The notes beneath the pieces are model-generated. The model did no database searches and was not told the DNA's origin. It saw only the letters and a program-made list of their open reading frames with translations. Below are positions 1-64,000 of a stretch of 64,000 bases of DNA, piece by piece. The position numbers and the translations under genes are program-made. Origin of the DNA: a virus; IMG/VR virus record IMGVR_UViG_3300006033_000016, positions 1-64,000 of that record. The stretch is one strand, 5' to 3'. The first letter of the stretch is position 1, and each line of letters begins with the position of its first letter.

Positions 1-657
1 CCCCATGTCTCCCCGAGAGACCCACGCCCCGCCAGGAAGTAGGACGGCAAAGGTACTAACGCTCAGGTCCAGAAGCTCGGCCACTGTACAGGTGTTTTTG
101 CCGCCAAATAGATTGTTCCAGCGGCCTCCGATAGAATACCAATCCCACTTGGCATTGGGATTCGTAAGGTCAACGATCTTGTCTACGGTGCCATCTTCCT
201 TGTAGGTAATTTGGCAGGACCAAGAGTCCTTTCGCTCTTCTACCCACTCAGTGAAGGACATGTATTTCTTGGCAAAATCTAGCCTTTCTGTCCATCCCTC
301 AGGAATCTCGTGAATACGAGTGGAGTATCCCTTTCCGTCGTTCCAATCGCGAGAGGCCCAGGACATTCCATATCCGCCACCTGTACCTGCATAGGGTCCG
401 ATTTTTTTGGATTCTTCTGGAGTGGGAGTCCGGTAGAAGAAGTTGTCATACCTCTTGAGCAGCCTTCCACCCGGTCCATCCACAAGGTAACTAGGAGCCG
501 ACTGGTATTCTGATTGCTTTTTAAAAGTCACGTCGACTTCGACAACAAACTCATCTTTTACGCCGGTGCACTCGTACTCATGAAAAGGTTGAAGTGCCCT
601 TGCTACCTCCGCTTGATCATCCGATACCGTGACTACAGAAACAGAAAAGTGACTCAT
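1..657 (-). CDS. hypothetical phage protein, partial (3' end beyond window)
   Basis: Reading the minus strand from an ATG at 657 gives 219 open codons to the window edge, so the C-terminus is missing. The start overlaps the stop of the next gene upstream in an ATGA. The protein begins MSHFSVSVVTV and carries an aromatic motif DWYSIGGRW near residue 180; I recall this N-terminus and motif from uncharacterised phage proteins but no function is known to me. It ends a leftward operon. Confidence 0.75.
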   Translation of the reverse strand, partial: MSHFSVSVVTVSDDQAEVARALQPFHEYECTGVKDEFVVEVDVTFKKQSEYQSAPSYLVDGPGGRLLKRYDNFFYRTPTPEESKKIGPYAGTGGGYGMSWASRDWNDGKGYSTRIHEIPEGWTERLDFAKKYMSFTEWVEERKDSWSCQITYKEDGTVDKIVDLTNPNAKWDWYSIGGRWNNLFGGKNTCTVAELLDLSVSTFAVLLPGGAWVSRGDMG

Positions 658-887
658 AATTCCTCGGGTTTCTTGGAGAGACGGACCACAACTGCCTCGG
701 GCCATCCAAGCAAAGAGTTTTCTTCGTGGTAAAGTTCTGCGAGTTCTTGGGCTATTGTGGAGATCTCTTCTTGCGTGTCAGCCCATGAATGAAATGTTCG
801 GTCGGACTCTACGTAAAGTATCCAAACACCTTGGTCCTCATACGCATTGACGGTGATGAGAGCCTTAACTTTAGAGGTGTCAGTCAT
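654..887 (-). CDS. hypothetical protein, 77 aa
   Basis: Small acidic protein with no recognisable domain. It is joined by 4-nt ATGA overlaps to genes on both sides, which is the main reason to call it real; translational coupling is likely. Confidence 0.7.
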   Translation of the reverse strand: MTDTSKVKALITVNAYEDQGVWILYVESDRTFHSWADTQEEISTIAQELAELYHEENSLLGWPEAVVVRLSKKPEEL

Positions 888-1216
888 AACAGTCCTAGGT
901 TAGCTGCTAGAAGCTTAATGTACCCGCTATGAGACAAACACTTATTGATCTCTTCTGTTGGATACTCTAGTGGAAAGACCACTGTCCGAACCGATTCGCC
1001 AAAAGAGCTTGTCAAGATGTGCCTTGCTTGCTCATTTACTCTGACAGGGTCTCCATGCTTGTATAGAGTCCCTGTTTCAGAGTCGAACATCATGGCAACT
1101 TGGTCGCAGGCGTAAAGAAGTTGCTCTCCGTTAGGACACACCATAGTACGTTGAGTGGGCCTTACAAAGTAGTAAGTCCCATGCTCTAGTTTGTAGTAAG
1201 GAGTTCCGTCCATCAT
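884..1216 (-). CDS. hypothetical protein, 110 aa
   Basis: Not recognised. Its start overlaps the stop of the 256-aa gene upstream and its stop overlaps the next start, so it is an internal member of the leftward operon. Confidence 0.7.
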   Translation of the reverse strand: MMDGTPYYKLEHGTYYFVRPTQRTMVCPNGEQLLYACDQVAMMFDSETGTLYKHGDPVRVNEQARHILTSSFGESVRTVVFPLEYPTEEINKCLSHSGYIKLLAANLGLL

Positions 1217-1983
1217 TTCTCAGTAGAGAGGATAGATGCGGATTCGATACCAGTGTAAGACTTGCCGTCTACAATGACCATAGAAGGTGCCCACCCGTCC
1301 ATGACGAAGGCCTCTGCTGCTTCTCTGGACGGAAGACGATGGTCTCGCCGCCCCCAAGATTCCCTCATTGTCTTTTGGTCCCACACTGTTCCTACGGTGC
1401 ACAGATGGTCCACCAATTCTTCCGCTGTAGCGAAAACGGGAGTAATGGGGCTTCCTTCCGAAACAGTTTCCCAAACCTGCCATCCCTCCCCTGCAGGAGG
1501 CTCTTCCCGCTTCCACTCTTTACGGAGACGGTTAAGGTATTCGTCAACTACGACTCGTCCCTCTCCCTTACAGGTTTCGCAAAGGAACGAGTCTTCAGGA
1601 AGACCCAGGCTCTCAGCAATGAAGTGCATGAGATGATACATAACTAGGCGACTGTCAATGACAGTGCTGATGCCACCAATCTGAAAGGGGACGTTGTTGC
1701 CCTTCTTAAGCTTCTCCGGGCACTTCTTTTCGGCCAGCTTTTGCAGAAACAACTTGTCGAAGTCAGTGAGAGCCTCAGTATTGGGAAACAGGGCGGGGTT
1801 GACATCGTAGTGTGCCAATGAATAAAGTATGCGCCCTAGACGATTGTATCCCACAGAATACCCATAGCCAACACGACAGTCTGGGCACTCTTCTGTGCCA
1901 TCATCCGGAGGAAGAAACCCGCGCCAACGGGTGTCCAAAGGCCAGTCGAAGTCCAGGGCAACTCGCTTGATTTCTCTTCCCAT
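1213..1983 (-). CDS. hypothetical protein with two zinc knuckles
   Basis: 256 aa. Two Cys-x-x-Cys pairs (ECPDC near residue 34, CETC near residue 136, the second followed by KGEGR as in DnaJ-type zinc fingers) suggest one bound zinc. The C-terminal half has the segment SEGSPITPVFATAEEL, which I recall from actinobacteriophage hypothetical proteins. Function unknown; a nucleic-acid or structural zinc role is only inference. Confidence 0.75.
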   Translation of the reverse strand: MGREIKRVALDFDWPLDTRWRGFLPPDDGTEECPDCRVGYGYSVGYNRLGRILYSLAHYDVNPALFPNTEALTDFDKLFLQKLAEKKCPEKLKKGNNVPFQIGGISTVIDSRLVMYHLMHFIAESLGLPEDSFLCETCKGEGRVVVDEYLNRLRKEWKREEPPAGEGWQVWETVSEGSPITPVFATAEELVDHLCTVGTVWDQKTMRESWGRRDHRLPSREAAEAFVMDGWAPSMVIVDGKSYTGIESASILSTEK

Positions 1984-2011
1984 TGTCAGTACCTATTGGA
2001 TAGTTGTTGCT

Positions 2012-2293
2012 TCAAGAACGGATTTTGCGCCGGGTCACTCCATAGCGCATTTGAGAGAGGCGATGAACGTGGTTGAACGCGTCCCTGTACTCCTTCTTTA
2101 ACGACTCCAGGGTCTCAGGGTCCATCCCCCTAGCATCCCTGATTTGATGAAGAAGGTCAGAGGCTTTTTCGTTCCACCTTCGTCGAGAGGTGTCCAAGAT
2201 GTGTAGAAGAACCTTCTCCACCGTATCTGAATCCCTGCGAGTGATTTTGTCCACAAAATCACGTAAAGGATTTTGTACTGCGTCTTCCTTCAT
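2012..2293 (-). CDS. hypothetical protein, 93 aa
   Basis: Charged, mostly helical protein without a recognised domain. A copy of the repeated promoter-like motif lies about 65-80 nt upstream (2358-2374), so it probably begins a transcription unit. Confidence 0.7.
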   Translation of the reverse strand: MKEDAVQNPLRDFVDKITRRDSDTVEKVLLHILDTSRRRWNEKASDLLHQIRDARGMDPETLESLKKEYRDAFNHVHRLSQMRYGVTRRKIRS

Positions 2294-2357
2294 TTTCTTC
2301 TTTCCTTGGCTTACAAGTCAAAGGAAGGTAAGGGCCGTCTCACGACAGCAAGTCTAT

Positions 2358-2374
2358 TACTATGGCCAGGGTTC
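2358..2374 (-). promoter_or_regulatory. repeated promoter-like motif, copy 1
   Basis: Minus strand reads GAACCCTGGCCATAGTA. It sits in the gap between the 66-aa gene and the 93-aa gene and points at the latter. It matches six other copies in the window (see 17381, 22107, 33488, 35834, 51235, 12961). Promoter function is inferred from position and recurrence. Confidence 0.6.
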
Positions 2375-2573
2375 ATCCAACCATATGTTCAGGAACCATC
2401 AGCGTAACCTCTTTGCCGCTACAGATGTCCTCTACGATAGTGAGCTGCTCTTCCTTTGAATAGCCAGCCTCTGCCAACATCTGAAAGGCATAAATCAGCC
2501 CGCCCAAACCTGGTTGAAGAGGTTTTCCGGCAGGAATGGTCACCGGAACCTTAGGGTCTTTTTGTTCTTTCAT
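2373..2573 (-). CDS. hypothetical protein, 66 aa
   Basis: Small protein starting MKEQKDPKVPVT; no domain recognised. Its stop overlaps the promoter-like motif by a couple of bases and it lies 12 nt after the preceding gene. Confidence 0.6.
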   Translation of the reverse strand: MKEQKDPKVPVTIPAGKPLQPGLGGLIYAFQMLAEAGYSKEEQLTIVEDICSGKEVTLMVPEHMVG

Positions 2574-2585
2574 CGTATGCTCAGG

Positions 2586-3338
2586 TCAAAAGATGGACGA
2601 CACAATGTCACTCCGGAATTCCTCAGGAGTCTTTATGGGCTTGAAATCCCCATACTTGGTAGGCTTCACGTTTTGGCTCTTCCAATCATTTTCCACCCAA
2701 ACGTACCAAAATTGAAATGGAAAAGAGTAAAGAGAATTGGCAGGAAATTTTTCTATAATGGCAAAACTGGCCCAGCGTTCTTGCAGGTCCCCTTCGTTGG
2801 TGGTGATTATTTCCTTTGCGCGTTCAAAGGATGTGCACACACATTCCAACAGGGAACTTCCAGGAACAATGACAGTCACCGCATACAAGTACAAACTTGA
2901 GTCAGAAGAGTTGTCTTCTTGGTGGTCATCTAAGAAGGTTGCTTCGCTTGCTACTTTGTCAAGATTTTCAGAACCTAGCTTTACGTGCTCCTCTTTTTCC
3001 CACACATCCCAAACATATTCTCCCTTCAGGTAGGACACCCACTCCTCTTTTGTAACTGGGCGCCAAGTTCCTGTCAGCAGGCTCTCTTCAGGGTCTTCCT
3101 CCCACGACCACTCTCCTTCCCACACGAGAAGCCCATCCGGAGGAGGAAGAGAACCCATATAGTTATGAATACCTCCAAGTTCCTCAGCTACAGCTAGTCC
3201 ATTTCCTTGCAGGTAAAGAACTTTAAAATCTCCGTCAACACTGGCCACAAGCATTTTATTGGGACGAGGATCTCTACCGGAATCCCTGCCTAGGTCCACC
3301 GGCTCTTCCTCCACTAAAAATGCCTTTTCAACGCTCAT
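2586..3338 (-). CDS. hypothetical protein, 250 aa
   Basis: Acidic protein with many Trp and Glu residues, not recognised. A good ribosome site (AAGGAGT) lies 6-7 nt before the ATG at 3338. It is divergent from the amidase gene, whose ORF opens only 14 nt away, so their promoters must overlap. Confidence 0.75.
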   Translation of the reverse strand: MSVEKAFLVEEEPVDLGRDSGRDPRPNKMLVASVDGDFKVLYLQGNGLAVAEELGGIHNYMGSLPPPDGLLVWEGEWSWEEDPEESLLTGTWRPVTKEEWVSYLKGEYVWDVWEKEEHVKLGSENLDKVASEATFLDDHQEDNSSDSSLYLYAVTVIVPGSSLLECVCTSFERAKEIITTNEGDLQERWASFAIIEKFPANSLYSFPFQFWYVWVENDWKSQNVKPTKYGDFKPIKTPEEFRSDIVSSIF

Positions 3339-3352
3339 GATATACTCCTTAT

Positions 3353-4066
3353 ATGAAGGTCATGACCAGATTCATCGACCTGAGAAATCAGCAGAAAAAC
3401 CCCATTCCTCCGAAGGTAGTACAACGAGGAGGAAAAAAAGTAACCTATAACTTGTGCAAAAAGGGAAAGAACCGAAAGGTGTTTGAGAGAGACATGAGCC
3501 TGATTACAGGCATATGCTTCCATCAGACAGCCTGTGTATTCGGAACTCCTAACAAGAAGGATCCTGACTCTAAGTACAGGCGAGCCCTCAGTATTCCGTG
3601 TCATGGAGTAGGGTTCCTGGATGGAACGGCTGTTCTACCTTGTCCACTATCCTGGTATGTGTATCACGGAAATGAGTTCAACGAAGACACACTAGGACTG
3701 GAATTTGAGGGTCACTTTAGTGGCATACTAGATGACCCAACAACGCCGGTACGTGAAGATATTCGTACTACCTGGAAAAGACAGGAACCCACCCCATTGA
3801 CAGAGGTAGCTATTAAATGCTACCGAGACCTGACAAAAAGAGTGGTGGAGGAAGCTAGGGCCATGGGTGCGCCAATTGAATGGGCGTACGCACACAGGCA
3901 AACAAATGGAGACAAGCCGTCCGACCCAGGAGAGGCCCTGTGGAAGGCCGTAGTCATTGATTACGCGGTTCCGGTTCTTGGTCTGAAGACTCGCCCGCAG
4001 GAGACGCGTCGCGATGGAAAACCTCTACCGATTCAGTGGGACCCCAATGGAGTTGGAGGGTACTGA
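3353..4066 (+). CDS. N-acetylmuramoyl-L-alanine amidase (endolysin)
   Basis: 237 aa. Cleaves the amide bond between muramic acid and the stem peptide; in a phage this is the endolysin. Zinc-amidase features are visible: FHQTA near residue 60, HGVGF near 83, LGLEFEGH near 118, and AHRQTNGDKPSDPGEAL near 180 (histidine and late acidic/zinc residues of the Amidase_2/T7 lysozyme fold). There is no signal peptide or separate wall-binding domain, so export would need a holin. It is one of very few rightward genes and is followed by endonuclease VII. A second ATG 9 nt downstream is an alternative start. Confidence 0.85.
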   Translation: MKVMTRFIDLRNQQKNPIPPKVVQRGGKKVTYNLCKKGKNRKVFERDMSLITGICFHQTACVFGTPNKKDPDSKYRRALSIPCHGVGFLDGTAVLPCPLSWYVYHGNEFNEDTLGLEFEGHFSGILDDPTTPVREDIRTTWKRQEPTPLTEVAIKCYRDLTKRVVEEARAMGAPIEWAYAHRQTNGDKPSDPGEALWKAVVIDYAVPVLGLKTRPQETRRDGKPLPIQWDPNGVGGY

Positions 4067-4689
4067 TGAGTGGCGGAAAGCACAACTTCCACGAAAAAAG
4101 GGTGTGCCATTTGTGCGATACAGAATTTTCTCCTAGAGCGGCAAACCATAAATGGTGTTGTGAATGTGTACCGACTTCAGGATGGAGGGCGCGTGCTGTT
4201 ACTTATGGGATAGGCGTAAAGCAGTGGGAGGATCTTCTACAAAAACAAAAAGGAACGTGTGCGTTGTGTGACAGAGAGCCTACTATGATAGACCACAGAC
4301 ATGATGATGGCGTTATTCGTGGACTATTATGTAGAAGATGTAATACTCTGCTTGCAGGGATAGACGACAAGGCTTGGCTGGAAAGAGCCTCAGTGTACGC
4401 AGAAGCCAGTGCAGGGATTGTTCCTCATAAGGTGGAGGACAAAGATATATTATTTTCTACCTGTTACAGGGGACATGAAAAAACTGCGGGCAAGTTGTGT
4501 AAGACATGTGTAAACGAGGACGCACGAAGTAGGAGAATGTCTAGAACTAAGGATGAAATTGAGAGGGACTCTACATACAAGAGAAATTGGAGAAATAAAA
4601 TGAGCGAGGGGCAGAGAGAAAGGGAAAGAGAGAAGTCAAGAGAAAGAAACAAGAGGTACAGAGAAAGAAAAAGAAGTGCTTCCAAGTAG
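4066..4689 (+). CDS. recombination endonuclease VII-like HNH nuclease
   Basis: I place the start at the ATG at 4066, overlapping the amidase stop (TGATG) with GGAGGG 5 nt upstream; an upstream in-frame start at 4036 lacks this. The product is about 207 aa. The N-terminal zinc segment (CHLC, CCEC) is followed by the endonuclease VII core: LLQKQKGTCALCD, IDHRHDDGVIRGLLCRRCN, then the acidic IDDK. T4 gp49 homologues resolve branched DNA, and many phage copies act as homing nucleases. The C-terminal 60 residues are a highly charged Arg/Glu helix (positions about 150-207). Confidence 0.85.
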   Translation: MSGGKHNFHEKRVCHLCDTEFSPRAANHKWCCECVPTSGWRARAVTYGIGVKQWEDLLQKQKGTCALCDREPTMIDHRHDDGVIRGLLCRRCNTLLAGIDDKAWLERASVYAEASAGIVPHKVEDKDILFSTCYRGHEKTAGKLCKTCVNEDARSRRMSRTKDEIERDSTYKRNWRNKMSEGQREREREKSRERNKRYRERKRSASK

Positions 4690-4807
4690 CTATTTTTCAG
4701 ACTTTTCTCCAACATGTACAGGGTCTTCTGGTGTACTTTCCTTAGACAAGGACACACGGACGAGTGAAGTACTGAAGAACCTCACCAAAGAGGCCACGGC
4801 ACCTGAC

Positions 4808-4843
4808 AAAGAACCCTCCGTGTTAAAAGACGGAGGGTTCTTT
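4808..4843. terminator. bidirectional intrinsic terminator
   Basis: A 14-bp perfect inverted repeat (AAAGAACCCTCCGT and its complement) around an 8-nt loop has T-rich ends on both strands. It lies between the rightward amidase/endonuclease VII pair and the leftward run starting at 5128, so it can stop transcription from both sides. Confidence 0.85.
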
Positions 4844-4861
4844 ACGTGGCGCAGCTTTATC

Positions 4862-5128
4862 TTAGATTTCATTATTCTGTCCCTTAATGCGAGAGCGAAC
4901 AGCGTTCAATAGTTCCCTTCCCAGTTCTCTTGCCTTGTCATGAAGCTCGGCAGATCCTTTCTTGTCTCCCCTTGCCCAACGAACGTCAGCCGTAGATCGG
5001 AGGACTTTGATCTGGTGCTCTGTTTCTTCAACGTACTTAGAAAACTGTTCCTCCTCAGTGAGAGGGGAAGATTCGTTCTTCTTGAACATTGTCAAAAGAC
5101 CTTTCCACCAGTCAAGCTTGTGGCCCAT
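4862..5128 (-). CDS. hypothetical protein, 88 aa
   Basis: Charged helical protein, no domain recognised. Last gene of the leftward run, 19 nt before the terminator. Confidence 0.65.
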   Translation of the reverse strand: MGHKLDWWKGLLTMFKKNESSPLTEEEQFSKYVEETEHQIKVLRSTADVRWARGDKKGSAELHDKARELGRELLNAVRSRIKGQNNEI

Positions 5129-5131
5129 AAC

Positions 5132-5683
5132 CTACGACTTTCTCACCGCAATCCAGGTCTTACCAGCAAAAGACAAGGGCGCGGTGAATATATTTCGAGA
5201 AAGACCTACCTTGTACACCTGAGACAAATTTACTGTGGACAGAAGAACGTCAGGATCATAAATCTCATCCAAGGCACGAAGCGCCAATTCTTCTTGGGAC
5301 ATCGACTTTAGCGACTCAATGTGGTCCCTTTGGTTTTCGGGGAATGAGGCGCTGGGATCGATGTCGGATTCTGCCTCCAAGAATATCTTAGCAAGCAGCT
5401 TCACGTTCACCATGGAAAGCAATTGATCTTGGTCTTTCGCTAGAGTAGCCAGCTCTAGGTCTCCGCTTGTCAGCAGCTCAGCCAACCAAGAAAAATCTTG
5501 AGGACCCTTTGTCTCCACAAACTCAAGTGTTCCGTTGTCAACGTATTTCAAAATGGACTCTGGTGAGGGTGATTTTCCCTTCATCGCCCAGAACACGAGG
5601 GCAGCGCCGTCCTGTGCGTCTATCATGCCCCTTTTAACCATGAACTCTAGAAGGGGGATAATCTTGTTATCTGGCTCTGCCAT
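5132..5683 (-). CDS. hypothetical protein, 183 aa
   Basis: Helical protein, not recognised; 2-nt and 3-nt gaps to its neighbours place it in the same operon. No catalytic motif seen. Confidence 0.7.
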   Translation of the reverse strand: MAEPDNKIIPLLEFMVKRGMIDAQDGAALVFWAMKGKSPSPESILKYVDNGTLEFVETKGPQDFSWLAELLTSGDLELATLAKDQDQLLSMVNVKLLAKIFLEAESDIDPSASFPENQRDHIESLKSMSQEELALRALDEIYDPDVLLSTVNLSQVYKVGLSRNIFTAPLSFAGKTWIAVRKS

Positions 5684-5685
5684 AA

Positions 5686-6024
5686 CTAATCCTTTATGTC
5701 GTCAAAGTCACTCCAGTCTATATCTAAGTCCTGTACCGTAATTGTTTCATCGGGAGCAGGATCTGGCGGAGGACGTTGAGTGGCTCGTTCCATCTTTTCT
5801 TTTATGCCAGAATATTTCCACTCATGCTGTATTGAGGCCAAAGTCACCGCTTCTTGATACACCTCTTTGAGCACACCCTGAATGATGTCCAACTTCTCTA
5901 CGTACTCTTCTGGGGTAATGTCAGCAGAGACAAGAAGGTGTAGTAAAGATTGAGCTTTTCTTCTGAGATCGGGAATCTCCAGAGTAGGCAAGTCGTCAAG
6001 GTCTGGAGCGAAACGTTTCACCAC
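5686..6024 (-). CDS. hypothetical protein, 112 aa
   Basis: Predicted helical protein with an acidic C-terminal tail (DLDIDWSDFDDIKD). Such tails often mediate protein contacts; nothing more can be said. Confidence 0.7.
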   Translation of the reverse strand: MVKRFAPDLDDLPTLEIPDLRRKAQSLLHLLVSADITPEEYVEKLDIIQGVLKEVYQEAVTLASIQHEWKYSGIKEKMERATQRPPPDPAPDETITVQDLDIDWSDFDDIKD

Positions 6025-6060
6025 TCTAGATAAGAGTAAGGCGTCAGGAATTTCCCCTGC

Positions 6061-6600
6061 TTAGTATCTCCATGCGTTCAAAAGTTCTCGTAGGGTGCGT
6101 GCGATGTTATCGTGCATCCTCGACATGCCACGCTTCCCGTAGGAGGCCATCTCTTTCGCCTGCCTCCACTCAATAGAAGCTTGGGTCCAATATGATTGAA
6201 TTTGCTCTTCTTTGTACTTGCGGTATTGAGAGTAAACCTGTGAGTTGTACTCTGCGAACGTCATAGATGTATGAAGAAGACGTGTCCAAGGAACCCACTG
6301 AATGATTCCTTCCCCCTCCTTCTGTACTAATTCGTTTGAATGACGAAGAGCCAAAAAGCAGTAGGTCCAAAAAGGCTCGCCCTGAGGAGAAAGGCACACC
6401 CCTTGGTATAGCAGGACGAGGTCTTTTACTAAAAGTCCAGTTTCTTCTTCAACTTCTCGAACGCACGCGTGTTCAGGAGTCTCCCCTTCGTCTAGCTTTC
6501 CTCCGGGAAGACCAAGATCATTCGCGTTGTCTTTTCTAGATATGGACAAGACATATCCACTATTCTTGTCTACAACCACAACACAAGATGCTTGTCTCAT
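6061..6600 (-). CDS. Nudix hydrolase
   Basis: 179 aa. The Nudix box is complete (GGKLDEGE, then REVEEETG after the standard spacing, about residues 35-57), so it should hydrolyse a nucleoside diphosphate linked to another group with a divalent metal. The substrate cannot be read from sequence; NADH, ADP-ribose, dNTPs or capped RNA are all possible in phages. The C-terminal 60 residues lie outside the fold. It overlaps the upstream gene in an ATGA. Other NAD/ADP-ribose enzymes in the window make an ADP-ribose-type substrate worth testing. Confidence 0.9.
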   Translation of the reverse strand: MRQASCVVVVDKNSGYVLSISRKDNANDLGLPGGKLDEGETPEHACVREVEEETGLLVKDLVLLYQGVCLSPQGEPFWTYCFLALRHSNELVQKEGEGIIQWVPWTRLLHTSMTFAEYNSQVYSQYRKYKEEQIQSYWTQASIEWRQAKEMASYGKRGMSRMHDNIARTLRELLNAWRY

Positions 6601-7076
6601 GCCAGCCCAAGCATTTCTCTTACCATACGATAAGGAATCAATTTTGTCAGCCTCGAAGACAAAGAGAGATATTTGTGTTCGTAGTAACTTGCCTTGTGCT
6701 TATACGTCGCAAGTTCATTGGTAAGATTTCTCACCTCTTCTTCCAACAAACTATGTATTGTTCTGGGTCGGGAATCCTCCAGTTCATTCCACCGACGAAA
6801 GAAGCGTTGCGCAGCATCTAGATCTTCTTCGCCGTGCTCTTCTTCTATGTGTTCACTTGCGTCTTCTTTGTACAAGCGAACAGAAAGCTTAGGGGCATCT
6901 CTAAAGTCAGATATACCCAATTTCTTCAATGCCTTGTACCTCGCCTTACTTCTACTCTCTGCTTCTATGATCTCGTAGAATGCGGTTGTTTCATATCGGG
7001 GATGGCCGTCACTCCACTCCACGCATTCTTCATAAGGCTCAGAAGATACTTCGTAAGTTTTCATCATCGTGGTCAC
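6597..7076 (-). CDS. hypothetical coiled-coil protein, 159 aa
   Basis: The N-terminal 60 residues look globular; the C-terminal half is a predicted coiled coil with many Glu, Leu and Lys. Overlaps its neighbours by 4 nt on both sides. Function unknown. Confidence 0.7.
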   Translation of the reverse strand: MTTMMKTYEVSSEPYEECVEWSDGHPRYETTAFYEIIEAESRSKARYKALKKLGISDFRDAPKLSVRLYKEDASEHIEEEHGEEDLDAAQRFFRRWNELEDSRPRTIHSLLEEEVRNLTNELATYKHKASYYEHKYLSLSSRLTKLIPYRMVREMLGLA

Positions 7077-7888
7077 GCTTGATTCATAGGTTTGGAATAT
7101 TTACCTGCACCGGTATACGCGGGTGCTGCTCCCCTCATGTACAGAACCTTTCCTAGCAAGGAATAGATCGTTGCAGGGTACACCTCCTCTGTGTCGAAAT
7201 CCACAGAGTGTGTGTGAATGAAAGAAGGCTCACTCAGCAATGGGTCCTTGCTTGTACTAGGAACAGGTATCTCTTCTCCCTGCTCGGCGTCAAGAACTAC
7301 CTCAAACGTTCTGCCAACAAAACCAAGACGGGTCTTCCACACATGAGAGTAGGTCGTTTGCGTCCAGTAATAGGGACCTTCTGGAAGGTGTATGACCACA
7401 TCCCGGTAATGAAGCTCCTCTTCTCCTTGGTACTTGGTGTACCAGTCAGAAAATGACCAGCTAAAGTGATGGGGTAGCTCGTCACTCTGTTTCTCATAGA
7501 CAGGCTGACCCCACTTCCATAAGAGCACAAAGGGGTCTCCCTCTATGCGGGAGACACGAACGGAAGCCTCGTAATCATCGAACGGAGTAGAAGCTAGGCC
7601 CAAGGCGTAGTCAGGTACTCCCACCATCTTTCTAAGAAGCTTGTGTACGGAAGGGTTTACCTTGGCTGCCCACAGGTGAGCCCCCACCCACAAGAAGTAA
7701 GCCTCCAGTATGGCCTCTCGGTGTGTAGAAGGTACACGAATAACAAACCCAAGTTCAGGAACTTCATTGCGCCACCACTCCAATCGAGCCAGGTAGCCTA
7801 CTCCACTTTTGTCAGGGATGGACAGTAGAGACCCAGAGAAGGACGGAAGAAGAGATTCTCTGGCGAACTTGACGATTCGGCCCCACAT
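7073..7888 (-). CDS. hypothetical protein, 271 aa
   Basis: Rich in aromatic residues, soluble, no recognised motif. Coupled to the downstream coiled-coil gene by a 4-nt overlap. Confidence 0.7.
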   Translation of the reverse strand: MWGRIVKFARESLLPSFSGSLLSIPDKSGVGYLARLEWWRNEVPELGFVIRVPSTHREAILEAYFLWVGAHLWAAKVNPSVHKLLRKMVGVPDYALGLASTPFDDYEASVRVSRIEGDPFVLLWKWGQPVYEKQSDELPHHFSWSFSDWYTKYQGEEELHYRDVVIHLPEGPYYWTQTTYSHVWKTRLGFVGRTFEVVLDAEQGEEIPVPSTSKDPLLSEPSFIHTHSVDFDTEEVYPATIYSLLGKVLYMRGAAPAYTGAGKYSKPMNQA

Positions 7889-7892
7889 AACA

Positions 7893-8300
7893 TCAGACCT
7901 TCTTGGGAAGAAGGTGCTTGTACTTCTTGATTAGCTTCAATTCCTCCGGTGTCAGCTTTCGTACACCAAGAGCCTTAGCCTCATCAGAGCTAAGCTTTTT
8001 GAGCGCCTGCTGCCTTTTCACCAGCGGCTCCACCAATTTCAGGTTAGCCTGGTCTTCCTTTCTCTTCTTGGCGTCCTCTGCTGCCAATCTCTCCTCATCC
8101 ATACGTCTATGGGCAGATTCCCAGCCAGAAAAAGCAGGAAGTCTACTTCTCACTATAGACGCAACTTCGGGTATGTTGGAGATGTCGCACAGCAAAGCAG
8201 TAGCCCTGTCTAACTGATCTTTGCACTCCTTCAGTTTGGCTTCTGCCTCGGCCCGATCAATGGCTTCTCTCTCGCCTGGAAGGTAATAACTGCACGGCAT
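7893..8300 (-). CDS. hypothetical protein, 135 aa
   Basis: Starts MPCSYYLPGE and has the segment LDRATALLCDI, a pattern I recall from widespread uncharacterised phage proteins. The rest is lysine-rich helix. No function assigned. Confidence 0.7.
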   Translation of the reverse strand: MPCSYYLPGEREAIDRAEAEAKLKECKDQLDRATALLCDISNIPEVASIVRSRLPAFSGWESAHRRMDEERLAAEDAKKRKEDQANLKLVEPLVKRQQALKKLSSDEAKALGVRKLTPEELKLIKKYKHLLPKKV

Positions 8301-8312
8301 ACCTGATCTCCT

Positions 8313-9152
8313 TCAGTCTTCGTTTTTCATGTCAGACTGCATGTGGTCCTCTTCGTTCGCTACTCTTAAAAGTACATCGGCATGGCAGATTTTCGGAGCA
8401 CACCAACAAATTAGGTGCTTTCCCTTGAGTTCTCGTTTCACTGCTCGCACCAGACGAGGCTGAGAGAGGAGCCACTCCTCATACTGTCTCAGAACTTCCT
8501 CTCTATCTTCTTCACGGTCTAGCTTGAACGGATTTCCCCATTTGGAGGGACGTCCTACGTAGACAGAGGGAATGCCTTTAGGCGGTTGAGGGTGCCCACT
8601 CCTCTTATTCCACACACGAGGAATGAGACTCTTGGGAGTTCTATCAGAGAAAAATGCGTCAAGGAATTCTTCCTCGGTCTCCTCTGTTTCTCCCCTCAGT
8701 TCGGCACGGATCTCCATCCACAATCTTCCAAGCCAGTTCTCCCCTTTCTGATCAGGTCCCCAGCCCCAAAAAGAATCGTGAGGAGAGTCTTCTATGATTT
8801 TCCTGTATTCGGTTCTAAGAAGAGTATGCTTGACGTCTTCATGTTGCTCTACCTTATGCCGCAGAGCCGATCTCATCACATCTAGCTTTACTTCTTCCCA
8901 GTCTGGACGTAAGAGCTTTCTCTTTTTATCCCTTCCCAGCAAGGCAGCCTCCTTAGGAGTCTTAGCGCTGGCAATCTTATGGGCGTAGAGAAGGTCTGTG
9001 GGGTTGAACTTAGAAGACTGGTAGAAGTGTTCACACGTCTTGTATCTCTTTCCCTTCACCAGGATGGAGTGAGTGGAGAAGTTAGAGAAACAACCGTATG
9101 GACCCTTGGTAGAATAGAATAGAATGTGGTCGTTTACCCTGGATCGCATCAC
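8313..9152 (-). CDS. NADAR-domain N-glycosidase fused to DUF4326
   Basis: 279 aa. Residues about 8-160 match the NADAR/YbiA family: FYSTKGPYGCFSNFS, then CEHFYQSSKF, then FWGWGPDQKGENWLGRLWMEIR. Characterised NADAR proteins remove ADP-ribose from guanine bases and so reverse DarT-type DNA modification. Residues about 185-275 match DUF4326 (VYVGRPSKWGNPF, HLICWCAPKICHADVLL), a family often found beside or fused to NADAR. The two together suggest a nucleotide or ADP-ribose processing enzyme, plausibly anti-defence. Activity on ADP-ribosylated DNA is inferred from family, not shown here. Confidence 0.88.
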   Translation of the reverse strand: MMRSRVNDHILFYSTKGPYGCFSNFSTHSILVKGKRYKTCEHFYQSSKFNPTDLLYAHKIASAKTPKEAALLGRDKKRKLLRPDWEEVKLDVMRSALRHKVEQHEDVKHTLLRTEYRKIIEDSPHDSFWGWGPDQKGENWLGRLWMEIRAELRGETEETEEEFLDAFFSDRTPKSLIPRVWNKRSGHPQPPKGIPSVYVGRPSKWGNPFKLDREEDREEVLRQYEEWLLSQPRLVRAVKRELKGKHLICWCAPKICHADVLLRVANEEDHMQSDMKNED

Positions 9153-9508
9153 ATGAGCCTAGGCAAATTATCCCAGGTATCGGGCTCTGGCTCATCATCA
9201 AGAAGAAACCTGAGTATAATGTCCTTACGGACAATTACCGGAGAGGGACTCCAGTCAAACTCCACCCAGTAAAATCCATGTACAGACTGGTCCACCACTC
9301 GTCCAAGAGCGAACCCCAAAACTAGGTAGGTTCCATCATCCTGCTGAATTGCGTGATGTCGGATGTCTTCCCTGATTTGCTCTATCCTGTCCGTGGAAAA
9401 GCGTGAGGATACAACCACAGCTTTGCCGCGGAAGTCATCGAGCAACAAGTCATTGGCTGTAGTCATGGAGGTCCTAACTTCGTTCATAAGCCTACCATTT
9501 GATTCCAT
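9149..9508 (-). CDS. hypothetical protein, up to 119 aa
   Basis: Not recognised. The longest ORF overlaps the ATP-grasp gene by 25 nt; an internal ATG at 9466, with GGACCTCC just before it, would avoid the overlap and is the likelier start (about 105 aa). Confidence 0.6.
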   Translation of the reverse strand: MESNGRLMNEVRTSMTTANDLLLDDFRGKAVVVSSRFSTDRIEQIREDIRHHAIQQDDGTYLVLGFALGRVVDQSVHGFYWVEFDWSPSPVIVRKDIILRFLLDDEPEPDTWDNLPRLM

Positions 9509-10239
9509 CTGTCTTCCACCATAGAGGCGAAGACGTAAGGGTCTAGTCCGTAAGATTCGAGAGAATGAGAGTCGTTGAATTTCACTACCAAGGTGGGAGT
9601 GCGCACAAGTTCTGGACGTTCCGGAAAAATGGCTACGCCTATGTCAATTCCGTATGAAACGTAACCAAGACTCTTGGAGGCTGTGACCACCCTTTTTACT
9701 GTCGGCGGGTCAGGAAACACAAGTGGGTCTCCTGCATAATGCTTGACTCCTACGATATCTCCATGATGAACAAAAACTCGAAACTCAGAAACAAAAGATA
9801 TCGCAGGTATTCTCCAAACCAGAGTCTTAGGGGGCAAGTGGGCCAGGGGAAGAAAATCGTCCATCATGGAGATGACTCGACCCTCGAACAACCCAGGGTC
9901 CCTACTAGGCTTTACAAACACAGGTCGGAACCCAGGTGCGTGCAGTTCTGCTCGGATGTCAGATAGAAACGGCTCCGAGGGAGATCGATCCATGTAACGT
10001 CGAAGCGGATTAGGATAACTCTCAGGATAGGGAAGACGAGCACCTATCAACTTAAGAGCCTCACGAACGGCTTTTGCCTCCCCAAAGACTACGGTGTTCT
10101 TGGTAAGAGGAAGGTCTTTTAACTGGTCAATACGAAACCCTATTACTTCATGCTTTCTAAGAAATAGACCCTTAGCTACAGAGTAACAGGTATCGTTCAG
10201 CCAGTCGTTTCCATGACACTGCACATAGCAGGTACTCAT
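9484..10239 (-). CDS. ATP-grasp enzyme, R2K-like clade
   Basis: 251 aa. The C-terminal two thirds has the ATP-grasp pattern: FVKPSRD (phosphate-binding lysine) near residue 110, SEFRVFVHHGDIVGVKHYAGD near 165, and VVKFNDSHSLESYGLD near 225 (metal-binding acidic/Asn residues). The Arg and Lys positions match what has been described for R2K ATP-grasp proteins of phages, proposed to add amino acids to peptides or proteins. It is coupled to RNase HI by a 4-nt overlap. Substrate unknown. Confidence 0.75.
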   Translation of the reverse strand: MSTCYVQCHGNDWLNDTCYSVAKGLFLRKHEVIGFRIDQLKDLPLTKNTVVFGEAKAVREALKLIGARLPYPESYPNPLRRYMDRSPSEPFLSDIRAELHAPGFRPVFVKPSRDPGLFEGRVISMMDDFLPLAHLPPKTLVWRIPAISFVSEFRVFVHHGDIVGVKHYAGDPLVFPDPPTVKRVVTASKSLGYVSYGIDIGVAIFPERPELVRTPTLVVKFNDSHSLESYGLDPYVFASMVEDRWNQMVGL

Positions 10240-10739
10240 TCTTCTTGGCCTATCTCCATGGCCTCCGAGACCTTGAGGTAGCCAGCTCCTTTGACTGCCT
10301 TTCTACCAAGAGAGGCCATACGGTCCACCTTGTTGTTCATAGCAAAGTCATGACTAAGGGACGGGTCCTGATGACCCTTTACATGCTCAGTGATGACCTG
10401 GGCTCCGCACTTACGAAAAAGGTCGTGAATCCACGACCTAACCTTCAGCATCTCACGATCTCTTACTCTAGACCGGAGAGGGCCCTTCTTTACGTGACGA
10501 AGAGCGCACTCCGAGTCTGATCGTATTCGAAAGGCGTGAATCTCTTCTCCCCACTCTCGGATAGCAAGAGAGATTCCCATGTAGATAGCAAAGATCTCTG
10601 CATGGTTGGAGCAGGAAACAAAATCGGGACACGCACCATAATGTACCAGACGACCCTTGTCGGTATCCACATAGGCAGCCCATCCGCCTGTTTCATTGTG
10701 ATGGTTGTAGGAACCGTCTGTGAATATGGTTACCAACAT
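10236..10739 (-). CDS. rnhA: ribonuclease HI-like protein (copy 1)
   Basis: 167 aa. Degrades RNA in RNA-DNA hybrids. The catalytic set is visible: FTDGSY (Asp near residue 8), NHAEIFAIYMG (Glu near 48), IRSDSE (Asp near 73), the HVKGHQ loop with His, and NNKVDRMA (late Asp). Length fits a single RNase H domain. A second copy lies at 43877-44326. It may remove primers or R-loops during phage replication. Confidence 0.88.
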   Translation of the reverse strand: MLVTIFTDGSYNHHNETGGWAAYVDTDKGRLVHYGACPDFVSCSNHAEIFAIYMGISLAIREWGEEIHAFRIRSDSECALRHVKKGPLRSRVRDREMLKVRSWIHDLFRKCGAQVITEHVKGHQDPSLSHDFAMNNKVDRMASLGRKAVKGAGYLKVSEAMEIGQEE

Positions 10740-10762
10740 GATTTCCTTACTCAGTACATAAC

Positions 10763-11137
10763 CTATACAGTATCTTCCGTCTTGGGGAGGACGAGACGCT
10801 TTCCTCCTGTAACTTTAAGAACGGACTCTTTCACCATCTCTGTCCACTCGTCCAGAAAAGAAGGAGAACCGAGAAGCCATAGGTCTCCTATTTCCTTAGC
10901 TTCCTCGATAGTAAAACGAGACAGGCTAAGATGGTCTTCATCGCGAGAAGACGGAAGATAGTCCCACTCGGAATTTCCCACTCTGTTGATCATGACTCCG
11001 TAATAGAAAATGGCCCACAGATCTGAGGACCTCTTTTCCATCCGAATCTCTTGCGATGGATTAGGTAGCTTGTGGTTTGTCTTGCGCAGAACAAGAACTG
11101 TGGCGTGCTTCCGAAAGTACTCCGCTTCTACTGTCAT
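10763..11137 (-). CDS. hypothetical protein, 124 aa
   Basis: No recognised domain. The start at 11137 overlaps the small gene upstream by 77 nt; a later start near 11041 (MEKRSSDLW) would remove the conflict. Confidence 0.6.
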   Translation of the reverse strand: MTVEAEYFRKHATVLVLRKTNHKLPNPSQEIRMEKRSSDLWAIFYYGVMINRVGNSEWDYLPSSRDEDHLSLSRFTIEEAKEIGDLWLLGSPSFLDEWTEMVKESVLKVTGGKRLVLPKTEDTV

Positions 11138-11243
11138 TTTTCGTCTCTGAGTAAAGTCCCAGCTCCAGCTCGAATTCTGTTAGAGTCATGGAGTCCTCCA
11201 TTTCGTCTAACAAATCGACAAACTCTTGTAGAGGCGGAGTCAT
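11061..11243 (-). CDS. possible small protein, 60 aa
   Basis: An ATG at 11243 overlaps the preceding stop as ATGA, the usual arrangement here, and the first 35 residues (MTPPLQEFVDLLDEMED...) look like real protein. The last 20 residues overlap the next gene and look like shadow coding, so its true end or existence is uncertain. Confidence 0.45.
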   Translation of the reverse strand: MTPPLQEFVDLLDEMEDSMTLTEFELELGLYSETKNDSRSGVLSEARHSSCSAQDKPQAT

Positions 11244-11563
11244 TTGGAAGAGCAAACGATGGAGTGAATTCGTTCAGAAATATCCCTAAGCAGACGACGC
11301 TCTTCGGTCAAAAGACCTTCTTCAGGATACTTAGCTATCAATTCGTCCCTAAGAGACTCCAACAGAGTGATGATTCTTTGTTTTTCAGAAACTGCCTCGT
11401 CCCTCTCCACGCAGATGGTGTCAACCCACTTATCCATTGATTCGAAGTGTCTGTCCATATCGTTTCCAGATTCGGAGGGAGAAACAGCAAGCAGCCCGTG
11501 CGGAAGAGTAGGTCCCTCAGCCGAACGGGCCAGCCAAGCAGAACGATCTTTCTTCGTGCTCAT
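11240..11563 (-). CDS. hypothetical protein, 107 aa
   Basis: Helical, charged, no domain recognised. Overlaps the upstream gene by 4 nt. Confidence 0.65.
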   Translation of the reverse strand: MSTKKDRSAWLARSAEGPTLPHGLLAVSPSESGNDMDRHFESMDKWVDTICVERDEAVSEKQRIITLLESLRDELIAKYPEEGLLTEERRLLRDISERIHSIVCSSK

Positions 11564-12024
11564 GTTGAAATAAGATCCTCTGTCTTGGGTTTGCTTCGGA
11601 TAAGGGATTGGATCCTCTGTATACTCTGTTCCAACAAATCCTCTTCCATGAGGAACTTGTCAGTAAGTCTTACTAGTTCCTTGTGCGTCTCCACGATGGA
11701 CTTAGCGTCATCCCAAAGTACTTTCTTTCGCCATGTCACAAGGGCCCTAAAGGCAAGACGCTGAGCCTCTTCTAGCCTGCTCAGCGTCTGCTGCGCTTCT
11801 TCTATCACAAGGCGAGCCTCTTTCCTAAACCTAACGTAAGTTGCAGGAAACATGAATACACACCCCTCATCGAGTACAACTTCAACGAGAGAATCGTCAA
11901 TCATGCTGAGTATGCCAAAGCCTCCAGAACGTTCTGTTACGCGTAGAACAAGTCCAGGAACCCACTTGAACTCATGAAGGCACTCCACAAGGTCTCCTGC
12001 GGAGGGTTTGAACTCAAGCTGCAT
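11560..12024 (-). CDS. hypothetical protein, 154 aa
   Basis: The first 60 residues (AGDLVECLHEFKWVPGLVLRV) look like a small SH3/KOW-type barrel; the remainder is a long helix likely to form a coiled coil. Function unknown. Confidence 0.7.
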   Translation of the reverse strand: MQLEFKPSAGDLVECLHEFKWVPGLVLRVTERSGGFGILSMIDDSLVEVVLDEGCVFMFPATYVRFRKEARLVIEEAQQTLSRLEEAQRLAFRALVTWRKKVLWDDAKSIVETHKELVRLTDKFLMEEDLLEQSIQRIQSLIRSKPKTEDLIST

Positions 12025-12568
12025 GTGATGTCTTCTTTGATGTCTTCTTGGTTTGCGACTTAGTGGGCATAGGTTCGTAGAGGGCTGTAAGACCTGCCTT
12101 CATTCGCTTCTTACACTGCTTACATGTGACCTGCTTAGGGTCCTGCGTCAGAGTGTCTCTGGGGTGGGCAAATCCCGAAGGAAGTTTTAGGTAGTTTCCT
12201 ATGGTCCCATAAATCCACCCACACAGCGGGAAAGGCCCAAACGAATCTACGTTCTCTCCTTTGTCCGTATGAAGAAGATTAGTTCTGACGTGTACAGGAT
12301 GCTTGGGTGGCTTGAATGAAGCCGCCTCTTTCTTCAGACGCTTGAAGGCATACTGCGGAACTCTATGCCCCACCACCTGATGTTCTCTCAGATGATTCAA
12401 CATCTCCTGAGGCCCGTCGGCAATGAAGCTAAGCGGTCCTTCCCACCGACCACCTTGTGGCATAGAAGCAAACAGAAGAGAACAATCGCAGCAGCGTATC
12501 TCTCCCTTTCTGTCGTGTACGTCGCTGTATACGTATACGTCTCCGTCACTTTTTCTAGCATACGACAT
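12014..12568 (-). CDS. zinc-finger hypothetical protein, 184 aa
   Basis: I choose the ATG at 12568, 2 nt after the preceding stop and with GGAAAAGA upstream, rather than an earlier in-frame start inside the upstream gene. It has CCDC near residue 25, an EMLNHLREHQVVGHRVPQYA segment near 60 (a His pair plus VP motif recalled from phage hypotheticals), and CKQCKKR near 155, then a Lys/Thr-rich tail. Probably two zinc sites; function unknown. Confidence 0.75.
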   Translation of the reverse strand: MSYARKSDGDVYVYSDVHDRKGEIRCCDCSLLFASMPQGGRWEGPLSFIADGPQEMLNHLREHQVVGHRVPQYAFKRLKKEAASFKPPKHPVHVRTNLLHTDKGENVDSFGPFPLCGWIYGTIGNYLKLPSGFAHPRDTLTQDPKQVTCKQCKKRMKAGLTALYEPMPTKSQTKKTSKKTSHAA

Positions 12569-12570
12569 AA

Positions 12571-13533
12571 TCAGATCTTTTCCGTTCCCTCTAGAAACCC
12601 AGAGATCCACGATTCCGCTGTAGTCAAGAACTCTGGGTCTTCCTTAATGTCACTTGTGTGAACAAAGAAAGAGTACTCTATAGTCCCACCGTGAACAAAC
12701 GGAAGAACATAGAGACTGGTCTCAAACGCACAAAAGAACTTGTACGGAAGACTCAAAATCCTGTCGTAATCCTTGGTCGAGGCTTCCTTTGTGCGCAAAA
12801 CTACAAGAGGGTCACCACCAAACAGCAAAGAGATGCCAAAGGAGTGTTCGAGTGCAAACTGAATCGGGTCGGTCTTCACTGCTTCAAACACCTTTTCTTC
12901 AGAAGTGGGAGATTGTTCCATAGAGGTATCCTTAGTGGAGGAGGAGGAATCTTTCACGTTAGTATGGCCAGGGTTAGCATACTTCTCATACACTGTCCCA
13001 AGAACACCCAAAAACCCAAAAGTATACCAGAGATCTTTTAGATCTTCGTAGGGACCTAAGAATAGAGTGACTCCATCTACCTCCACGAATTTTATGGAGG
13101 AGTGTCCTTTGGCTATCGACTCAAGAGCAAGAGACGCCGAGATAAGGTCGTTGCAGGATATCTTGTACTGTGAGGCATATGCCCACAGATCGATAGCTTC
13201 TTTGAGGCAAGGTGAGTCGCAATCTTCTTGCTCGGCCCAGAGAACAGAATCCCGCAGAGCCGAGAAGCTAGGGAAGGGAGTTACAAGGGCTCTTGTATTC
13301 TCGTCTACTTCAATAGCTTGGTCTAACACCAAAACGTCCCCAGAAAGCACTATCTCTTTCTTGCTCTGAAGAATGCGCCGTACGCCCCCTTCTCCAAAAG
13401 ATCCTACGTATACCTTGTCATCTGCACGACCTGTCTGGTCCCACGAGGATGCTTTCTTTTGCAAGAACAAGAGAACAATATCTGGACTAGTGACAATAGG
13501 TTTCTTCTTTGCAGCAAAGGCGTACCAAGTCAT
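12571..13533 (-). CDS. hypothetical protein, 320 aa
   Basis: No recognised domain. An internal stretch (near residues 180-195) is encoded by a match to the promoter-like motif at 12961. It overlaps the 583-aa gene upstream by 4 nt. Confidence 0.7.
   Translation of the reverse strand: MTWYAFAAKKKPIVTSPDIVLLFLQKKASSWDQTGRADDKVYVGSFGEGGVRRILQSKKEIVLSGDVLVLDQAIEVDENTRALVTPFPSFSALRDSVLWAEQEDCDSPCLKEAIDLWAYASQYKISCNDLISASLALESIAKGHSSIKFVEVDGVTLFLGPYEDLKDLWYTFGFLGVLGTVYEKYANPGHTNVKDSSSSTKDTSMEQSPTSEEKVFEAVKTDPIQFALEHSFGISLLFGGDPLVVLRTKEASTKDYDRILSLPYKFFCAFETSLYVLPFVHGGTIEYSFFVHTSDIKEDPEFLTTAESWISGFLEGTEKI
12961..12978 (-). promoter_or_regulatory. repeated promoter-like motif, intragenic copy
   Basis: Minus strand reads TAACCCTGGCCATACT, matching the core of the other copies except for the first base. 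It lies inside the 320-aa gene about 390 nt before the next start, so it is either an internal promoter or chance. Confidence 0.35.
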
Positions 13534-15281
13534 GTGTGTTTCCTTTGAAAGCTAAAGCGAGCTACCCACCCCTTCACTCTTTCCTCTTGAGACAGCCACT
13601 TGACATAGTTCGTGTCTGCCTCAGAAGGATGTATAGCAGCTAGTTCTAGGTACCTTTGGGCCGCTTGACGCATAAGACTGCGCACTTGCTTCTCTTCTCG
13701 GATGGTACTTACTGACATTCCAAAAGAAATGATGGACTCCAATACTCGGAAGGCCAACTTAGCCCAAGACGGATCCAAATTTTGTTTGTGGATTCCTCCG
13801 TAGGGTTCTGAAAATGGGTACCAACCATGTTGAAACCGAAACTCTGGAGGCTCGATATCCGGAATTGAAGAGTCTACATACGTAACAGGAAAGCCTTTTG
13901 TGTGCCACTCTTGCCCAGAACCTATCACGAGAAACACGTGGTCAGCTACCGAAGCCCAGGATTGATGTCGCTGCTCTTCCGTCATCTCAGACCACGAGAT
14001 TACAGTCTTCGTAGTCCTGTCAGTGTGTCCGTAAAGAGTGGGCCAACTCTTTACCTTAGCTTGCACAAACGCATGAGGGTTTACAGTTAGGCTGTCATAC
14101 TCTCCTGCGAAATCCCTGACTGGGTCCGGGTCTCTAACCCACTCAAAGGTAGAGAACACCACCTCATCAGCGCTTTCATCAATGCTGTCGTTGTGTAGGA
14201 ATTTGTATACCCCAGGTTTAACCTGAATCACTGTGATATCTTTGTCTTCTTCTTTTCCAAACCTGGCAAAGCGCCTTTCCAGCTCTTCCAAGTCGCACAA
14301 AGAATACCACCACAGGTCCGTACAAATAAAGGCTACTTCCTCACCTTCCGGCTCAATGGGTTCTTCTCTGTCTACCCATTCCTCACCGTTCCAGACCTCC
14401 TCCGAAGGTCCACAGGAAATCTTGAAGGAAGAGTCGCTCAGCTTGAACACAGAAGGACAGGTGTTTCCAACAGAAGCATGAGAAAGGCCCACCTGTGCGT
14501 AAGCTTGTGCTACTGCTCTGCGCCCAATGACAGAGTTAACACTGGGGATGTCTTCTGAACCAAACGAAAGAGGAAACCAGTTGCGCAAGTCATTCGCTAC
14601 AGCTATTTTTCCGCTAGGAACATTAAGCTCCCACTCGTTGGGCTCAAACCCGTCTGGAAGAGGACACCTTTCGCCACTAAATCGTACGGACAGACCGTCC
14701 GTTTCAAGCTCGAACTTCTCTGCCCCACAGTAACCACAACCACCTCCTAGAGTGGCCATGTTGCACTTCGCTACAGGCACCCAACGGCCTAGACTCTTCT
14801 TTTCGCGCAGAGCGTGACACAGTTCATCAAGCTGTTCTCTGGGCACTAAAAATTGGTGGCAGTAAAGATTCTGTAGTACCATAGGTAGAAAATGATCGCT
14901 ACTGTCTCTCCCACTTCTCCAGTGGCCCGCATAATCCATCTCTAGTTTGTCAAGAAGAGAAGATAAGGCGTCCTGCGCGTCCAGTGCCGCCTTGTAGGCG
15001 TCAAGAGCTTGATCCTTTGTTGTGTCAACTCCTCCAACGGATTGGACCGCCTGAATGGTGGAGACCATCAGGTCTTCACGCAAGTCAGGGTCAGACAAGA
15101 TCTCCTTGATGTCAACTCGCTTCCTGGTTCGGTCACCAATAACCGAAGGGTGCCCCTGTTGAAGTTCGCTCTCCTCGAAGGACCCCAAAGTTGTGACCAC
15201 TACAGTTGTTGAGGGGTCAGCCTCTACAACATCAGCAATCTCTCCAGTGGGAAGAAGGGCCTTATCCCCAGACTTGAACAT
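13530..15281 (-). CDS. large hypothetical protein, 583 aa
   Basis: Second largest protein of the left half. The first 45 residues look like a small beta-barrel (GDKALLPTGEIADVVEADPS). A Cys cluster, GGGCGYCG near residue 185, could bind metal. No catalytic motif, membrane segment or signal peptide seen. Only 3 nt separate it from the gene upstream. Confidence 0.75.
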   Translation of the reverse strand: MFKSGDKALLPTGEIADVVEADPSTTVVVTTLGSFEESELQQGHPSVIGDRTRKRVDIKEILSDPDLREDLMVSTIQAVQSVGGVDTTKDQALDAYKAALDAQDALSSLLDKLEMDYAGHWRSGRDSSDHFLPMVLQNLYCHQFLVPREQLDELCHALREKKSLGRWVPVAKCNMATLGGGCGYCGAEKFELETDGLSVRFSGERCPLPDGFEPNEWELNVPSGKIAVANDLRNWFPLSFGSEDIPSVNSVIGRRAVAQAYAQVGLSHASVGNTCPSVFKLSDSSFKISCGPSEEVWNGEEWVDREEPIEPEGEEVAFICTDLWWYSLCDLEELERRFARFGKEEDKDITVIQVKPGVYKFLHNDSIDESADEVVFSTFEWVRDPDPVRDFAGEYDSLTVNPHAFVQAKVKSWPTLYGHTDRTTKTVISWSEMTEEQRHQSWASVADHVFLVIGSGQEWHTKGFPVTYVDSSIPDIEPPEFRFQHGWYPFSEPYGGIHKQNLDPSWAKLAFRVLESIISFGMSVSTIREEKQVRSLMRQAAQRYLELAAIHPSEADTNYVKWLSQEERVKGWVARFSFQRKHT

Positions 15282-15284
15282 AAA

Positions 15285-15875
15285 TCAGCTTTCTTTGGAA
15301 GGGGCTACCTTTTGAAGCATCCTGCGCAGCTTATCTGCGTCGAACGTGTAACCATGAAACTGAGCCACGCTCATCATGCGATCCACAACGTCATCCCGCT
15401 CTTTAACGAGCGCGGTATAAATGCTTCTGACCGAAGGGGTGCTGTCTGAAAAGTCGTCCATGTCTCCTGCCAGCTCAGTGCACTGCCCAGGAGAGTGATT
15501 CGCCACCTTCTCTATCAGATCTAGCATGAAGAGTTTTCGAAGCTGCGGACGAAGAAACAAAGAGGAATCGTCCTTCATCGCTGCATCGATTATGCGGTCT
15601 CTCGTTTCTTTAGTAAAAAAGGCACCACACCTCAACATGAGGTATCCAAGCACTTGCCAACCTACTCTATACTCCTGCTCGTCCTTGTATTCAGAGGGAA
15701 GACCAAGAATACTGACCAGGTCAGATTCCTTCTGCTCCAGTTGTTTTGCGATAACCTTGTTTTCAGCCTCGTCTCTCGTGTGATCCGGGTCCAGGCCTAA
15801 AGCCTTCTCAAAATCAATCAACCAATCGAAAGAGGGATCCCCTCCCATTACTGCTGAAGACCACCAGCCCATCAC
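15285..15875 (-). CDS. hypothetical protein, 196 aa
   Basis: Acidic, mostly helical, not recognised. The ATG overlaps the stop of the zinc-ribbon gene upstream as ATGA. Confidence 0.7.
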   Translation of the reverse strand: MMGWWSSAVMGGDPSFDWLIDFEKALGLDPDHTRDEAENKVIAKQLEQKESDLVSILGLPSEYKDEQEYRVGWQVLGYLMLRCGAFFTKETRDRIIDAAMKDDSSLFLRPQLRKLFMLDLIEKVANHSPGQCTELAGDMDDFSDSTPSVRSIYTALVKERDDVVDRMMSVAQFHGYTFDADKLRRMLQKVAPSKES

Positions 15876-16081
15876 TCACCCTCTTTCTTTGCAAATTCCC
15901 TGAACTCTTCCCAACAAGAATCGCATGCCCAAGTTTGATAGGCAGCTGTCTTGATCTGACTTCCAGATAGACCGCCAGAAGTGGCGACAAAACGGGGGAG
16001 CGCAGGAGACTTACACTGATATCCCTTGCCGTGACAAGGGTGTTGGCCTTCTCCTTCCCACCCGCACCGACACTTACTCAT
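15872..16081 (-). CDS. small zinc-ribbon protein, 69 aa
   Basis: Cys residues pair as CRCGW (residues 4-6), a CHGKGYQC segment (15-22) and CDSCW (55-58), enough for one or two zinc sites. No further function visible. Confidence 0.7.
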   Translation of the reverse strand: MSKCRCGWEGEGQHPCHGKGYQCKSPALPRFVATSGGLSGSQIKTAAYQTWACDSCWEEFREFAKKEGE

Positions 16082-16367
16082 GGTCTGATCCTGTCGTCTC
16101 TGCTTTTCGAAGGAGAGAGCGCAACTCTCGGTTTTCCCTATAGAGTTTCATGTACTTGTCTGCAGTTCTTTGGGTGTGGCGTTTGGCAATGTGAAACTCT
16201 CTAAGAAAGGCCCAGACTCCAAACAAAAGCATGAATACGTTGGCTACCCAAGAATAGATGGCTACCTTGTCTGGATAGTAACCCATGACTTGAAGAGCGA
16301 TACTCACGGCTCCCAGAGTGGAGATGCACCACCCAATGGAAGCAAGAATTATATTGTCGTTTGACAT
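16074..16367 (-). CDS. two-helix membrane protein, 97 aa
   Basis: Two hydrophobic segments, about residues 6-28 and 34-55, are followed by a charged cytoplasmic-type tail with many Arg. It could be an inner-membrane accessory protein; holin-like topology is possible but the lysin gene is far away and on the other strand. Confidence 0.65.
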   Translation of the reverse strand: MSNDNIILASIGWCISTLGAVSIALQVMGYYPDKVAIYSWVANVFMLLFGVWAFLREFHIAKRHTQRTADKYMKLYRENRELRSLLRKAETTGSDHE

Positions 16368-16388
16368 GATTCTTTCTCTCTGTTGTAG

Positions 16389-16583
16389 TCAACAAGAAGC
16401 AAGCCGGGCTCGCAACTTGTTCAAGCCCGCAAGGGCCTTCTCGCCATGACCTCTAAGCACGTCTGCAATGGATCCTTCACGAGCATGCATAAAGGAAAGA
16501 CCTGCCTCGGTAAGCAAAGCCTTAAGGGCAACAAGCTCGTCAGCATCTAAGGGTGCGCTGTTAGAAGTATCAGGCTGACTCAT
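16389..16583 (-). CDS. hypothetical protein, 64 aa
   Basis: Small helical protein coupled to Thg1 by a 4-nt overlap. Not recognised. Confidence 0.6.
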   Translation of the reverse strand: MSQPDTSNSAPLDADELVALKALLTEAGLSFMHAREGSIADVLRGHGEKALAGLNKLRARLASC

Positions 16584-17353
16584 TCTTCCTCCAACGCCAG
16601 GAACCTGTTGATGTAATCCCTGTCCTGAGAGAATGTAGGAATGTTTTCATCCACAGTCCAACGGCTTCGGAGGACAACTCCAGTTGAGCCTTCAACGGGG
16701 TAAGTTTCTCTCAGTACACACCTTCCCCGCTTCTGCTGCACGGGCAGGTCGTTCCAGTTCTGGCCCTTCTGAAAGCACATCTCCTGTAGCTCGGAACCGT
16801 TCTTGTTGTTGCACTCTTTGTGAGAGTACAAGGAACGCGCAAGAGACTGCACGCTGTTGCGGACGGCGTCTTGCTGTCGCCACAAGAAGTAGTTGCAGAC
16901 GTCAGCTTCGGGAAGAACGAAGGCACGACAGTCGAAATAGGCGGGTCGAATCAGTGATGCCTTGTTAGGCACAGATTCCTTATCAAAGAGCGTCCACGAC
17001 CAAGAGGTGAATGTAGCCGCAGCAATGGAAGCAACAACGGAGCAGGTCTTCTGAACTCGGCCGTTGAAGTACGGCTGAGAGTTGAATGTCTTGTACCCAT
17101 GTACCAGGATAGAAATCTCGTCACTTTGGACGTAAGCGATCTGAGCCCCTTGGATATCCTCACACAGCTTAATGGCAGTAGTATTCATCACCTCTACGAG
17201 AGAGGGATCCCACGGTCTCTTTAGTCCTCGTGTGTACGAGTGAAAGGCTTTACCATCCACACGCAGAATCACAGGAAGACGAGGAGGCAGGGTATAGTCC
17301 ACAACTGCTTCGTAGGACTTCATTCGGTCGCCAAGAGAATCTTTTTGAGTCAT
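16580..17353 (-). CDS. Thg1-like 3'-5' tRNA nucleotidyltransferase
   Basis: 257 aa, the usual Thg1 length. Thg1 adds G to the 5' end of tRNA-His in eukaryotes; bacterial and phage Thg1-like proteins repair truncated tRNA 5' ends by template-directed 3'-5' addition. Hallmarks are present: LRVDGKAFHSYTRGL near residue 30 (metal Asp), YVQSDEIS near 75 (second Asp pair), FNGRVQKTCSVVAS near 97, and FLWRQQDAVRNS near 160. No tRNA-His was found in this window, so tRNA 5' repair is the more likely role. A promoter-like motif starts 44 nt before the ATG and AAAGGATT provides the ribosome site. Confidence 0.92.
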   Translation of the reverse strand: MTQKDSLGDRMKSYEAVVDYTLPPRLPVILRVDGKAFHSYTRGLKRPWDPSLVEVMNTTAIKLCEDIQGAQIAYVQSDEISILVHGYKTFNSQPYFNGRVQKTCSVVASIAAATFTSWSWTLFDKESVPNKASLIRPAYFDCRAFVLPEADVCNYFLWRQQDAVRNSVQSLARSLYSHKECNNKNGSELQEMCFQKGQNWNDLPVQQKRGRCVLRETYPVEGSTGVVLRSRWTVDENIPTFSQDRDYINRFLALEEE

Positions 17354-17380
17354 CGGTCAATCCTTTAAATCAGCTGCCAA

Positions 17381-17397
17381 TTACTATGACCAGGGTT
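17381..17397 (-). promoter_or_regulatory. repeated promoter-like motif, copy 2
   Basis: Minus strand reads AACCCTGGTCATAGTAA, 28-44 nt before the Thg1 start, in the short gap after the 78-aa basic gene. Confidence 0.65.
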
Positions 17398-17405
17398 GGT
17401 TCCAT

Positions 17406-17643
17406 TCATCTTGTCATTTCATCCTGGTGTTCTGCCCAGGCTTTTAGTTTTCTGGCCCACTGCTTGCGTGAAATACCTAATTCTCGCAGCATGTTCAAGA
17501 ACCACGGCTCTCTCAGTTTACGGTTGACCTCTCGACTGGTCCACACTCTCTTCCTGTGGCGTGAGAGGTACAAGTCGTAACGTTTGCGCTTCGCTTTGTT
17601 TTTAGCTCTACGCTCTCGCGCTTGGCACCGTGCAGTCTTCATG
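17406..17643 (-). CDS. basic hypothetical protein, 78 aa
   Basis: Start set at 17643, where ATG overlaps the stop of the zinc-ribbon gene as ATGA. Extremely rich in Arg and Lys (about a third of residues), so it likely binds nucleic acid. No domain recognised. Confidence 0.65.
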
Positions 17644-17800
17644 GGGCTACCTGCCATACGATGGAGCCATCAACCATTGCTGGACAAGTTACATAATCTG
17701 TTCCGCAGGCTTCGCAGCACCAAGTCTGTCCCTCCACTAACACCTCTGGAAAGACCTCGTCACCACAAACCCAACATGTTTCTCCTCCCTCTACGTTCAT
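17639..17800 (-). CDS. small zinc-ribbon protein, 53 aa
   Basis: Overlaps both neighbours by ATGA. It has CWVCGDEVF (residues 9-17) and CCEACGTDY (29-37) with a further Cys at 40, a standard treble-clef or ribbon zinc pattern. Function unknown. Confidence 0.7.
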   Translation of the reverse strand: MNVEGGETCWVCGDEVFPEVLVEGQTWCCEACGTDYVTCPAMVDGSIVWQVAP

Positions 17801-18081
17801 CGAAGAATCCTTGAATAATCGTAGAGGCGCGCGTCTGGGAAACCCTCAACCATTACTGTGGCGAGAATATATTCCTCTGAGGGGTCTGACCGTTCCGAAT
17901 AGAATATGTTACCAGGATCAGACACACCGTATTCTCCACGAACTATTTGCTCAGCCACCCAAGAGATTAGTCTTTCTCGGTAGTCTTCAATGGTTTCTTT
18001 GTCCAATAGAACAGGAAGACCAGTCCATTGATCCCCGCCGCGAGAAGGTACTGAATCCACGACCATCACGTCCGCACTCAT
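17797..18081 (-). CDS. hypothetical protein, 94 aa
   Basis: Not recognised; coupled by 4-nt overlaps on both sides. Confidence 0.65.
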   Translation of the reverse strand: MSADVMVVDSVPSRGGDQWTGLPVLLDKETIEDYRERLISWVAEQIVRGEYGVSDPGNIFYSERSDPSEEYILATVMVEGFPDARLYDYSRILR

Positions 18082-18287
18082 GGCTGAGTGTAGCCTATGG
18101 TAATCTTATTGCTCTTCTCGCTATAGCGAATCCTAATCGCTCCTCCACGCGGACCCTGAGCCACATAAGAAGAGTCCGTCTCCTTGGTCCAGGCTAAGGA
18201 TGACTTGGGCTTCTTTCCAAGGGTCTTGCCCTCTCTTGCCTTCGGATACGCTTGAACTATGAGGTCAAAAACTGTGTTGATGTCCAT
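18078..18287 (-). CDS. hypothetical protein, 69 aa
   Basis: Small basic protein ending with a beta-rich segment; no known domain. Overlaps the next gene by 4 nt. Confidence 0.6.
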   Translation of the reverse strand: MDINTVFDLIVQAYPKAREGKTLGKKPKSSLAWTKETDSSYVAQGPRGGAIRIRYSEKSNKITIGYTQP

Positions 18288-18325
18288 TTCAATTTTCCTA
18301 TGGTGTTACTGTATGCAACTCAAAA

Positions 18326-18631
18326 TCACGAAACGACTCTGCCGCCTATGATGATGACTCGGCCTTGTGGATATGCTAGAATCCTGATAGATTGCTCCCC
18401 TTGCAATGCAGCATCACACCCGTCTTCGTACACTGTTGCATACATGCTGCTACCTAGGGGACGATGCTCCCATCGAAACAAGAGTGGGTCGAACGCCATG
18501 CTAGGCTTTAAGACCTCGTGAGCCATGATTAGAAAGGTTTCGTCAACAACTAGGTTCAACTGGCGCGCTCTGACAGTCACATATTCGAATCGAGTTAGGA
18601 CGTCGAGCGTGTCTATAAAGATACTAGCCAT
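18326..18631 (-). CDS. hypothetical protein, 101 aa
   Basis: Beta-rich, not recognised. About 90 nt upstream of it (18632-18722) hold no convincing gene. Confidence 0.6.
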   Translation of the reverse strand: MASIFIDTLDVLTRFEYVTVRARQLNLVVDETFLIMAHEVLKPSMAFDPLLFRWEHRPLGSSMYATVYEDGCDAALQGEQSIRILAYPQGRVIIIGGRVVS

Positions 18632-18722
18632 TTACGAATGTCACACTGAAATGCCAACATAAGACTTGTGAAAAGGCGTGCTGGCTAGGTCAACACAGTT
18701 TTCGAACTCCTTGATGTCCCCT

Positions 18723-18896
18723 TCAATCTTCCTCTCCGACTGGTTCTACCGCCTGCCACAACTCCTCCATAGCCTGGTAGAAGGCTGGGGTGATCTCGTT
18801 GACTTCGCCCTTCAAATCGTTGGGCATCTGCTCCCAATGGTCTATTGCGTTACCTACCAGAACCATAAGCTCACGCTTGGTTTTGACTCTGCTCAT
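18723..18896 (-). CDS. hypothetical protein, 57 aa
   Basis: Start set at 18896, where the ATG overlaps the upstream stop (ATGA). Acidic helical protein, no domain. Confidence 0.6.
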   Translation of the reverse strand: MSRVKTKRELMVLVGNAIDHWEQMPNDLKGEVNEITPAFYQAMEELWQAVEPVGEED

Positions 18897-19222
18897 CCTA
18901 TCCTCGTGTTTTCTAAAGAAAGGCCAAGCCATCTCCACTGATTTGTGTAGCGGTCAAACCGCAAAGACCCGGAGAGGACTCGGCTACGTAGGTGAGACTC
19001 TACCAATTTGCTTATTAGCAAGGGGTAGTTGTCATGCCATGCGTATCCCTGTAAGCACTCTAAGGAGTTCCTCAGGTCTACCAAGGCAAGAGAAGGAAGG
19101 TCTGCACGTACACATACGGTGATGGTCTCCGCCTTCTCATCATACACTACTCCGTGATCAGGTACGTCATCTCTTATACTAGGAATGTACCTGTCCGAAG
19201 AAATGAATATGCAGATCATCAA
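18893..19222 (-). CDS. hypothetical protein, 109 aa
   Basis: Not recognised. Joined to both neighbours by ATGA overlaps. Confidence 0.65.
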   Translation of the reverse strand: MMICIFISSDRYIPSIRDDVPDHGVVYDEKAETITVCVRADLPSLALVDLRNSLECLQGYAWHDNYPLLISKLVESHLRSRVLSGSLRFDRYTNQWRWLGLSLENTRIG

Positions 19223-19629
19223 TTATAGTCGGTTATGTAGCCGCCAGGAAGGTCGGGGTTTGCCTCTTGCAGCTTCCTGAGAGCAGAGCCCAAAATTCTA
19301 GAGAGAAAGTGAACGGTATCCTCGTACTCGTCTCCATAGATGATGTAGACTCCTTCACTCTCTGGATCGATTACTCCATTGAGATGTTCATACGAATAAT
19401 ACTCATCTACCAACTGGGAGAGAGCCTCTTCCTTTTGTTCTCTGGTGACCAGGAAGGAATCACAAGAACTTCGGGCCCACAGGTCGTAGCCCACCCAGCC
19501 AGTGGAAAGCTCGTACTTTTGCATAAAGTCCTTCACGGTTTCGTCCTCAAGCACCTCCTTAGGAAAGTAGAAGATGCAAGAACTAGAATTCGTGATGAAA
19601 CCAACGTTGACTGAAATTCTCTTAGGCAT
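19219..19629 (-). CDS. hypothetical phage protein with GFITNSSSC motif
   Basis: 136 aa. The N-terminal VGFITNSSSCIFYF (about residues 9-22) is a signature I recall from uncharacterised phage and bacterial proteins. The remainder is acidic. The Asn/Ser/Cys motif might be catalytic or modified, but this is speculation. Confidence 0.7.
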   Translation of the reverse strand: MPKRISVNVGFITNSSSCIFYFPKEVLEDETVKDFMQKYELSTGWVGYDLWARSSCDSFLVTREQKEEALSQLVDEYYSYEHLNGVIDPESEGVYIIYGDEYEDTVHFLSRILGSALRKLQEANPDLPGGYITDYN

Positions 19630-19646
19630 GTGTAAGTCTCCTTGAA

Positions 19647-19859
19647 TCAGTGAGAGGTCAAAAGAATGTGCATGAAGGTGACCTTCATCAGGCTACGCTG
19701 CCACGGCGTCACGTTATCGTAAGGAACACCAAGTCTACGTGCTGCTCCTAGGGTGAATGGATCTTGGCGGGTGCTTTCCGTTTCTCTACACAACGTATCG
19801 TACTCATCTTTGGACGCAAAAAGTACAAGTCTTGGTTGTGTCACAGCTTCAGTAAGCAT
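19647..19859 (-). CDS. hypothetical protein, 70 aa
   Basis: Small, not recognised; 11 nt downstream of the kinase gene. Confidence 0.6.
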   Translation of the reverse strand: MLTEAVTQPRLVLFASKDEYDTLCRETESTRQDPFTLGAARRLGVPYDNVTPWQRSLMKVTFMHILLTSH

Positions 19860-19870
19860 CGGTCATTTCC

Positions 19871-21571
19871 TCACTTCATCTTCATTTCAAATACAGAGTT
19901 TCCTCTGATAAACCCTAGCTTGGGCCCACGCTTCACAAGAAGCATGTCTCCGCCTAGCATACTGTCTTCTATCACCTTTACGGAAGTGGACCCCTTCTTC
20001 GAGGAGAACAACTCAAGGTTTTCGTCCTCCGTAAGGGATACGCAAACGCCAGAGTCCATGGTCACAAAGTTCAGCTCGGTAGGAGTCACGTTCTCTACTT
20101 CTCTTACGTCATATGACGTAAAGTCATCCGTAAACCTGAAAATAAAGCGAGAATAGACTCCCTTTTTCGAACCTAGGACCATTAGTACACCGCGGTCGAA
20201 TTTTGCCGACAAAAACTTAACCGAGTCCAGCTCAGGAATACGCACCTGATAGGCAGCCTTAGACCGAGGAAACAAGGAAACAAAGCAAGAACCTAGCATA
20301 TTTTGATACACACCGCCCTGAAACAGCTTGCTCGCATTTTCTAGGACAGAGGCGAGAGAGTGGGCGGAGGCCAACACCTTGTTGGTGCCGTCCATATTCT
20401 GAGCACAGTGCAGAAGAATTTCGTATACCTTCCCGCGGTTCTTCACGTACAGCCTGTTGTCGTAGGAGGACAAATCTTCTGCGTGCATAGCAAGAGGTAC
20501 GTTCTTTCCTTCGGCCCACAGAGATACGTCCAACCCCTGAGTGAAGGCGAACACAGGAACATCGCCCGTTAGTGTAGTTCCTACGTGAACGTTGCTATCA
20601 GAAGAGAAAAGACTAGTTCCCGTCCCTGTGACTACAGATCCTCCACAGTGAAAGAACTCTTTCGAGCTGTTGACGTAGTGGTACGATCGAATGGTGGAAG
20701 CTAGCTTACTCACCTCCGAAATATCCAAGTTACCCGAAGAAACTACCGTCCGCAGAATCGAAGCAAGAACTGCGGTAGCCTGCATCGAATCTGGAGGGGG
20801 AAGACGCTTACCGTCCTGAAACACAGCGCGAAACCAAGAACGATATACGTCAGGAATGACGTCCAACGAGTAGCATACTTTCGGAATAGACACAGAAGAA
20901 TCAAACACACTCACGTGGTGCTTCATTCTGTCCTCTAGAGACTTGAACTTGCTGCTCTTTCCTTTGTAGGGATGTATGCCCACAAACAACTGAAAGGCCA
21001 GAATGCCAAAGCTGTACCAGTCGCTGAGAGGTGTGAAGTCTAGGTTCGCAGTCAGTGGGTCTCGCACTGACGGCATGATTGCAGTAGCCTTGAAGTGCGG
21101 AGTCTGGTAGCTGTCTACGTCGATCCAAAAGGACTCGGAAAAGTCCTTAGACACCAAAACGTTCAGCTCATTGAGGTCTACAACTAACACTCCAGCTTTG
21201 TGAATGTCTGCAACGGTATCTCTCATGTTTTGCACAAGAGAAGCTACCTTGGAGTGACTCAGGCCTTCGCGCTCCTTAAAAGACTTTGGAAACAGCTGAC
21301 ATAGGGACAGCGTGTCTCTAACAAAGCGCATGGTATAGCCAATATGTTTTCCCCCGCCATTACAAAGGATTTCCTTGGGCCTTATTACGTTTGGATTAGT
21401 AATGGAGGCAAGCTCTGCAAACTTGCTTGCCGGGATCATCTTGGCTGGGTCGTTGTAGATCTTGAAGGCAATATCCTTCTTCACGTAAACGGACCCCTCT
21501 CCGCCCGACGCTAAGAAATCAGAATTACCTAGGGAAACTTCTGTGTTGCTACCCTTGATGGTAACCTTCAT
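19871..21571 (-). CDS. protein kinase-like protein with C-terminal repeat domain
   Basis: 566 aa. Residues 15-260 carry a eukaryotic-type kinase fold: glycine loop SGGEGSVY (22-29), lysine in IAFKIY (near 37), catalytic loop VVDLNELNVLV near 150 (Asp and Asn in place), a DVD metal motif in WIDVDSY instead of DFG, and the SDWYSFGIL helix near 205. About 290 further residues are beta-rich with repeating hydrophobic strands, suggesting a beta-propeller-type sensor. With the PP2C (22691) and VWA (25805) genes it resembles the kinase of TerY-P triads. Phosphorylation targets are unknown; activity despite the DVD change is probable, not certain. Confidence 0.8.
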   Translation of the reverse strand: MKVTIKGSNTEVSLGNSDFLASGGEGSVYVKKDIAFKIYNDPAKMIPASKFAELASITNPNVIRPKEILCNGGGKHIGYTMRFVRDTLSLCQLFPKSFKEREGLSHSKVASLVQNMRDTVADIHKAGVLVVDLNELNVLVSKDFSESFWIDVDSYQTPHFKATAIMPSVRDPLTANLDFTPLSDWYSFGILAFQLFVGIHPYKGKSSKFKSLEDRMKHHVSVFDSSVSIPKVCYSLDVIPDVYRSWFRAVFQDGKRLPPPDSMQATAVLASILRTVVSSGNLDISEVSKLASTIRSYHYVNSSKEFFHCGGSVVTGTGTSLFSSDSNVHVGTTLTGDVPVFAFTQGLDVSLWAEGKNVPLAMHAEDLSSYDNRLYVKNRGKVYEILLHCAQNMDGTNKVLASAHSLASVLENASKLFQGGVYQNMLGSCFVSLFPRSKAAYQVRIPELDSVKFLSAKFDRGVLMVLGSKKGVYSRFIFRFTDDFTSYDVREVENVTPTELNFVTMDSGVCVSLTEDENLELFSSKKGSTSVKVIEDSMLGGDMLLVKRGPKLGFIRGNSVFEMKMK

Positions 21572-21846
21572 ACGAACCTATCCCATCCCCACACAAAACA
21601 AGTAATGGCATCGATGACAGTTTGTCCAGCCAAGTCAGATGCGTCTCTCAACAAGGGCTCCTCAGTAATCCGTTCCTCCCATTCGGAGACGCTCAGGTTC
21701 TCTTCCTTTCGAGAGAGAACAGCATCCTGAAACAGGAGGTAATGGGCTTCTTGCTTTGTCATGACGTACGACCTAGGCCCATGAGAAAAGTAAGAAGGGA
21801 GAAGAGAACGACACTTATCCACCCACAAAGAAAAGAGTGTAGGCAT
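21568..21846 (-). CDS. hypothetical protein, 92 aa
   Basis: Coupled to the kinase gene by a 4-nt overlap; not recognised. Contains several Trp and two Cys. Confidence 0.6.
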   Translation of the reverse strand: MPTLFSLWVDKCRSLLPSYFSHGPRSYVMTKQEAHYLLFQDAVLSRKEENLSVSEWEERITEEPLLRDASDLAGQTVIDAITCFVWGWDRFV

Positions 21847-21865
21847 GAAACCTCCAGATGCAGTA

Positions 21866-22102
21866 TCATTTTCTTGCTTGCTTTCTCACTCTCTTCTGCT
21901 CCAAGAACTCTTTCGGAACAGAAGAAATATCAGGTACCTTTTTGCCATACAACTTAGCAAAAAATACCACAAGAGAATACGCAATGAGTTGACGTATCCG
22001 CAGGGCGTCCGAAGACGAAAACAAAAAATCCTGAGACTCAGAAGTGTTGTGCTTGCTTCGAATTCGAGTCAGCTTTTTGTAACTGGAAAGATGCTGAGAC
22101 AT
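21866..22102 (-). CDS. hypothetical protein with one hydrophobic segment, 78 aa
   Basis: A hydrophobic stretch (IRQLIAYSLVVFFAKLYG, residues 36-53) may span the membrane or form a helix pair. The promoter-like motif ends only 4 nt before its ATG and no Shine-Dalgarno is visible, so translation may be leaderless. Confidence 0.6.
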   Translation of the reverse strand: MSQHLSSYKKLTRIRSKHNTSESQDFLFSSSDALRIRQLIAYSLVVFFAKLYGKKVPDISSVPKEFLEQKRVRKQARK

Positions 22103-22106
22103 GGTC

Positions 22107-22124
22107 TTATTATGTCCAGGGTTC
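22107..22124 (-). promoter_or_regulatory. repeated promoter-like motif, copy 3
   Basis: Minus strand reads GAACCCTGGACATAATAA, ending 4 nt before the ATG at 22102. If CATAATAA is the -10 element, the transcript would start at or near the start codon. Confidence 0.65.
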
Positions 22125-22127
22125 GGC

Positions 22128-22694
22128 TCAGAAGCGTTTGATAAGACGTAGCCTTCTGTTCATAGGCTGCTTCCACCCCTCAGCAGGTGGCGGTCTAACC
22201 ATTGTGTGAGGATCCAAGGGCCGGAAGGCGTCTCTCCATATACGAACAAGGCCAGAATCGTTAATGGTGGAAATCTTCCCCCATGCGTTGGCTGTAGCCT
22301 TCTGCACAATGCGACAGTTGAACCCTTGTCGAAGAACTCCTCCTACCGTAAGGAGAACACAGGCGTCGCTATTGATTCCGCAAAAGGTGAGATTAGGGTA
22401 ACTTGAGGGCGAGTCCAGATCTATGCCCTCTTCTTCTTCCAAGTAGGAAAGAATCTCGTCAGACCCATCGTCGTCTTTCTTTTTGACCACAGTGAACTGA
22501 CCTCTGGCAGCGTCCTGTAGAGCGGAAATAGTCTTACCGTAGCCTACATATTCCACAAATACTACAGGAATGTCCCTGTCGTTGGCTTTTCGCACCACAG
22601 AGGCGACAGACCCTACAAAAGACCACTTCGATTCAAGGCAAGAAACTTCACGAAGAAACTCATCCTGCATATCGATGACGAAGAGCATCCTCAC
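22128..22694 (-). CDS. isochorismatase-fold cysteine hydrolase
   Basis: 188 aa. The family triad is visible: Asp in FVIDMQDEF (near residue 8), Lys in VVKKKDDD (near 71), and Cys in CGINSDACVLLTV (near 117). Members hydrolyse isochorismate, nicotinamide or related amides. It lacks the clear metal-binding DxHxxxH of nicotinamidases, so substrate is open. It overlaps the PP2C stop by 4 nt. A second family member at 29504 looks like a true nicotinamidase. Confidence 0.82.
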   Translation of the reverse strand: MRMLFVIDMQDEFLREVSCLESKWSFVGSVASVVRKANDRDIPVVFVEYVGYGKTISALQDAARGQFTVVKKKDDDGSDEILSYLEEEEGIDLDSPSSYPNLTFCGINSDACVLLTVGGVLRQGFNCRIVQKATANAWGKISTINDSGLVRIWRDAFRPLDPHTMVRPPPAEGWKQPMNRRLRLIKRF

Positions 22695-23533
22695 CCCATG
22701 TGAATAGCAGCCATGGAAAAGTCGTCAGTGTGAGAATATCCTAGTTCTTTCAGCTTGGAGATCGCCTTTTTGGCTCGGCGCACTACAAACTCTCCTGCAT
22801 GACCCTTAAAGGACAGAAACTCACCTACTAAATCGGCCAGGCCAAGTTCTGTTTGCGCGTCTTTTTCTGCACAGTTGAAAGACTCAATGCCGTCAGAGAA
22901 AAGTGCCATTACGTCGTACTCGTCTGACGGAAAGAAACAGGTAAAGGGAATGGACCACTCCTTCGAAGAAAGATCAAAGAAGGGGAGAGGAGAGGGGGCC
23001 TCTGCCAGTCCTTCTCGATAATGGTGAAGAAGCGCAGGTTGGCCCTGTGTATGCTTGACATATCCCTTAAGCCTCTCCAAGTCCAACAGGTAGCTTACAT
23101 AGGCAGGGTAGCCGTGGGGAAATTCAATGGCGTACAGAGTGATTTTGTGGCTGTGCCTATGACGTGCTGCCACCACGCCATCCCCAAACACCAACGCCCA
23201 CACGCCCTCCTTTTCTCCGCTCGTTCCTTCCACTGCCATGAGCAGGGTAGCATCCAGACATTCAAACTCGATGTTACAAGAGGAGGCCATCTGGCTGGCA
23301 AAGGCCGAGGCCGTTATGTGAAGACTGCCAGAAGGAAAGGAGTTGTTGAACTGATTGAGTGCCCAATACGCAGCTCTAGTCAGAAATCTAGAACCAAAGT
23401 CGGTATTGGGGCTTCCTGAGCATCCGTCCGACAAAATAGCAAAAGACTTACCCCATCGAGTCCTGCCCGACATGGCATAATCTTGACATACTCTATGAGT
23501 AGACCCGATGGTGAAAAAACTATCGCTGTGCAT
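22691..23533 (-). CDS. PP2C-family protein phosphatase
   Basis: I start at the ATG at 23533 (GAGGT a few nt upstream), because the longer ORF would begin inside a terminator hairpin. The product is 280 aa. Metal-binding PP2C motifs: ILSDGCSGS near residue 28, ALVFGDGVV near 107, ALFSDGIES near 215 and DDFSMAAIH at the end. It should remove phosphate from Ser/Thr with Mn or Mg. It pairs functionally with the kinase at 19871 and the VWA protein at 25805. Confidence 0.88.
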   Translation of the reverse strand: MHSDSFFTIGSTHRVCQDYAMSGRTRWGKSFAILSDGCSGSPNTDFGSRFLTRAAYWALNQFNNSFPSGSLHITASAFASQMASSCNIEFECLDATLLMAVEGTSGEKEGVWALVFGDGVVAARHRHSHKITLYAIEFPHGYPAYVSYLLDLERLKGYVKHTQGQPALLHHYREGLAEAPSPLPFFDLSSKEWSIPFTCFFPSDEYDVMALFSDGIESFNCAEKDAQTELGLADLVGEFLSFKGHAGEFVVRRAKKAISKLKELGYSHTDDFSMAAIHMG

Positions 23534-23550
23534 AAGGACCTCAACAGGAA

Positions 23551-23583
23551 GGAAAAAGAAAAGGGGCACCGAAGCACCCCTTT
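23551..23583 (-). terminator. intrinsic terminator with UUCG tetraloop
   Basis: On the minus strand a GGGGUGC / GUGCCCC stem is closed by a UUCG tetraloop and followed by UUUUCUUUUU. It lies between the stop of the histone-like gene and the start of the phosphatase gene. Confidence 0.85.
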
Positions 23584-23600
23584 CCCTAAGACTCAAAATG

Positions 23601-24239
23601 TCACTTGGACTTCTTGGAGAGTGCCTTGGTTAGGGCATGGTTCAGCTTCCGCTTCTCCTCGGAATTCACCTTGGTGACCTTCTTAGGAGCAGTCTTCTTA
23701 GAGGCAACCTTCTTAGAAGGGGTCTTCTCAGGAGTGGCCTTCTTGGCTGCCTTCTTTGCCTCCTTCAGCTTAAGAATGACAAGAGCATGATCATGCTCGT
23801 AATTGCCATTAGGCTTGTTCGGAGTCTTTTTGCTGCGAAGAAGCGAAGAGACCAAGTCTGCCATGTGGGCCGAAGCGATGCGAGCAGCCAGGGGGTTCTT
23901 CTTCTGCTCCTCTGGAGAGGACAGGGTACTGAGTGCCACCTGGAGAGGGTGCTGTTCGTCTTGATTGAACTTCACGACACGACGAGATCGCTCACAGCCT
24001 AGACGTCCGAGAGCAATGGAAGACCCTGTCTTGCGAGAGAAAGTGTCCCCTGTCCTGCCCCACACCACCTGACCTGTGCGATCAAGGGCGTGCTTACGAG
24101 GCGGGGAATTGATTGCAACGGCAAAAGTAAGAGTATCCCCGTCGATTTTGGTCACAAGGGTCATGACTTGATCGGGGTTCTTGCGACTACGAATGTAGCG
24201 AGTCTTGATGCTGTTGTTATCTGTCTGAATGCTGGTCAT
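23601..24239 (-). CDS. basic protein with histone H1-like C-terminal tail
   Basis: Start set at 24239, after the upstream stop; the longer ORF runs into the preceding gene. 212 aa. The first ~150 residues are a basic globular domain of unknown type. Residues about 155-200 form a Lys/Ala/Pro/Thr repeat (KKATPEKTPSKKVASKK) like eukaryotic and bacterial histone H1 tails, which compact DNA without sequence specificity. A strong terminator follows. Confidence 0.75.
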   Translation of the reverse strand: MTSIQTDNNSIKTRYIRSRKNPDQVMTLVTKIDGDTLTFAVAINSPPRKHALDRTGQVVWGRTGDTFSRKTGSSIALGRLGCERSRRVVKFNQDEQHPLQVALSTLSSPEEQKKNPLAARIASAHMADLVSSLLRSKKTPNKPNGNYEHDHALVILKLKEAKKAAKKATPEKTPSKKVASKKTAPKKVTKVNSEEKRKLNHALTKALSKKSK

Positions 24240-24267
24240 GTTCTCTTCTGTTTCTCTCTTAGGTTGT

Positions 24268-24753
24268 TCACTTTTTACGAAGAAGCTGTATGTCTTCCCA
24301 CCCATGACGGTGGCCTTCTGCTTCAGTAAGCAAAAGAGCAAGTCCTGTTCCAGGGTCATACCCGTGGGATATCTTAGCCACTCTAAAGGAGCGAGAAGGC
24401 TCCGTAGCAAGAATGACCAAGTCGTTTACTTCTAGGTCAACAGGTACTTCTTCCCTGTTGCAACTCTTTAGATCTGATATGGTGGCCAGACCCTTAGCCC
24501 ACAGGGCTCCTTGTACGAAGCCCAGCCAACGAAGTGCCTTATCCTTATGACCCTCCTCTACTAGAGAAGGTAGGGCCAACACCATCCATCTCAAGTGGCT
24601 GACCAGGTCTTCATCACTGTTTACAGTGTGGTGCTCGTTGTGACGAACTGGTGTAAGTTCCCGCCCTGTTGAGAACAGATCCTCCGTACGCAACAGAGCA
24701 CGGAGGATACGTGCGGAGGTCCACACAGAGGGGCGCTTATCACGTGCAGCCAC
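24268..24753 (-). CDS. hypothetical protein, 161 aa
   Basis: Not recognised. The C-terminal 60 residues (VDLEVNDLVILATEPSRSFRVAKI) look like a small beta-barrel. Confidence 0.65.
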   Translation of the reverse strand: MAARDKRPSVWTSARILRALLRTEDLFSTGRELTPVRHNEHHTVNSDEDLVSHLRWMVLALPSLVEEGHKDKALRWLGFVQGALWAKGLATISDLKSCNREEVPVDLEVNDLVILATEPSRSFRVAKISHGYDPGTGLALLLTEAEGHRHGWEDIQLLRKK

Positions 24754-24766
24754 TGGTACGAGTCTC

Positions 24767-25174
24767 TCACTTCTTTGTGCGGCTCAAGGAGCGACGAGTG
24801 TTAGATTTCTTCTCTTCCGCCACTGTCTTAGTTGCGTAACCTGTGTCCTCTGCAGTAGGGAATTCTTTACCTGTCACGATAAAGTGGTGAAGTACACGAA
24901 TCTGAAGGGTGGCAGGCTCAGCTTTCACGGCAGAAAAGGCTGCGGTAAGAACGAGGAAGGGCAAAATGCCCTCACTAGCGTCACATTGAGCGACCACCGC
25001 CATGTCACCATAAGGAAGACTCTCTACAGCCGCAATGACTTCATTAGCGTCTTGAAATGGTCCAATAAACTCATCCGTCACACGAACGATGGGGTGACCT
25101 GAAGCATCACTCCCAGGAGCCTGCTCCTCAAACAAATCTGTAGGAAAAGCAACCCAAAATCTATCTTCCGACAT
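24767..25174 (-). CDS. hypothetical protein, 135 aa
   Basis: Not recognised; basic C-terminal tail (KKSNTRRSLSRTKK). Directly abuts the next gene (0-nt gap). Confidence 0.65.
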   Translation of the reverse strand: MSEDRFWVAFPTDLFEEQAPGSDASGHPIVRVTDEFIGPFQDANEVIAAVESLPYGDMAVVAQCDASEGILPFLVLTAAFSAVKAEPATLQIRVLHHFIVTGKEFPTAEDTGYATKTVAEEKKSNTRRSLSRTKK

Positions 25175-25780
25175 TCAGCCTCCAACCATAGAAAAAGGAG
25201 AAACCTGTTCAACGAAAACGTTATCCCAGAACCCTACCTTTGAGTTCCAATATCTATTGAGATGCTTACGATGGTGGGTAAACCAGGCCACGAATTCTTC
25301 AGCTCGATACTGAACGAATGAGCGCAGAATAACCACGTCTTCGTTATACACAGAAGACCACACCTGGTCAAAATCGATCTCTTCAGGTGTTTCGTGGTTC
25401 TCTGCCGTCCACAGCCAACCCAAAGCATTACGCACCACAAAGTGCCTATAGTCGTCTTCAGATTCGTTTCTGAATGAGAGGTTCGCGCCGCAAGAGGAGC
25501 AGAACATAGCCTCTGGAGGCATTCTTACACAACAGGAGTGCTTGCCTCCAAACCTCCTTTCGGAGAATTCCAAAAGTACTGATGCAAGCGAATCAAAAGC
25601 CTCGTTCCACGCCTCTACTTTGGTGGGTCGAAGTTCTGTAGTCTCACCTTGATACACAAACGTGAGGGAGCTTAAGAAGGTAGACTCTGCATACCCCACA
25701 GAGAGACAGAAGGAGTTGTAGTCCGACGCTCTGTAGCCTATTTCATCCGGTGCATGGTCTGAATTCATACTGTACTCCAC
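25175..25780 (-). CDS. hypothetical protein with zinc ribbon, 201 aa
   Basis: A zinc-ribbon half, AMFCSSCGANLSF near residue 93, follows a CCV pair near 83. A second ATG 12 nt inside the ORF is an alternative start. Function unknown. Confidence 0.65.
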   Translation of the reverse strand: MEYSMNSDHAPDEIGYRASDYNSFCLSVGYAESTFLSSLTFVYQGETTELRPTKVEAWNEAFDSLASVLLEFSERRFGGKHSCCVRMPPEAMFCSSCGANLSFRNESEDDYRHFVVRNALGWLWTAENHETPEEIDFDQVWSSVYNEDVVILRSFVQYRAEEFVAWFTHHRKHLNRYWNSKVGFWDNVFVEQVSPFSMVGG

Positions 25781-25804
25781 AGATTATTATTGGGGCTGAG
25801 GGCT

Positions 25805-26554
25805 TCAGAAAGAGAGTGATTGAGACGGACCGCCCGTACCTAGCGCCTGACTTTGCGCCGAGACGCTCTTCGAGACGAAAGCCGCGAGCTTGGCCAGGCT
25901 CTTAGCGTCTGCCTTGTCCAACTCCACGTACTGAGTGAATCCAGCGTCCTTGTTGAAAGACTGGAGGTACTGACTGACGCTCTTGTCCTGAATGTTGACG
26001 CCAATAAGAACGGTCACCATGGACTCCAAAGCTTCTGCTCGAACAGCGTCCTTAATTGCAGAGGCAACCGAGGAAGGGGTGAAAGTGGACCTGTTGTCCA
26101 TTCCATCTGTGATGACGAACAGAATCCCGTTTACAGAGAAGTCGTTCTCGGACAGATCTTTTCCGTACTGAGTGATGGACTGAGCCAAGTTGCACGAAGC
26201 ATCGTAGAGAGCGGTCATACCCGAAGGACGAACAGCACCTGTGTAGTCATCCACATTGCACTCTGTAAGAGGCTTGAACCCGTGAATCTCCGATAGATTC
26301 GAATTGAACTCGACCAGACGCAACATAAGATTGTCGGCACGAGGCGACAGGCGACAAGCCTTTACAATCTCTTGGATGCACTTGTTGATCTCTGATTCGA
26401 AGTCGACCACCGAGGAGGACGAGTCCACGGCGATACCTACCAGTGTGTACTCGGCAGCGCCAAGGTCGTCGATTCTCTTCGCAGAGAATCCGTAGGTGGA
26501 ACCCTTGATCGAATGATTCTCAAGACTATCGTCGTTGTCAGAAAGAATGGGCAT
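25805..26554 (-). CDS. VWA-domain protein, TerY-like
   Basis: 249 aa. The MIDAS site is intact: VDSSSS near residue 43 (DxSxS), the Thr in SGMTALYDA near 115 and ITDGMDN near 150. The domain covers residues about 35-225 and binds protein ligands through a divalent metal. Length and single-domain layout fit TerY of tellurite-resistance-associated TerY-P systems, which also carry a PP2C phosphatase and a kinase, both encoded here within 7 kb. Confidence 0.85.
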   Translation of the reverse strand: MPILSDNDDSLENHSIKGSTYGFSAKRIDDLGAAEYTLVGIAVDSSSSVVDFESEINKCIQEIVKACRLSPRADNLMLRLVEFNSNLSEIHGFKPLTECNVDDYTGAVRPSGMTALYDASCNLAQSITQYGKDLSENDFSVNGILFVITDGMDNRSTFTPSSVASAIKDAVRAEALESMVTVLIGVNIQDKSVSQYLQSFNKDAGFTQYVELDKADAKSLAKLAAFVSKSVSAQSQALGTGGPSQSLSF

Positions 26555-26575
26555 GGTAAGACTCCTTTACACTTT

Positions 26576-27160
26576 TCAGCGAAGGCCAATGGCGTCGCGC
26601 AACGTTTTGATCACAGTACCAGAAAGCTGTTCATCTACAGCGGCTCGAATAGTAGCTTTGATTTTTGTACTCTCTTCTTCCAGTACCTTAGTGATCTTTT
26701 CCCTGAAGGCATCCTTAGCTATTGTAGAGATTTTCGGGTCATCGTAGGAGGAAGACTTCTTAGTGAGACCCTCCAGCGCAACAGCAACCGCCTTAGACCA
26801 AGGCGTGAAGCGCATCTCTCCGTATCGGTCGAACTCGGGCAAACCCTTCTCAGCAATCTCTTCCAGACGAGACTTTACCATATCACGTAACTGAGACTTG
26901 AGGCTCTCGTTCAAAACCTCCGCCAGCCTTTTGTCCAACATAGTGGACACGCGGTTTCGCAGGGTCTGCTCAAACGTACCTCCAGGAGATACCTTGATGT
27001 CGGTATCAACCCAGTCTCCGTCAGGATCGTAGTATCCACTACTTCGTTCTACCTTACCTTCCGCAAGGGACCTGACCAAAACACATACTACTTGGTCCAG
27101 GATCTCCTCTCGGTTCAAGGAGATATCTACGCTGAACTTCTCTGACTTGTTGTCTTCCAT
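26576..27160 (-). CDS. hypothetical protein, 194 aa
   Basis: Acidic/basic mixed helical protein, no recognised domain. Lies just upstream of the VWA gene and may belong to its operon. Confidence 0.65.
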   Translation of the reverse strand: MEDNKSEKFSVDISLNREEILDQVVCVLVRSLAEGKVERSSGYYDPDGDWVDTDIKVSPGGTFEQTLRNRVSTMLDKRLAEVLNESLKSQLRDMVKSRLEEIAEKGLPEFDRYGEMRFTPWSKAVAVALEGLTKKSSSYDDPKISTIAKDAFREKITKVLEEESTKIKATIRAAVDEQLSGTVIKTLRDAIGLR

Positions 27161-27167
27161 TTTCTTC

Positions 27168-27803
27168 TCACTTCCACGACTGCCAGGGACCTACTTCCCT
27201 GTGGTCTCCTTCAAACAGTTGCACAGTAACTCGATGAAAGTTTAGGTTGATCACGAACTTATTCCGTAGTTCGGAATATCCTACTTCCCTGTCTATGAAA
27301 TCAATGAGATGCTCTTCCAAGAAAGATACAGAAAAAGGACGCTTGGAGTACTTAAGCTCATCTAGCCTGTCCATGTAGGCAGAGGGAAGGACCAACGTCT
27401 GGTTGTCAACTTGAACATTTTCAATGTTGGCAGTAAGACCCTGACCTGTTCCTTGAACTGAGGTATCCTCAAAGAAGACCCAATGCAGGATTCCAGAGGG
27501 AACCTTGATTCCTAGGGCGGGAGCGCCAAAAGCTCCTCCAAACACAGGATCCCACATGGAACAGGAGGAAAGACGATTGTCTACAGGGTCTAAAATCAGC
27601 AGTTTAGAATGCTCGATTCTAACATTCTTTATCTCAAAATTGAACAGGAAGTCCCCGTCGGGGATCCATGCTTCGCAATCCGTCCCAACGTCCTCATCCA
27701 AGTCAAATACTCTAGTCACCAATCTTCCTCGTACTTGGGAGCACGTAGGGAAAACTGGTGCTTCTTCGTAAGATGAAGCGGGAGGAGTAATTTTACGGAT
27801 CAT
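27168..27803 (-). CDS. hypothetical protein, 211 aa
   Basis: Beta-rich protein with no known motif; 1-nt gap to the gene upstream. Confidence 0.65.
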   Translation of the reverse strand: MIRKITPPASSYEEAPVFPTCSQVRGRLVTRVFDLDEDVGTDCEAWIPDGDFLFNFEIKNVRIEHSKLLILDPVDNRLSSCSMWDPVFGGAFGAPALGIKVPSGILHWVFFEDTSVQGTGQGLTANIENVQVDNQTLVLPSAYMDRLDELKYSKRPFSVSFLEEHLIDFIDREVGYSELRNKFVINLNFHRVTVQLFEGDHREVGPWQSWK

Positions 27804-27804
27804 G

Positions 27805-28161
27805 TCAGTCTCCTCTCCAGACTCCGTCAGGTCTCAGCTTAGCCATAGTGAGAAGTTGAATCAAAGATCTCTTCGCGTTCCCTTCTGTAGGCTCCCAGTA
27901 GTCTTCTGAGACCTCGTCCTTCAGGTTAGCAATTGCTTGTTCCAGTAGCGGAATGCTGTCCGCCCCAGACAGTCCGTAGAGAGACCGAATTCCAAGTTCT
28001 CCCATCACACGATAGAAATGCTTGGAATAGTTGTAGGTTATATTCAAGTGAAGTTCGTTAGTCCCTCCCATAGCATAGGTTCCCCCGTGCATATGGTGGG
28101 CGTGCTCCAACTTCAAAACAGACCTGCTTACAGGATCTACTAATTCAATGTCGTAGCTCAT
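27805..28161 (-). CDS. conserved hypothetical protein, 118 aa
   Basis: The pattern MSYDIELVDP, then GGTYAMGGTNELHLNITY near residue 28, then YWEPTEGNAKRSLIQLL near 90, is one I recall from a widespread uncharacterised family of phages and bacteria. Function unknown. Confidence 0.75.
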   Translation of the reverse strand: MSYDIELVDPVSRSVLKLEHAHHMHGGTYAMGGTNELHLNITYNYSKHFYRVMGELGIRSLYGLSGADSIPLLEQAIANLKDEVSEDYWEPTEGNAKRSLIQLLTMAKLRPDGVWRGD

Positions 28162-28349
28162 AGCTCGTGATCCCCCTGCAGGAGTTCCTTAGTAGTCTGT
28201 TCTCTCTCATCGCCGTACTTGCGGATAGCAATGCTTAGAGTAAGCAGATCTCCTGTATTCAGCTTACGGAAGATCCTCAACGATTCGGCTGTTGATAGGC
28301 TATCCAACATGTCTGATATCTCTTCGATAGTGTCCTCTTTAGTAGTCAT
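28158..28349 (-). CDS. hypothetical protein, 63 aa
   Basis: Small helical protein coupled to the next gene by a 4-nt overlap. Confidence 0.6.
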   Translation of the reverse strand: MTTKEDTIEEISDMLDSLSTAESLRIFRKLNTGDLLTLSIAIRKYGDEREQTTKELLQGDHEL

Positions 28350-28352
28350 TGA

Positions 28353-28934
28353 TCAGGAATTCCTGCACTTTGAAGGTTCAGAGTAAAGAGTACACATAGC
28401 CACATGAAATCCTGCATCCAATGCCAACAATTCTTTGTTCAGATCGTCTGCAGTATCAGGACCTTCTAAGTAGAAGAAGTCGGTCTTGGTCACATACTCG
28501 AAGGGTATCTGTGCAAGAACCTCAGCTACACTAGGCTTAAACAAAGCATAATGTCCGTAGTGATGAAGAGTACGAAACCTTACCAACGGAACCAGGTTCG
28601 GAACTTCGTCTCCTTCGTCTTCTTCAGAAGCACCCCACAGATAAGATTCGTGAAAAGGGTGTGCTGACCTACTCATGGTCCGAAGACAGTCCCCGACGAG
28701 CTGAAGTGGGAAAATCCTATCTATGAGGCCCTTAAGATGTCCCCACCCCTCTTCGTAGGGGTCTTTTCCGTCTGGGCAAGGAACGAAATCAAGTGCCTCT
28801 TTCTTGAATGCGTCCAGTACAGCAGTATATCCGTCAGAAGACCTATAGGGGAGTTCCTTGTACCCCGCTAGGTTCGCTGCGGTGACGGCCCTGGAGTATG
28901 CCGTATCTTCGTGATAGGGGATGGATTTTGTCAT
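28353..28934 (-). CDS. hypothetical protein, 193 aa
   Basis: Not recognised. Overlaps the AlkB-like gene by 4 nt, so the two are probably co-translated. Confidence 0.65.
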   Translation of the reverse strand: MTKSIPYHEDTAYSRAVTAANLAGYKELPYRSSDGYTAVLDAFKKEALDFVPCPDGKDPYEEGWGHLKGLIDRIFPLQLVGDCLRTMSRSAHPFHESYLWGASEEDEGDEVPNLVPLVRFRTLHHYGHYALFKPSVAEVLAQIPFEYVTKTDFFYLEGPDTADDLNKELLALDAGFHVAMCTLYSEPSKCRNS

Positions 28935-29488
28935 CGTACTAACTTACGAAAAGTAAGAGAAATTCTTCCGCCACAAGATTCAGAATGCTTAGGAATGCGG
29001 TGGAGGTGGTCAGCCTGAAATCCTCCAGGCATAATTACCAAGTCTCCAGGTTTCATAAGAATCTTCTGGTCTTCCGGTATCTCACCTTTTTGTGTACGAG
29101 GTTTCCACCAAAAGTACCTAGACGCCCCGAAAGCAATCACTGCAATCGGGTGGTCTAGGTCCTGTTCCGGAGAGTCGTCAGCGTGCCATCCTAGATGCTG
29201 GTGCTGATCCTTGTAGTAGTTCAACACGCAAACGTTGTACGAGCACTCGAAATCTTTATTGAGGTTTTCGGCTATCCTACGAACCTCTTCATGCATGGGA
29301 ACTGCCGTGTAGGTGTGTAGAGCCTTTCGGTGCTCGTTGGAGTTCCCATAACTGTACACCTGAGGAGCAGATTCGAGTGCCATAAAACATTCGTCTCTAG
29401 GAGACGACCTGTTTACCCATGGAACCTCCTGCTCCAAGATAGGAAAGATATCGCGAGACAAGTAGCTATCTTGAACAATGGGTCTCAT
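28931..29488 (-). CDS. AlkB-like 2-oxoglutarate/Fe(II) dioxygenase
   Basis: 185 aa. Iron and co-substrate residues are clear: LGWHADDSP near residue 98 (HxD), DHLHRIPK near 155 (second His) and GRISLTFR near 175 (Arg that binds 2-oxoglutarate). The NYYKDQHQHLGWHAD context matches the AlkB family, which oxidatively removes alkyl groups from DNA or RNA bases. It may repair phage nucleic acid or edit modified RNA. Confidence 0.9.
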   Translation of the reverse strand: MRPIVQDSYLSRDIFPILEQEVPWVNRSSPRDECFMALESAPQVYSYGNSNEHRKALHTYTAVPMHEEVRRIAENLNKDFECSYNVCVLNYYKDQHQHLGWHADDSPEQDLDHPIAVIAFGASRYFWWKPRTQKGEIPEDQKILMKPGDLVIMPGGFQADHLHRIPKHSESCGGRISLTFRKLVR

Positions 29489-29503
29489 GGGTCAACCTAA
29501 CCG

Positions 29504-30298
29504 TCAGGCCAAGAAATCTGTGGTCGTGGTGACCTTCATTCCCTTAGCAACCATGTCACGAACGAAGTCTTCGCCATACTTCTCGAACGTAGGAACGTTC
29601 GACGACGCATCCGTGAGGAGGTGAATCTTCTCTACGTACTTGGGATCCGAAAAGTGAGTGACGATGTCTCTCACGGTATTGGCAAGACAGTGCGAAAGGG
29701 CTTCGCCCGCAACCAAAATGACGTCTGCCGACTCCAACGTTTCGATGAAACGTGCGTTGACCTGAGTGCTCTCGTCCTCAGGGTCAGGAACCTCAGCCAT
29801 CACAGCGCTGAAGTGCTCGGTCCAGGGGTTACTTCCCTTGGTGACGAAGTCACACATGGCGTAACGATCTTCCCACTCATGAATAGCCGCCGAAAGTTCG
29901 GATGCCACAGAATGACCCTCGTCACCGATGAGGCAGTGGTAAGGCCAAATAACGTGAGGATACCTACCGCTGGCTTCCAGGGCACGCAGATAGGCCAAGG
30001 AACGCTTGTAGGCGCTAGGCTGAGATGTGGTCCACGTGCCGCTCTCAACGTCCGCCGCCGTAATCATAGTGAACGGAGACGGGTGAGACCCGCTCGAATT
30101 CTTCCACCAGATAGGATGACTGATGTCCACCTTTCGGTGAGAATCTAAAGTGACATGAATGTCGTTGAGCTTTCCCTTTAGACGGGAAACCAAAGAGGCC
30201 AACCTCTTAACGTCTTCCTGCGCTCCTGGCACAAACAGACTTCCGTTGGGGTCACAGAAGTCCTTCTGCGGGTCTATTATCAGAAGTTCAATCTTCAT
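29504..30298 (-). CDS. nicotinamidase-like amidohydrolase
   Basis: 264 aa from the ATG at 30298. Expected reaction: nicotinamide to nicotinate and ammonia. Triad and metal residues are visible: Asp in LIIDPQKDFCD (near 8), the metal motif in TLDSHRKVDISHPIWW (about 51-66), Lys in FVTKGSNPWTEHFSA (near 165), Cys in AGEALSHCLANTV (near 212). It is longer than typical bacterial PncA because of insertions. With the NAPRT (41778) and adenylyltransferase-like (35850) genes it would feed the Preiss-Handler route. Confidence 0.83.
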   Translation of the reverse strand: MKIELLIIDPQKDFCDPNGSLFVPGAQEDVKRLASLVSRLKGKLNDIHVTLDSHRKVDISHPIWWKNSSGSHPSPFTMITAADVESGTWTTSQPSAYKRSLAYLRALEASGRYPHVIWPYHCLIGDEGHSVASELSAAIHEWEDRYAMCDFVTKGSNPWTEHFSAVMAEVPDPEDESTQVNARFIETLESADVILVAGEALSHCLANTVRDIVTHFSDPKYVEKIHLLTDASSNVPTFEKYGEDFVRDMVAKGMKVTTTTDFLA

Positions 30299-30346
30299 AG
30301 GCATTGGAGTTTTTCTCACTTTCTAGTTTACAGAACTACTCTTTGT

Positions 30347-30362
30347 AGTGTACATATACACT
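30347..30362. promoter_or_regulatory. palindrome in divergent gap
   Basis: AGTGTA and TACACT flank a 4-nt centre, between the nicotinamidase gene (leftward) and the homing endonuclease gene (rightward). A repressor operator is possible. Confidence 0.3.
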
Positions 30363-30374
30363 CAAGGAGACTTT

Positions 30375-31190
30375 GTGTCAAAGAGAATATATTTGAAATG
30401 GACGTCAGATGAACTTGACTGGCTGCGAGCCAATTATGGCAAGCTACCAGAAAAAGAAATGATAGAAGGCTTACAAGGTCGCAAGTGGGAAGCTATAAAA
30501 AAGAAGGCGTTCGTTCTCGGTTTGAGGCATGAGAGTTTTGCTAAGAAGAAGGCAGACCTGTCTATTCTGCTTCACGACAACCCTGTCACCTACTATTGGC
30601 TGGGTTTCCTCATGGCGGACGGGGGATTCACCGACCGAAGGATTCAGTTAGGGGTGGCAGAAAAGGACCTTGACCACCTGAATAGGTTCCTCTCTTTCGT
30701 GGGATCCACAAACAAGATTCAGGAACTTGAGCAAGACCAGTACCGAGTGAAACTCACTAACGTGGATGTAGTCAGAAAACTTCGGGCCAAGTTCAACATT
30801 TCTAGCAGGAAGACTTATGAGCCTTGCGACCTGACGGGCTTGACCGATGATCTACTATTCTCCTTGATAGTTGGATTCATTGATGGTGATGGTTGCGTTC
30901 ACTGTACCGGAATTCACACGCATAGATTGATCGTTGTAGGGCACGCGTCGTGGCTCTCTAATTTCAATCTGATGCAAGAGTTCTTACACAGAAGGTTTGC
31001 ATCTGAGAATCACAAATATCGGCATGCCTACCTTCGTGAGGTTCGAGTACGCCTTCCAGGAAAGAAGAGGAAGTCCCAGCACACACTGGCAGTGTTTTAC
31101 ATCGGCAAGACGGGAATCTTGCGTGCCATCAAACAAAAAGCAGACGATCTTGGACTTCCTTATATGGAACGAAAGCTGGGACAGCTCTAA
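30375..31190 (+). CDS. LAGLIDADG homing endonuclease, free-standing
   Basis: Start set at the GTG at 30375 (AAGGAG 6 nt upstream); product 271 aa. The first 50 residues form a SANT/HTH-like DNA-binding region (WTSDELDWLRANYGKL). Two LAGLIDADG motifs follow: WLGFLMADGGFTD near residue 75 and LIVGFIDGDGCVH near 165, so it is a monomeric two-motif enzyme. It runs against the surrounding genes and does not interrupt one visibly, so it is probably a free-standing mobile endonuclease. Confidence 0.88.
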   Translation: MSKRIYLKWTSDELDWLRANYGKLPEKEMIEGLQGRKWEAIKKKAFVLGLRHESFAKKKADLSILLHDNPVTYYWLGFLMADGGFTDRRIQLGVAEKDLDHLNRFLSFVGSTNKIQELEQDQYRVKLTNVDVVRKLRAKFNISSRKTYEPCDLTGLTDDLLFSLIVGFIDGDGCVHCTGIHTHRLIVVGHASWLSNFNLMQEFLHRRFASENHKYRHAYLREVRVRLPGKKRKSQHTLAVFYIGKTGILRAIKQKADDLGLPYMERKLGQL

Positions 31191-31381
31191 CTGTTTAGTT
31201 TTGAACGGAACTGGTCGCCATACGCCACTTCCACGGCGTAACGGTAGCTAGAGTCGTGGTAGCCAGACCCAGGAGGACTGAAAATGCTTTCAAACCTGGG
31301 AGCTGGTCGATATCTGTTAATAGCAAGTTGTCTCCACGCCCATACTGCATTGTAGAGACGAAGTCGTTCGTTACTGTCCAT
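31187..31381 (-). CDS. hypothetical protein, 64 aa
   Basis: Small Arg/Tyr-rich protein, not recognised. Its 3' end overlaps the rightward endonuclease gene by 4 nt (tail to tail). Confidence 0.6.
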   Translation of the reverse strand: MDSNERLRLYNAVWAWRQLAINRYRPAPRFESIFSPPGSGYHDSSYRYAVEVAYGDQFRSKLNS

Positions 31382-31382
31382 A

Positions 31383-32120
31383 TCAGTTGTCGAAAAAGAA
31401 TACGAGACGAACGTCTTCTGCTTCTTCGGGGTCGCCCAACTGCTTCAGGGCGTGAATCGTCACATCAAAGAAATGAGACCCTACACTGTCTCGGTACTTG
31501 GATTCCCACGTAACAGTGGTGTACAAGAAGAGTCCAGCTTCGTTGGTCGAGCCACCACCAGAAGCAAGATGGGCTTCCATTTCTTCATTAGAGATCTCTA
31601 GGACGGTGAGCCCCGATACGTCTGCAGACCAGTAAGACGGAACTCCATGTTCCTTCCAATGAACGAACTCCCGTGGAGACACGACTCCGACATGGCTGGT
31701 AGTCTGATCCCAGTCGAAGTCTAGAAGGTCCTTGAGGGTAAGCCAAGAATGGCTGTGGGCGTCCCCCTCCCAGTACTGTATGTCCCACGCCGTCTCTATA
31801 CTAGCATCATCAGGAATACCACGCGGTTCAGCAATGATGTTGAACCCTTCGCCAGTCTTGGTCCCAGCAAACCCGATGCCATTTCTAACATCAGCAAAGA
31901 TAGCGAACAAGTTGTAGTTACGGCGAATCCGTAGAGGGTGGTCCCAGGGAGCGGCTACCTTTTGGTACTCCTCGTAAGAAGAGACTATTGTCCCAGGAAA
32001 ATTGACGTACTCCTCAGGACAGGCTTCAACGTCCTCCGTCTCCGCTACGAGTGGAGGCCACACATGCTGCCATCCATCTTCAGTACGAACTTCAACGTGG
32101 CAATGAATGTCACATCCCAT
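31383..32120 (-). CDS. conserved phage protein (MGCDIH family)
   Basis: 245 aa. Starts MGCDIHCHVEVRTEDGW and contains RRNYNLFAIFADVRNG near residue 67, RGIPDDAS near 95 and DAHSHSWLTLKDLL near 117. I recall this family as common in phages and bacteria without known function; the conserved His and Asp residues (DIH, HSHS) could bind metal. Confidence 0.78.
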   Translation of the reverse strand: MGCDIHCHVEVRTEDGWQHVWPPLVAETEDVEACPEEYVNFPGTIVSSYEEYQKVAAPWDHPLRIRRNYNLFAIFADVRNGIGFAGTKTGEGFNIIAEPRGIPDDASIETAWDIQYWEGDAHSHSWLTLKDLLDFDWDQTTSHVGVVSPREFVHWKEHGVPSYWSADVSGLTVLEISNEEMEAHLASGGGSTNEAGLFLYTTVTWESKYRDSVGSHFFDVTIHALKQLGDPEEAEDVRLVFFFDN

Positions 32121-32349
32121 TGTGGTCTCCTGCTACCGTGGATGCTACCGTGGATGGCTTCTCAAGTGGAGCAGAGGCCCACCACAACGCCTCATTTACG
32201 TTTTCATCCCACTCGCAGGCACGACAGTAAGCAGCATAGTCGGTGTGATGCGGACAACCACCCTCCGCGCCTGCCCACTCGCGCCACTTCTCGACCGCAA
32301 GAAGCAACTTATCCAACTGCTCCTGAGAAAGTTTGTCAGTAACTGCCAT
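32110..32349 (-). CDS. hypothetical protein with Cys/His cluster, 79 aa
   Basis: CPHHTDYAAYCRACEW (about residues 32-47) could bind zinc. The 3' part contains a perfect tandem 13-nt repeat (32134-32159) encoding STVASTV, just before the overlap with the next gene. Confidence 0.6.
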   Translation of the reverse strand: MAVTDKLSQEQLDKLLLAVEKWREWAGAEGGCPHHTDYAAYCRACEWDENVNEALWWASAPLEKPSTVASTVAGDHNGM

Positions 32350-32701
32350 TGATGTCTTCCCCTCTGCTAACTACACGAGGCTTCAAGCCCAACAAAGTAG
32401 CCACATGATTTAGATCGTTTGGGTGAGCGTCTAAAAGTGCAGCGAGCTGTTCACCTGGGGTAAGAATCTTTCCAATGGAACTGTCTAAACTGGCAGCCAG
32501 TTGCTTTGTCTCATAGGCAGAAAGCTTCAAGCAAACGGATGTTGTTCCGTCTCTTTCTACAACTCGACAGATATCCTCCTTCACAGTAGCCACAACTGAC
32601 AACAGCCCGTTGGACTCCTTCAATAGTATGGACCCCTTGATTTCACCGTGTGAAAAGATCGGGAGTTCAAACGAAAATCCAGGAGATATGGTGTAGGCCA
32701 A
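32336..32701 (-). CDS. hypothetical protein, 121 aa
   Basis: Beta-rich N-terminal half; no recognised domain. Overlaps the next gene by 14 nt. Confidence 0.65.
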   Translation of the reverse strand: MAYTISPGFSFELPIFSHGEIKGSILLKESNGLLSVVATVKEDICRVVERDGTTSVCLKLSAYETKQLAASLDSSIGKILTPGEQLAALLDAHPNDLNHVATLLGLKPRVVSRGEDINGSY

Positions 32702-32720
32702 GTTAAATCTCTTTACAGTT

Positions 32721-32768
32721 ATCAGACGTCGTTCACAATGAACCTAGTCTACGTCTCTGTCGTCTGAT
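32721..32768 (-). other. intergenic hairpin structure
   Basis: ATCAGACG and CGTCTGAT (8 bp) enclose 32 nt that themselves contain a GTTC/GAAC hairpin. It overlaps the stop codon of the gene at 32768 and has no T-tract, so it may be an RNA stability or regulatory element. Confidence 0.4.
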
Positions 32769-33097
32769 CAGAACATCTCACACAGGCAGTTAACCTCTGA
32801 GACGTACTTAGCGATAGGGTCGAACGAAGGTTTCCCGTTGCGAGCAACGCACGCCTCAACACACTCCTCAACGGCGTCTTGTACCTCAGCTCGACGGGAT
32901 CTCTCAAAAGAGGCCCCACACGACGGAATAAGCCTCCACAAGCCCATAGCGAAGAAGAGGAGCACTCCTCCGCCGAACACAGACGCTAAGATTTTAACGA
33001 CCCGCTTGGAAATGATGGATTGGCCCATTTTCTTGCCTTCAAGAGTAGTGGGGGCGTCCGCCGACTGCTTCTGCACTTCGTGCCTCACAACAACCAA
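32768..33097 (-). CDS. single-pass membrane protein, 109 aa
   Basis: One hydrophobic segment (KILASVFGGGVLLFFAMGLW, about residues 35-54). The C-terminal half has five Cys (CGAS, CVEACVA, CLCEMF) and would lie in the periplasm if the N-terminus is inside, where disulfides could form. Spanin or accessory role is possible but not shown. Confidence 0.6.
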   Translation of the reverse strand: MVVVRHEVQKQSADAPTTLEGKKMGQSIISKRVVKILASVFGGGVLLFFAMGLWRLIPSCGASFERSRRAEVQDAVEECVEACVARNGKPSFDPIAKYVSEVNCLCEMF

Positions 33098-33471
33098 TTA
33101 CTTTCCTTGGCTGCAGCAAAGTCATCGGAGTGCAGAAACAAGGAGACAGTACTCACATGAACGTCTCCCAGCTCGCCCTCTGGACAGTACCGGGAGAAGC
33201 AACGACAAAACCTGAAGTGCTTCATGTGGTCTTCTTTATACAGCTCCGCCGATTCTCTCAACTCTTCCAGGTCTTCCTCAGAAGCATTCTCCCAGGTAGG
33301 AAGAGCAGGGTCCAGAACCTCTCCATAGATGTACACGCCATCTACGATCCGAAGAAAAAAATCTCCGGGCTTTAGGTTTTCTTGCCAGGGCTCAACCTTC
33401 AAATCTGCATGACCACGATCAGCATCCATCGCAGAGAAGAGATCGTCTAGATTAGAAAAGGATCGAATCAT
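33085..33471 (-). CDS. hypothetical protein, 128 aa
   Basis: Not recognised. A promoter-like motif is centred 27 nt upstream and AGGAGA serves as ribosome site. Confidence 0.65.
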   Translation of the reverse strand: MIRSFSNLDDLFSAMDADRGHADLKVEPWQENLKPGDFFLRIVDGVYIYGEVLDPALPTWENASEEDLEELRESAELYKEDHMKHFRFCRCFSRYCPEGELGDVHVSTVSLFLHSDDFAAAKESNWLL

Positions 33472-33487
33472 CGTAGTTCTCCTGACC

Positions 33488-33507
33488 TACAGTATGTACA
33501 GGGTTCA
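33488..33507 (-). promoter_or_regulatory. repeated promoter-like motif, copy 4
   Basis: Minus strand reads GAACCCTGTACATACTGTA. It overlaps the stop of the radical SAM gene and precedes the 128-aa gene. Confidence 0.6.
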
Positions 33508-34758
33508 GGCTAAGGGAAGTCGTAGTTTCCCTAAGTGGCCCGAGTTATGCTTAGCATAAGCGCACGACATGAAGTGAATTGGATGAGGAACGTTACACTG
33601 AAGTTCGTGTTTACATTCTCCGCATACAGAAGGAGCAGTTCTATAGTAAGGAGTTGAGGGAAGTTTTTCCCACAACTCTTGAAATCGAGTTGTGTAGATG
33701 GAGGGGTCTTCCTCTGTTGGAGGAGAGAAAGACGAATGGGAAACTCTTCCATGGTCATCCACGTAACACGAAAATAAGCCTTCCTGCTGGGAAGCAAATC
33801 TCACGTCCACCTCTGGAAACTCGTGGCTCAAGAAGTAAGGAAGGAGCCCCTCAGAGAAGGCTATACGGTATCTTGCTTTGGTCATATCGTTCAGTACGGC
33901 AGGAAATTCTTCCGCGTAAGTCTTCTTTGAAGGAGACCCCTGCACAGACGATCTACCTACCTCAGGGTAGTAAGCAAGAAGTACGATGTTTAAATCCCGA
34001 AGGCCTACTCGAATAAGGTCGCAAATGGACTTAGCTACATCGTCATCAAAAAGAACGTGCACGTTGAGCTGCACACGGGGAGCCAACGCTTTCCGCCACT
34101 TATCATGAATTTCCTTGAAATAATCAGGGCCTTTAAAGGCGTGGTAAGTAAGAGCCACCCCACCGCAATACTTATTGGTGGCGTCAATAACATCCTCTCG
34201 GAAGATAAATCCCGCAGTGGTGTAGTTTGGAACAGTTCCCTGTTCCCGTGTGTACTTGAGAAACCAGGGGAAATCAGGGTGTGCTGTTGGCTCGCCTCCA
34301 CCAAAAGCGATTTGGTACGGAGGATAATCCAACCCCTCGAAGATCTTGACTAGCAAATCCTTAGGTGCGTGCTCTCCCTTTTTTGTGGAGTCCATGTAGC
34401 AGTATTTACACCCATGTGAGCACCAGTCACTTACCTTGATATCAATTGTCTCAGGAACTGGAGAAAACGCTCGGTCAGAGCGAAGGTAAGAGACCCGATG
34501 AAACTCACGATCGTCGTACTTTAAAGTGGTTCCGTATTTGAGGTTCCACTCATCTCTTATTGCGTCCCACTCTTTACGGTCCTGTGTTTTGGAGTAGACA
34601 GACGCCAGGCCGTAACCCCTACTGTCGTGAGGGTCTACCTCCTCCACCTCTCTCACAATAAGTCCAGTTAGCGGGTTGAAGACAGAGCTGTAGAATGGCC
34701 ACCCTCGAAACGAGTTGACCATGTGACGAATGTTAGACTTCTCGTTATCTACTGACAT
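33505..34758 (-). CDS. radical SAM protein
   Basis: 417 aa. The CxxxCxxC cluster motif is in DWCSHGCKYCYMDS (near residue 115), followed by IAFGGGEPTAHP (SAM-binding GGEP) near 153. The C-terminal part has CGECKHELQC and a later Cys (near 375-400), like the auxiliary-cluster region of SPASM/twitch proteins, which often modify peptides. The N-terminal 90 residues are unassigned. Target unknown. Confidence 0.85.
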   Translation of the reverse strand: MSVDNEKSNIRHMVNSFRGWPFYSSVFNPLTGLIVREVEEVDPHDSRGYGLASVYSKTQDRKEWDAIRDEWNLKYGTTLKYDDREFHRVSYLRSDRAFSPVPETIDIKVSDWCSHGCKYCYMDSTKKGEHAPKDLLVKIFEGLDYPPYQIAFGGGEPTAHPDFPWFLKYTREQGTVPNYTTAGFIFREDVIDATNKYCGGVALTYHAFKGPDYFKEIHDKWRKALAPRVQLNVHVLFDDDVAKSICDLIRVGLRDLNIVLLAYYPEVGRSSVQGSPSKKTYAEEFPAVLNDMTKARYRIAFSEGLLPYFLSHEFPEVDVRFASQQEGLFSCYVDDHGRVSHSSFSPPTEEDPSIYTTRFQELWEKLPSTPYYRTAPSVCGECKHELQCNVPHPIHFMSCAYAKHNSGHLGKLRLPLA

Positions 34759-34774
34759 AGGGAGTAAATCCTAA

Positions 34775-35029
34775 ATGACAAAGCCTGTACTCAAACCCGC
34801 ACGCAGACCCCATAGAAGAATGAAAACGGTAGACCTGTGCTTCTTTAAGGAAGAAGACGGATCTCCGTGCTCTATGAGCGTGTCGTGGAAACTAAAAGCA
34901 TCCAAGTCCGGAGACTCCTTCAAGGTGTGTGACGCTCACCTTGCGTGGGGAATCCGGCTTTCTGGCGCTCCGGCTCTTGTAGAAGAATTCGTAGCGCCAG
35001 AGGATGTCAAAAAGACCGAGCCAGATTGA
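34775..35029 (+). CDS. possible small basic protein, 84 aa
   Basis: Rightward ORF starting 17 nt from the radical SAM start, with GGGAG upstream. Basic N-terminus (KPARRPHRRMK), then C-x10-C-x18-C-x2-H spacing that could bind zinc. It overlaps the TPR gene tail to tail by 23 nt. Called mainly because it fills the gap and has protein-like composition. Confidence 0.55.
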   Translation: MTKPVLKPARRPHRRMKTVDLCFFKEEDGSPCSMSVSWKLKASKSGDSFKVCDAHLAWGIRLSGAPALVEEFVAPEDVKKTEPD

Positions 35030-35816
35030 CGAAGGCTCCCACCTCTCGCGACTCTCGATTGAACTCCAGACCAAATCCTACGCCCGTAGCCGCCATGAAG
35101 GCACCGGATACTGCGTAGAAAATGCTGGAGGTACGCCTAAGTCGAGCAACCCTGGAAATATCCTCAGAGCTACAACCCTCAGAAGTTTGGCCGCAAGAAG
35201 ACGCAAGATCACGGAACATACCCCTGGAGCGCAATCCGGTGGCAAGGGCTGCCACAAAAGAGGCTACAGTAAGAGAAGCACCAGAAACGGTCAACTTATA
35301 TCCAAAGCTAGGGCGTGGTGCGGACACGACTAGAGCGGGAAGCTCTAGGTAGCTTTCGACGTATGGAGGAGAATCCTCCGCTTCGATTTCCTCAGAAAGA
35401 GGAGGAGGATCCTCTTGTGTTTCCGCCTCCTGCTGATTTCTCACTCGCGAGATCATCAGACGAAGGTCCTCTAGGGAAACTCGAACCTGAACCGCATCCT
35501 GTGCTTCAGGAAGTTCTCTCAGGTATCTGGTGTAGGCAGCGACAGCCCTCTCCATCAAAGGAAGAGCGTCCTCGTCAGAAGACAAATTGGATGCCTTCTC
35601 GTAGCACAGACCAATGTTGTAGAGAAGCTCCGGAGCGAATACAGCTCTGAAGCTGTGTTCAAAATTACGGGCACAGTCCTCCCAACGCTCTTCAGCGTAA
35701 GCAGACTGACCACGAATGAAGTACGCCCGAGCCTCTGCCACAACAGAGGGATCAATGGTTTGGGCCGCTCCGAAGGAGCTGTAGAAAACAGTCAAGAATA
35801 GAATTAGTTGTCGCAT
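35007..35816 (-). CDS. secreted TPR-containing protein, host-like
   Basis: 269 aa. A signal peptide (MRQLILFLTVFYSSFGAAQ, residues 1-19) is followed by TPR-like repeats: ARAYFIRGQSAYAEERWEDC near 30, then LYNIGLCYEKAS near 60 and AVAAYTRYLRELPEAQ near 85. A hydrophobic segment (LTVASFVAALATGL, near 180) and a second near 235 follow. The composition and repeats resemble TPR lipoprotein-like proteins common in Myxococcota genomes. It may have been acquired from the host and act in the envelope. Confidence 0.72.
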   Translation of the reverse strand: MRQLILFLTVFYSSFGAAQTIDPSVVAEARAYFIRGQSAYAEERWEDCARNFEHSFRAVFAPELLYNIGLCYEKASNLSSDEDALPLMERAVAAYTRYLRELPEAQDAVQVRVSLEDLRLMISRVRNQQEAETQEDPPPLSEEIEAEDSPPYVESYLELPALVVSAPRPSFGYKLTVSGASLTVASFVAALATGLRSRGMFRDLASSCGQTSEGCSSEDISRVARLRRTSSIFYAVSGAFMAATGVGFGLEFNRESREVGAFVNLARSF

Positions 35817-35833
35817 GGCGACCTCCTTCTATT

Positions 35834-35852
35834 CTAATATGACCAGGGTTCA
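35834..35852 (-). promoter_or_regulatory. repeated promoter-like motif, copy 5
   Basis: Minus strand reads GAACCCTGGTCATATTAG, about 20-35 nt before the TPR-protein start, which also has a strong AGGAGG ribosome site. Confidence 0.65.
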
Positions 35853-36434
35853 CTCCCCTCTAGAGGCTCGTATTTTTGTACTACTCATGCCATACAAATG
35901 AGCAGGAAGCTCAAGGGGAGAAGGATAGCAGTTTTTAGGTCCTTTGGTAAAGGACTGACCTTCTCGTGGCCAAACACAGAATAAACAACCTAATTCCCCG
36001 ACTTCCTGCAGGCTACTCATGGCAACAAGTCTAGCGTACGTATCGTACCCTATGTGGAAAATGACCTTCTCTGCATGTGGTCGAAGATATTCGTATTTAT
36101 CAGAGAAAAGAGGACTATCAGTGACCAGGACCTTAGAGTACCCGTTGAATTGAGTCAGTCTTTTTAACAGCTCAGAGGAATCTAGATCCTCTTTCCCCAC
36201 TCTTCTCACAGAAATCTCGAAGAACTTATCTGAGGTAGTGGCAGCAACAGCATATCCCTCTCTACCGTAGTTCTGAACAACGAAGTTGTCCTCGTCAATG
36301 GATTCGTACATCCAACGGTGGGCATCATGCAGAGGGTTAAAAGACCCAGAAAGAACGTGCATCTCCCCAAGTCTATATCGTGGAGATATAGGCCCCAGTC
36401 TTCCTTCTTGGTACATTTTAGGAAAGTCTGACAA
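35850..36434 (-). CDS. nucleotidyltransferase, NMN/NaMN adenylyltransferase-like
   Basis: 194 aa. Both signature motifs of the cytidylyltransferase superfamily are present: LSGSFNPLHDAHRWMYE near residue 29 (GxFNPxHxxH) and MSSTKIRASRGE at the C-terminus (SSTxIR). FHIGYDTYARL near 125 matches the GxDT region of NadD/NadM enzymes that join AMP to nicotinate or nicotinamide mononucleotide. It overlaps the PncC-like gene by 17 nt; fusions of these two families exist in eukaryotes. Substrate choice (NMN or NaMN) is not decidable from sequence. Confidence 0.8.
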   Translation of the reverse strand: MSDFPKMYQEGRLGPISPRYRLGEMHVLSGSFNPLHDAHRWMYESIDEDNFVVQNYGREGYAVAATTSDKFFEISVRRVGKEDLDSSELLKRLTQFNGYSKVLVTDSPLFSDKYEYLRPHAEKVIFHIGYDTYARLVAMSSLQEVGELGCLFCVWPREGQSFTKGPKNCYPSPLELPAHLYGMSSTKIRASRGE

Positions 36435-36978
36435 GGTAACCTCCTTCCATGAGTTCGGATAAAAGTGGGTGGGAAAGAGAGCACGCTAAGGAAAGAGCTA
36501 CTTCTCCAATTACTCTATCTTGTACGTATCTCTTTGTAGTTATCATGGGCTGGACGTGCTCTTGCTCGGAAAGCTTGTCTAGGATTAAGTGGTAGACATC
36601 AAAGGAAGAAGGATGACCCACCACAATATAGGCGTGGTTGTCTCCCTTTCGATACCTTGAAGTAGTTATGGCAGCTGTAACAGTAACAGGAACCAGCGAT
36701 CCCAAGTCATGACAATTGCACAAGTGCAAAGCGGTGGCCATTTCTGCTGATACGGCTCCACTATTCTCCAAGACTGTATCTGCGTTGGGGTGCCACTTTT
36801 CTAGCAAGGAACGAACAGCATCGTAGGAATAGGGTATGTGCAAGCTGTCCACGACAGAAGACGCGCCAGGAACGCCTAAAAGACCAGAGGCCCATGCTCC
36901 AGCTCCTGTGAACAACAGACGAAGCTTAGGCCCCTGGTAGGAAGAAACAAAGGACTCTAGGTCTAACCACATGGTCAA
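36418..36978 (-). CDS. PncC/CinA C-terminal-like protein (NMN deamidase-like)
   Basis: 186 aa. LFTGAGAWASGLLGVPGASSVV near residues 22-43 and ENSGAVSAEMATALH near 72 match the CinA C-terminal fold (canonical SCTGG...VPGSS and HGAVS). Family members hydrolyse nicotinamide mononucleotide to nicotinate mononucleotide. The canonical Ser of SCTGG is not obvious (FTGAG here), so activity may be altered or lost. It is coupled to the adenylyltransferase-like gene, which supports an NAD role. Confidence 0.72.
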   Translation of the reverse strand: MTMWLDLESFVSSYQGPKLRLLFTGAGAWASGLLGVPGASSVVDSLHIPYSYDAVRSLLEKWHPNADTVLENSGAVSAEMATALHLCNCHDLGSLVPVTVTAAITTSRYRKGDNHAYIVVGHPSSFDVYHLILDKLSEQEHVQPMITTKRYVQDRVIGEVALSLACSLSHPLLSELMEGGYLVRLS

Positions 36979-37391
36979 TCCGCAGTAGGGAAAGAAAGAG
37001 TCATCCGTGTCTGTCCGTTATCGTCTACTATGACAACCACCCCCACCATCTCCACGTAGCTGAGAACCAGTTCGGGGTTTTCTCTGAAGAAGGACCTTTT
37101 TATCTGCGCCGGAGAATGAAAAGCAGAGGGAGGAAGAGGAGATGGAACTGACTTACTTTTCAGCGAGTCCATACTAAAAGGTTTTAGGGTAGACGAACTG
37201 CGGGTCCTTCTTCGCTGCACGATCCCGCTACTAAGTACATTTCCGTCAGGAGAAAACAATGCGTACAAGTCTACTTTTGTATGACCTTTGTTCCATGCGT
37301 AGCTGTCACCGACACAGATGCATACGGCATCTTCAAAGTTCTTTCGGCCAGCGTCCAAAACCAAGTCTCCCTCCAGAAAAGCCATAGTCAA
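36975..37391 (-). CDS. hypothetical protein, 138 aa
   Basis: Not recognised. Two beta-rich halves are separated by a basic, Ser/Pro-rich linker (about residues 60-95). Coupled to the PncC-like gene by a 4-nt overlap. Confidence 0.6.
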   Translation of the reverse strand: MTMAFLEGDLVLDAGRKNFEDAVCICVGDSYAWNKGHTKVDLYALFSPDGNVLSSGIVQRRRTRSSSTLKPFSMDSLKSKSVPSPLPPSAFHSPAQIKRSFFRENPELVLSYVEMVGVVVIVDDNGQTRMTLSFPTAD

Positions 37392-37903
37392 TCTTTTCCT
37401 TCGTTCTCTGACTTCAGCTCATCCAACATAACGCCCACTACACCAGAGATTCTGGCAATGCGAGCAGTGGCACGAGCCTTTCCTTCGCGAAGAAGTTGCT
37501 TTGCTCTCTTGATTCCAGAATTGTCTGTACAGTAGTGGTACAGCTCGTTTAGAATCTTATCCTGATCGCCAGAGATGAGAAGCTCCGTTATCTCGTCCAC
37601 AGAGATTGTCTCCTCATCCTTCTTGCGCTGAAGGTAATCCTTCACCACCTGCTGATCCCTTCGCTTCTTAGCTGCAGCGTCAAACTCAGCAGCAGACACT
37701 TCTTCCTCCTCACCCAGGGAAGGCGCAGGAGCTGGAGCGGACGATACGGGACGAACTGGTCTGGCTACAGGCGAGGCTGGACGAGCAGGAGGAGTGTCCT
37801 CCTCATCATCTTCGTCCTCGATTTCGTCGTCAATCTCGTCATCGTCCACTTCACCAAGGACACCATCGAGTTCATCTTCTAATTCGTGCGCTTTCTTCTT
37901 CAT
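37388..37903 (-). CDS. acidic/proline-rich hypothetical protein, 171 aa
   Basis: Start set at 37903 (MKKKAHELEDEL), after the upstream gene's stop. Residues 5-35 are almost all Asp/Glu, followed by a Pro/Ala-rich linker and a helical C-terminal half. A disordered scaffold or DNA mimic is possible; neither is shown. Confidence 0.65.
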   Translation of the reverse strand: MKKKAHELEDELDGVLGEVDDDEIDDEIEDEDDEEDTPPARPASPVARPVRPVSSAPAPAPSLGEEEEVSAAEFDAAAKKRRDQQVVKDYLQRKKDEETISVDEITELLISGDQDKILNELYHYCTDNSGIKRAKQLLREGKARATARIARISGVVGVMLDELKSENEGKD

Positions 37904-37923
37904 ACTAAATACCTCTTGAGTGG

Positions 37924-38454
37924 TTACAGACAGGACCTGACGTGATCCCACAAAATATGCTCCTCTAATACCTTAGAGAATGGACACACAGGAACCGTAT
38001 CAAAGTCTTCAAGGATGCGGGCGAACTTTTTCTCTTTGGGCCCTCTTTGTATCATAGTGATACAGGGTAAGGAAACCGCCATAACCTGATGAAACACATC
38101 GGCAGGAATAAAGTATTGAGACCCTTCCTGTACAACAAACTCTGTGCGTACCTTGGCCTGCACTTCACATGTGAGCCTAGGAGGAGCCTCGCCTGACCCA
38201 CATGAATCGTAACGTTGAATCTTAGGACGACCGCCCTCAGAAGGGTCTATCTCCCATATCTTGTTGCGTAGAGAACCACGTAAAACAGTAGACACAAACC
38301 AATATCTATGGTCGTGAGGACTGTCTGTGAATTGAGGAAGATCCGGACAGTAGAAGTGATAACGAACAGAGTCATTCAACTTGACCTGTATAAACCCCAA
38401 GCCAAAGAAGTGAATCTTGCTGCAAGATTTCAAGTAGTCTATGGTGAGATTCAT
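37924..38454 (-). CDS. cupin-like protein, 176 aa
   Basis: FGLGFIQVKLND near residue 17 and SPHDHRYWFVSTVLRGSL near 45 resemble a cupin barrel with HxH metal ligands, and FHQVMAV near 120 supplies the late His. I recall this family in other phages. Overlaps ThyA by 4 nt, so a nucleotide-related role is conceivable. Confidence 0.7.
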   Translation of the reverse strand: MNLTIDYLKSCSKIHFFGLGFIQVKLNDSVRYHFYCPDLPQFTDSPHDHRYWFVSTVLRGSLRNKIWEIDPSEGGRPKIQRYDSCGSGEAPPRLTCEVQAKVRTEFVVQEGSQYFIPADVFHQVMAVSLPCITMIQRGPKEKKFARILEDFDTVPVCPFSKVLEEHILWDHVRSCL

Positions 38455-39371
38455 ACTGCAACGTCAGCAGACAGCTTAGCCAGCGGATTATACCCAACAA
38501 GACTGATGTGCTCCCACTTTACATCCCACACGTGAAGAGAGGCTACATCATCGGATAGAACTATCTGTGGAGATGCAGGAGGAGTTCGTGAAAGCTGTTC
38601 CTTAACTTGATCCACATGATTTTCGTAGATGTGGACATCGTGAAGCGTATGAACAAACGAACCAACTTGCAGACCGCAGGCCTTTGCAAACATGTGAGTT
38701 AGCAGAGAGTAACTTGCAATGTTAAAAGGCACTCCAAGAAATACGTCAGCACTACGTTGGAAAAGATGACAGTGAAGTTTGTCATCTTGGACGGTCCATT
38801 GGCTGAAGGTATGACAGGGAGGCAGGGCTACCAAGTCAGCTTCTGCGGGGTTCCATCCTGTCAAAATCAAACGTCGGCTGTTGCTCTTGGCGTAGAACTG
38901 ACCCGAGAGCCAGGCAATCTGGTCAAATCCATTTGACGCATAACCAACACACTTACGTTGATTGCGTTCGTCAAGCACAGTGATATTTGTGTCAGGGTCT
39001 CCATAAGTATTAAGAATGGGTGTGGCTCCGAAGTTCCTCCACTGATGGGAGTAAATTGGACCCATGTTCCACCACTCACGACCATGTTTCTTATTGTGGG
39101 CTTCTGTCGCCCACTCATCCCAAATGTCTACTCCAGCAGCTTGGAGATCTCGCACATCTACTGAGCCGCTGAGGAACCATCGAAGCTCCTCAAAGATCCA
39201 GCGCAGGGGTAGCTTCTTACTCGTCAATAAAGGAAAACCAGCAGTAAGGTCGAACCTCATCTGGTATCCGAGTAGGCCGATGGTGTCTACGCCTGTTCTA
39301 TTTTCTTTACGAACTCCATTCTCTAGTATGGAGGAAAGAAGGGATAAGTAGGGAAGGTCGTGCTGAGTCAT
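38451..39371 (-). CDS. thyA: thymidylate synthase
   Basis: 306 aa from the ATG at 39371 (AAAGGAACG upstream). Methylates dUMP to dTMP with methylene-tetrahydrofolate. All key motifs are present: RTGVDTIG near residue 21, active-site Cys in ALPPCHTFSQW near 190, the phosphate-binding FQRSADVFLGVPFNIASY near 210, and HDVHIYENHVDQ near 250. Slightly longer than E. coli ThyA (264 aa). Supplies dTTP for phage DNA. Confidence 0.96.
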   Translation of the reverse strand: MTQHDLPYLSLLSSILENGVRKENRTGVDTIGLLGYQMRFDLTAGFPLLTSKKLPLRWIFEELRWFLSGSVDVRDLQAAGVDIWDEWATEAHNKKHGREWWNMGPIYSHQWRNFGATPILNTYGDPDTNITVLDERNQRKCVGYASNGFDQIAWLSGQFYAKSNSRRLILTGWNPAEADLVALPPCHTFSQWTVQDDKLHCHLFQRSADVFLGVPFNIASYSLLTHMFAKACGLQVGSFVHTLHDVHIYENHVDQVKEQLSRTPPASPQIVLSDDVASLHVWDVKWEHISLVGYNPLAKLSADVAV

Positions 39372-39388
39372 TTTCGTTCCTTTACAGG

Positions 39389-39577
39389 TCAGCCCCAAGG
39401 ACCGGCCCCAGAATTTGGAGCCTTGGAGGAAGAAGAGGGAACAATTTCTCCTCGAACTTCCTCCATTGAGGAGGATCCGCATGCTTCACAAACTTCCCAC
39501 TCGGGATCTCCATAAGCAGGAAGGAAATCTTCTTGAATATGCCCACAGGATAGGCAACGAACATCTACGAGCTTCAT
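39389..39577 (-). CDS. small zinc-ribbon protein, 62 aa
   Basis: CLSCGH (near residue 8) and CEACGS (near 30) make a classic zinc ribbon, followed by a Ser-rich tail. Starts 3 nt after the stop of the tiny membrane ORF. Confidence 0.7.
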   Translation of the reverse strand: MKLVDVRCLSCGHIQEDFLPAYGDPEWEVCEACGSSSMEEVRGEIVPSSSSKAPNSGAGPWG

Positions 39578-39580
39578 TTG

Positions 39581-39667
39581 TCAATCCTTTCTATTTAGGG
39601 AAATGTAGCCAGTTTTCTTCATGTAGAGAAGAGCCATGAGGAGCACAAAAAATAACAGTAATAGCAT
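39581..39667 (-). CDS. tiny single-pass membrane peptide, 28 aa
   Basis: MLLLLFFVLLMALLYMKK is a full membrane helix followed by a short positive tail. It sits between a terminator and the zinc-ribbon gene and fills an otherwise empty gap. No strong ribosome site, so it is a tentative call. Confidence 0.5.
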   Translation of the reverse strand: MLLLLFFVLLMALLYMKKTGYISLNRKD

Positions 39668-39682
39668 GGAATACACCCAACG

Positions 39683-39712
39683 GAAAAGACCCCTGATGTC
39701 AGGGGTCTTTTC
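39683..39712. terminator. bidirectional intrinsic terminator
   Basis: A 14-bp perfect stem (GAAAAGACCCCTGA and complement) with a 2-nt centre and T-rich ends, directly after the stop of the 116-aa gene. Confidence 0.85.
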
Positions 39713-39726
39713 AAGAAAGAGATAAG

Positions 39727-40077
39727 TCAAGCCCAAGGAACATAGCTAAGTCGGCGAAAGAAGTCAAACAGTTTCTCGAACAAAGAGGTGGCCTCGTTCA
39801 TGGGGTCTTCTTCGTCAGGGTCGTTTGAAAGATGAAGAGATCGGGCTATGTCCTCCATCTGAGAATGAAGACTTAGTTCAGAGGAATCTTCCAGGATTCG
39901 AAGGTCAGGATAATACTTCTGCACCTTGTTAGCCATCTTTCTGGCTTTTCTCGCCAGGCGCTGACGTTCTCTGCGGTGTTCTTTGAGTTCATCGAAGACC
40001 TCCTTCGCTTCTTTATTGAGGTTGTCAATTTCCCTCATCCTACGGATGCGGGATGGCTTGATACGTAGCGTATCCAT
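39727..40077 (-). CDS. hypothetical coiled-coil protein, 116 aa
   Basis: Residues about 10-60 are a basic coiled coil (EVFDELKEHRRERQRLARKA); the remainder is acidic. Last gene before a strong terminator. Confidence 0.65.
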   Translation of the reverse strand: MDTLRIKPSRIRRMREIDNLNKEAKEVFDELKEHRRERQRLARKARKMANKVQKYYPDLRILEDSSELSLHSQMEDIARSLHLSNDPDEEDPMNEATSLFEKLFDFFRRLSYVPWA

Positions 40078-40102
40078 ACCAGGTATATAACATGGATAAA
40101 GC

Positions 40103-40591
40103 CTATTTAGCAGGAAGAAAGTGCCAATACATGTCTAGCCTGGCCATTGAAACGAGCTGATGTAATGACATATTCTTCAGCTTGTAGTCCTGCATAGATT
40201 CTGGAAGGCAGGAAAGCAAAGAAGGAGCAACACGGTATAGACGTCCTCTGCCAAGAGGAAGTGTAACCCACGTGTACTCTACGTTAAGTCCGCAAGACAG
40301 GATATCCCTGTCCAACCTCCAGTACGTAGAAGTCTTTTTCGCAGAAACCAGAATGTAACGATACTGCTCTTCCTTAATGTCTCTGAAATGAGGCTGGTAG
40401 GGGAGACCCCTTGCTAAGGCCTCTTTATGGACTAGGTCTAATGCCTTGTCCAAAGACACAGAACAAGAACTATACACATTCTGTGTCAACTTAAGAGCAC
40501 ATGACACAGAACAGGGGCCATGCCCGTCAGTGTAGATTGAGCTGAACCCACAGGCAGGACACGAGGGAACTGATGTGGGTTGCCCTGTCAT
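40103..40591 (-). CDS. hypothetical protein with N-terminal zinc finger, 162 aa
   Basis: CPACGF (residue 10) and a later CSVSC pair (27-31) suggest one zinc. The ATG overlaps the preceding small gene's stop (ATGA). Not otherwise recognised. Confidence 0.65.
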   Translation of the reverse strand: MTGQPTSVPSCPACGFSSIYTDGHGPCSVSCALKLTQNVYSSCSVSLDKALDLVHKEALARGLPYQPHFRDIKEEQYRYILVSAKKTSTYWRLDRDILSCGLNVEYTWVTLPLGRGRLYRVAPSLLSCLPESMQDYKLKNMSLHQLVSMARLDMYWHFLPAK

Positions 40592-40707
40592 GCTGCAGGT
40601 CCATTATTACGTCTGGGGCGGACCTTCAAATAAGAAAAGTACGCCTTATCCACAATCCGTACTAGGATTGTGATAGGGTAAATAACAGCATGGAATGCTT
40701 GTCGCAT
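40588..40707 (-). CDS. small protein, 39 aa
   Basis: ATG at 40707; stop overlaps the next ATG. Residues 4-22 (AFHAVIYPITILVRIVDKA) are hydrophobic with a basic tail (KVRPRRNNG), suggesting a membrane-associated peptide. The overlap is the main support. Confidence 0.6.
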   Translation of the reverse strand: MRQAFHAVIYPITILVRIVDKAYFSYLKVRPRRNNGPAA

Positions 40708-40792
40708 AGCCTACCTATAGATAAGTATGAAATAGTTCCTTTGAAGAAGAAGGAGAAGGGTACATCGAGAGTGAACACGTGCGCAGAGGTCT

Positions 40793-41281
40793 TCAGCCTT
40801 TGAGGTCTCGAACCATCGCAGCCAGGCGACGCGCCGCACGGGCGACCACACCTATACGCGGGGGAACCACCGCCTCGACCGGTCGAGCGGATACCAAGAC
40901 GACCGGTTCATCCTCGTCCGCCTCAGCCAAGTAGGCCTCGAACTCGGCAAGTCGCTGTTCCTTGGGCTTAGAGAAGGAGTGCATCGAAGCCACCAGTCTC
41001 TCGTCCTCGGTCGAGTCGTCGATGCGGCGTGCAACGTGGCTAGTGCTGGATGGCTCCTTGGCCATAGCTTTGGAAAGGTCTGACATAACTCTAGACCAAT
41101 CTCCACTTAGGGCATTAATGGAGTCTCTAACGACATCGACTGACCCCATCTTGAGCCGATGCTCTACCTCGTGTTCCACTATGTCCCTGATTTTAGTTCC
41201 TATTGGAGAAGGATATCCTTCTCCCAAATAAGAAAGAATCTTAGATACGTATTCAGATTTCTTATCGGAGTCTGTGCGCAT
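40793..41281 (-). CDS. hypothetical protein, 162 aa
   Basis: Start set at 41281 because the longer ORF enters the tRNA-Leu gene. Charged helical protein with an acidic centre and basic C-terminus; not recognised. About 85 nt between it and the 39-aa gene hold no other feature. Confidence 0.65.
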   Translation of the reverse strand: MRTDSDKKSEYVSKILSYLGEGYPSPIGTKIRDIVEHEVEHRLKMGSVDVVRDSINALSGDWSRVMSDLSKAMAKEPSSTSHVARRIDDSTEDERLVASMHSFSKPKEQRLAEFEAYLAEADEDEPVVLVSARPVEAVVPPRIGVVARAARRLAAMVRDLKG

Positions 41282-41296
41282 GTTGTTGCGATTCTT

Positions 41297-41383
41297 TGGT
41301 AGGGGCGGAGGGAGTCGAACCCTCACAGACCAATGGTCCTCGGGATTTTAAGTCCGTAGCGTCTTCCATTCCGCCACGCCCCC
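41297..41383 (-). tRNA. tRNA-Leu (anticodon UAA)
   Basis: Class II tRNA with long variable arm, T loop TTCGACT and encoded CCA. Acceptor 5' GGGGGCG pairs with CGCCCCT, leaving a G1-U72 wobble. Anticodon loop CTTAAAA; the anticodon stem has mismatches at its far end. Confidence 0.88.
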
Positions 41384-41388
41384 TAAAC

Positions 41389-41781
41389 TCAATCTTCCAC
41401 GGGTTCGTCGTCTAAGATAACAGGAGTTCCTCCTAAAGTCACAGCCCCTCCGCCTGGGTGAAGTGTGCCAAATCTTGTTTCGAATTCTTCAAAATCAGGA
41501 GAATCCGAGTCTTCATCCTGGTCTTTGTTTTTAATGCGAATCAAGGCACAACGAAGGGATAGTTCGGCGGCTCTTTCCGTGTAAAGATCTAGCATTTTAC
41601 GTTGTATTTTTTTCAGGTCCAGTATGGCATCAGAAAAGTTAGATTTTGGGTGACGAGAAATAAACTCTGACAGAAGAGCTGTCTCCCGAGTCAGGTCCAG
41701 ACTTGAGCTAACCAGGCTTTCATTGATGATGTCTACTCTAGCGTCAAGCATTTCAATCAAAGAATCAATGTCCATGATCAA
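41389..41781 (-). CDS. hypothetical protein, 130 aa
   Basis: Helical N-terminal 100 residues; no domain recognised. Coupled to the NAPRT gene by a 4-nt overlap. Confidence 0.65.
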   Translation of the reverse strand: MIMDIDSLIEMLDARVDIINESLVSSSLDLTRETALLSEFISRHPKSNFSDAILDLKKIQRKMLDLYTERAAELSLRCALIRIKNKDQDEDSDSPDFEEFETRFGTLHPGGGAVTLGGTPVILDDEPVED

Positions 41782-43124
41782 GACCCTTCCTTAACCATCC
41801 AAGGAACCTGAGTAGGCATGACATTCTTATGCGCCTCTAAGGTGTTATGATAGCACTCTGACACAGAAGAACGAGAAAAAGACACACAAGGAGGAGCTGA
41901 GATACGTGACCGTACGTCCTCCATCTTCAAACGAGGAAAGAAGATGCGGGCGGAGTCGACGAGAACGGACTCCCCGACTGTTCTTTCTGAAAGGGTGGCA
42001 GTGTCTGCTGTTGTATCATATAAATACGAGCAGGATCCGAGCTTGGTCCAAATCTTGGCTCCAGGAAGGCTAGTCTTGTTTCCAGCCATCTTTATGACAG
42101 GCTTTCCTTCCGCGGCCACTAGCTTATAGACGAAGCCCATCGAGAACCCTGGATCACTAATTCTGGAACCTATTCCGATACCGTCTATAGGTATGAATTG
42201 GCCCAGAGAAGAAATCTTCTCCTCGCAGAAATCTCCAGATACTACTATCTTGGTCCCGCTGAATCCCATACCGTCCAAGGTAGTTCTAATGAACGGAACC
42301 AGAGACTTAATTTCCCCCGAATCAAGACGGACTGCATTGAGCGGTATGTGTGTCTCGAATGATGCACGAATGGCATTAAGTATACCCTTCCTCACATCGT
42401 AAGTGTCAATGAGAAGGGAGTTGGTTTCGGGATAGGACCTAAGAAAATCCTTGAACGCAGATAGCTCCCCACCCAAACCATAGGACATGACATATGAATG
42501 GGCCATAGTGCCTCGAACAGGCGTGCCGTAGACTCGGCCTGCCTCTAAATTAGAGGTGGCGTCAAATCCGCCAACAATCGAGTCCACTGCCACATGAACT
42601 GCCTGAGCCTCATGAATTCGACGAGTACCAAACTCGAAAAGAGATATTCGAGAAGGAGTCACTCGTCGAATCTTGTGAGCAAGTGATGCTGTACGGACAG
42701 AAGAGTTCAAGATACTGAGTATCTGTGTCTCCAGGAGATGGACCCAGCATATGGGGCCACAGACTTGTACTACGGGGTGATCGTAATAAATGCGCTCTCC
42801 ATCAGGAGCACACACTATGCTGACACGTTTAAACGATTGTACAAAATCATTATGAAGCCAGGCGTGAAAGTCGTCAACGTGGCCGTGAGGAATGAAAGAT
42901 TCCAAAAGATCTTTAGTAATAAGGGAGACGGAATCTAGAAAGGAAGAGGTGTGTACCAGCTCTGCTATCCTATACGCTCCAGACATGATAATGTCATTTG
43001 TTGACAAATCCGTTGGAACCCTGCGGAAGTATGCCTCTGCTGTCGCCAACACCTTGTGTCGACCACTCCTCCAATGGGAGTAGACCATTGCCAGCTGATA
43101 GAAGTCGGTGTTTGTGATGTACAT
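41778..43124 (-). CDS. pncB: nicotinate phosphoribosyltransferase
   Basis: 448 aa. Joins nicotinate to phosphoribosyl pyrophosphate, giving nicotinate mononucleotide. Family motifs in order: TDFYQLAMVYSHW (residues 6-18), SLFEFGTRR near 158, GGFDATSNLEAGRVYGTPV near 180, GTMAHSYVMSY near 200, LLIDTYDVRKGILNAI near 232, VRLDSGEI near 262 and VVSGDFCEEKI near 288. These fit NAPRT better than nicotinamide phosphoribosyltransferase. It lies 5-12 kb from the adenylyltransferase-like, PncC-like and nicotinamidase genes, which would supply or use its product. Confidence 0.88.
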   Translation of the reverse strand: MYITNTDFYQLAMVYSHWRSGRHKVLATAEAYFRRVPTDLSTNDIIMSGAYRIAELVHTSSFLDSVSLITKDLLESFIPHGHVDDFHAWLHNDFVQSFKRVSIVCAPDGERIYYDHPVVQVCGPICWVHLLETQILSILNSSVRTASLAHKIRRVTPSRISLFEFGTRRIHEAQAVHVAVDSIVGGFDATSNLEAGRVYGTPVRGTMAHSYVMSYGLGGELSAFKDFLRSYPETNSLLIDTYDVRKGILNAIRASFETHIPLNAVRLDSGEIKSLVPFIRTTLDGMGFSGTKIVVSGDFCEEKISSLGQFIPIDGIGIGSRISDPGFSMGFVYKLVAAEGKPVIKMAGNKTSLPGAKIWTKLGSCSYLYDTTADTATLSERTVGESVLVDSARIFFPRLKMEDVRSRISAPPCVSFSRSSVSECYHNTLEAHKNVMPTQVPWMVKEGS

Positions 43125-43130
43125 GAGTTC

Positions 43131-43439
43131 TCACTTCAGATCAATGGCAGGGGACCAACTAAAATTGACTGTCTCCCAGTCGGAACCAAGACGATAGTAC
43201 ACTTGACCAAAGTAGCCAAGTAGCCACTCCTCTTCCTGTTCTAGAGGAATGTAGGATGGAACCATGGGGTCGCCTCGCTGGTCTAATCCTCCTATACCAC
43301 AGAAAGGGATATTTTCGCAGAAGTCTAGGTCTGCTTCTATCCACCCACGAAGAAAAGCCCCAGAGCTATCCTCTTTAGGAACGTAAGTGTCTGCGTAAGA
43401 GGGAATTGAGAAAGAACGTTTCCTATAGCTGTGTTTCAT
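43131..43439 (-). CDS. hypothetical protein, 102 aa
   Basis: Not recognised; rich in Trp, Tyr and acidic residues. Overlaps the upstream gene by 17 nt. Confidence 0.6.
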   Translation of the reverse strand: MKHSYRKRSFSIPSYADTYVPKEDSSGAFLRGWIEADLDFCENIPFCGIGGLDQRGDPMVPSYIPLEQEEEWLLGYFGQVYYRLGSDWETVNFSWSPAIDLK

Positions 43440-43893
43440 ATTTCTTCTTGAGCCTCGCTAGTTGTTCTCTTTCTTTCATTTCTTTCTTAGAAATCTGAAC
43501 CTTGCGAGCAGCCTTTTTCTTTGCTTGAGATTCTTCATAACGAAGAATTTCTAGGTCTGTTTTCTTTAGGAAACCAGAAGCCCTTAACGTTACGGCAATA
43601 TACTCAGGTTCGTATCCCTCAGTGTAACTTAGGAGGTTCCAAGTTAGATCTTCTATGTTTGAAGGAAGTGTATCCCTGATATCCTCGATATTTTTATTTA
43701 CCCAGGAGTGTACCTGATCAGCCGCATCTCCAAGAAGAAACCTTACAGCCTGGTCTTCTGCGAAGACGGGCGCCTTCGGGTCTAAAACAATATCTTCTCC
43801 CAGAAGGTCAGAAAGATACACGTAGAAGTTAGCCTCTTTCTCCCACCTTTTATAGTGAGAAGAGGGGTAACTGATGTCAGACTTTTTGCGCAT
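43423..43893 (-). CDS. hypothetical protein, 156 aa
   Basis: Ends in a Lys/Glu-rich coiled coil (about residues 120-156). No domain recognised. Confidence 0.65.
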   Translation of the reverse strand: MRKKSDISYPSSHYKRWEKEANFYVYLSDLLGEDIVLDPKAPVFAEDQAVRFLLGDAADQVHSWVNKNIEDIRDTLPSNIEDLTWNLLSYTEGYEPEYIAVTLRASGFLKKTDLEILRYEESQAKKKAARKVQISKKEMKEREQLARLKKKYETQL

Positions 43894-44326
43894 TTAGAAC
43901 CGCCCGTGATATGGAATCTACCTGGTTGTTAAGGTAGTGACGCACGTTACTTGGAGCCTGGTGCGCTTTTACGTGCTTGAAACGCACCCTACAGTTTCTC
44001 TTATCCAAGATGTTGTGTAACCAACGTCGCCACACAAACCAGTCTTCTCTTCTCAAAGAAGAAGTGTCCGCACCATACTTCAAGTAGGTGATGGCTACCT
44101 GAGAGTCAGTATTTACGCATATTCCTTCAGTTTCTCGCCACTCTCTCAGCGCTCTTCTCACACCCAAAAGAATAGCGCACATTTCTGCAGTATTGTTACA
44201 AGTGACCTGCGGAGGACAAGCCGTAGAATCAACGATTCTACCTTGGTCAGATCTTAGCCAATAGGCTACTGCTCCCTCGGATTTGGATGGATTCCAAGAG
44301 GCGTCAGTGTAACATGTTACCCACAT
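43877..44326 (-). CDS. rnhA: ribonuclease HI-like protein (copy 2)
   Basis: 149 aa. Catalytic residues: CYTDASWN (Asp near 8), NNTAEMCAILLG (Glu near 48), VNTDSQVA (Asp near 73), HVKAHQAP (His near 121) and NNQVDSIS (late Asp). Similar in plan and length to the copy at 10236 but clearly diverged. It lies between tRNA-Leu(CAA) and hypothetical genes. Confidence 0.87.
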   Translation of the reverse strand: MWVTCYTDASWNPSKSEGAVAYWLRSDQGRIVDSTACPPQVTCNNTAEMCAILLGVRRALREWRETEGICVNTDSQVAITYLKYGADTSSLRREDWFVWRRWLHNILDKRNCRVRFKHVKAHQAPSNVRHYLNNQVDSISRAVLNAQKV

Positions 44327-44336
44327 AGAGTGTCTT

Positions 44337-44419
44337 TGGTAGGGTCGGAGGGAGTCGAACCCTCACGGTCGCCCGGTGGAGTTTGAAACCACTGCGTCTG
44401 CCAGTTCCGCCACGACCCC
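44337..44419 (-). tRNA. tRNA-Leu (anticodon CAA)
   Basis: Class II, variable arm present, T loop TTCGACT, CCA encoded. Anticodon loop TTCAAAC within GTGGT/TCCAC stem (one U-U mismatch at the loop end). G1-U72 wobble as in the UAA gene. A UCA reading would break the stem. Confidence 0.85.
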
Positions 44420-44426
44420 ATAGGAG

Positions 44427-44714
44427 TTATACAGAAGAGGATATCCCGAGCCTGTCGAATTCAACTCTAAATTTAGCGCCTCCCTTGTAGGAAAGGGAGA
44501 TCACATTTCCTTCTGCATCTTTTACTTGTAGGGGATAACGGCGCAGGTGATCCCCTAGGAAAGCCATTACAGCATCCTCACACCCCTCTGTCACTACTCC
44601 CTCGAAAGAAAGTGTAGCTTTCACTACAGTAGGTCGTTGTACCTTGGAGATAGAGGAGGAGGGACTCTCCACAAAGCTAGCCGTAACGGATTTTGGTTTC
44701 TTGGGCATACTCAA
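44427..44714 (-). CDS. hypothetical protein, 95 aa
   Basis: Beta-rich, not recognised. Possible start 6 nt downstream at the second Met. Coupled to upstream gene by overlap. Confidence 0.6.
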   Translation of the reverse strand: MSMPKKPKSVTASFVESPSSSISKVQRPTVVKATLSFEGVVTEGCEDAVMAFLGDHLRRYPLQVKDAEGNVISLSYKGGAKFRVEFDRLGISSSV

Positions 44715-45031
44715 TCCAATCCAATGAGAAGACTTTTCATTCGTTCGGGGTCCAGCTCTCTGATACGCTCAGTTGCCCGTGCAACAAAAGATGGACGAGT
44801 AGGAAGCACAGGAGCCGCACGCAGCGTGATGGACAAGAAGCCTATCACCAGAAGAACGTCCAACTTGGACATGTCTACAGCGTCTAATAGCTCCCCTACC
44901 TTGTCGAACTCTCCAGCACAAAGCAAGTCATCTATGTGCTCGAACATGAAGTCTAGAATATCATGACTAGACCTGTGTAAGTGCACTTCCTGCAACTCAT
45001 CCAACCATGTATGCACGTCTTCCATCAACAA
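44711..45031 (-). CDS. hypothetical protein, 106 aa
   Basis: All-helical. Its plan (LDDL/LCAGEFDKV...LLDAVD) resembles the 114-aa protein at 50241 (MDDLMYAGEWEEVKYVL), so the two are probably paralogues. Function unknown. Confidence 0.65.
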   Translation of the reverse strand: MLMEDVHTWLDELQEVHLHRSSHDILDFMFEHIDDLLCAGEFDKVGELLDAVDMSKLDVLLVIGFLSITLRAAPVLPTRPSFVARATERIRELDPERMKSLLIGLD

Positions 45032-45288
45032 CGGTACGAAACAGGCTTGTGCGACACACCAGTAAGCTTGTTCGATGCGCCAGTGGGTTTATGCACTTCG
45101 TTCAAGTGAGCCTGGACCTTTCCTGCGTCTTCCTTCGACAGGTGGCTTGTGTAGGAGGGGTCTATAACGTGTTCGAAAACCAAGTTTAGATGGTTCTTTA
45201 CCGCTTCGACCTGCTTGGGAGACAAGGTCTCTACGTCAGACAGCTCAAAGAATCCTTGCAGCCAGTAACAAAAAGCTTCAGGGGTCAT
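45025..45288 (-). CDS. hypothetical protein, 87 aa
   Basis: Helical; the last 20 residues contain a degenerate repeat (GASNKLTGVSHKPVS). Not recognised. Confidence 0.6.
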   Translation of the reverse strand: MTPEAFCYWLQGFFELSDVETLSPKQVEAVKNHLNLVFEHVIDPSYTSHLSKEDAGKVQAHLNEVHKPTGASNKLTGVSHKPVSYRC

Positions 45289-45311
45289 ACTAATCCTTTC
45301 TAATGCAGCGG

Positions 45312-45395
45312 TACCGAGGACAGGGATCGAACCTGCACGCCATAAATGACACTTCCCCCTAAAAGAAGCGCGTCTGCCAATTTCGCCACCTCGGC
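45312..45395 (-). tRNA. tRNA-Leu (anticodon UAG)
   Basis: Class II, acceptor GCCGAGG/CCTCGGT, T loop TTCGATC, anticodon loop TTTAGGG in a CTTCT/GGAAG stem. The 3' end reads A then CCG, so CCA must be added. Confidence 0.88.
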
Positions 45396-45402
45396 ATGAG
45401 AC

Positions 45403-46188
45403 TCACCCGAGCAAAGATACAAGCTCGGACAATCCCTTGTATTCTACCATATCGGAAGACATGTTCAATAGAGCTTCCCTCAAAATGTTCCTTCTTTCTT
45501 CTGACAATTCCTTTACAGGATAGACGTACACACGTATCAGGAATATACTACCATCGCTGTCTGGAAGAGGAAAGGTTGACTGTCTCTCTACACGTAGGTA
45601 GGAATCCTCCAGAGAAGAAAACCTTACGGTCCTGGTGTCTGGATGCTGACTGAGAGCATCCTCTGAAGTGACAGTCCACACAAACCTAACGTAGGGCCCA
45701 CGGGTCACCATGGCCTTAACAAGGGAAGAAGACGTTCCCATAGGAAATCCAGGAATGGGCTTGTGGATTTCAGAGAACGTTTTTCCAAGGAGATGTTCGG
45801 GCCGCCACCCACTAGGAAAATTGACACTGAGCGCAACGATCTTTCCGCTATACTCGTGACCAGCAGAAAGAACGACAATGTCTTCCTGCACAGTGGACGC
45901 GAGAGAAGCGAAGAATGAAGGTACCTCTCTAGGTATAGGAAGGTCTGGAAGGTCGAGCCTCCCAACCCTCTTCATGTACAAGCAAGCATCACGAAGGAGA
46001 CCAAGATGGTCCGGACTATACTGAAAGAAGTTTCTCTTTGCCTTTTGGTTTACGTAGAGTTCGTAGAACTCATCACGCTGAAACATCTCCAGGTCTGACT
46101 TTCCATTTCCGAAGTCTGTTCCGTGTCTGAACAAGCCCAGCTTGTTCTTCTCGTCTACGAACTCAAGAGGAAAATAGAAAGGTATCAA
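45403..46188 (-). CDS. hypothetical protein, 261 aa
   Basis: No recognised domain. Overlaps the next gene upstream by 4 nt. Confidence 0.65.
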   Translation of the reverse strand: MIPFYFPLEFVDEKNKLGLFRHGTDFGNGKSDLEMFQRDEFYELYVNQKAKRNFFQYSPDHLGLLRDACLYMKRVGRLDLPDLPIPREVPSFFASLASTVQEDIVVLSAGHEYSGKIVALSVNFPSGWRPEHLLGKTFSEIHKPIPGFPMGTSSSLVKAMVTRGPYVRFVWTVTSEDALSQHPDTRTVRFSSLEDSYLRVERQSTFPLPDSDGSIFLIRVYVYPVKELSEERRNILREALLNMSSDMVEYKGLSELVSLLG

Positions 46189-46694
46189 GGACTCACCGAG
46201 ACGAACTGTACAGGAGCCGAGGTGACACCTTCGATGTCAGAAATCAACACATTCATCTTTTGCCCAGAGGGGCTGAGAGCAGTCGCAGTATCCGAGTTTT
46301 CATCGACAGACAGCAGCTTAAACACCTCAAGATGAGCGCCACCTACCCACACCATAACATTATCTCCTTCCCTGATGGAGAAATCCTTGTTTGGCAGGGT
46401 AAATCCAGATTTAGAAAGAATGGAAACAGTAGCGCGGCCAAATTCTCTTTCTATGTGGTCAGCAAGTTCCCTGAGCCTCTGGGGTGTTAGGGGCAGGGTA
46501 GTAAGAGTCAGGGTCGTGCTATTTCCGCTATTGGAAACAAGGACAAGCTCCTGATTCCAAAACAACCCCTTTGGATCCTTTTTACCGTCCGGAGTTTCGT
46601 CGCCGTTGTGAAAGATCTTCAACGAAAACCACAGGTCATCAGAGTCATTAGCCAAGGTAAATCTAGATTCGCGAACGAGTTCAGGCTGTGTCAT
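46185..46694 (-). CDS. hypothetical protein, 169 aa
   Basis: Beta-rich; residues 100-150 (FSIREGDNVMVWVGGAHLEVFKLL) look like a small barrel. Overlaps the nuclease gene by 4 nt. Confidence 0.65.
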   Translation of the reverse strand: MTQPELVRESRFTLANDSDDLWFSLKIFHNGDETPDGKKDPKGLFWNQELVLVSNSGNSTTLTLTTLPLTPQRLRELADHIEREFGRATVSILSKSGFTLPNKDFSIREGDNVMVWVGGAHLEVFKLLSVDENSDTATALSPSGQKMNVLISDIEGVTSAPVQFVSVSP

Positions 46695-47173
46695 GTTCTT
46701 TTCCTGTTCTTCTTATAGGATTCCCATCGAGCAGTTTTTCTGTCGAAGGAAAAGCCTCCTTCAAGTCTTTTGATGGCACTAAGTAACATCTGTACTTCGC
46801 CTTGAAGATCGCACTCAGAGCGACATGGCGCCTCTTTCTCGATACGGACTACTCCCCCACAGATATAGGCAAGACCACACCAGTCAGGAACTTCATGTGG
46901 AAGTATCAGATCTTTGGGAGTTAGGTACCATCTGTATCTGCCTACTCCGCACCAGTTGTGTATAGCGGCTGCCTTGGTGCGTAATTCCTTCTGAAAATCC
47001 TTCCTTGATATCTTACACTCTACGGCATGAGAGATCCCATTGTGCCAACCAATGACATCAGGAACTTCGCTGTGGGAAGTGGTCATTTCGGCATAGACCG
47101 TAGAACACTTGTTTTGGCCTCTAAGCCACCTAACTGCACGATGAACCACTTCAGCGTGAGATAATGATTTCAT
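46691..47173 (-). CDS. PD-(D/E)XK nuclease-like protein (MmcB-like)
   Basis: 160 aa. EVPDVIGWHNGISHAVECKI (about residues 36-55) carries the Asp and the ExK pair of the PD-(D/E)XK nuclease core, preceded by a conserved helix with Glu (YAEM). WYLTPKDLI near 83 matches the MmcB/restriction-like DNA repair group. It may act on damaged or foreign DNA. Confidence 0.75.
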   Translation of the reverse strand: MKSLSHAEVVHRAVRWLRGQNKCSTVYAEMTTSHSEVPDVIGWHNGISHAVECKISRKDFQKELRTKAAAIHNWCGVGRYRWYLTPKDLILPHEVPDWCGLAYICGGVVRIEKEAPCRSECDLQGEVQMLLSAIKRLEGGFSFDRKTARWESYKKNRKRT

Positions 47174-47364
47174 CTTGGATATACAGGCTGGGACCGTGAC
47201 ACCAGTACGGAACGTTCAGTTGGAGTGAGAAGAGGCCAAACCAAATCTCTGGCATGAGACAGGGCCGCATGCTTTAGCTTGTTGTCGAGAGCAGCTACTG
47301 CCTCTGATTCCAAAATCAGGTACACAGCCACAAGAGGTACGACCTCCATGGACATATCGATCAT
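47170..47364 (-). CDS. hypothetical protein, 64 aa
   Basis: Small, hydrophobic N-terminal half; overlaps neighbours by 4 nt. Not recognised. Confidence 0.6.
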   Translation of the reverse strand: MIDMSMEVVPLVAVYLILESEAVAALDNKLKHAALSHARDLVWPLLTPTERSVLVSRSQPVYPR

Positions 47365-47585
47365 AGGTCGTACTCTTCTTTCTTCTTCTCTTTGCTGAAC
47401 CGAGAATAGAAGAAGGAAAGCATCTCACTGGGCTCTTCTCCTGACTCTATTTTCATCCTGTAGATGTCCAGAACTATCGTTCTTATCATGAAGTGCACTC
47501 CTTTCAGGACGAAAAGAGTGAACACAAAGAACAGAAGGGGAAGAGTTTCAACGAAAGTGACGAGGATTGCTTCCCACAATCTCAT
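47361..47585 (-). CDS. small membrane protein, 74 aa
   Basis: One long hydrophobic segment (ILVTFVETLPLLFFVFTLFVLKGVHF, about 7-32) is followed by a charged tail with KEKKKEE. Holin-like or accessory role possible. Confidence 0.65.
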   Translation of the reverse strand: MRLWEAILVTFVETLPLLFFVFTLFVLKGVHFMIRTIVLDIYRMKIESGEEPSEMLSFFYSRFSKEKKKEEYDL

Positions 47586-47788
47586 GTGTTCTTCTCCCTT
47601 TTACCAACTGGGTTAGGGTCAGGTGTATATTCCTCGCCAAGGATGGCTAGAGTGTACCGCCATTCTATCTCGCGATTACAATCCAAGGAACAAGTCCTAA
47701 ATTTAGATCCTATGGCAGCACTAGGCAAGGTGTTCATCTCCTTACCGCAGCAGTTACAAAACCACTTCAATTTGGAAAACAACATCAA
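47582..47788 (-). CDS. small zinc-binding protein, 68 aa
   Basis: FCNCCGKEM (residues 10-18) and CSLDCNREIEWRYT (33-46) form a four-Cys zinc site of a type I recall in small phage proteins. Function unknown. Confidence 0.68.
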   Translation of the reverse strand: MMLFSKLKWFCNCCGKEMNTLPSAAIGSKFRTCSLDCNREIEWRYTLAILGEEYTPDPNPVGKREKNT

Positions 47789-48162
47789 ATAGGACCCTCG
47801 TCATCAAACAACGAAAGAAGGATACGCACGTCATTTGCATGTGAGGCAAGCCTTCCTAGGTAGAAGGAAGGAGAGTCTAGGCGGTCCGCCTCTGAGGGAT
47901 CGTTGGAGAGTCCCAGCAACGTTACCTTTGCGGAGGGAAATTCATCTACTCTTCGCGTCACACGAATCAACGCCCTGCGAGCTAGACGGATACCTTCCAG
48001 CACAGCCCATAGACGGCGTATCTCCTCTAGGTCGCACCCATACATGTCTTCTCGACGACCTAATTCGTCACGAAGAAGAGCACGTTGCGTATCTGCCGCT
48101 GACTTGAGGGCGTCAAGAGACGCGCCCACACGCTTGCGTAAACCTGATTGAGTCGGAATCAC
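47785..48162 (-). CDS. hypothetical protein, 125 aa
   Basis: Arg-rich helical N-terminal half; not recognised. Overlaps both neighbours by 4 nt. Confidence 0.62.
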   Translation of the reverse strand: MIPTQSGLRKRVGASLDALKSAADTQRALLRDELGRREDMYGCDLEEIRRLWAVLEGIRLARRALIRVTRRVDEFPSAKVTLLGLSNDPSEADRLDSPSFYLGRLASHANDVRILLSLFDDEGPI

Positions 48163-48500
48163 GACAACCTTATCTCTACGCCACGGATTTCACCAAAATT
48201 ATCCAAAACTAGACGTGTGGAAATATACTTAGACAGTTCTTTATTGAGAACGTGTACTACGTCAGCAGGATGAAATTTGACTAACAATGGATGGTTCATC
48301 ACAAGTTGAACTGTAGGTTTTGTCACCTTAAGTGAGTCACACATCCACCTAGAAAGCATCTCTGCCACAAGGGGAGGGACATGTTCAGCCACGTCCCTCC
48401 TTATCTCGAAGGAAAGACGATCTACAAGATAGTCTGCCTGCTCTATGTTTCCTCGTACAGATATCTCGTTGTGCGACGATAGTACGTTTTTCCAATCCAT
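48159..48500 (-). CDS. hypothetical protein, 113 aa
   Basis: Helical protein, not recognised. Begins a new unit directly downstream of the terminator that follows the Ro60-like gene. Confidence 0.65.
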   Translation of the reverse strand: MDWKNVLSSHNEISVRGNIEQADYLVDRLSFEIRRDVAEHVPPLVAEMLSRWMCDSLKVTKPTVQLVMNHPLLVKFHPADVVHVLNKELSKYISTRLVLDNFGEIRGVEIRLS

Positions 48501-48523
48501 ACTTCCTCCTGTGCTGCTTAAAC

Positions 48524-48554
48524 AGAAAGGGCCCGCAAATTGCGGGCCCTTTCT
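48524..48554. terminator. intrinsic terminator after Ro60-like gene
   Basis: Perfect 14-bp stem (AGAAAGGGCCCGCA and complement) with 3-nt loop and short T-tracts, 3 nt after the TROVE gene stop. Confidence 0.85.
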
Positions 48555-48557
48555 AGC

Positions 48558-50183
48558 TCAGTCCACTTGCATGGACTCTATTCTCTCAACCCAAAAGCTG
48601 GAGTCTGACCCCTGGGCGAAAGCAGAGACTACCTCAAACACGCTGTCAGAAAAACCGCCAATGTTGAGAACGGAGTTCCGCTCATCGGCGACTTGAGTCG
48701 TGGCATACGGCTGAATGTCGATGCAAACCAGCTTGCAGTCAGGGTTCTTCGCCTTGATGCGCTGCCAGCCAGCCTCAGAGGCGGTGGAAGCCCTACCCCA
48801 AGAAGAGACGGGTCTATCTAGCCACGATTCGTTGTCCGATACAATGATGATAACATCAGCCTTCTTGCCTTGAAGATGCTCAAAGCAGAGCGATACAGTG
48901 GTACCACCGCCACCAAATGAGGCCAACTTCTTCGCATTTGTCATAACCGAATCTCTTGGGTTTAGAGAAGCGGCGTGCATACGCGTGTCAAAAGGAAGCA
49001 CGTTGGCAGTGGGTGACGTACGAAGAATTGATGCTGAAACAAGCGCAGCAACATCAATACAACGGACACCAGTAGTAGCGCCCTTACGATGGCCTGTCAC
49101 TGGGCTGCTCATGGAGCCAGATACGTCAGGAAATACCCATACGTTCCCAGAGAGCGGAGGAACATTCTTGGTAGCTATCTCCATAGCATCCTGAAGCGCC
49201 AGTTTCAGTGGCATGGGGATATCCGAAGACGCCTCAGTAGCCTTGTACGCCATCAGAAGTTGATACGGGAATACTCTGGAACTAGAGATTTCTTTCTCGT
49301 CCCTAAGCTTGTCCGCCAGCTTTGACACTACGTCCGCATTCTTTAGCACACCATGGCGCGCAAAAGTGTTTAGATTCATACGAACAAAGTGCCAGCCACC
49401 GTTCAATGCAATCTCGGTCCACTGCTTTGTGTCCAGGTCCAAAGAAGTAAGCAACTGGAAGGGAACCTTGGGTACAGATGCTTTCTTGGGATTGGCCTTG
49501 AAAGCCTCAAACTCCCGAATAGAGTCAGGAAGAGTGGAAGCGATTCTTGCACCTTCTTTACCCAGAAGGTAATTGAAGGTGGCATGCTTCGCTGCATCAG
49601 ACCCAGACTTAGGATGTGCCAACTTAATGACATCCACCAAAGAAGGATCGTTGCCTACGGAATCACGAAAGATTTGGTCAGCAGTTCTGCGGTCAAACCA
49701 ATTGTTGATCACGCTCTTGCCCATGGTGCCGAGGCTCTTCCGCCCCGTAACACCAGATCGAACTACCTGCACGAAGTTTCGGAGCATCTTTGCGTTGTCA
49801 ATGACAATCGGAAAAACGGTACGAAACAAGCGGGAGGCCTCCACATCATTGTTGCCGGCACGAGCAAAAAGAACAGCCACCAAAAGGGCAGGCATGTCTT
49901 TCATGAAGGCAGACCTCCTGGAGTAAATGGCGGTCTTGGCAAGGAAGACGTTGTCCACCTTGGATGCCAGCTCCAGAGTCTTCGTCAACTGGTCCGAAGC
50001 AGAAGCGTAGTACGTGTTGCTGAAGGTGCCTGTGCAGGCATATTGCGCAAGGGCGGCACGATTTGTGAGCGGGTAAGCCAGACCTCCCGCTTCATTTCGA
50101 GTAACCTTTCCCTTAGAATCTAGGGGAACGGCCCTCGGCCTCTTACCTGCCGTAGCACCACCAAAAATAGACTTATTAGCCAT
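48558..50183 (-). CDS. TROVE-domain Ro60/Rsr-like RNA-binding protein
   Basis: 541 aa, the usual Ro60 length. Residues about 15-350 are the HEAT-repeat TROVE ring (RNEAGGLAYPLTNRAALAQY, then repeated helices). Residues about 355-540 are a VWA domain with intact MIDAS (FPDVSGSMSS, then GGGGTTVS and VSDNES). Ro60 binds Y RNAs and misfolded RNA ends and can guide exonucleases. Five Y RNA-like elements, four of them 0.4-1 kb upstream on the same strand, are its likely partners; a terminator follows. Confidence 0.93.
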   Translation of the reverse strand: MANKSIFGGATAGKRPRAVPLDSKGKVTRNEAGGLAYPLTNRAALAQYACTGTFSNTYYASASDQLTKTLELASKVDNVFLAKTAIYSRRSAFMKDMPALLVAVLFARAGNNDVEASRLFRTVFPIVIDNAKMLRNFVQVVRSGVTGRKSLGTMGKSVINNWFDRRTADQIFRDSVGNDPSLVDVIKLAHPKSGSDAAKHATFNYLLGKEGARIASTLPDSIREFEAFKANPKKASVPKVPFQLLTSLDLDTKQWTEIALNGGWHFVRMNLNTFARHGVLKNADVVSKLADKLRDEKEISSSRVFPYQLLMAYKATEASSDIPMPLKLALQDAMEIATKNVPPLSGNVWVFPDVSGSMSSPVTGHRKGATTGVRCIDVAALVSASILRTSPTANVLPFDTRMHAASLNPRDSVMTNAKKLASFGGGGTTVSLCFEHLQGKKADVIIIVSDNESWLDRPVSSWGRASTASEAGWQRIKAKNPDCKLVCIDIQPYATTQVADERNSVLNIGGFSDSVFEVVSAFAQGSDSSFWVERIESMQVD

Positions 50184-50240
50184 GAGACACCTCCATAGGA
50201 GTAGGGTTAATACACTAACGCACCCGTACGATGCGCAAAC

Positions 50241-50585
50241 TTACTTGAGTCTGTTTTCCGTGTAAGCCACACGGTCTTCTGTTTGTCCCCATGTGTGTAG
50301 CAGGGAGTTCATTGCACGAGACAAGAAGTCCGTTCTGGCCTCTCCTAGCTTCTCCCGTGCAGCCTTGGAGAAAGCTAATACACCTGTAAGTACCGTTGGA
50401 GGATACCTGTCAGTGCATATGGAGGCCAGAACATACTTGACTTCTTCCCACTCGCCTGCGTACATGAGGTCATCCATCAGGTCTATGATGGAATCTACGG
50501 ATTTCATGTGGGAAGTTCTATCGTTAGACAGAATAGAAAAAGAAGATAAGAGCACGGAGTTAGTTCTATCCCTTAGAGTAGCCAT
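50241..50585 (-). CDS. hypothetical protein, 114 aa
   Basis: Start set at 50585 (GAGAGGATTAGGC before the ATG); the longer ORF would run through an RNA element. Helical; paralogue-like to the protein at 44711. It lies between the Y RNA-like cluster and the Ro60-like gene in one apparent operon. Confidence 0.65.
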   Translation of the reverse strand: MATLRDRTNSVLLSSFSILSNDRTSHMKSVDSIIDLMDDLMYAGEWEEVKYVLASICTDRYPPTVLTGVLAFSKAAREKLGEARTDFLSRAMNSLLHTWGQTEDRVAYTENRLK

Positions 50586-50605
50586 GCCTAATCCTCTCAA
50601 AAAAT

Positions 50606-50673
50606 GTAGCGACAGAAGATGTATGAGACGAGTTTTCTCCAATGAAATGTAGTCCCACACTAGCATTCGCTAC
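50606..50673 (-). ncRNA. minimal Y RNA-like element (Y4)
   Basis: 68 nt. Ends pair (GTAGCGA with TCGCTAC) and enclose the conserved AATGC (5' side) and TTCTG (3' side), then a second helix GGGAC/GTCTC followed by TACA, as in the larger copies. Instead of a tRNA-like domain there are only about 18 nt. ATTTTTT follows. It looks like a bare Ro-binding stem. Confidence 0.6.
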
Positions 50674-50676
50674 GTT

Positions 50677-50750
50677 TGGTTGCGGTCGCCGGAGCTGCCC
50701 CAGGTCCTATAGGTTATGAGCCTATCGTGCGTCTACTACACTACCCCGCA
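50677..50750 (-). tRNA. tRNA-Met (anticodon CAU), divergent
   Basis: 74 nt in normal order with encoded CCA. Anticodon arm ATAGG-CTCATAA-CCTAT is perfect. The acceptor pairs only five bases (TGCGG/CCGCA) and the T loop is GGCAGCT rather than TTCRANY, so it is unusual or decaying. It sits between Y RNA-like elements Y3 and Y4. CAU could mean initiator, elongator or (modified) Ile. Confidence 0.65.
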
Positions 50751-50755
50751 AAAAT

Positions 50756-50876
50756 GGACGACAGAAGGTGAAAGAGACATATACTAGCACCTTGCTCCCT
50801 CCCTAAGGAGGGCCTGGGAATCGAACCCAGATCGTTTGATTAACGGTCAAATGTAGTCCCAATCGGTCATTCGTCC
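50756..50876 (-). ncRNA. Y RNA-like element with permuted tRNA-like domain (Y3)
   Basis: 121 nt. Ends GGACGA/TCGTCC pair; conserved ATG and TTCTG flank the internal loop; second helix GGGAC/GTCTC, then TACA. Next come an anticodon-like arm (TTTGA-CCGTTAA-TCAAA), a T arm (CTGGG-TTCGATT-CCCAG), an acceptor-like stem CCCTCC/GGAGGG closed by TTAG, and a short D-like arm. The 3'-part-before-5'-part order and closed stem fit a YrlA-type tRNA mimic. A T-tract follows. Confidence 0.7.
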
Positions 50877-50885
50877 GAAACATAT

Positions 50886-51009
50886 GTGCTGACAGAATTG
50901 AAAAAGACGTAGTTACTGATGTCCTTCCATTAGACTAGATCTCCGGAGAGACCTCGGGAGTCGAACCCGAATCCCCAGTTTGGATTGTAGTCTTTCTCGC
51001 ATTCAGCAC
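50886..51009 (-). ncRNA. Y RNA-like element with permuted tRNA-like domain (Y2)
   Basis: 124 nt. Ends GTGCTGA/TCAGCAC; AATGC and ATTCTG; helix AAAGAC/GTCTTT then TACA. Inside: a 5-bp hairpin AATCC/GGATT with 7-nt loop, T arm TCGGG-TTCGACT-CCCGA, acceptor-like stem GGTCTC/GAGATC closed by TCCG, then a good D arm (GTCT-AATGGAA-GGAC). Confidence 0.72.
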
Positions 51010-51010
51010 G

Positions 51011-51154
51011 AAAAAAAAATGTGGCAACAGAAATCGCAAGAGTGAATTTACGCGTGCTACTCTTACACTAAGCTGCGTCAAAAATCGCAGCCCCAGGAGT
51101 TGCACCTGGTCCTCGTCCTCCGAATGGATGTACACCCTTACAGGCATTTGCCAC
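51011..51154 (-). ncRNA. Y RNA-like element with permuted tRNA-like domain (Y1)
   Basis: 134 nt plus a 9-T tail. Ends GTGGCAA/TTGCCAC; AATGC and TTTCTG; helix AAGGGT/ACTCTT with TACA 1 nt later. T arm CCAGG-TGCAACT-CCTGG, perfect 7-bp acceptor-like stem GGCTGCG/CGCAGCT joined by an 8-nt loop, and D arm GTGT-AAGAGTA-GCAC. First member of the cluster, about 80 nt after a promoter-like motif. Confidence 0.72.
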
Positions 51155-51231
51155 GTAACCTATTTAGTTTTCAGAGTCGGTGACTCTAGCAGTCTTCAAC
51201 CGAGTGTCAAGAAAAAAGTGAAGACTCTGGT

Positions 51232-51480
51232 TCAACTAGTATGCACAGGGTTCGTCCTATCTAAGACTGCTGGAAGTTCTCTTTCCAGCACAACTGTCAC
51301 GACTTCCGGATCAACGGGAGATACTATCACGTTTACACAACGCCACCCGTCATCAGCATGACTAGTCAAACTCTTTTGAAGAAGTTCTGCACTTAACACG
51401 TGCTTGTAGTAGGTTCCTGTCTCGTCGTACTCTGCTGACGTAATGTCTACGATCTCTACAAGGTATTCAAACTTCTTCAT
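51232..51480 (-). CDS. DUF4177-like protein, 82 aa
   Basis: MKKFEYLVEIVDI, then LLQKSLTSHADDGWRCVNVIV and VVLERE, follow the short DUF4177 pattern (FEYKV...LN..G.EGWELV...LKR). Function of that family is unknown. Confidence 0.68.
   Translation of the reverse strand: MKKFEYLVEIVDITSAEYDETGTYYKHVLSAELLQKSLTSHADDGWRCVNVIVSPVDPEVVTVVLERELPAVLDRTNPVHTS
51235..51253 (-). promoter_or_regulatory. repeated promoter-like motif, copy 6
   Basis: Minus strand reads GAACCCTGTGCATACTAG. It overlaps the last codons of the DUF4177-like gene and reads into the Y RNA-like cluster, tRNA-Met and the Ro60-like gene. About 80 nt of leader separate it from Y1. Confidence 0.65.
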
Positions 51481-51658
51481 TGGACGCCTTCTTAGTTAGA
51501 GACTTCCTTACGGAGACAGACTTTACTGGCACACTAACCACACCTGGGCGACCTGGAATACCACGCAAACCGACCCACCCATGCTCAGGTTCGCTGCTCA
51601 CTACGGCTTCGTGTTGACGTCCGTTGTCGTCCACAAAAACGCGATCTCCAGGCTTCAT
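51467..51658 (-). CDS. small SH3/KOW-like protein, 63 aa
   Basis: KPGDRVFVDDNGRQHEAVV followed by beta strands suggests a small barrel; basic C-terminal tail. Overlaps the next gene by 14 nt. Confidence 0.6.
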   Translation of the reverse strand: MKPGDRVFVDDNGRQHEAVVSSEPEHGWVGLRGIPGRPGVVSVPVKSVSVRKSLTKKASNEEV

Positions 51659-51792
51659 GTTTCAAGATTGTTTCTTTTGAATGTCTGGTTATGTTGTCTA
51701 AGTGAAGAGAATAAACAAGGTGTACACCAAGATCGCGTTGGCTCTACACAAAAGAGCCATGGGTAGGTTGTGGTACTACCATCCTTAGTAGA
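51659..51792 (-). other. structured non-coding gap
   Basis: 134 nt without a gene. On the minus strand GGTAG/CTACC and GGCTC/GAGCC hairpins occur in a row, then the palindrome GGTGTACACC. There is no clear T-tract and no Y RNA or tRNA signature. Possibly a weak terminator or RNA element. Confidence 0.35.
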
Positions 51793-52008
51793 TTACTTCT
51801 TTGTTCTACAAGAACGAATAAAATAAGAGAAGGACTCTGAAGAGGAATTTTTGTCTATGTTCTCTTCTTTAGGCGAGTCACTGACTGAACCCCTCAGCGC
51901 CTTTATCAATTCTGGTAAACTTGTGATAAGCGCGGGAAGACAAACGAGAGCCAGCTCTTTCAGAAATTCTTTGTGCTCACTCACAAATATCCGTTTCTCT
52001 TGGCCCAT
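51793..52008 (-). CDS. hypothetical protein, 71 aa
   Basis: A hydrophobic segment (ALVCLPALITSLPELI, about 21-36) may associate with the membrane; Ser/Lys-rich tail. Overlaps the next gene by 28 nt, so a later start is possible. Confidence 0.55.
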   Translation of the reverse strand: MGQEKRIFVSEHKEFLKELALVCLPALITSLPELIKALRGSVSDSPKEENIDKNSSSESFSYFIRSCRTKK

Positions 52009-52190
52009 TCTCTAGCTCTTCTTCTCGCGGTATCTGCGGGCAGTCTAGAAAGACTCTGAAATAAACGAATAACGTTTGGATCCCATGCTTGCTTTCTGGC
52101 AACTTTTATGGAAGACCCTAAAGCAAAGGAGAGGATAGCATCGACACTGGAGGAGTTTAGAATAACTGGAGACCAATCGATTCTAATCAT
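51981..52190 (-). CDS. hypothetical protein, 69 aa
   Basis: Basic C-terminus (ADTARRRAREWAKRNGYL). Coupled to the ligase gene by a 4-nt overlap; not recognised. Confidence 0.6.
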   Translation of the reverse strand: MIRIDWSPVILNSSSVDAILSFALGSSIKVARKQAWDPNVIRLFQSLSRLPADTARRRAREWAKRNGYL

Positions 52191-54379
52191 GACATATCCT
52201 CTTCCATCCTAAAGCCTATTCCAACAGGAAATCTTGGGATTCCGTCATCTGTGAGATCGAAGTACTTTACCTTCAACAAGCACCCCACATAAGATTCGGC
52301 TTCTTGCAGAAGTCTTTTTCGCTCTTCCATCGAGCCCATGGATACCACCTGAAAGGTGTTATCTCCAGCTTTACAGATCCATACAGCACAGTCAGCAAAC
52401 TTGCCCTTGCCCGTAGTATACCCTACAACCTCATACTCCGAGTCATTAAAGGATTTGACCTTGAGTAATCTCTTGGACCTATAAGCAAACTGATATTTGC
52501 TATCATCGTACATCCTGACGATGGCTCCCTCGTACCCTTTCGAGACTACCTTATTGTGGATCCTAAGGATTTCGTCTTCGTTGTGAGCCTCATAAGTCTC
52601 GACCAAATGAACAACGTCCCCTAATCTATGGGAGGATGTGTTAAAGAAAGCGTATAGGTGGTGATACCTGTCAACCCAGCTGGCGCTTCGGTCATTAAGC
52701 AGCACACAGTCGTACACATGATATTGTATCTTGCTTGTGTTCGCTTGTAACTTCTTCACCCACGAAGTAATGGTCTGAAACCCGACTCCGTGCAAGTAAA
52801 GCTCCCCGTCTAAAACTAGATTCGGAGGGAGGACGTTCTTCAGAACAGAAATTATGTGAGGACAGTTGTACTCCTTCCCTCCTCGGGAAAGGAGCTTCAA
52901 GTCTTCTCCGTCCCAGTAAGCAAGAGCCCTACAATTATGGATAACATGTCCATTCGCCACATATGTGTGGTTGTCTTCAACCTCGATGTCATATTTAGCA
53001 GCAACAGGCATGAACTTAGCGTGCCTCACATGGAATCGCTGCCAGACAGGTCCTTTTGTTACAGGTCTTACATACCCTTCAGTCGGGAAGTAAAACTTGT
53101 ATTCAACACCCTTGCAGTGCTTTGTTCTTAACTTGTTCAAGATCCAAAGAGTGTCCTTGGTACTAAAGCAAAGAAACTTTCCAGGGACATTACCGGTGTC
53201 CTCTACTACCTTGTCTGTGTACACAGAAGGAGTACAATCCCACTCTGATCTAAAGTATTTCCTGTATTCCTCGATCTGATCCTCTGAAGAGGAGTGAGTG
53301 TGCAAGTATAAACGAGGCGTGGTTGGGTCTCCATTATTATTCTGTATGGAACCATCATCACCGATCCACAATGCCAAGGCTTCTGGGGAAAGAAGCTCAC
53401 GTAAGGTTTCGTGATACACTACCTTACGTTTTCCAACATTAGGTGAGTGACCTGTGTGATAAAACCTAGATATAGGGAATGTGGACGAAGTGAGAGCGGA
53501 AGAAATGAACGCCTTCCCTCTGGATCCAAATCCAGAAGTGTACGTTACAGACGAGCCAGTGAGCCCTAAAAGGCTCTTCTTGAATTCAAAGAATTCTTTG
53601 TTTGTATGAGCGAACTTTGACCTGTATGATGTCCCAGACCCACGTTTTTCCACGACCAGCATAGAATCACCCAGGAGGGTCCCAGCCAGCAAAGAGTTGA
53701 AGTACGAACTGTCGTCAAAAGAAAGTATTAGATCGCATTTAGGGTCTAGGTCTCGGGCTTCCTTCCATCCAGATGGAGTGAGAAACTTATGATCGCTAGT
53801 GCACTTAATGTGATTACCAAATTCAGGAACTACGTCTAACCAATGAGTGTGGTCCGCATACCCGTTATTGAACCAACCTACAACTCTCTTAAACTCAAAC
53901 ACCTCTTTGCTTTCATTGTAAGAGAGAACTTCTAGGGAAAGTCTCCCTTCTACAATTTCTTGGATTGTCTTTGGTCCATCTGAGGTAGTCAAGACTGTGC
54001 TACCATAGACGCAACCATCCAGTTTAGGCTGCACGTCACACGGATAGGTGTGACCGTCCTTCTTCTGACCTCTTCGCTTCTCGAATTCAGAAGCCAACAT
54101 GGGAAGAAATATCTCATCATTTTTGGCTTCATCAATAGTACGACGATACTTTCTCTCTACTCGATGAGTCCACATGGACTTAGCTTCAGCAACCGCTTGT
54201 TCTTCTGGTGTGGTGGCATTGGACTTGTCCACGTTCTTGGCGTCAGCTGTCTTTCGAGCAAGCTGCTTTTTACCGTCTATTTGACCATATTCTGTGCACA
54301 CGTCAGCTCCCTCTGTCCATACTCTCCAGGAGTATAGAGCACCAGAGGAACCCTTGTGGTATAAGGTGTCAAACTGCAT
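52187..54379 (-). CDS. ATP-dependent DNA ligase containing an intein
   Basis: 730 aa from the ATG at 54379 (TGATG overlap with the upstream stop). Without the 360-aa intein the ligase is 370 aa, like T7 ligase. Residues 1-75 resemble a WGR-type domain seen on other viral ligases. The nucleotidyl motif QPKLDG (adenylated Lys 119) is split by the intein, resuming CRALAY; later motifs are LDGELY, KGYEGAIVR and LLKVKSF. Seals nicks during replication or repair; splicing is needed to rebuild the active site. Confidence 0.93.
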   Translation of the reverse strand: MQFDTLYHKGSSGALYSWRVWTEGADVCTEYGQIDGKKQLARKTADAKNVDKSNATTPEEQAVAEAKSMWTHRVERKYRRTIDEAKNDEIFLPMLASEFEKRRGQKKDGHTYPCDVQPKLDGCVYGSTVLTTSDGPKTIQEIVEGRLSLEVLSYNESKEVFEFKRVVGWFNNGYADHTHWLDVVPEFGNHIKCTSDHKFLTPSGWKEARDLDPKCDLILSFDDSSYFNSLLAGTLLGDSMLVVEKRGSGTSYRSKFAHTNKEFFEFKKSLLGLTGSSVTYTSGFGSRGKAFISSALTSSTFPISRFYHTGHSPNVGKRKVVYHETLRELLSPEALALWIGDDGSIQNNNGDPTTPRLYLHTHSSSEDQIEEYRKYFRSEWDCTPSVYTDKVVEDTGNVPGKFLCFSTKDTLWILNKLRTKHCKGVEYKFYFPTEGYVRPVTKGPVWQRFHVRHAKFMPVAAKYDIEVEDNHTYVANGHVIHNCRALAYWDGEDLKLLSRGGKEYNCPHIISVLKNVLPPNLVLDGELYLHGVGFQTITSWVKKLQANTSKIQYHVYDCVLLNDRSASWVDRYHHLYAFFNTSSHRLGDVVHLVETYEAHNEDEILRIHNKVVSKGYEGAIVRMYDDSKYQFAYRSKRLLKVKSFNDSEYEVVGYTTGKGKFADCAVWICKAGDNTFQVVSMGSMEERKRLLQEAESYVGCLLKVKYFDLTDDGIPRFPVGIGFRMEEDMS
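52934..54013 (-). mobile_element. intein with LAGLIDADG endonuclease in ligase motif I
   Basis: 360 aa, residues 123-482 of the precursor. Splice signals: Cys at position 1 (CVYGSTVL), block B CTSDHKFLT near 71, C-terminal AAKYDIEVEDNHTYVANGHVIHN region ending HN, and Cys as first residue of the C-extein. Two endonuclease motifs, LLAGTLLGDS near 109 and ALALWIGDDGS near 213, suggest it is still mobile. The insertion point is directly after KLDG. Confidence 0.93.
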
Positions 54380-54633
54380 CAAAGAGGGTCCTTTTCCACA
54401 CACTCAGGGCACAGGATAGATACCGCGTCATAGTATGGAATAGTATTTGTATACCTAAACTTTGAGTCAACGAAATATCCATATCTTTCTTTCCACATCC
54501 ATCCGGCAGGAAGAGTCAAGTTATGGTGTTTCGTGTCCTCAGGCTGAAGTGGTCTGACCTCTCCGACAAAAACTTTCATATCCGCTTGTGCGGCGCACCT
54601 GTGGCATTCCACAGTCATGTGGCAGTAGAACAT
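54379..54633 (-). CDS. small zinc-binding protein, 84 aa
   Basis: CHRC (near residue 10) and CPEC (near 76) can form a split zinc site. Joined to both neighbours by TGATG overlaps. Function unknown. Confidence 0.65.
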   Translation of the reverse strand: MFYCHMTVECHRCAAQADMKVFVGEVRPLQPEDTKHHNLTLPAGWMWKERYGYFVDSKFRYTNTIPYYDAVSILCPECVEKDPL

Positions 54634-54833
54634 CAGCGATGCGCAGATATGAGAGTCAAAGCTAGACTGCTTAGATGTATGCGAGAAACATCATCAGAGG
54701 TTAGCCTGGAGAGCTTGTCTTTTATTTCAGGGTTCGCGCAGGCCACCTCTACCGCTCGGCCCGGTTTGGGTCTTCTGCTGTCGCAAAGAGAATCTAAGGA
54801 GATACGCTCCAAAAGCGAGGGATAGTCTGTCAT
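54633..54833 (-). CDS. hypothetical protein, 66 aa
   Basis: Small helical protein, not recognised; overlaps the upstream gene by 4 nt. Confidence 0.58.
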   Translation of the reverse strand: MTDYPSLLERISLDSLCDSRRPKPGRAVEVACANPEIKDKLSRLTSDDVSRIHLSSLALTLISAHR

Positions 54834-55069
54834 CTCATACCTAATTTCTTAGAAGGTTTGTAGAGAGGCATAATTTTGGAAAATGGATTATTATCTGCCT
54901 TAGGCGCAGTAACTAGAGTGAACCTGGAGTCAAACTCCAGTCTGGGAACATACTGCAATCCCCTGCACGGACCAGGTCCCTGCAGGCCTACCGGATCGGC
55001 GCCCTCTTGGGTAACTTCCCACCAGGTGGTTCCTGACTCATCTGCCCATAATTTAGCTTCTCGGGTCAT
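54830..55069 (-). CDS. hypothetical protein, 79 aa
   Basis: Not recognised; contains GLQGPGPCRGLQYVP near residue 28. ATG overlaps the stop of a 32-aa ORF upstream. Confidence 0.6.
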   Translation of the reverse strand: MTREAKLWADESGTTWWEVTQEGADPVGLQGPGPCRGLQYVPRLEFDSRFTLVTAPKADNNPFSKIMPLYKPSKKLGMR

Positions 55070-55164
55070 AAATCAAGTCTCTTGCGCAGGCCGCTAATCT
55101 TTAGCGATAAGTAGATACTAACCAAAACCAAGGGCGGCGATACGAGAGCTTCTACAAGGGTCAT
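55066..55164 (-). CDS. small membrane peptide, 32 aa
   Basis: MTLVEALVSPPLVLVSIYLSLK spans one membrane helix and ends KISGLRKRLDL. The ATGA overlap with the next gene supports it. Confidence 0.55.
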   Translation of the reverse strand: MTLVEALVSPPLVLVSIYLSLKISGLRKRLDL

Positions 55165-55184
55165 ACCACCCTAAATAGGATGGG

Positions 55185-55565
55185 TTAGGAACAGTTCAGT
55201 ATACCCTTCTGTGACTCTTTTCTAAACCTGTCTTCAAATCGAGACCTAAGGTCAAGATACCTTTTGTAGTCCAACTCTTCTCTTTCGAGCTTCTGAGATT
55301 CGATGAAGGATTCGTAGTCGGACGTCCAGGATTCCAGGGGAATACTTTCTTTTTTCACATCTCCATGAAGAACCGTCAGTTTCTTTAGCTTGGAAAGGGT
55401 ATCTGCTGCGGACAGCTCATATCTCTTACTATCAGCCAAAATAGAAATAACCCACTCTTTAGCTGCCGCCAGGGCAGCTTTCTTTGTAGGGTATATTTCA
55501 TATTCGTAAAACGGACTGTCAGAGTTGTAAGATACAACCCATATCTTTTTGATTCTCCGTGCCAT
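55185..55565 (-). CDS. hypothetical protein, 126 aa
   Basis: Start set at the ATG at 55565 just after the upstream stop. Begins with basic MARRIKKIWVVSYNS; rest is helical and charged. Not recognised. Confidence 0.63.
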   Translation of the reverse strand: MARRIKKIWVVSYNSDSPFYEYEIYPTKKAALAAAKEWVISILADSKRYELSAADTLSKLKKLTVLHGDVKKESIPLESWTSDYESFIESQKLEREELDYKRYLDLRSRFEDRFRKESQKGILNCS

Positions 55566-55566
55566 T

Positions 55567-55851
55567 TCACACCCCAATAGACTTGAGAAGATTCAACCAA
55601 TCCTTTACAGGATAAAAGGTGTGGCCCTCCGAAGTCCAAAAGACCCATCCTCCTGCCTTCTGGGCAAGGGATAGAAGGTGAGTCATCTCTGGATAGGATA
55701 GGGATTCAATTCGAATTTGACCTAAGGAGGCTCTCCACAGAGATACCTCCCAACCCACTACAGGGTGAGATCCATGTTCCTTTACGCACAAGCGAATTAC
55801 TTCTTCAGAGAGGAGACGTTGGTTCTCTGATAGTTCACTCGGAGGAAGCAT
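55567..55851 (-). CDS. hypothetical protein, 94 aa
   Basis: Start set at the ATG at 55851 (MLPPSELSEN); the longer ORF uses TTG inside the lipoprotein gene. Not recognised. Overlaps the lipoprotein gene by 17 nt. Confidence 0.6.
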   Translation of the reverse strand: MLPPSELSENQRLLSEEVIRLCVKEHGSHPVVGWEVSLWRASLGQIRIESLSYPEMTHLLSLAQKAGGWVFWTSEGHTFYPVKDWLNLLKSIGV

Positions 55852-55987
55852 CGGGTCGAATCTTACAGGCACAGAAGTGAGAATCAAAGTAGTGATCCGG
55901 AGCGCAAAGTACAGGTCTACAGGTGGGCTCTGGAGGTATTGCCGGAGCGCAAGAAAACAAAAGGAGTAGAGATAGCAAGCGAATCAT
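55835..55987 (-). CDS. small lipoprotein, 50 aa
   Basis: MIRLLSLLLLFSCAPAIPPEP is a lipoprotein signal with lipobox LFSC (Cys 13). The mature part is short and has four more Cys. Size and Cys content resemble Rz1-like outer-membrane spanin subunits, but the usual Pro-richness is weak. Confidence 0.6.
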   Translation of the reverse strand: MIRLLSLLLLFSCAPAIPPEPTCRPVLCAPDHYFDSHFCACKIRPDASSE

Positions 55988-55999
55988 GATAAAAACTTT

Positions 56000-56119
56000 T
56001 GGCCCCACACCCAGGAATTGAACCCGGATTCTGCTAGTACGTAACTACAACGGACCTAAGGTGGCGTTATGAGCCCGGTTTTCAGGACTCAAGTAGCAGA
56101 AGCTCTCCAGAGATGTGGG
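56000..56119 (-). tRNA. tRNA-like gene with ~50-nt insertion in the anticodon loop
   Basis: Normal order with encoded CCA: acceptor CCCACAT/GTGTGGG, very short D arm (CTC/GAG), T arm CCGGG-TTCAATT-CCTGG. The anticodon stem TGCTA/TAGCA encloses 57 nt. Removing about 50 nt between CTTG and TAC would leave loop CTTGTAC (anticodon UGU, Thr), but this junction is a guess. The insert can fold (GAGTCC/GGGCTC; ACC/GGT). Confidence 0.5.
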
Positions 56120-56142
56120 ATACTCCTCATATAAGGATAGAA

Positions 56143-56451
56143 CTAACCTCTTTTGTGCCAAACAGGCTGACTAGTTGCGTGACTTCCCCCTTTGGTCGAC
56201 ACCCAACGTACGAAAGAAGCTACTTTTTCGTGAGCCAACAACTTATCCAAGGTGTTGTACTCTGACCCCAAATTCTTTTCTGGAATGAAGCGATGTATGG
56301 CGTCGTGGCAGTCACGGCACACCATAATTCCTGAGTCTAGCTGTTCTTTAGAGAAGGTCTTCTTAAACCATTTTCTCGTGTGTAGAGTTCGTGGAATAAG
56401 ATGATGAAAGGTGAGAGGCAACTCTCTAGAACAAAGAGTGCAGTTAGACAC
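56143..56451 (-). CDS. HNH endonuclease, 102 aa
   Basis: GTG start at 56451. Zinc Cys pair CTLC (residue 4) and CRDC (near 50) bracket the HNH core: FHHLIPRTLH near 15 and CHDAIHRF near 53. Small HNH proteins of this type are common in phages as nicking or homing enzymes. Confidence 0.82.
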   Translation of the reverse strand: MSNCTLCSRELPLTFHHLIPRTLHTRKWFKKTFSKEQLDSGIMVCRDCHDAIHRFIPEKNLGSEYNTLDKLLAHEKVASFVRWVSTKGGSHATSQPVWHKRG

Positions 56452-56452
56452 G

Positions 56453-56602
56453 TCAATCTTCCTTCAATAACAAAGACACGGTAAACGCAAAAACACCGGC
56501 GCCTACATTAATACCTACCAAAGGCTGACCTTCCGCATAAAATGCAGCCAATCCGAATCCTATCGCAGCTACTACGGCAAAAGTGAAGGACCAGAGTCTC
56601 AT
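56453..56602 (-). CDS. small two-helix membrane protein, 49 aa
   Basis: MRLWSFTFAVVAAIGFGLAA and INVGAGVFAFTVSLLLK form two short membrane helices. Size and topology fit a small holin or pinholin, but no pairing with the distant amidase is shown. Confidence 0.58.
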   Translation of the reverse strand: MRLWSFTFAVVAAIGFGLAAFYAEGQPLVGINVGAGVFAFTVSLLLKED

Positions 56603-56606
56603 CTTT

Positions 56607-56681
56607 TGGAGCCTTGGGTGGGGATTGAACCCACGACTTCCTCCTTACCAAGGAGGTACTCTGCCACTGAGTTACCAAGGC
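56607..56681 (-). tRNA. tRNA-Thr (anticodon GGU)
   Basis: Complete cloverleaf: acceptor GCCTTGG/CCAAGGC, anticodon arm CCTCC-TTGGTAA-GGAGG, T loop TTCAATC, CCA encoded. Confidence 0.93.
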
Positions 56682-56684
56682 AAA

Positions 56685-57005
56685 TCACAGCCTACCAAGA
56701 TAAGGTGTTATTCCTTCACTAGTAGCTTTTTCTTCTAAGCTCTTTAGCGTGTCGGTCTCCTCGTCAGTTAGACGACGAACCCACACTGCCCCTGCTACGA
56801 TTACACTTCCGTGTGGCGTGACACACTCATACATAGAGTTTAGGTTCTCGTCAAAAGGAAATGTAGATACGACTCTGCACAGAAAAGTAGAACCGTTGCA
56901 TGATACTGCACAGGAGTCTCCTTTTTCCAAATTTCCTACAAAGTGTGTCATAACAAATGGCACCAGGTTTCGGTTACGCTCCGAACTCTTTTGATCTTCA
57001 GTCAA
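56685..57005 (-). CDS. hypothetical protein, up to 106 aa
   Basis: Beta-rich, not recognised; MTHFVGN inside the N-terminus is an alternative start. Lies between tRNA-Thr and tRNA-Trp. Confidence 0.6.
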   Translation of the reverse strand: MTEDQKSSERNRNLVPFVMTHFVGNLEKGDSCAVSCNGSTFLCRVVSTFPFDENLNSMYECVTPHGSVIVAGAVWVRRLTDEETDTLKSLEEKATSEGITPYLGRL

Positions 57006-57034
57006 ACGCTTTCACTAGATTAGCTTACCTGGCG

Positions 57035-57108
57035 TGGCAGGTCGGGCGGGATTTGAACCCGAACTAATGGATTTGGAATCCATTGTGCTACCGTTACACT
57101 ACCGACCT
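57035..57108 (-). tRNA. tRNA-Trp (anticodon CCA)
   Basis: Acceptor AGGTCGG/CCGACCT, anticodon arm ATGGA-TTCCAAA-TCCAT, T loop TTCAAAT, CCA encoded. Confidence 0.92.
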
Positions 57109-57111
57109 AAA

Positions 57112-57235
57112 GTGCCAACAGGATTTATAAAGACGTTTGGACTATTGCTCTACCATTTGAGCTACCACATCGTTTCCGAGGTGGACTGGAATCGAACCAG
57201 CACGCGACAGTTGTAGTCTTTACAGCATTTGGCAC
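57112..57235 (-). ncRNA. Y RNA-like element with permuted tRNA-like domain (Y5)
   Basis: 124 nt, 6 kb from the other copies and 3 nt before tRNA-Trp. Ends GTGCCAA/TTGGCAC; AATGC and ATCCTG; helix TAAAGAC/GTCTTTA then TACA. T arm GCTGG-TTCGATT-CCAGT; acceptor-like stem CCACCTCG/CGATGTGG with one mismatch closed by a GAAA tetraloop; D arm GCTC-AAATGGTA-GAGC. Has no separate anticodon-like hairpin. Confidence 0.72.
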
Positions 57236-57240
57236 AAAAA

Positions 57241-57495
57241 TCATCTCTTATAAGGGAAGAACCTTCCCTCGATGTAGACCGGAACCCCCTCCCAGTTGCC
57301 TGGAAGTGCGTTCTTAGCCTCGGACACAAGAGTTATTTGACGATCTACTTCGTCATCAAAGGCATACACGATGATTCCGTTAGGGCCTGACCGCTTTGGG
57401 TCCAGCCCATACCCCACAGAGTAGTTCTCTGTAGAGAAGAAATCAGCGTGAGCTTCCTTGAATCTGTCCGTGGCCTTTTTGATATTCTGGCTCAT
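57241..57495 (-). CDS. hypothetical protein, 84 aa
   Basis: Not recognised; ends 5 nt before the Y5 element. Confidence 0.6.
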   Translation of the reverse strand: MSQNIKKATDRFKEAHADFFSTENYSVGYGLDPKRSGPNGIIVYAFDDEVDRQITLVSEAKNALPGNWEGVPVYIEGRFFPYKR

Positions 57496-57577
57496 CTATG
57501 TATTCCTGTATCTAAGTGTGATTGTGGAGATGAAGGTTCCACATCTTAGATTTACAGACATCAGACTCAAGAATCGG

Positions 57578-57661
57578 CGGAAAGAGTGGGATTCGAACCC
57601 ACGGTACTAAAAGTACGACCGCTTAGCAAGCGGTTGCCTTAGACCACTCGGCCATCTTTCC
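57578..57661 (-). tRNA. tRNA-Ser (anticodon GCU)
   Basis: Class II: acceptor GGAAAGA/TCTTTCC, anticodon arm CCGC-TTGCTAA-GCGG, variable stem GTAC/GTAC, T loop TTCGAAT, G73. CCA not encoded. Confidence 0.93.
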
Positions 57662-57665
57662 TCTG

Positions 57666-57857
57666 TCACCAAAAGGCAAGCAACTCTAGGCGCCCCAGTC
57701 TAAGAAAAGCGGAGTAGTTTCCCCTGTTGGAGTCAACAAGCTTGTGCTCTCCAGATCTTATGGAAGACCACGTGATATACGGGTTCAACAAGGCAGCGAG
57801 GTCTAACGATCCCATGCGGATCCGTAGTGTACCGTCACTATCTCTAGATAGATCCAT
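57666..57857 (-). CDS. hypothetical protein, 63 aa
   Basis: Start set at the ATG at 57857 (GAGAAGGAAA upstream), overlapping the next gene by 14 nt. Not recognised. Confidence 0.58.
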   Translation of the reverse strand: MDLSRDSDGTLRIRMGSLDLAALLNPYITWSSIRSGEHKLVDSNRGNYSAFLRLGRLELLAFW

Positions 57858-58209
57858 TTTCCTTCTCCACATATCTAAGGAGGTCGTAAAGACCGTTTCT
57901 TACATCATTCTTGTGTAGATTACCATACTGCATAATTTCAATGTGTTCCGTTCTTTTTGATTTAGTAAGCAGAACCCAACACGGTTTACTATGGAAGTCT
58001 GTAGGCAGACTCAGTACGAATCGTCCATAAGACATAATGAACTCGCAAGAAAGAGAACCGTCGTAATCAATGGACACGTCACACTCTGGAAGGCGTTCAC
58101 CTAAAGCCCTATACACAGGGGCAGCCTCAGCTAAAACTCTATTCACGTGAAGAGAGAATGTTGCATCACAAAGGTAAGATTCCAATTGAGACAACTTAGA
58201 AATTGACAT
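57844..58209 (-). CDS. hypothetical protein, 121 aa
   Basis: Not recognised; lies between tRNA-Lys and the 63-aa gene. Confidence 0.6.
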   Translation of the reverse strand: MSISKLSQLESYLCDATFSLHVNRVLAEAAPVYRALGERLPECDVSIDYDGSLSCEFIMSYGRFVLSLPTDFHSKPCWVLLTKSKRTEHIEIMQYGNLHKNDVRNGLYDLLRYVEKENGSI

Positions 58210-58222
58210 CTACACACTCCGG

Positions 58223-58295
58223 TAGGCGGAGAGGGGTTCGAACCCTCGACAAACAGATTAAGAGTCTGCTGCTCTACCAACTGAGCTACCCGCCC
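58223..58295 (-). tRNA. tRNA-Lys (anticodon CUU)
   Basis: Acceptor GGGCGGG/TCCGCCT, anticodon loop CTCTTAA in CAGA/TCTG, T loop TTCGAAC, A73; no full CCA (CCG). Confidence 0.93.
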
Positions 58296-58299
58296 AAAT

Positions 58300-58433
58300 G
58301 ACTCCAGTTGGAAGTACGCTGGAGTCCCCGTACCCGTCTGATATTTGTGACAGCTCCCGCAGACGGTCAGGAGTTAGTCTGTCAGTCCTCCCTCACGAAA
58401 GAACCCTCTCAGCGGCACAAAGCAAACTGAGAG
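58300..58433 (-). other. gap with three inverted repeats
   Basis: GACTCCAG/CTGGAGTC (58300-58326), a CAGAC/GTCTG pair near 58360 and CTCTCAG/CTGAGAG (58406-58433). The last lies right after the 247-aa gene's stop and could be a weak terminator; none has a strong T-tract. Confidence 0.4.
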
Positions 58434-58434
58434 C

Positions 58435-59178
58435 CTATGCTTTTTTGGCTTTCTTGTAGCAAACCGAAGCCAGATCGACTCCTGCACTTATAGCCTTCTC
58501 TTCTCTATCCTTTGGGTCGGACAGAAGAGCGGAGGAGAGATCTTCTCTTGCCTTTTTAAGATGAACAGTAGCCAAGTCATGCGTGTGTAAACTTCGAAGA
58601 AGTCTAAGACCATGGTAAATAATGAGTCGACGCTTAGTTCTTCCCTGGGCTACTTCAGAAGTATTACGACTGGACTTCGATCTAGACTTGGACCTCCCCA
58701 AGGAATCCTCCTCAGGAGAAGAAAGCTCGTCTAGCAAAGCAGTATAGAAGGGAACAATATCTGGTATGTTATCAACCAGCTGACCCACCTTGAAGGAGTC
58801 CTTACCTCGTACAACAGTGGTTCCTTTATCTGGAAGAAGAGAGCTTATGTAGTGTGGCAAACTTCTATCCAAACTGAGCCGCATGTCAGAAGGATGTGTG
58901 TCTGCCACATGAGGAGAGTGGCTACAGGGTGAGGTCTCCCTGTTGTCCAGCTTACTTGCGGCCTCCAAAAAACACAAGGCAATATCTCTCAACTGATCTG
59001 AGGTTATTCCCTCAAGAGAATTGCCGCTAATTCGCATAGAGGTAGAAAACGCGCCCATAGCACCGTTTTCCACCTTTAGGATAGCACGATCGGACCGTTT
59101 TACGTCTCTATCTATGCGAATGGTTACTCCACTATTTCCTGTATGAATGTACCTAGAGTCTAGATTAAGATCGGACAT
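58435..59178 (-). CDS. hypothetical protein, 247 aa
   Basis: Not recognised. A Ser/Arg-rich low-complexity segment (EDSLGRSKSRSKSSRNTSE, about residues 155-173) divides it into two parts; C-terminal half helical. Confidence 0.65.
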   Translation of the reverse strand: MSDLNLDSRYIHTGNSGVTIRIDRDVKRSDRAILKVENGAMGAFSTSMRISGNSLEGITSDQLRDIALCFLEAASKLDNRETSPCSHSPHVADTHPSDMRLSLDRSLPHYISSLLPDKGTTVVRGKDSFKVGQLVDNIPDIVPFYTALLDELSSPEEDSLGRSKSRSKSSRNTSEVAQGRTKRRLIIYHGLRLLRSLHTHDLATVHLKKAREDLSSALLSDPKDREEKAISAGVDLASVCYKKAKKA

Positions 59179-59242
59179 CTGATTTTCTCCAGTTGGTTAG
59201 GTGTTCGGCGTTAGCCGAATTGACCTTCGCACATGGTGCGGG

Positions 59243-59327
59243 CAGAGGAGGTGGGATTCGAACCCACGGTACCCGGAGGTACACACGATTTCCAGTCGTG
59301 CGCCTTAGACCACTCGGCCACTCCTCT
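59243..59327 (-). tRNA. tRNA-Ser (anticodon GGA)
   Basis: Class II: acceptor AGAGGAG/CTCCTCT, anticodon arm ACGA-CTGGAAA-TCGT, variable stem TACC/GGTA, T loop TTCGAAT, G73; CCA not encoded. Confidence 0.93.
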
Positions 59328-59332
59328 AAGTC

Positions 59333-59944
59333 TTAGGAGATTACAGATGCCAGTTTTTCTTGTGCTTTTGCAAGAACAGCCTTTGCCCGTTCTATCTCCC
59401 ACTCCCGAAGAAGTCGTGGATAAGACTCTACAGCGTCGTTATAGGCAGCAAGTTTTGCTTCATAGTCTGCCCTCAATTTATCATTTTCTTGTCTAACTTC
59501 TTCTGGACTACGTGAGTATTCCACCATAACGACAAGAGGGTCATATTCGCCACCATACTCGATATGGTATTCAGATCCAGCCAATGCTTTGACGAGCAGT
59601 GGAATAGTTGTATGGTCTAAACAGGACTCCGCATGAACCAGGTCGTTTTCGGAAAGAAAAGCCCACTCTGGGCTGTCTTTTTCAGTCTCTCTGTAGAAAG
59701 CGAGAGATTCTAGACTAAATTGGAATACGAAGGGATGAAAGGACTCTGCAAGGGCAACCACTCCAAAACTAGTCATCAAGAAGAACCCCTTACCAAGGTC
59801 TATGATCCCTTCTCCCACAGGAAGGGAATAGTTGGGATAAGACACGTTAAGCTTGTACAACTCAAACCATTCCCTTCTTGTCTGAGCTGCCTCCTTCGGC
59901 TTAGAGGGCTTCTTAGGCTTCGTAGGTTTCTTGAGGTTCTTCAT
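59333..59944 (-). CDS. hypothetical protein, 203 aa
   Basis: Lys/Pro-rich N-terminal 20 residues (KKPTKPKKPSKPKE) precede an acidic globular part and a coiled-coil C-terminus. Not recognised. Confidence 0.65.
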   Translation of the reverse strand: MKNLKKPTKPKKPSKPKEAAQTRREWFELYKLNVSYPNYSLPVGEGIIDLGKGFFLMTSFGVVALAESFHPFVFQFSLESLAFYRETEKDSPEWAFLSENDLVHAESCLDHTTIPLLVKALAGSEYHIEYGGEYDPLVVMVEYSRSPEEVRQENDKLRADYEAKLAAYNDAVESYPRLLREWEIERAKAVLAKAQEKLASVIS

Positions 59945-59965
59945 AAGACGTCCTGACTAAATTAG

Positions 59966-60615
59966 TGGAGCTGACGGGGATCGAACCCCATCTTTGTACC
60001 TAGACGAGTGTAGGAGCCTAGTGAATGCCCAACCGTCTTCGCCCCACACATGGGTTCGAATTTCCCCATGTTGGAGTTAAACTATGACAGTTTGGGCAAA
60101 GCAGCCTAAGATTTGATGGTACAGTATTTAGACAATTACCATCTATGTGGTCGACCTGAAGAGGTATGTTCCCCGTTACTTCGTTGACCTCAGCCCATCC
60201 GCATTTCTCGCACTTAGAATCTGCTCGGTCAAACAACCAACGTTTTACATGAGAGGAAAGCTGCTTCTGCGCATTGTTAATATGTCCTGAAACTTCTCCT
60301 GAAACCCATTTTTCGATGTATAGATTATACTGATAATCAAACTGGCATCTATTACTACAATAATGACTACGTTTGTTGGTTAGAGGAGTACTACATCGTA
60401 GGCAATTAGGGTGTGCAAGGTACGGATCAGTTTTTAACTTGTGCTTTACGAGCCAATAACGTATACGTCCTTTGCTGCAGCCTAAACGCTTAGCAATGTT
60501 CTGTATTGATAGTTTTTCGTTTACTAAAGATTCAAGAAGATCGTATTCCACACTTAAATCATAAGTGAGAGTAAGATCTCTTCTAACTTTACTCTCCCAG
60601 CTGAGCTACAGCCCC
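59966..60615 (-). tRNA. tRNA-Ala-like gene split by an insert carrying an HNH gene
   Basis: The 5' part (acceptor GGGGCTG, D arm GCTC-AGCTGGGA-GAGT) ends near 60590; the 3' part (T loop TTCGATC, acceptor CAGCTCC, A73) starts near 59990. Acceptor halves pair over 7 bp with one G-U. The 5' part closely resembles bacterial tRNA-Ala. Between them lie about 40 nt, the HNH gene and about 30 nt. The anticodon arm could not be rebuilt, so this is either an intron-bearing gene or a disrupted one. Confidence 0.55.
60018..60551 (-). CDS. HNH homing endonuclease inside tRNA-Ala-like gene
   Basis: 177 aa, GTG start. N-terminal helix-turn-helix (LSIQNIAKRLGCSKGRIRYW, about 13-32), zinc Cys pair CLRC...CSNRC near 50-70, then the HNH core CEKCGW near 115, LQVDHIDGN near 132 and LRLLCPNCHSLT near 147. 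Its position between tRNA halves suggests intron or insertional homing. Confidence 0.85.
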   Translation of the reverse strand: MEYDLLESLVNEKLSIQNIAKRLGCSKGRIRYWLVKHKLKTDPYLAHPNCLRCSTPLTNKRSHYCSNRCQFDYQYNLYIEKWVSGEVSGHINNAQKQLSSHVKRWLFDRADSKCEKCGWAEVNEVTGNIPLQVDHIDGNCLNTVPSNLRLLCPNCHSLTPTWGNSNPCVGRRRLGIH

Positions 60616-61103
60616 ATACCTTTTTCTTTACAGTGTTTTGTATAGTACCACAAGGCTTCCTGTCCTGCTTCGGACAGAGAAGAACAAGGAATTTTTCTTT
60701 TCTCCTTAGCGTAAAGCCAAGTAAGATAGGTCATCTTCTCGGCCGATTCCGGATACCCAAAAACTATATCCTTGTCCCGAAGCCATAAACCGAATTCTAC
60801 GTTGGTAGTAAAGCCCGGCATTCCTTCTGACAGGGATCTTGGAACCCAGAACAGAAGTAAGTTGCAAGAGGATATGGCCAGATACTCCCATTCAGTTTGG
60901 TGATCGTAATTACCGTGAAACGTACCTGTCCTATCCTCTGGGTAGAACAGGCAAACGTTGTCCGTCTTCCCGAAAATACTCTCCAGTTCTCTCACAGCAG
61001 AAGGGCGCCAAGACTTAGCGTTAGAGTCGCGAGGAGTAGGACCTGCGAGAAATATGCTGAAGGACGTGTAGGTGAGTGGTTCTAGAGCGTAACAAATGTT
61101 CAT
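60606..61103 (-). CDS. nucleoside 2-deoxyribosyltransferase-like protein
   Basis: 165 aa. IFLAGPTPRDSNAKSWRPSA (about 17-36), YDHQTEWEYLAISSCNLLLFWVPR near 67-90 and TTNVEFGLW near 101 match the deoxyribosyltransferase-like fold, with Glu 105 (NVEFG) as the likely nucleophile. Related enzymes cleave or swap N-glycosidic bonds of nucleosides or nucleotides. Its last 10 nt overlap the 5' end of the tRNA-Ala-like gene. Confidence 0.8.
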   Translation of the reverse strand: MNICYALEPLTYTSFSIFLAGPTPRDSNAKSWRPSAVRELESIFGKTDNVCLFYPEDRTGTFHGNYDHQTEWEYLAISSCNLLLFWVPRSLSEGMPGFTTNVEFGLWLRDKDIVFGYPESAEKMTYLTWLYAKEKRKIPCSSLSEAGQEALWYYTKHCKEKGMGL

Positions 61104-61126
61104 GGTACTCTTTAGAGTTTACTGGG

Positions 61127-61200
<74 letters not shown>

Positions 61201-61214
61201 TCATGTTTGTCCTG

Positions 61215-61712
61215 TTAGTCTCTTTCGACCCAGTCCAAGTCCGTAATGTCACGAAGAACATTCAAGGTTTTGGCACTTTTTGCAGAAAGAGAAGAGGCTA
61301 TGATTTGAGCCAACGCGGAAGTACTAAGACGCTCTCCTACTACCCAGGACTTTCTTATTTCTGATAGCAGGTTGTAGATGTCCGGCCTGTGGGACTCTTC
61401 CGCCTTCTTCATCAGGCTTTCAAACTCAGAGAATACAAAAGGTATAGCCACGGATGATTTGGATTTCATAATGGACTGAAGAGATTCTAGGCACTGAGAG
61501 CATGTGATGGGCTCTTCTGCCGTTCCTCCTCCATTAGACCCAAACCAAAGGGAACTAGATCGGCAAAGTGCGAACAACCCTTCATCGATACGATAAACAA
61601 TATGAGATAGCTGAGGAACACAGTCGTCTCCATCGTACCCTACGCCCATCCCTCTGGATAAAACGAAGTACTCTTCTTCCGGAGAAAGAGGTCTTTCAGT
61701 TGTTTGGGTCAT
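61215..61712 (-). CDS. hypothetical protein, 165 aa
   Basis: Start set at the ATG at 61712, overlapping the lipoprotein gene by 17 nt. CSQCLESL near residue 72 is the only Cys pair. Not recognised. Confidence 0.63.
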   Translation of the reverse strand: MTQTTERPLSPEEEYFVLSRGMGVGYDGDDCVPQLSHIVYRIDEGLFALCRSSSLWFGSNGGGTAEEPITCSQCLESLQSIMKSKSSVAIPFVFSEFESLMKKAEESHRPDIYNLLSEIRKSWVVGERLSTSALAQIIASSLSAKSAKTLNVLRDITDLDWVERD

Positions 61713-62079
61713 CAGAAAATGTCCATCCTGAGTTTGGAACAAAGTGACGGTCGTGAATTGCTTCACATACCTGTTTCGATAGGCCAAGCTCCTTGTAGGC
61801 TTGTTCCCAACGACCCATCTGAACTTGTACCATGTTGTACTGACCGCTTAGGTGCACTAAATTGCCTCCTTCGGACAGCCAATAAATTCCGTCAGATTGA
61901 GGCTCATTGGCCACACTTACGTCCTCTAGTGACCAACACCTAAGAGGTGTACCATCCATGGCGTATTGGACTACCACCCAATCTGACCCCATGGCCCCCG
62001 CACCACAGGCCGAGCAAGAACGCTCAACGCCAGCGCAGGACACTAACCCCAAAAGAATCAAACGCAAAATCCAACGCAT
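61696..62079 (-). CDS. putative lipoprotein, 127 aa
   Basis: MRWILRLILLGLVSCAG is a lipoprotein signal with lipobox LVSC (Cys 15), followed by more Cys (CSACGAG). The mature region is globular, not spanin-like. May alter the host envelope, for example in superinfection exclusion; inferred only from location. Confidence 0.68.
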   Translation of the reverse strand: MRWILRLILLGLVSCAGVERSCSACGAGAMGSDWVVVQYAMDGTPLRCWSLEDVSVANEPQSDGIYWLSEGGNLVHLSGQYNMVQVQMGRWEQAYKELGLSKQVCEAIHDRHFVPNSGWTFSDDPNN

Positions 62080-62080
62080 A

Positions 62081-62491
62081 TCACATCACCTTGGGTTTGA
62101 GTATCTCGTCTAACTCATGCTCGAAGCTAGGCCCCAAAACACAGATGGAGTAGTCTAGCAACGAAGTAGGTATCGAACTGTGTTTGTGATGCTGGGCTTC
62201 GAAGTATATTCTCCAAAACTCTTTTTCGTCGTCTACGAAAACAAACTCTTGGCGTCTATAACCCACCAGCCATATGTGTAGAGGAGAGTTTGCCGAAAAC
62301 TCAGCTGACACAGAAAGGTAGTCAGGAGGACACGGACCATCTTCAGATGAGGAAACAACAAACTCTGTTTGCATGAACCCCAGAATGGAACTAATGCTTG
62401 CTCTCGTACACTTCTCAAGAGACTCTGTAAGAGTTTCTCCTGAGGATTTTCGGATCACGAAAATCTGTTTGACCCTGCTGTGGTGTATCAT
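62081..62491 (-). CDS. hypothetical protein, 136 aa
   Basis: Not recognised; lies 1 nt from the lipoprotein gene start. Confidence 0.62.
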   Translation of the reverse strand: MIHHSRVKQIFVIRKSSGETLTESLEKCTRASISSILGFMQTEFVVSSSEDGPCPPDYLSVSAEFSANSPLHIWLVGYRRQEFVFVDDEKEFWRIYFEAQHHKHSSIPTSLLDYSICVLGPSFEHELDEILKPKVM

Positions 62492-62504
62492 ATCACACCC
62501 GATA

Positions 62505-62762
62505 TTAGGAACGCATCTTTCGCATCTCGAAAGGAGAAGGAAACGGCTTTAGTTGAACGGGGCGGTGATCAACCGGAACCCGGAGCAGTTTGTGGTTTCT
62601 CCTCTGAGGAACCATATCAATAACTGGGCCTCTAGGAGCAGCTACAGCCCCACAGGAAGCACATGTGGGTGTAGGAGGAATTACGCTCCAATAAATAGTA
62701 GGGACACAAACTGTACCACCGCAAAGGGAACAAGTGCCTATTACCTGTTGATTGTAATACAT
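62505..62762 (-). CDS. zinc-ribbon protein, 85 aa
   Basis: CSLCGG (near residue 11) and CASCGA (near 34) form a zinc ribbon; C-terminal tail basic. Confidence 0.65.
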   Translation of the reverse strand: MYYNQQVIGTCSLCGGTVCVPTIYWSVIPPTPTCASCGAVAAPRGPVIDMVPQRRNHKLLRVPVDHRPVQLKPFPSPFEMRKMRS

Positions 62763-62795
62763 ATCTTTCTTCTTTCTTCTAGGACGATCCTAGAT

Positions 62796-62871
62796 TGGAG
62801 CGGGCGATGGGGCTTGAACCCACAACATCCAGCTTGGAAGGCTGGCACTCTACCAATTGAGTTACACCCGC
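62796..62871 (-). tRNA. tRNA-Gly (anticodon UCC)
   Basis: Acceptor GCGGGTG/CGCCCGC, anticodon arm CCAGC-CTTCCAA-GCTGG, T loop TTCAAGC, CCA encoded. Confidence 0.93.
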
Positions 62872-62895
62872 TTACTGTCTTTACATAACACTAGG

Positions 62896-62967
62896 AGACG
62901 CGAGAGGGATTCGAACCCCCGTCCATTAGATTTGCAATCTATGTCCTAACCACTCAGACATCGCGTC
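62896..62967 (-). tRNA. tRNA-Cys (anticodon GCA)
   Basis: Acceptor GACGCGA/TCGCGTC, anticodon loop TTGCAAA within AGA/TCT pairs, T loop TTCGAAT, T73; CCA not encoded. Confidence 0.9.
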
Positions 62968-62975
62968 AAAATTAG

Positions 62976-63175
62976 CGCCCCTGGGAAGACTCGAACTTCC
63001 ACCACCTAAACCAAAACCTAGAATTAGGAAACGCGCTTCCCTAGCGACCCTGGTCCTCAGTGCCATTCGGTGCCTCTGCAACCTTAAGGTTTCCCTGCTT
63101 TATAGGCAGGTGCTTAGATGCCATTTACGGCCCGGCTCCGTTTTTCCGGTGTTCTTCCTTTTGAACTTCAGGGGC
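62976..63175 (-). tRNA. tRNA-Gln (UUG) interrupted by a ~128-nt insert
   Basis: Acceptor GCCCCTG/CAGGGGC, D arm GTTC-AAAAGGAA-GAAC, T arm GGAAG-TTCGAGT-CTTCC, G73. The anticodon stem strands CCGGA and TTAGG (one G-A mismatch) and a 4-nt variable loop are restored if the insert lies between stem base 31 and loop TTTTGGT, giving anticodon UUG. The insert folds locally (CCTGC/GCAGG, AACCTTAAGGTT) and contains GGGAAACC as in group I introns but is too short for a full core. Confidence 0.65.
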
Positions 63176-63176
63176 T

Positions 63177-63262
63177 TGGTAGGGATGGAGGGAGTCGAAC
63201 CCTCACGGCCTTTCGGCCACTGGATCCTTAGTCCAGTGCGTCTGCCATTCCGCCACATCCCT
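63177..63262 (-). tRNA. tRNA-Leu (anticodon AAG)
   Basis: Class II: acceptor AGGGATG/CATCCCT, anticodon arm CTGGA-CTAAGGA-TCCAG, variable stem GGCC/GGCC, T loop TTCGACT, CCA encoded. A34 would need inosine or would read CUU directly. Immediately followed by the tRNA-Gln gene (1 nt). Confidence 0.9.
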
Positions 63263-63265
63263 ATT

Positions 63266-63727
63266 TCATGAAATCACGCCAAGGACTACGTACCCGCTCT
63301 TAGCTTTCATCCCGTTGCATACACTAAGAATGTACGTTCCTTTTCGCTGACACAGGTATATGTTACGAGCATCAGGAGCATAATAGCTGGTAGGTAAAGG
63401 AACAGCCCACACTTCCGGTGGGTCCCACGGTCCTCTTACAAAGAGAGCTTCTCTATCCGTCAGCAGGGACTTTCTAACCTTGAGACAATATTCTTTTTGT
63501 TCTTCCGCAGACACTTCTGATTTGGTTCTAACGGAGAGACTTCTTACATGAGCCTCTAGCGTAGAAAGCCGACTCTCTAAGAGGGAGATCTTCTGCTCTA
63601 GCGGACGTCTCTCATCTTCTCTCTGACGTCGCGCCTCTTCCTCTGCTTGCTTGCGTCTCTCATTTTCCGCCTTCGCAATTCTGCGAGAAAGAGCGAGTTC
63701 TTCTGTTCTCCGATCACGATCCATCAT
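63266..63727 (-). CDS. coiled-coil protein, 153 aa
   Basis: Start set at 63727, where ATG overlaps the upstream stop (ATGA). Residues about 5-75 are a long Arg/Glu-rich coiled coil; the C-terminal 70 residues are beta-rich. Not recognised. Confidence 0.68.
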   Translation of the reverse strand: MMDRDRRTEELALSRRIAKAENERRKQAEEEARRQREDERRPLEQKISLLESRLSTLEAHVRSLSVRTKSEVSAEEQKEYCLKVRKSLLTDREALFVRGPWDPPEVWAVPLPTSYYAPDARNIYLCQRKGTYILSVCNGMKAKSGYVVLGVIS

Positions 63728-64000
63728 CTCCGCTGCCCCCAGCGAGACCTGGCCCAGAGAAGAACACCCGCAAACTCTTTGATACGAGGATCGTTGTGTT
63801 GTAGGAGACAGCGCAACGTGTAGTCTATATCTTGTGTGGCTTCGTACAGCTTGTAGAACTCTGCCCGAACAGCAGACACAAATTCTTGGTCTATGTTCTG
63901 CGCAGTGGATAGAATGTTCCACCCAGACTCTTTTCCGTCAAGAATCAAAATAGAACAAGAAATGATAATACTTCTCTGCTGAACGCCCAGCAAGGGCTTA
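63724..64000 (-). CDS. hypothetical protein, partial (5' end beyond window)
   Basis: Open to the right edge; the visible 90 or so residues include LLQHNDPRIKEFAGVLLWARSRWGQRR at the C-terminus. The real start lies outside the window. Not recognised. Confidence 0.6.
   Translation of the reverse strand, partial: KPLLGVQQRSIIISCSILILDGKESGWNILSTAQNIDQEFVSAVRAEFYKLYEATQDIDYTLRCLLQHNDPRIKEFAGVLLWARSRWGQRR

What the first reader, a model, noticed from the sequence alone, without database searches (positions are those of the whole stretch)
48524..51253. Phage Ro60 operon with its own set of Y RNA-like RNAs
Upstream of a TROVE/Ro60-like gene, on the same strand, lie four elements with one plan: pairing ends whose sequence differs between copies but stays complementary (GTGGCAA/TTGCCAC, GTGCTGA/TCAGCAC, GGACGA/TCGTCC, GTAGCGA/TCGCTAC), fixed AATG(C) and YTCTG just inside, a second helix RRGAC/GTCYY and then TACA. 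Three of them carry T arm, acceptor-like stem and D arm in permuted order with the acceptor stem closed by a short loop, the layout expected of YrlA-type tRNA mimics. A promoter-like motif precedes them and a terminator follows the Ro gene. Seen: the repeats, compensatory changes and gene order. Known: Ro60 binds Y RNAs, and bacterial YrlA RNAs mimic tRNA. Inferred: they are partners. Several distinct Y RNAs per phage would be unusual.
Basis: partly seen in the sequence, partly recalled or inferred. Interest (0 to 1): 0.92.

Follow-up and report, generated by a model that had tools for sequence, protein, structure and literature searches.

The report
Phage Ro60 with tRNA-mimicking Y RNAs
A large bacterial virus carries its own Ro60 protein gene together with at least seven different small Y-type RNAs, most of them built as a rearranged tRNA (some with an anticodon) mounted on a Ro60-binding handle, which points to a virus-borne machine for gripping or decoying tRNA-handling enzymes.

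Summary
On the minus strand, upstream of a true Ro60/Rsr gene (48558-50183), lie four Y RNA-like elements: three with permuted tRNA heads (E1-E3) and one short (E4). The phage has more: E5 at 57112-57235, and E7 and E8 beyond the window. A model built partly from them finds 3-13 copies in nine viral records. Helices covary strongly: 96.9% of cells pair versus 65% shuffled. A fixed descriptor gives 37 hits and none in shuffles. Elements accompany Ro60 in related phages (including Mx1, Myrna, csAss) and bacteria, so the Y RNA interpretation is supported. Two corrections: several Y RNAs per Ro locus is ordinary, since bacterial Rsr loci often hold 2-6; and all elements score below Rfam's YrlA cut-off (51 versus 69). 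New here: in this lineage the head is often a complete, circularly permuted tRNA including an anticodon arm. In bacteria 38 of 60 elements show it in one exact register; four such elements pass Rfam's YrlA cut-off. In the phage, E3 holds an intact Asn(GUU) arm. E7 carries a stretch resembling 23S rRNA H69-H71. Function (tether or decoy) is inferred; nothing was tested experimentally.

The parts
48558..50183 (-). Ro60/Rsr gene (541 aa; TROVE + vWA domains, MIDAS motif)
   Evidence: Pfam vWA_Ro60 7.8e-13, TROVE 3.4e-6; Rsr 2nvo 4.7e-38 by profile; predicted fold TM 0.74 to Ro60 1yvp
51021..51154 (-). E1, long Y RNA: end helix 51148-51154/51021-51027, inner helix 51133-51137/51040-51044, anticodon-arm-like hairpin UCC-AUUCGGA-GGA 51116-51128, T arm 51093-51109, closed acceptor-like helix 51071-51092, D arm 51054-51068
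   Evidence: 113.8 bits in model R1 (a founding sequence); same class in G001, G002, G004, G008, G009, G014 and in bacteria; coordinates
50886..51009 (-). E2, long Y RNA: end helix 51003-51009/50886-50892, inner helix 50990-50994/50904-50908, T arm 50954-50970, acceptor-like 50938-50953, D arm 50921-50935; anticodon stem UCAGU/ACUGG opened in its loop
   Evidence: Rfam YrlA 44.3 bits, E 2.9e-8
50756..50876 (-). E3, long Y RNA: end helix 50871-50876/50756-50761, inner helix 50856-50860/50774-50778, intact anticodon arm UUUGA-CCGUUAA-UCAAA (anticodon GUU) 50835-50851, T arm 50814-50830, acceptor-like 50796-50813, reduced D arm
   Evidence: R1 55.8 bits (not a founding sequence); ARAGORN calls the un-permuted form tRNA-Asn(gtt) in one of the joins tried
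50606..50673 (-). E4, short Y RNA without tRNA head (YrlB-like): end helix 50667-50673/50606-50612, inner helix GUGUGGGAC/GUCUCAUAC 50652-50660/50621-50629
   Evidence: Fold z -4.6; short-type relatives in other Ro60 phages; Rfam YrlB 16.8 bits, well below cut-off 97
57112..57235 (-). E5, long Y RNA outside the given coordinates: end helix GUGCCAA/UUGGCAC, inner AAGAC/GUCUU, T arm 57185-57201, acceptor-like 57165-57184, D arm 57147-57162; anticodon stem AUAGU/ACUGU opened in its loop
   Evidence: Rfam YrlA 51.2 bits, E 7.2e-12
50241..50586 (-). small ORF between E4 and the Ro gene (likely start ATG 50584-50586 after GAGAGGA; the longer ORF start at 50666 lies inside E4)
   Evidence: no Pfam match for the longer 141-aa ORF
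51183..51210 (-). promoter-like site TTGACA-16-TAGAGT with TG before the second hexamer, upstream of E1
   Evidence: number of such sites in the region is at chance
48524..48554 (-). perfect 15-bp inverted repeat just after the Ro60 stop codon, terminator-like
   Evidence: read directly; not listed by the scan

Best explanation
This is a phage-borne Ro60 (Rsr) gene with a set of Y RNAs of the bacterial YrlA/YrlB kind. Each RNA has a Ro60-binding handle (end helix, AAUGC, inner helix, UACA); most then carry a head that is a circularly permuted tRNA: T arm, acceptor helix closed by a short loop, D arm and, in many, an anticodon arm. Most likely the handle docks on the Ro60 ring and the tRNA-shaped head brings in or occupies a tRNA-binding host enzyme (PNPase as in the known RYPER particle, or tRNA-modifying, tRNA-cleaving or tRNA-repairing enzymes). 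The phage keeps at least seven such RNAs, whose heads mimic different tRNAs and in one case resemble 23S rRNA, so that one Ro60 can be aimed at several partners or shield several RNA targets during infection. Shown here: sequences, helices, covariation, co-occurrence with Ro60, tRNA layout. Inferred: expression, Ro60 binding, the effector and the benefit to the phage. I put RNA class and Ro60 partnership at about 0.93 and the tether/bait mechanism at about 0.45.
For: Ro60 identity: (MIDAS residues D353, S355, S357, T428, D450 invariant). RNA identity: Rfam YrlA E 2.9e-8 and 7.2e-12; descriptor 37 vs 0 in shuffles; covariation. Partnership: model R1 hits in all ten records searched, 2-13 each; next to bacterial Rsr genes; one each upstream of Ro in Myrna (32.2 bits) and csAss phage (38.4 bits). 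Link to bona fide YrlA: homologous elements beside bacterial Rsr genes pass Rfam's cut-off. tRNA head: T arms 100% paired and acceptor helix 95.5% paired with changes on both sides; anticodon arm in exact register. Known biology: Rsr and Y RNA tether PNPase (PMC4726728, PMC8394870); YrlA is modified by TruB and DusA as tRNAs are (PMC8394870).
Against: No expression or binding data. All elements score below the Rfam YrlA gathering score (51.2, 44.3, 16.9 vs 69). No RtcB in the 133-kb record, so the Salmonella-type RNA-repair context is absent, though the record may be a fragment. E5, E7 and E8 are not next to Ro60. A PNPase link cannot be seen from sequence.
Confidence: 0.82

Rival explanations
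1. The anticodon-bearing heads are decoys: permuted, non-translatable tRNAs displayed on Ro60 that bind and blunt host anticodon nucleases or other tRNA-directed defences.
For: Anticodon arms with native-looking loops (U33, R37, A38) and varied anticodons occur far above shuffles in phage and bacterial elements. E3 keeps a full 5-bp Asn(GUU) arm. Competitive inhibition of an anticodon nuclease by YrlA is raised as a possibility in PMC7790460. Phage tRNAs are reported to help against tRNA-targeting defences (titles and abstracts of PMC10264068 and PMC11555353).
Against: E2 and E5 are opened in the anticodon loop and present no anticodon; E4 and E7 have no tRNA head. The same arms occur in cellular Y RNAs, so they are not a phage-specific anti-defence device. 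[quoted passage not shown]
Confidence: 0.3
2. The elements are functional permuted tRNA genes, spliced to mature tRNAs, as known (from memory) in red algae and some archaea.
For: Complete permuted tRNA layout. Divergent relative E6 at G000:69187-69343 encodes GCCA between the acceptor strands.
Against: E1-E3 and E5 lack CCA; acceptor helices are closed by loops as short as 2-8 nt; they keep a strongly covarying Ro-type handle that a spliced tRNA would not need; no splicing machinery was shown.
Confidence: 0.04
3. The elements are tRNA pseudogenes or recombination debris of the phage tRNA island with chance inverted repeats.
For: They lie in a tRNA island with degenerate and interrupted tRNAs. 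Weak hits to the YrlA model do arise from ordinary genomes (control rings in 13 of 14 at E<=1).
Against: Zero descriptor hits in shuffles; compensatory changes in every helix; co-occurrence with Ro60 across phages and bacteria.
Confidence: 0.02

Closest known systems
Bacterial YrlA Y RNAs with Rsr (Rfam RF02553; Salmonella, M. smegmatis and, more loosely, D. radiodurans Y RNA)
   Same: Paired ends with GAAUGC and CUUGUC, inner helix + UACA, T arm / closed acceptor / D arm in permuted order, encoded beside Ro60.
   Different: Phage elements score below the Rfam cut-off; the sets are larger and partly dispersed through a tRNA island; many heads include an anticodon arm, whereas the description I could read (PMC8394870) names D, T and acceptor arms only and the Rfam consensus has no such hairpin.
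YrlB (Rfam RF02565)
   Same: E4: short, same handle, no tRNA head, encoded in the same cluster.
   Different: Only 16.8 bits against a cut-off of 97.
Phage Ro60 genes (mycobacteriophages, Streptomyces phages, crAss-like phages, Thermus phage phiLo structure 9l5y)
   Same: TROVE/Ro60 in phages is known and annotated; Myrna and csAss also have one R1 match upstream of Ro.
   Different: This Ro60 is nearer to bacterial Rsr of Verrucomicrobia and Acidobacteria (50-56% identity) than to those phage proteins (about 22-26%), and it comes with many Y RNAs.
rsr-yrlBA-rtcBA RNA-repair operon of Salmonella (PMC7790460)
   Same: Ro60 orthologue plus YrlA and YrlB as one unit.
   Different: No RtcB found in this phage record; Y RNAs upstream of the Ro gene, Ro last.

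Membership tests
Ro60 / Rsr protein | TROVE (HEAT-repeat) plus vWA domains with Ro60 fold | tested here: met
   Pfam TROVE 27 bits (cut-off 23), vWA_Ro60 49.1 (27.7); fold TM 0.74 to 1yvp, 0.63 to 2nvo
Ro60 / Rsr protein | MIDAS metal site DxSxS...T...D in the vWA domain | tested here: met
   D353, S355, S357, T428, D450 invariant in 18 phage and bacterial sequences
Ro60 / Rsr protein | binds Y RNA and misfolded RNA | not testable with these tools
   needs protein-RNA binding or pull-down
Bacterial Y RNA, YrlA type | paired 5'/3' ends forming the Ro60-binding helix with conserved AAUGC and UACA | tested here: met
Bacterial Y RNA, YrlA type | tRNA-like head with T, acceptor and D arms | tested here: met
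   E1, E2, E3 (D arm reduced), E5 met; E8 has a T arm only, E4 and E7 have none
Bacterial Y RNA, YrlA type | encoded near a Ro60 orthologue | tested here: met
   E1-E4 within 1 kb upstream; E5 7 kb and E7/E8 15-16 kb away in the same tRNA island
Rfam RF02553 (YrlA) as curated | score at or above the gathering score of 69 bits | tested here: not met
   E5 51.2, E2 44.3, E3 16.9 bits. Homologous bacterial elements found by the same model R1 do pass: 69.1-85.6 bits
Rfam RF02565 (YrlB) as curated | score at or above 97 bits | tested here: not met
   E4 16.8 bits
Bacterial Y RNA | physically bound by Ro60; head modified by TruB/DusA | not testable with these tools
   wet-lab assays needed
Functional tRNA / permuted tRNA gene | recognised as tRNA in place, or permuted with CCA and processable ends | tested here: not met
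   ARAGORN lists none of E1-E5 in place; no CCA in E1-E3, E5; E6 outside the window has GCCA

The most novel reading that the evidence does not exclude
The head of these Y RNAs is a complete tRNA, not a partial mimic: circularly permuted, ends closed by a loop, with a real anticodon arm. The Ro60-binding helix is plugged in at one of three places (before nt 27, between nt 28 and 29, or in the anticodon loop). The phage displays a panel of such tRNAs with different anticodons, plus one RNA resembling 23S rRNA H69-H71, on Ro60 to capture or mislead tRNA- and rRNA-handling enzymes of its host.
Probability: 0.3. Interest if true: 0.85.

Novelty: new variant of a known kind. Interest (0 to 1): 0.62.

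Why it matters
What Ro60-Y RNA particles do in bacteria and phages is poorly known. If the heads are whole permuted tRNAs with chosen anticodons, their partners should include anticodon-reading enzymes (nucleases, modification and repair enzymes), not only PNPase, and this can be tested head by head. A phage that maintains seven or more different Y RNAs offers natural variants for that test, and ties Ro60 to the contest between phage tRNAs and tRNA-targeting host defences.

Tried and rejected
Rfam search of the whole window at curated thresholds showed only tRNAs; restricting the region was needed to see YrlA. Weak YrlA hits in whole genomes are unreliable: at E<=1 the control rings in 13 of 14 ordinary genomes, so I used my own descriptor and model instead. 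'Several Y RNAs per phage is unusual' was rejected from bacterial loci. Anticodon arms as a phage speciality was rejected: they are as clear in cellular elements. Permuted functional tRNA genes were rejected for E1-E5 (no CCA; strong Ro handle). An RtcB-type repair operon was not found in this record. Rfam found no rRNA family in the 23S-like stretch of E7, so that reading rests on direct alignment. A fuzzy pattern scan timed out. Key papers on bacterial Y RNAs (Chen 2014; Wang 2018; Sim and Wolin 2018) are not in the library, so whether they mention an anticodon arm could not be checked.
Full report
WHAT IS THERE. The window is the first 64 kb of a 133-kb IMG/VR virus record. On its minus strand 48558-50183 encodes a 541-aa protein with TROVE and vWA_Ro60 domains. 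A profile of it and its relatives matches D. radiodurans Rsr 2nvo at 4.7e-38, and its predicted structure (pLDDT 81.6) matches Ro60 1yvp with TM 0.74. Elements E1-E3 have T arm, acceptor-like helix closed by a short loop, and D arm in that order; E4 is short and has no tRNA head.

The Rfam YrlA model finds E5 at 57109-57235 with 51.2 bits (E 7.2e-12), and E2 with 44.3 bits. A motif scan adds E7 (record 65323-65477) and E8 (66094-66194), both with 7 of 7 Watson-Crick end pairs. Two further permuted tRNA-like RNAs, E6 (69187-69343, with GCCA between the acceptor strands) and E9 (about 69044-69143), have a divergent handle or none. All lie on the minus strand within a tRNA island.

CHANCE. A descriptor (7-bp end helix, AATG, inner helix, TAC/TACA, YTG) finds 37 elements in 516 kb around Ro60 genes of this and related phages and none in three shuffles. 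On 32 phage elements aligned to model R1, 96.9% of cells form pairs against 64.9% for shuffles and 42-52% for slid registers; 256 cells show changes on both sides against 72 shuffled. The alignment was fitted to the structure, so it leans that way, but the end helix alone shows GC, CG, UA and AU at single positions.

CO-OCCURRENCE. Viral contigs with a related Ro60 (40-75% identity) carry R1 matches: 13 in the 75% relative G001, 9 in G008, 3-6 in the six other viral relatives searched, 2 in Myxococcus phage Mx1, and 8 in this record by the tool's tally, one of them the partial E9 match (E7 is not in that list but was found). Some of the weaker matches in that list cover only part of the model. 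Distant Ro phages Myrna and csAss have one each upstream of Ro (32.2 and 38.4 bits). Bacterial Rsr genes at about 50-56% identity (Verrucomicrobia, Acidobacteria, Myxococcota, Proteobacteria) have the same elements beside them; by the strict descriptor 64 of 80 loci have at least one, 52 at least two and the richest six. So several Y RNAs per Ro60 is normal in this Ro60 lineage. The Ro60 tree groups this phage with G001 (100/100) and, more weakly, Mx1, and needs more than one transfer between bacteria and phages.

WHOLE TRNA. The stretch between UACA and the T arm was tested for an anticodon arm. In 38 phage elements, hairpins with a 7-nt loop and at least 4 bp at the right place number 11, against 1.4 +- 1.2 in shuffles, maximum 6 of 1000. 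In bacterial elements with a 20-26-nt stretch, 38 of 60 have a 3-bp hairpin with a 7-nt loop exactly 7 nt before the T stem; neighbouring registers give 0-2. There are 15 different stem sequences, position 33 is U in 37 of 40, 37 is purine in 34 of 40, and 34-36 vary freely. The two bases after position 26, just behind the D arm, pair with the two bases that follow this hairpin in 35 of 39 elements (other offsets 1-4), which leaves a variable loop that reads AGGUC, UGGUC or GGGUC in 29 of 39. This is a complete tRNA, circularly permuted, with the Y helix inserted in the 5' strand of the anticodon stem between positions 28 and 29. E1 follows this plan (UCC-AUUCGGA-GGA). E3 has an unbroken 5-bp anticodon arm UUUGA-CCGUUAA-UCAAA with a CGAU variable loop, so its Y helix sits before position 27. 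E2 and E5 have stems UCAGU/ACUGG and AUAGU/ACUGU opened in the loop (read directly from the sequences). ARAGORN reads un-permuted E3 as tRNA-Asn(gtt), E1 as Arg(tcg) and a G001 element as Ile(gat) in some of the joins tried; other joins give other calls or none. Bacterial elements with this arm, such as L125:9943, L154:9747, L141:9614 and L123:9710, are bona fide YrlA by Rfam's own cut-off, so the arm belongs to YrlA of this lineage. The review I could read describes YrlA as having D, T and acceptor arms (PMC8394870). The primary papers were not available, so I cannot claim the arm is undescribed.

A 23S-LIKE Y RNA. E7 and its relative in G001 (L058:13281-13466) have the Ro handle but no tRNA head. 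Both contain a stretch resembling the universal 23S rRNA segment H69-H71, centred on CCUAAG--AGCGA. E7 scores 32 against a shuffle maximum of 29 of 1000, the G001 copy 29 against 23. The reference segment, which I wrote from memory, was verified as E. coli 23S rRNA. The query was chosen after seeing the sequence, so this is suggestive only; conservation between the two phages at the same place is the better argument.

MECHANISM. Known: bacterial Rsr binds the end helix of Y RNAs, and Y RNA tethers Rsr to PNPase (PMC4726728, PMC8394870). YrlA is a substrate of TruB and DusA (PMC8394870). In Salmonella a role of YrlA as competitive inhibitor of an anticodon nuclease was considered (PMC7790460). 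Inferred here: phage Ro60 is loaded with alternative Y RNAs whose heads present different tRNAs (or an rRNA piece) and thereby recruit or occupy different host enzymes. I hold the tether view somewhat more likely than the decoy view; nothing in the sequence separates them.

MEMBERSHIP. The protein meets the tests for Ro60. The RNAs meet the structural tests for bacterial Y RNAs but fail Rfam's numeric cut-offs for YrlA (69) and YrlB (97), so I call them Y RNAs of the YrlA/YrlB kind, not members of those Rfam families. That phages encode Y RNAs near Ro60 was, from my memory of Chen et al. 2014, already reported; phage Ro60 also has a solved structure (phiLo, 9l5y). New here are this lineage's large dispersed set, the full-tRNA anatomy and the possible 23S mimic.

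Noticed in passing
window 50681-50749, minus strand: Degenerate tRNA-Met(CAT)-like sequence with encoded CCA (Rfam tRNA 23 bits, below cut-off; acceptor mismatches, T loop GGCAGCU) between E3 and E4.
   Followed up: partly
window 59985-60617, minus strand: tRNA-Ala-like gene split by about 0.55 kb containing an HNH-type ORF: 5' half GGGGCUGUAGCUCAGCUGGGAGAG, 3' half GAUGGGGUUCGAUCCCCGUCAGCUCCA.
   Followed up: no
window 56010-56140, minus strand: tRNA-like gene with intact acceptor and T arms but a long insertion around the anticodon (UUCUGCUA...UAGCAGAA stem); possible small intron or another tRNA mimic.
   Followed up: no
window 62985-63160, minus strand: T-arm-like hairpin GGAAG-UUCGAGU-CUUCC after about 130 nt of structured-looking sequence; not assigned to a family.
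   Followed up: no
G000:69187-69343 and 69044-69143, minus strand (L005): Two permuted tRNA-like RNAs with a divergent or no Ro handle; the first encodes GCCA between the acceptor strands, the second has an acceptor helix extended to about 20 bp.
   Followed up: partly
G000:65323-65477 minus strand and L058:13281-13466 minus strand: Orthologous Y RNA-like elements without a tRNA head that carry a 23S rRNA H69-H71-like stretch (CCUAAG--AGCGA).
   Followed up: partly
window 52187-54403, minus strand: ATP-dependent DNA ligase interrupted by an in-frame LAGLIDADG intein-like insertion (PHROG ligase 1.3e-71, homing endonuclease 4.1e-8).
   Followed up: no
window 50241-50586 and 44711-45031, minus strand: Two small ORFs of unknown function with a similar sequence pattern (D-L--AGE---V----L), apparent paralogues; one sits between E4 and Ro60.
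   Followed up: no
L080:4871-8033: A Blastocatellia Rsr locus with Y RNA-like elements on both sides of the Rsr gene.
   Followed up: no
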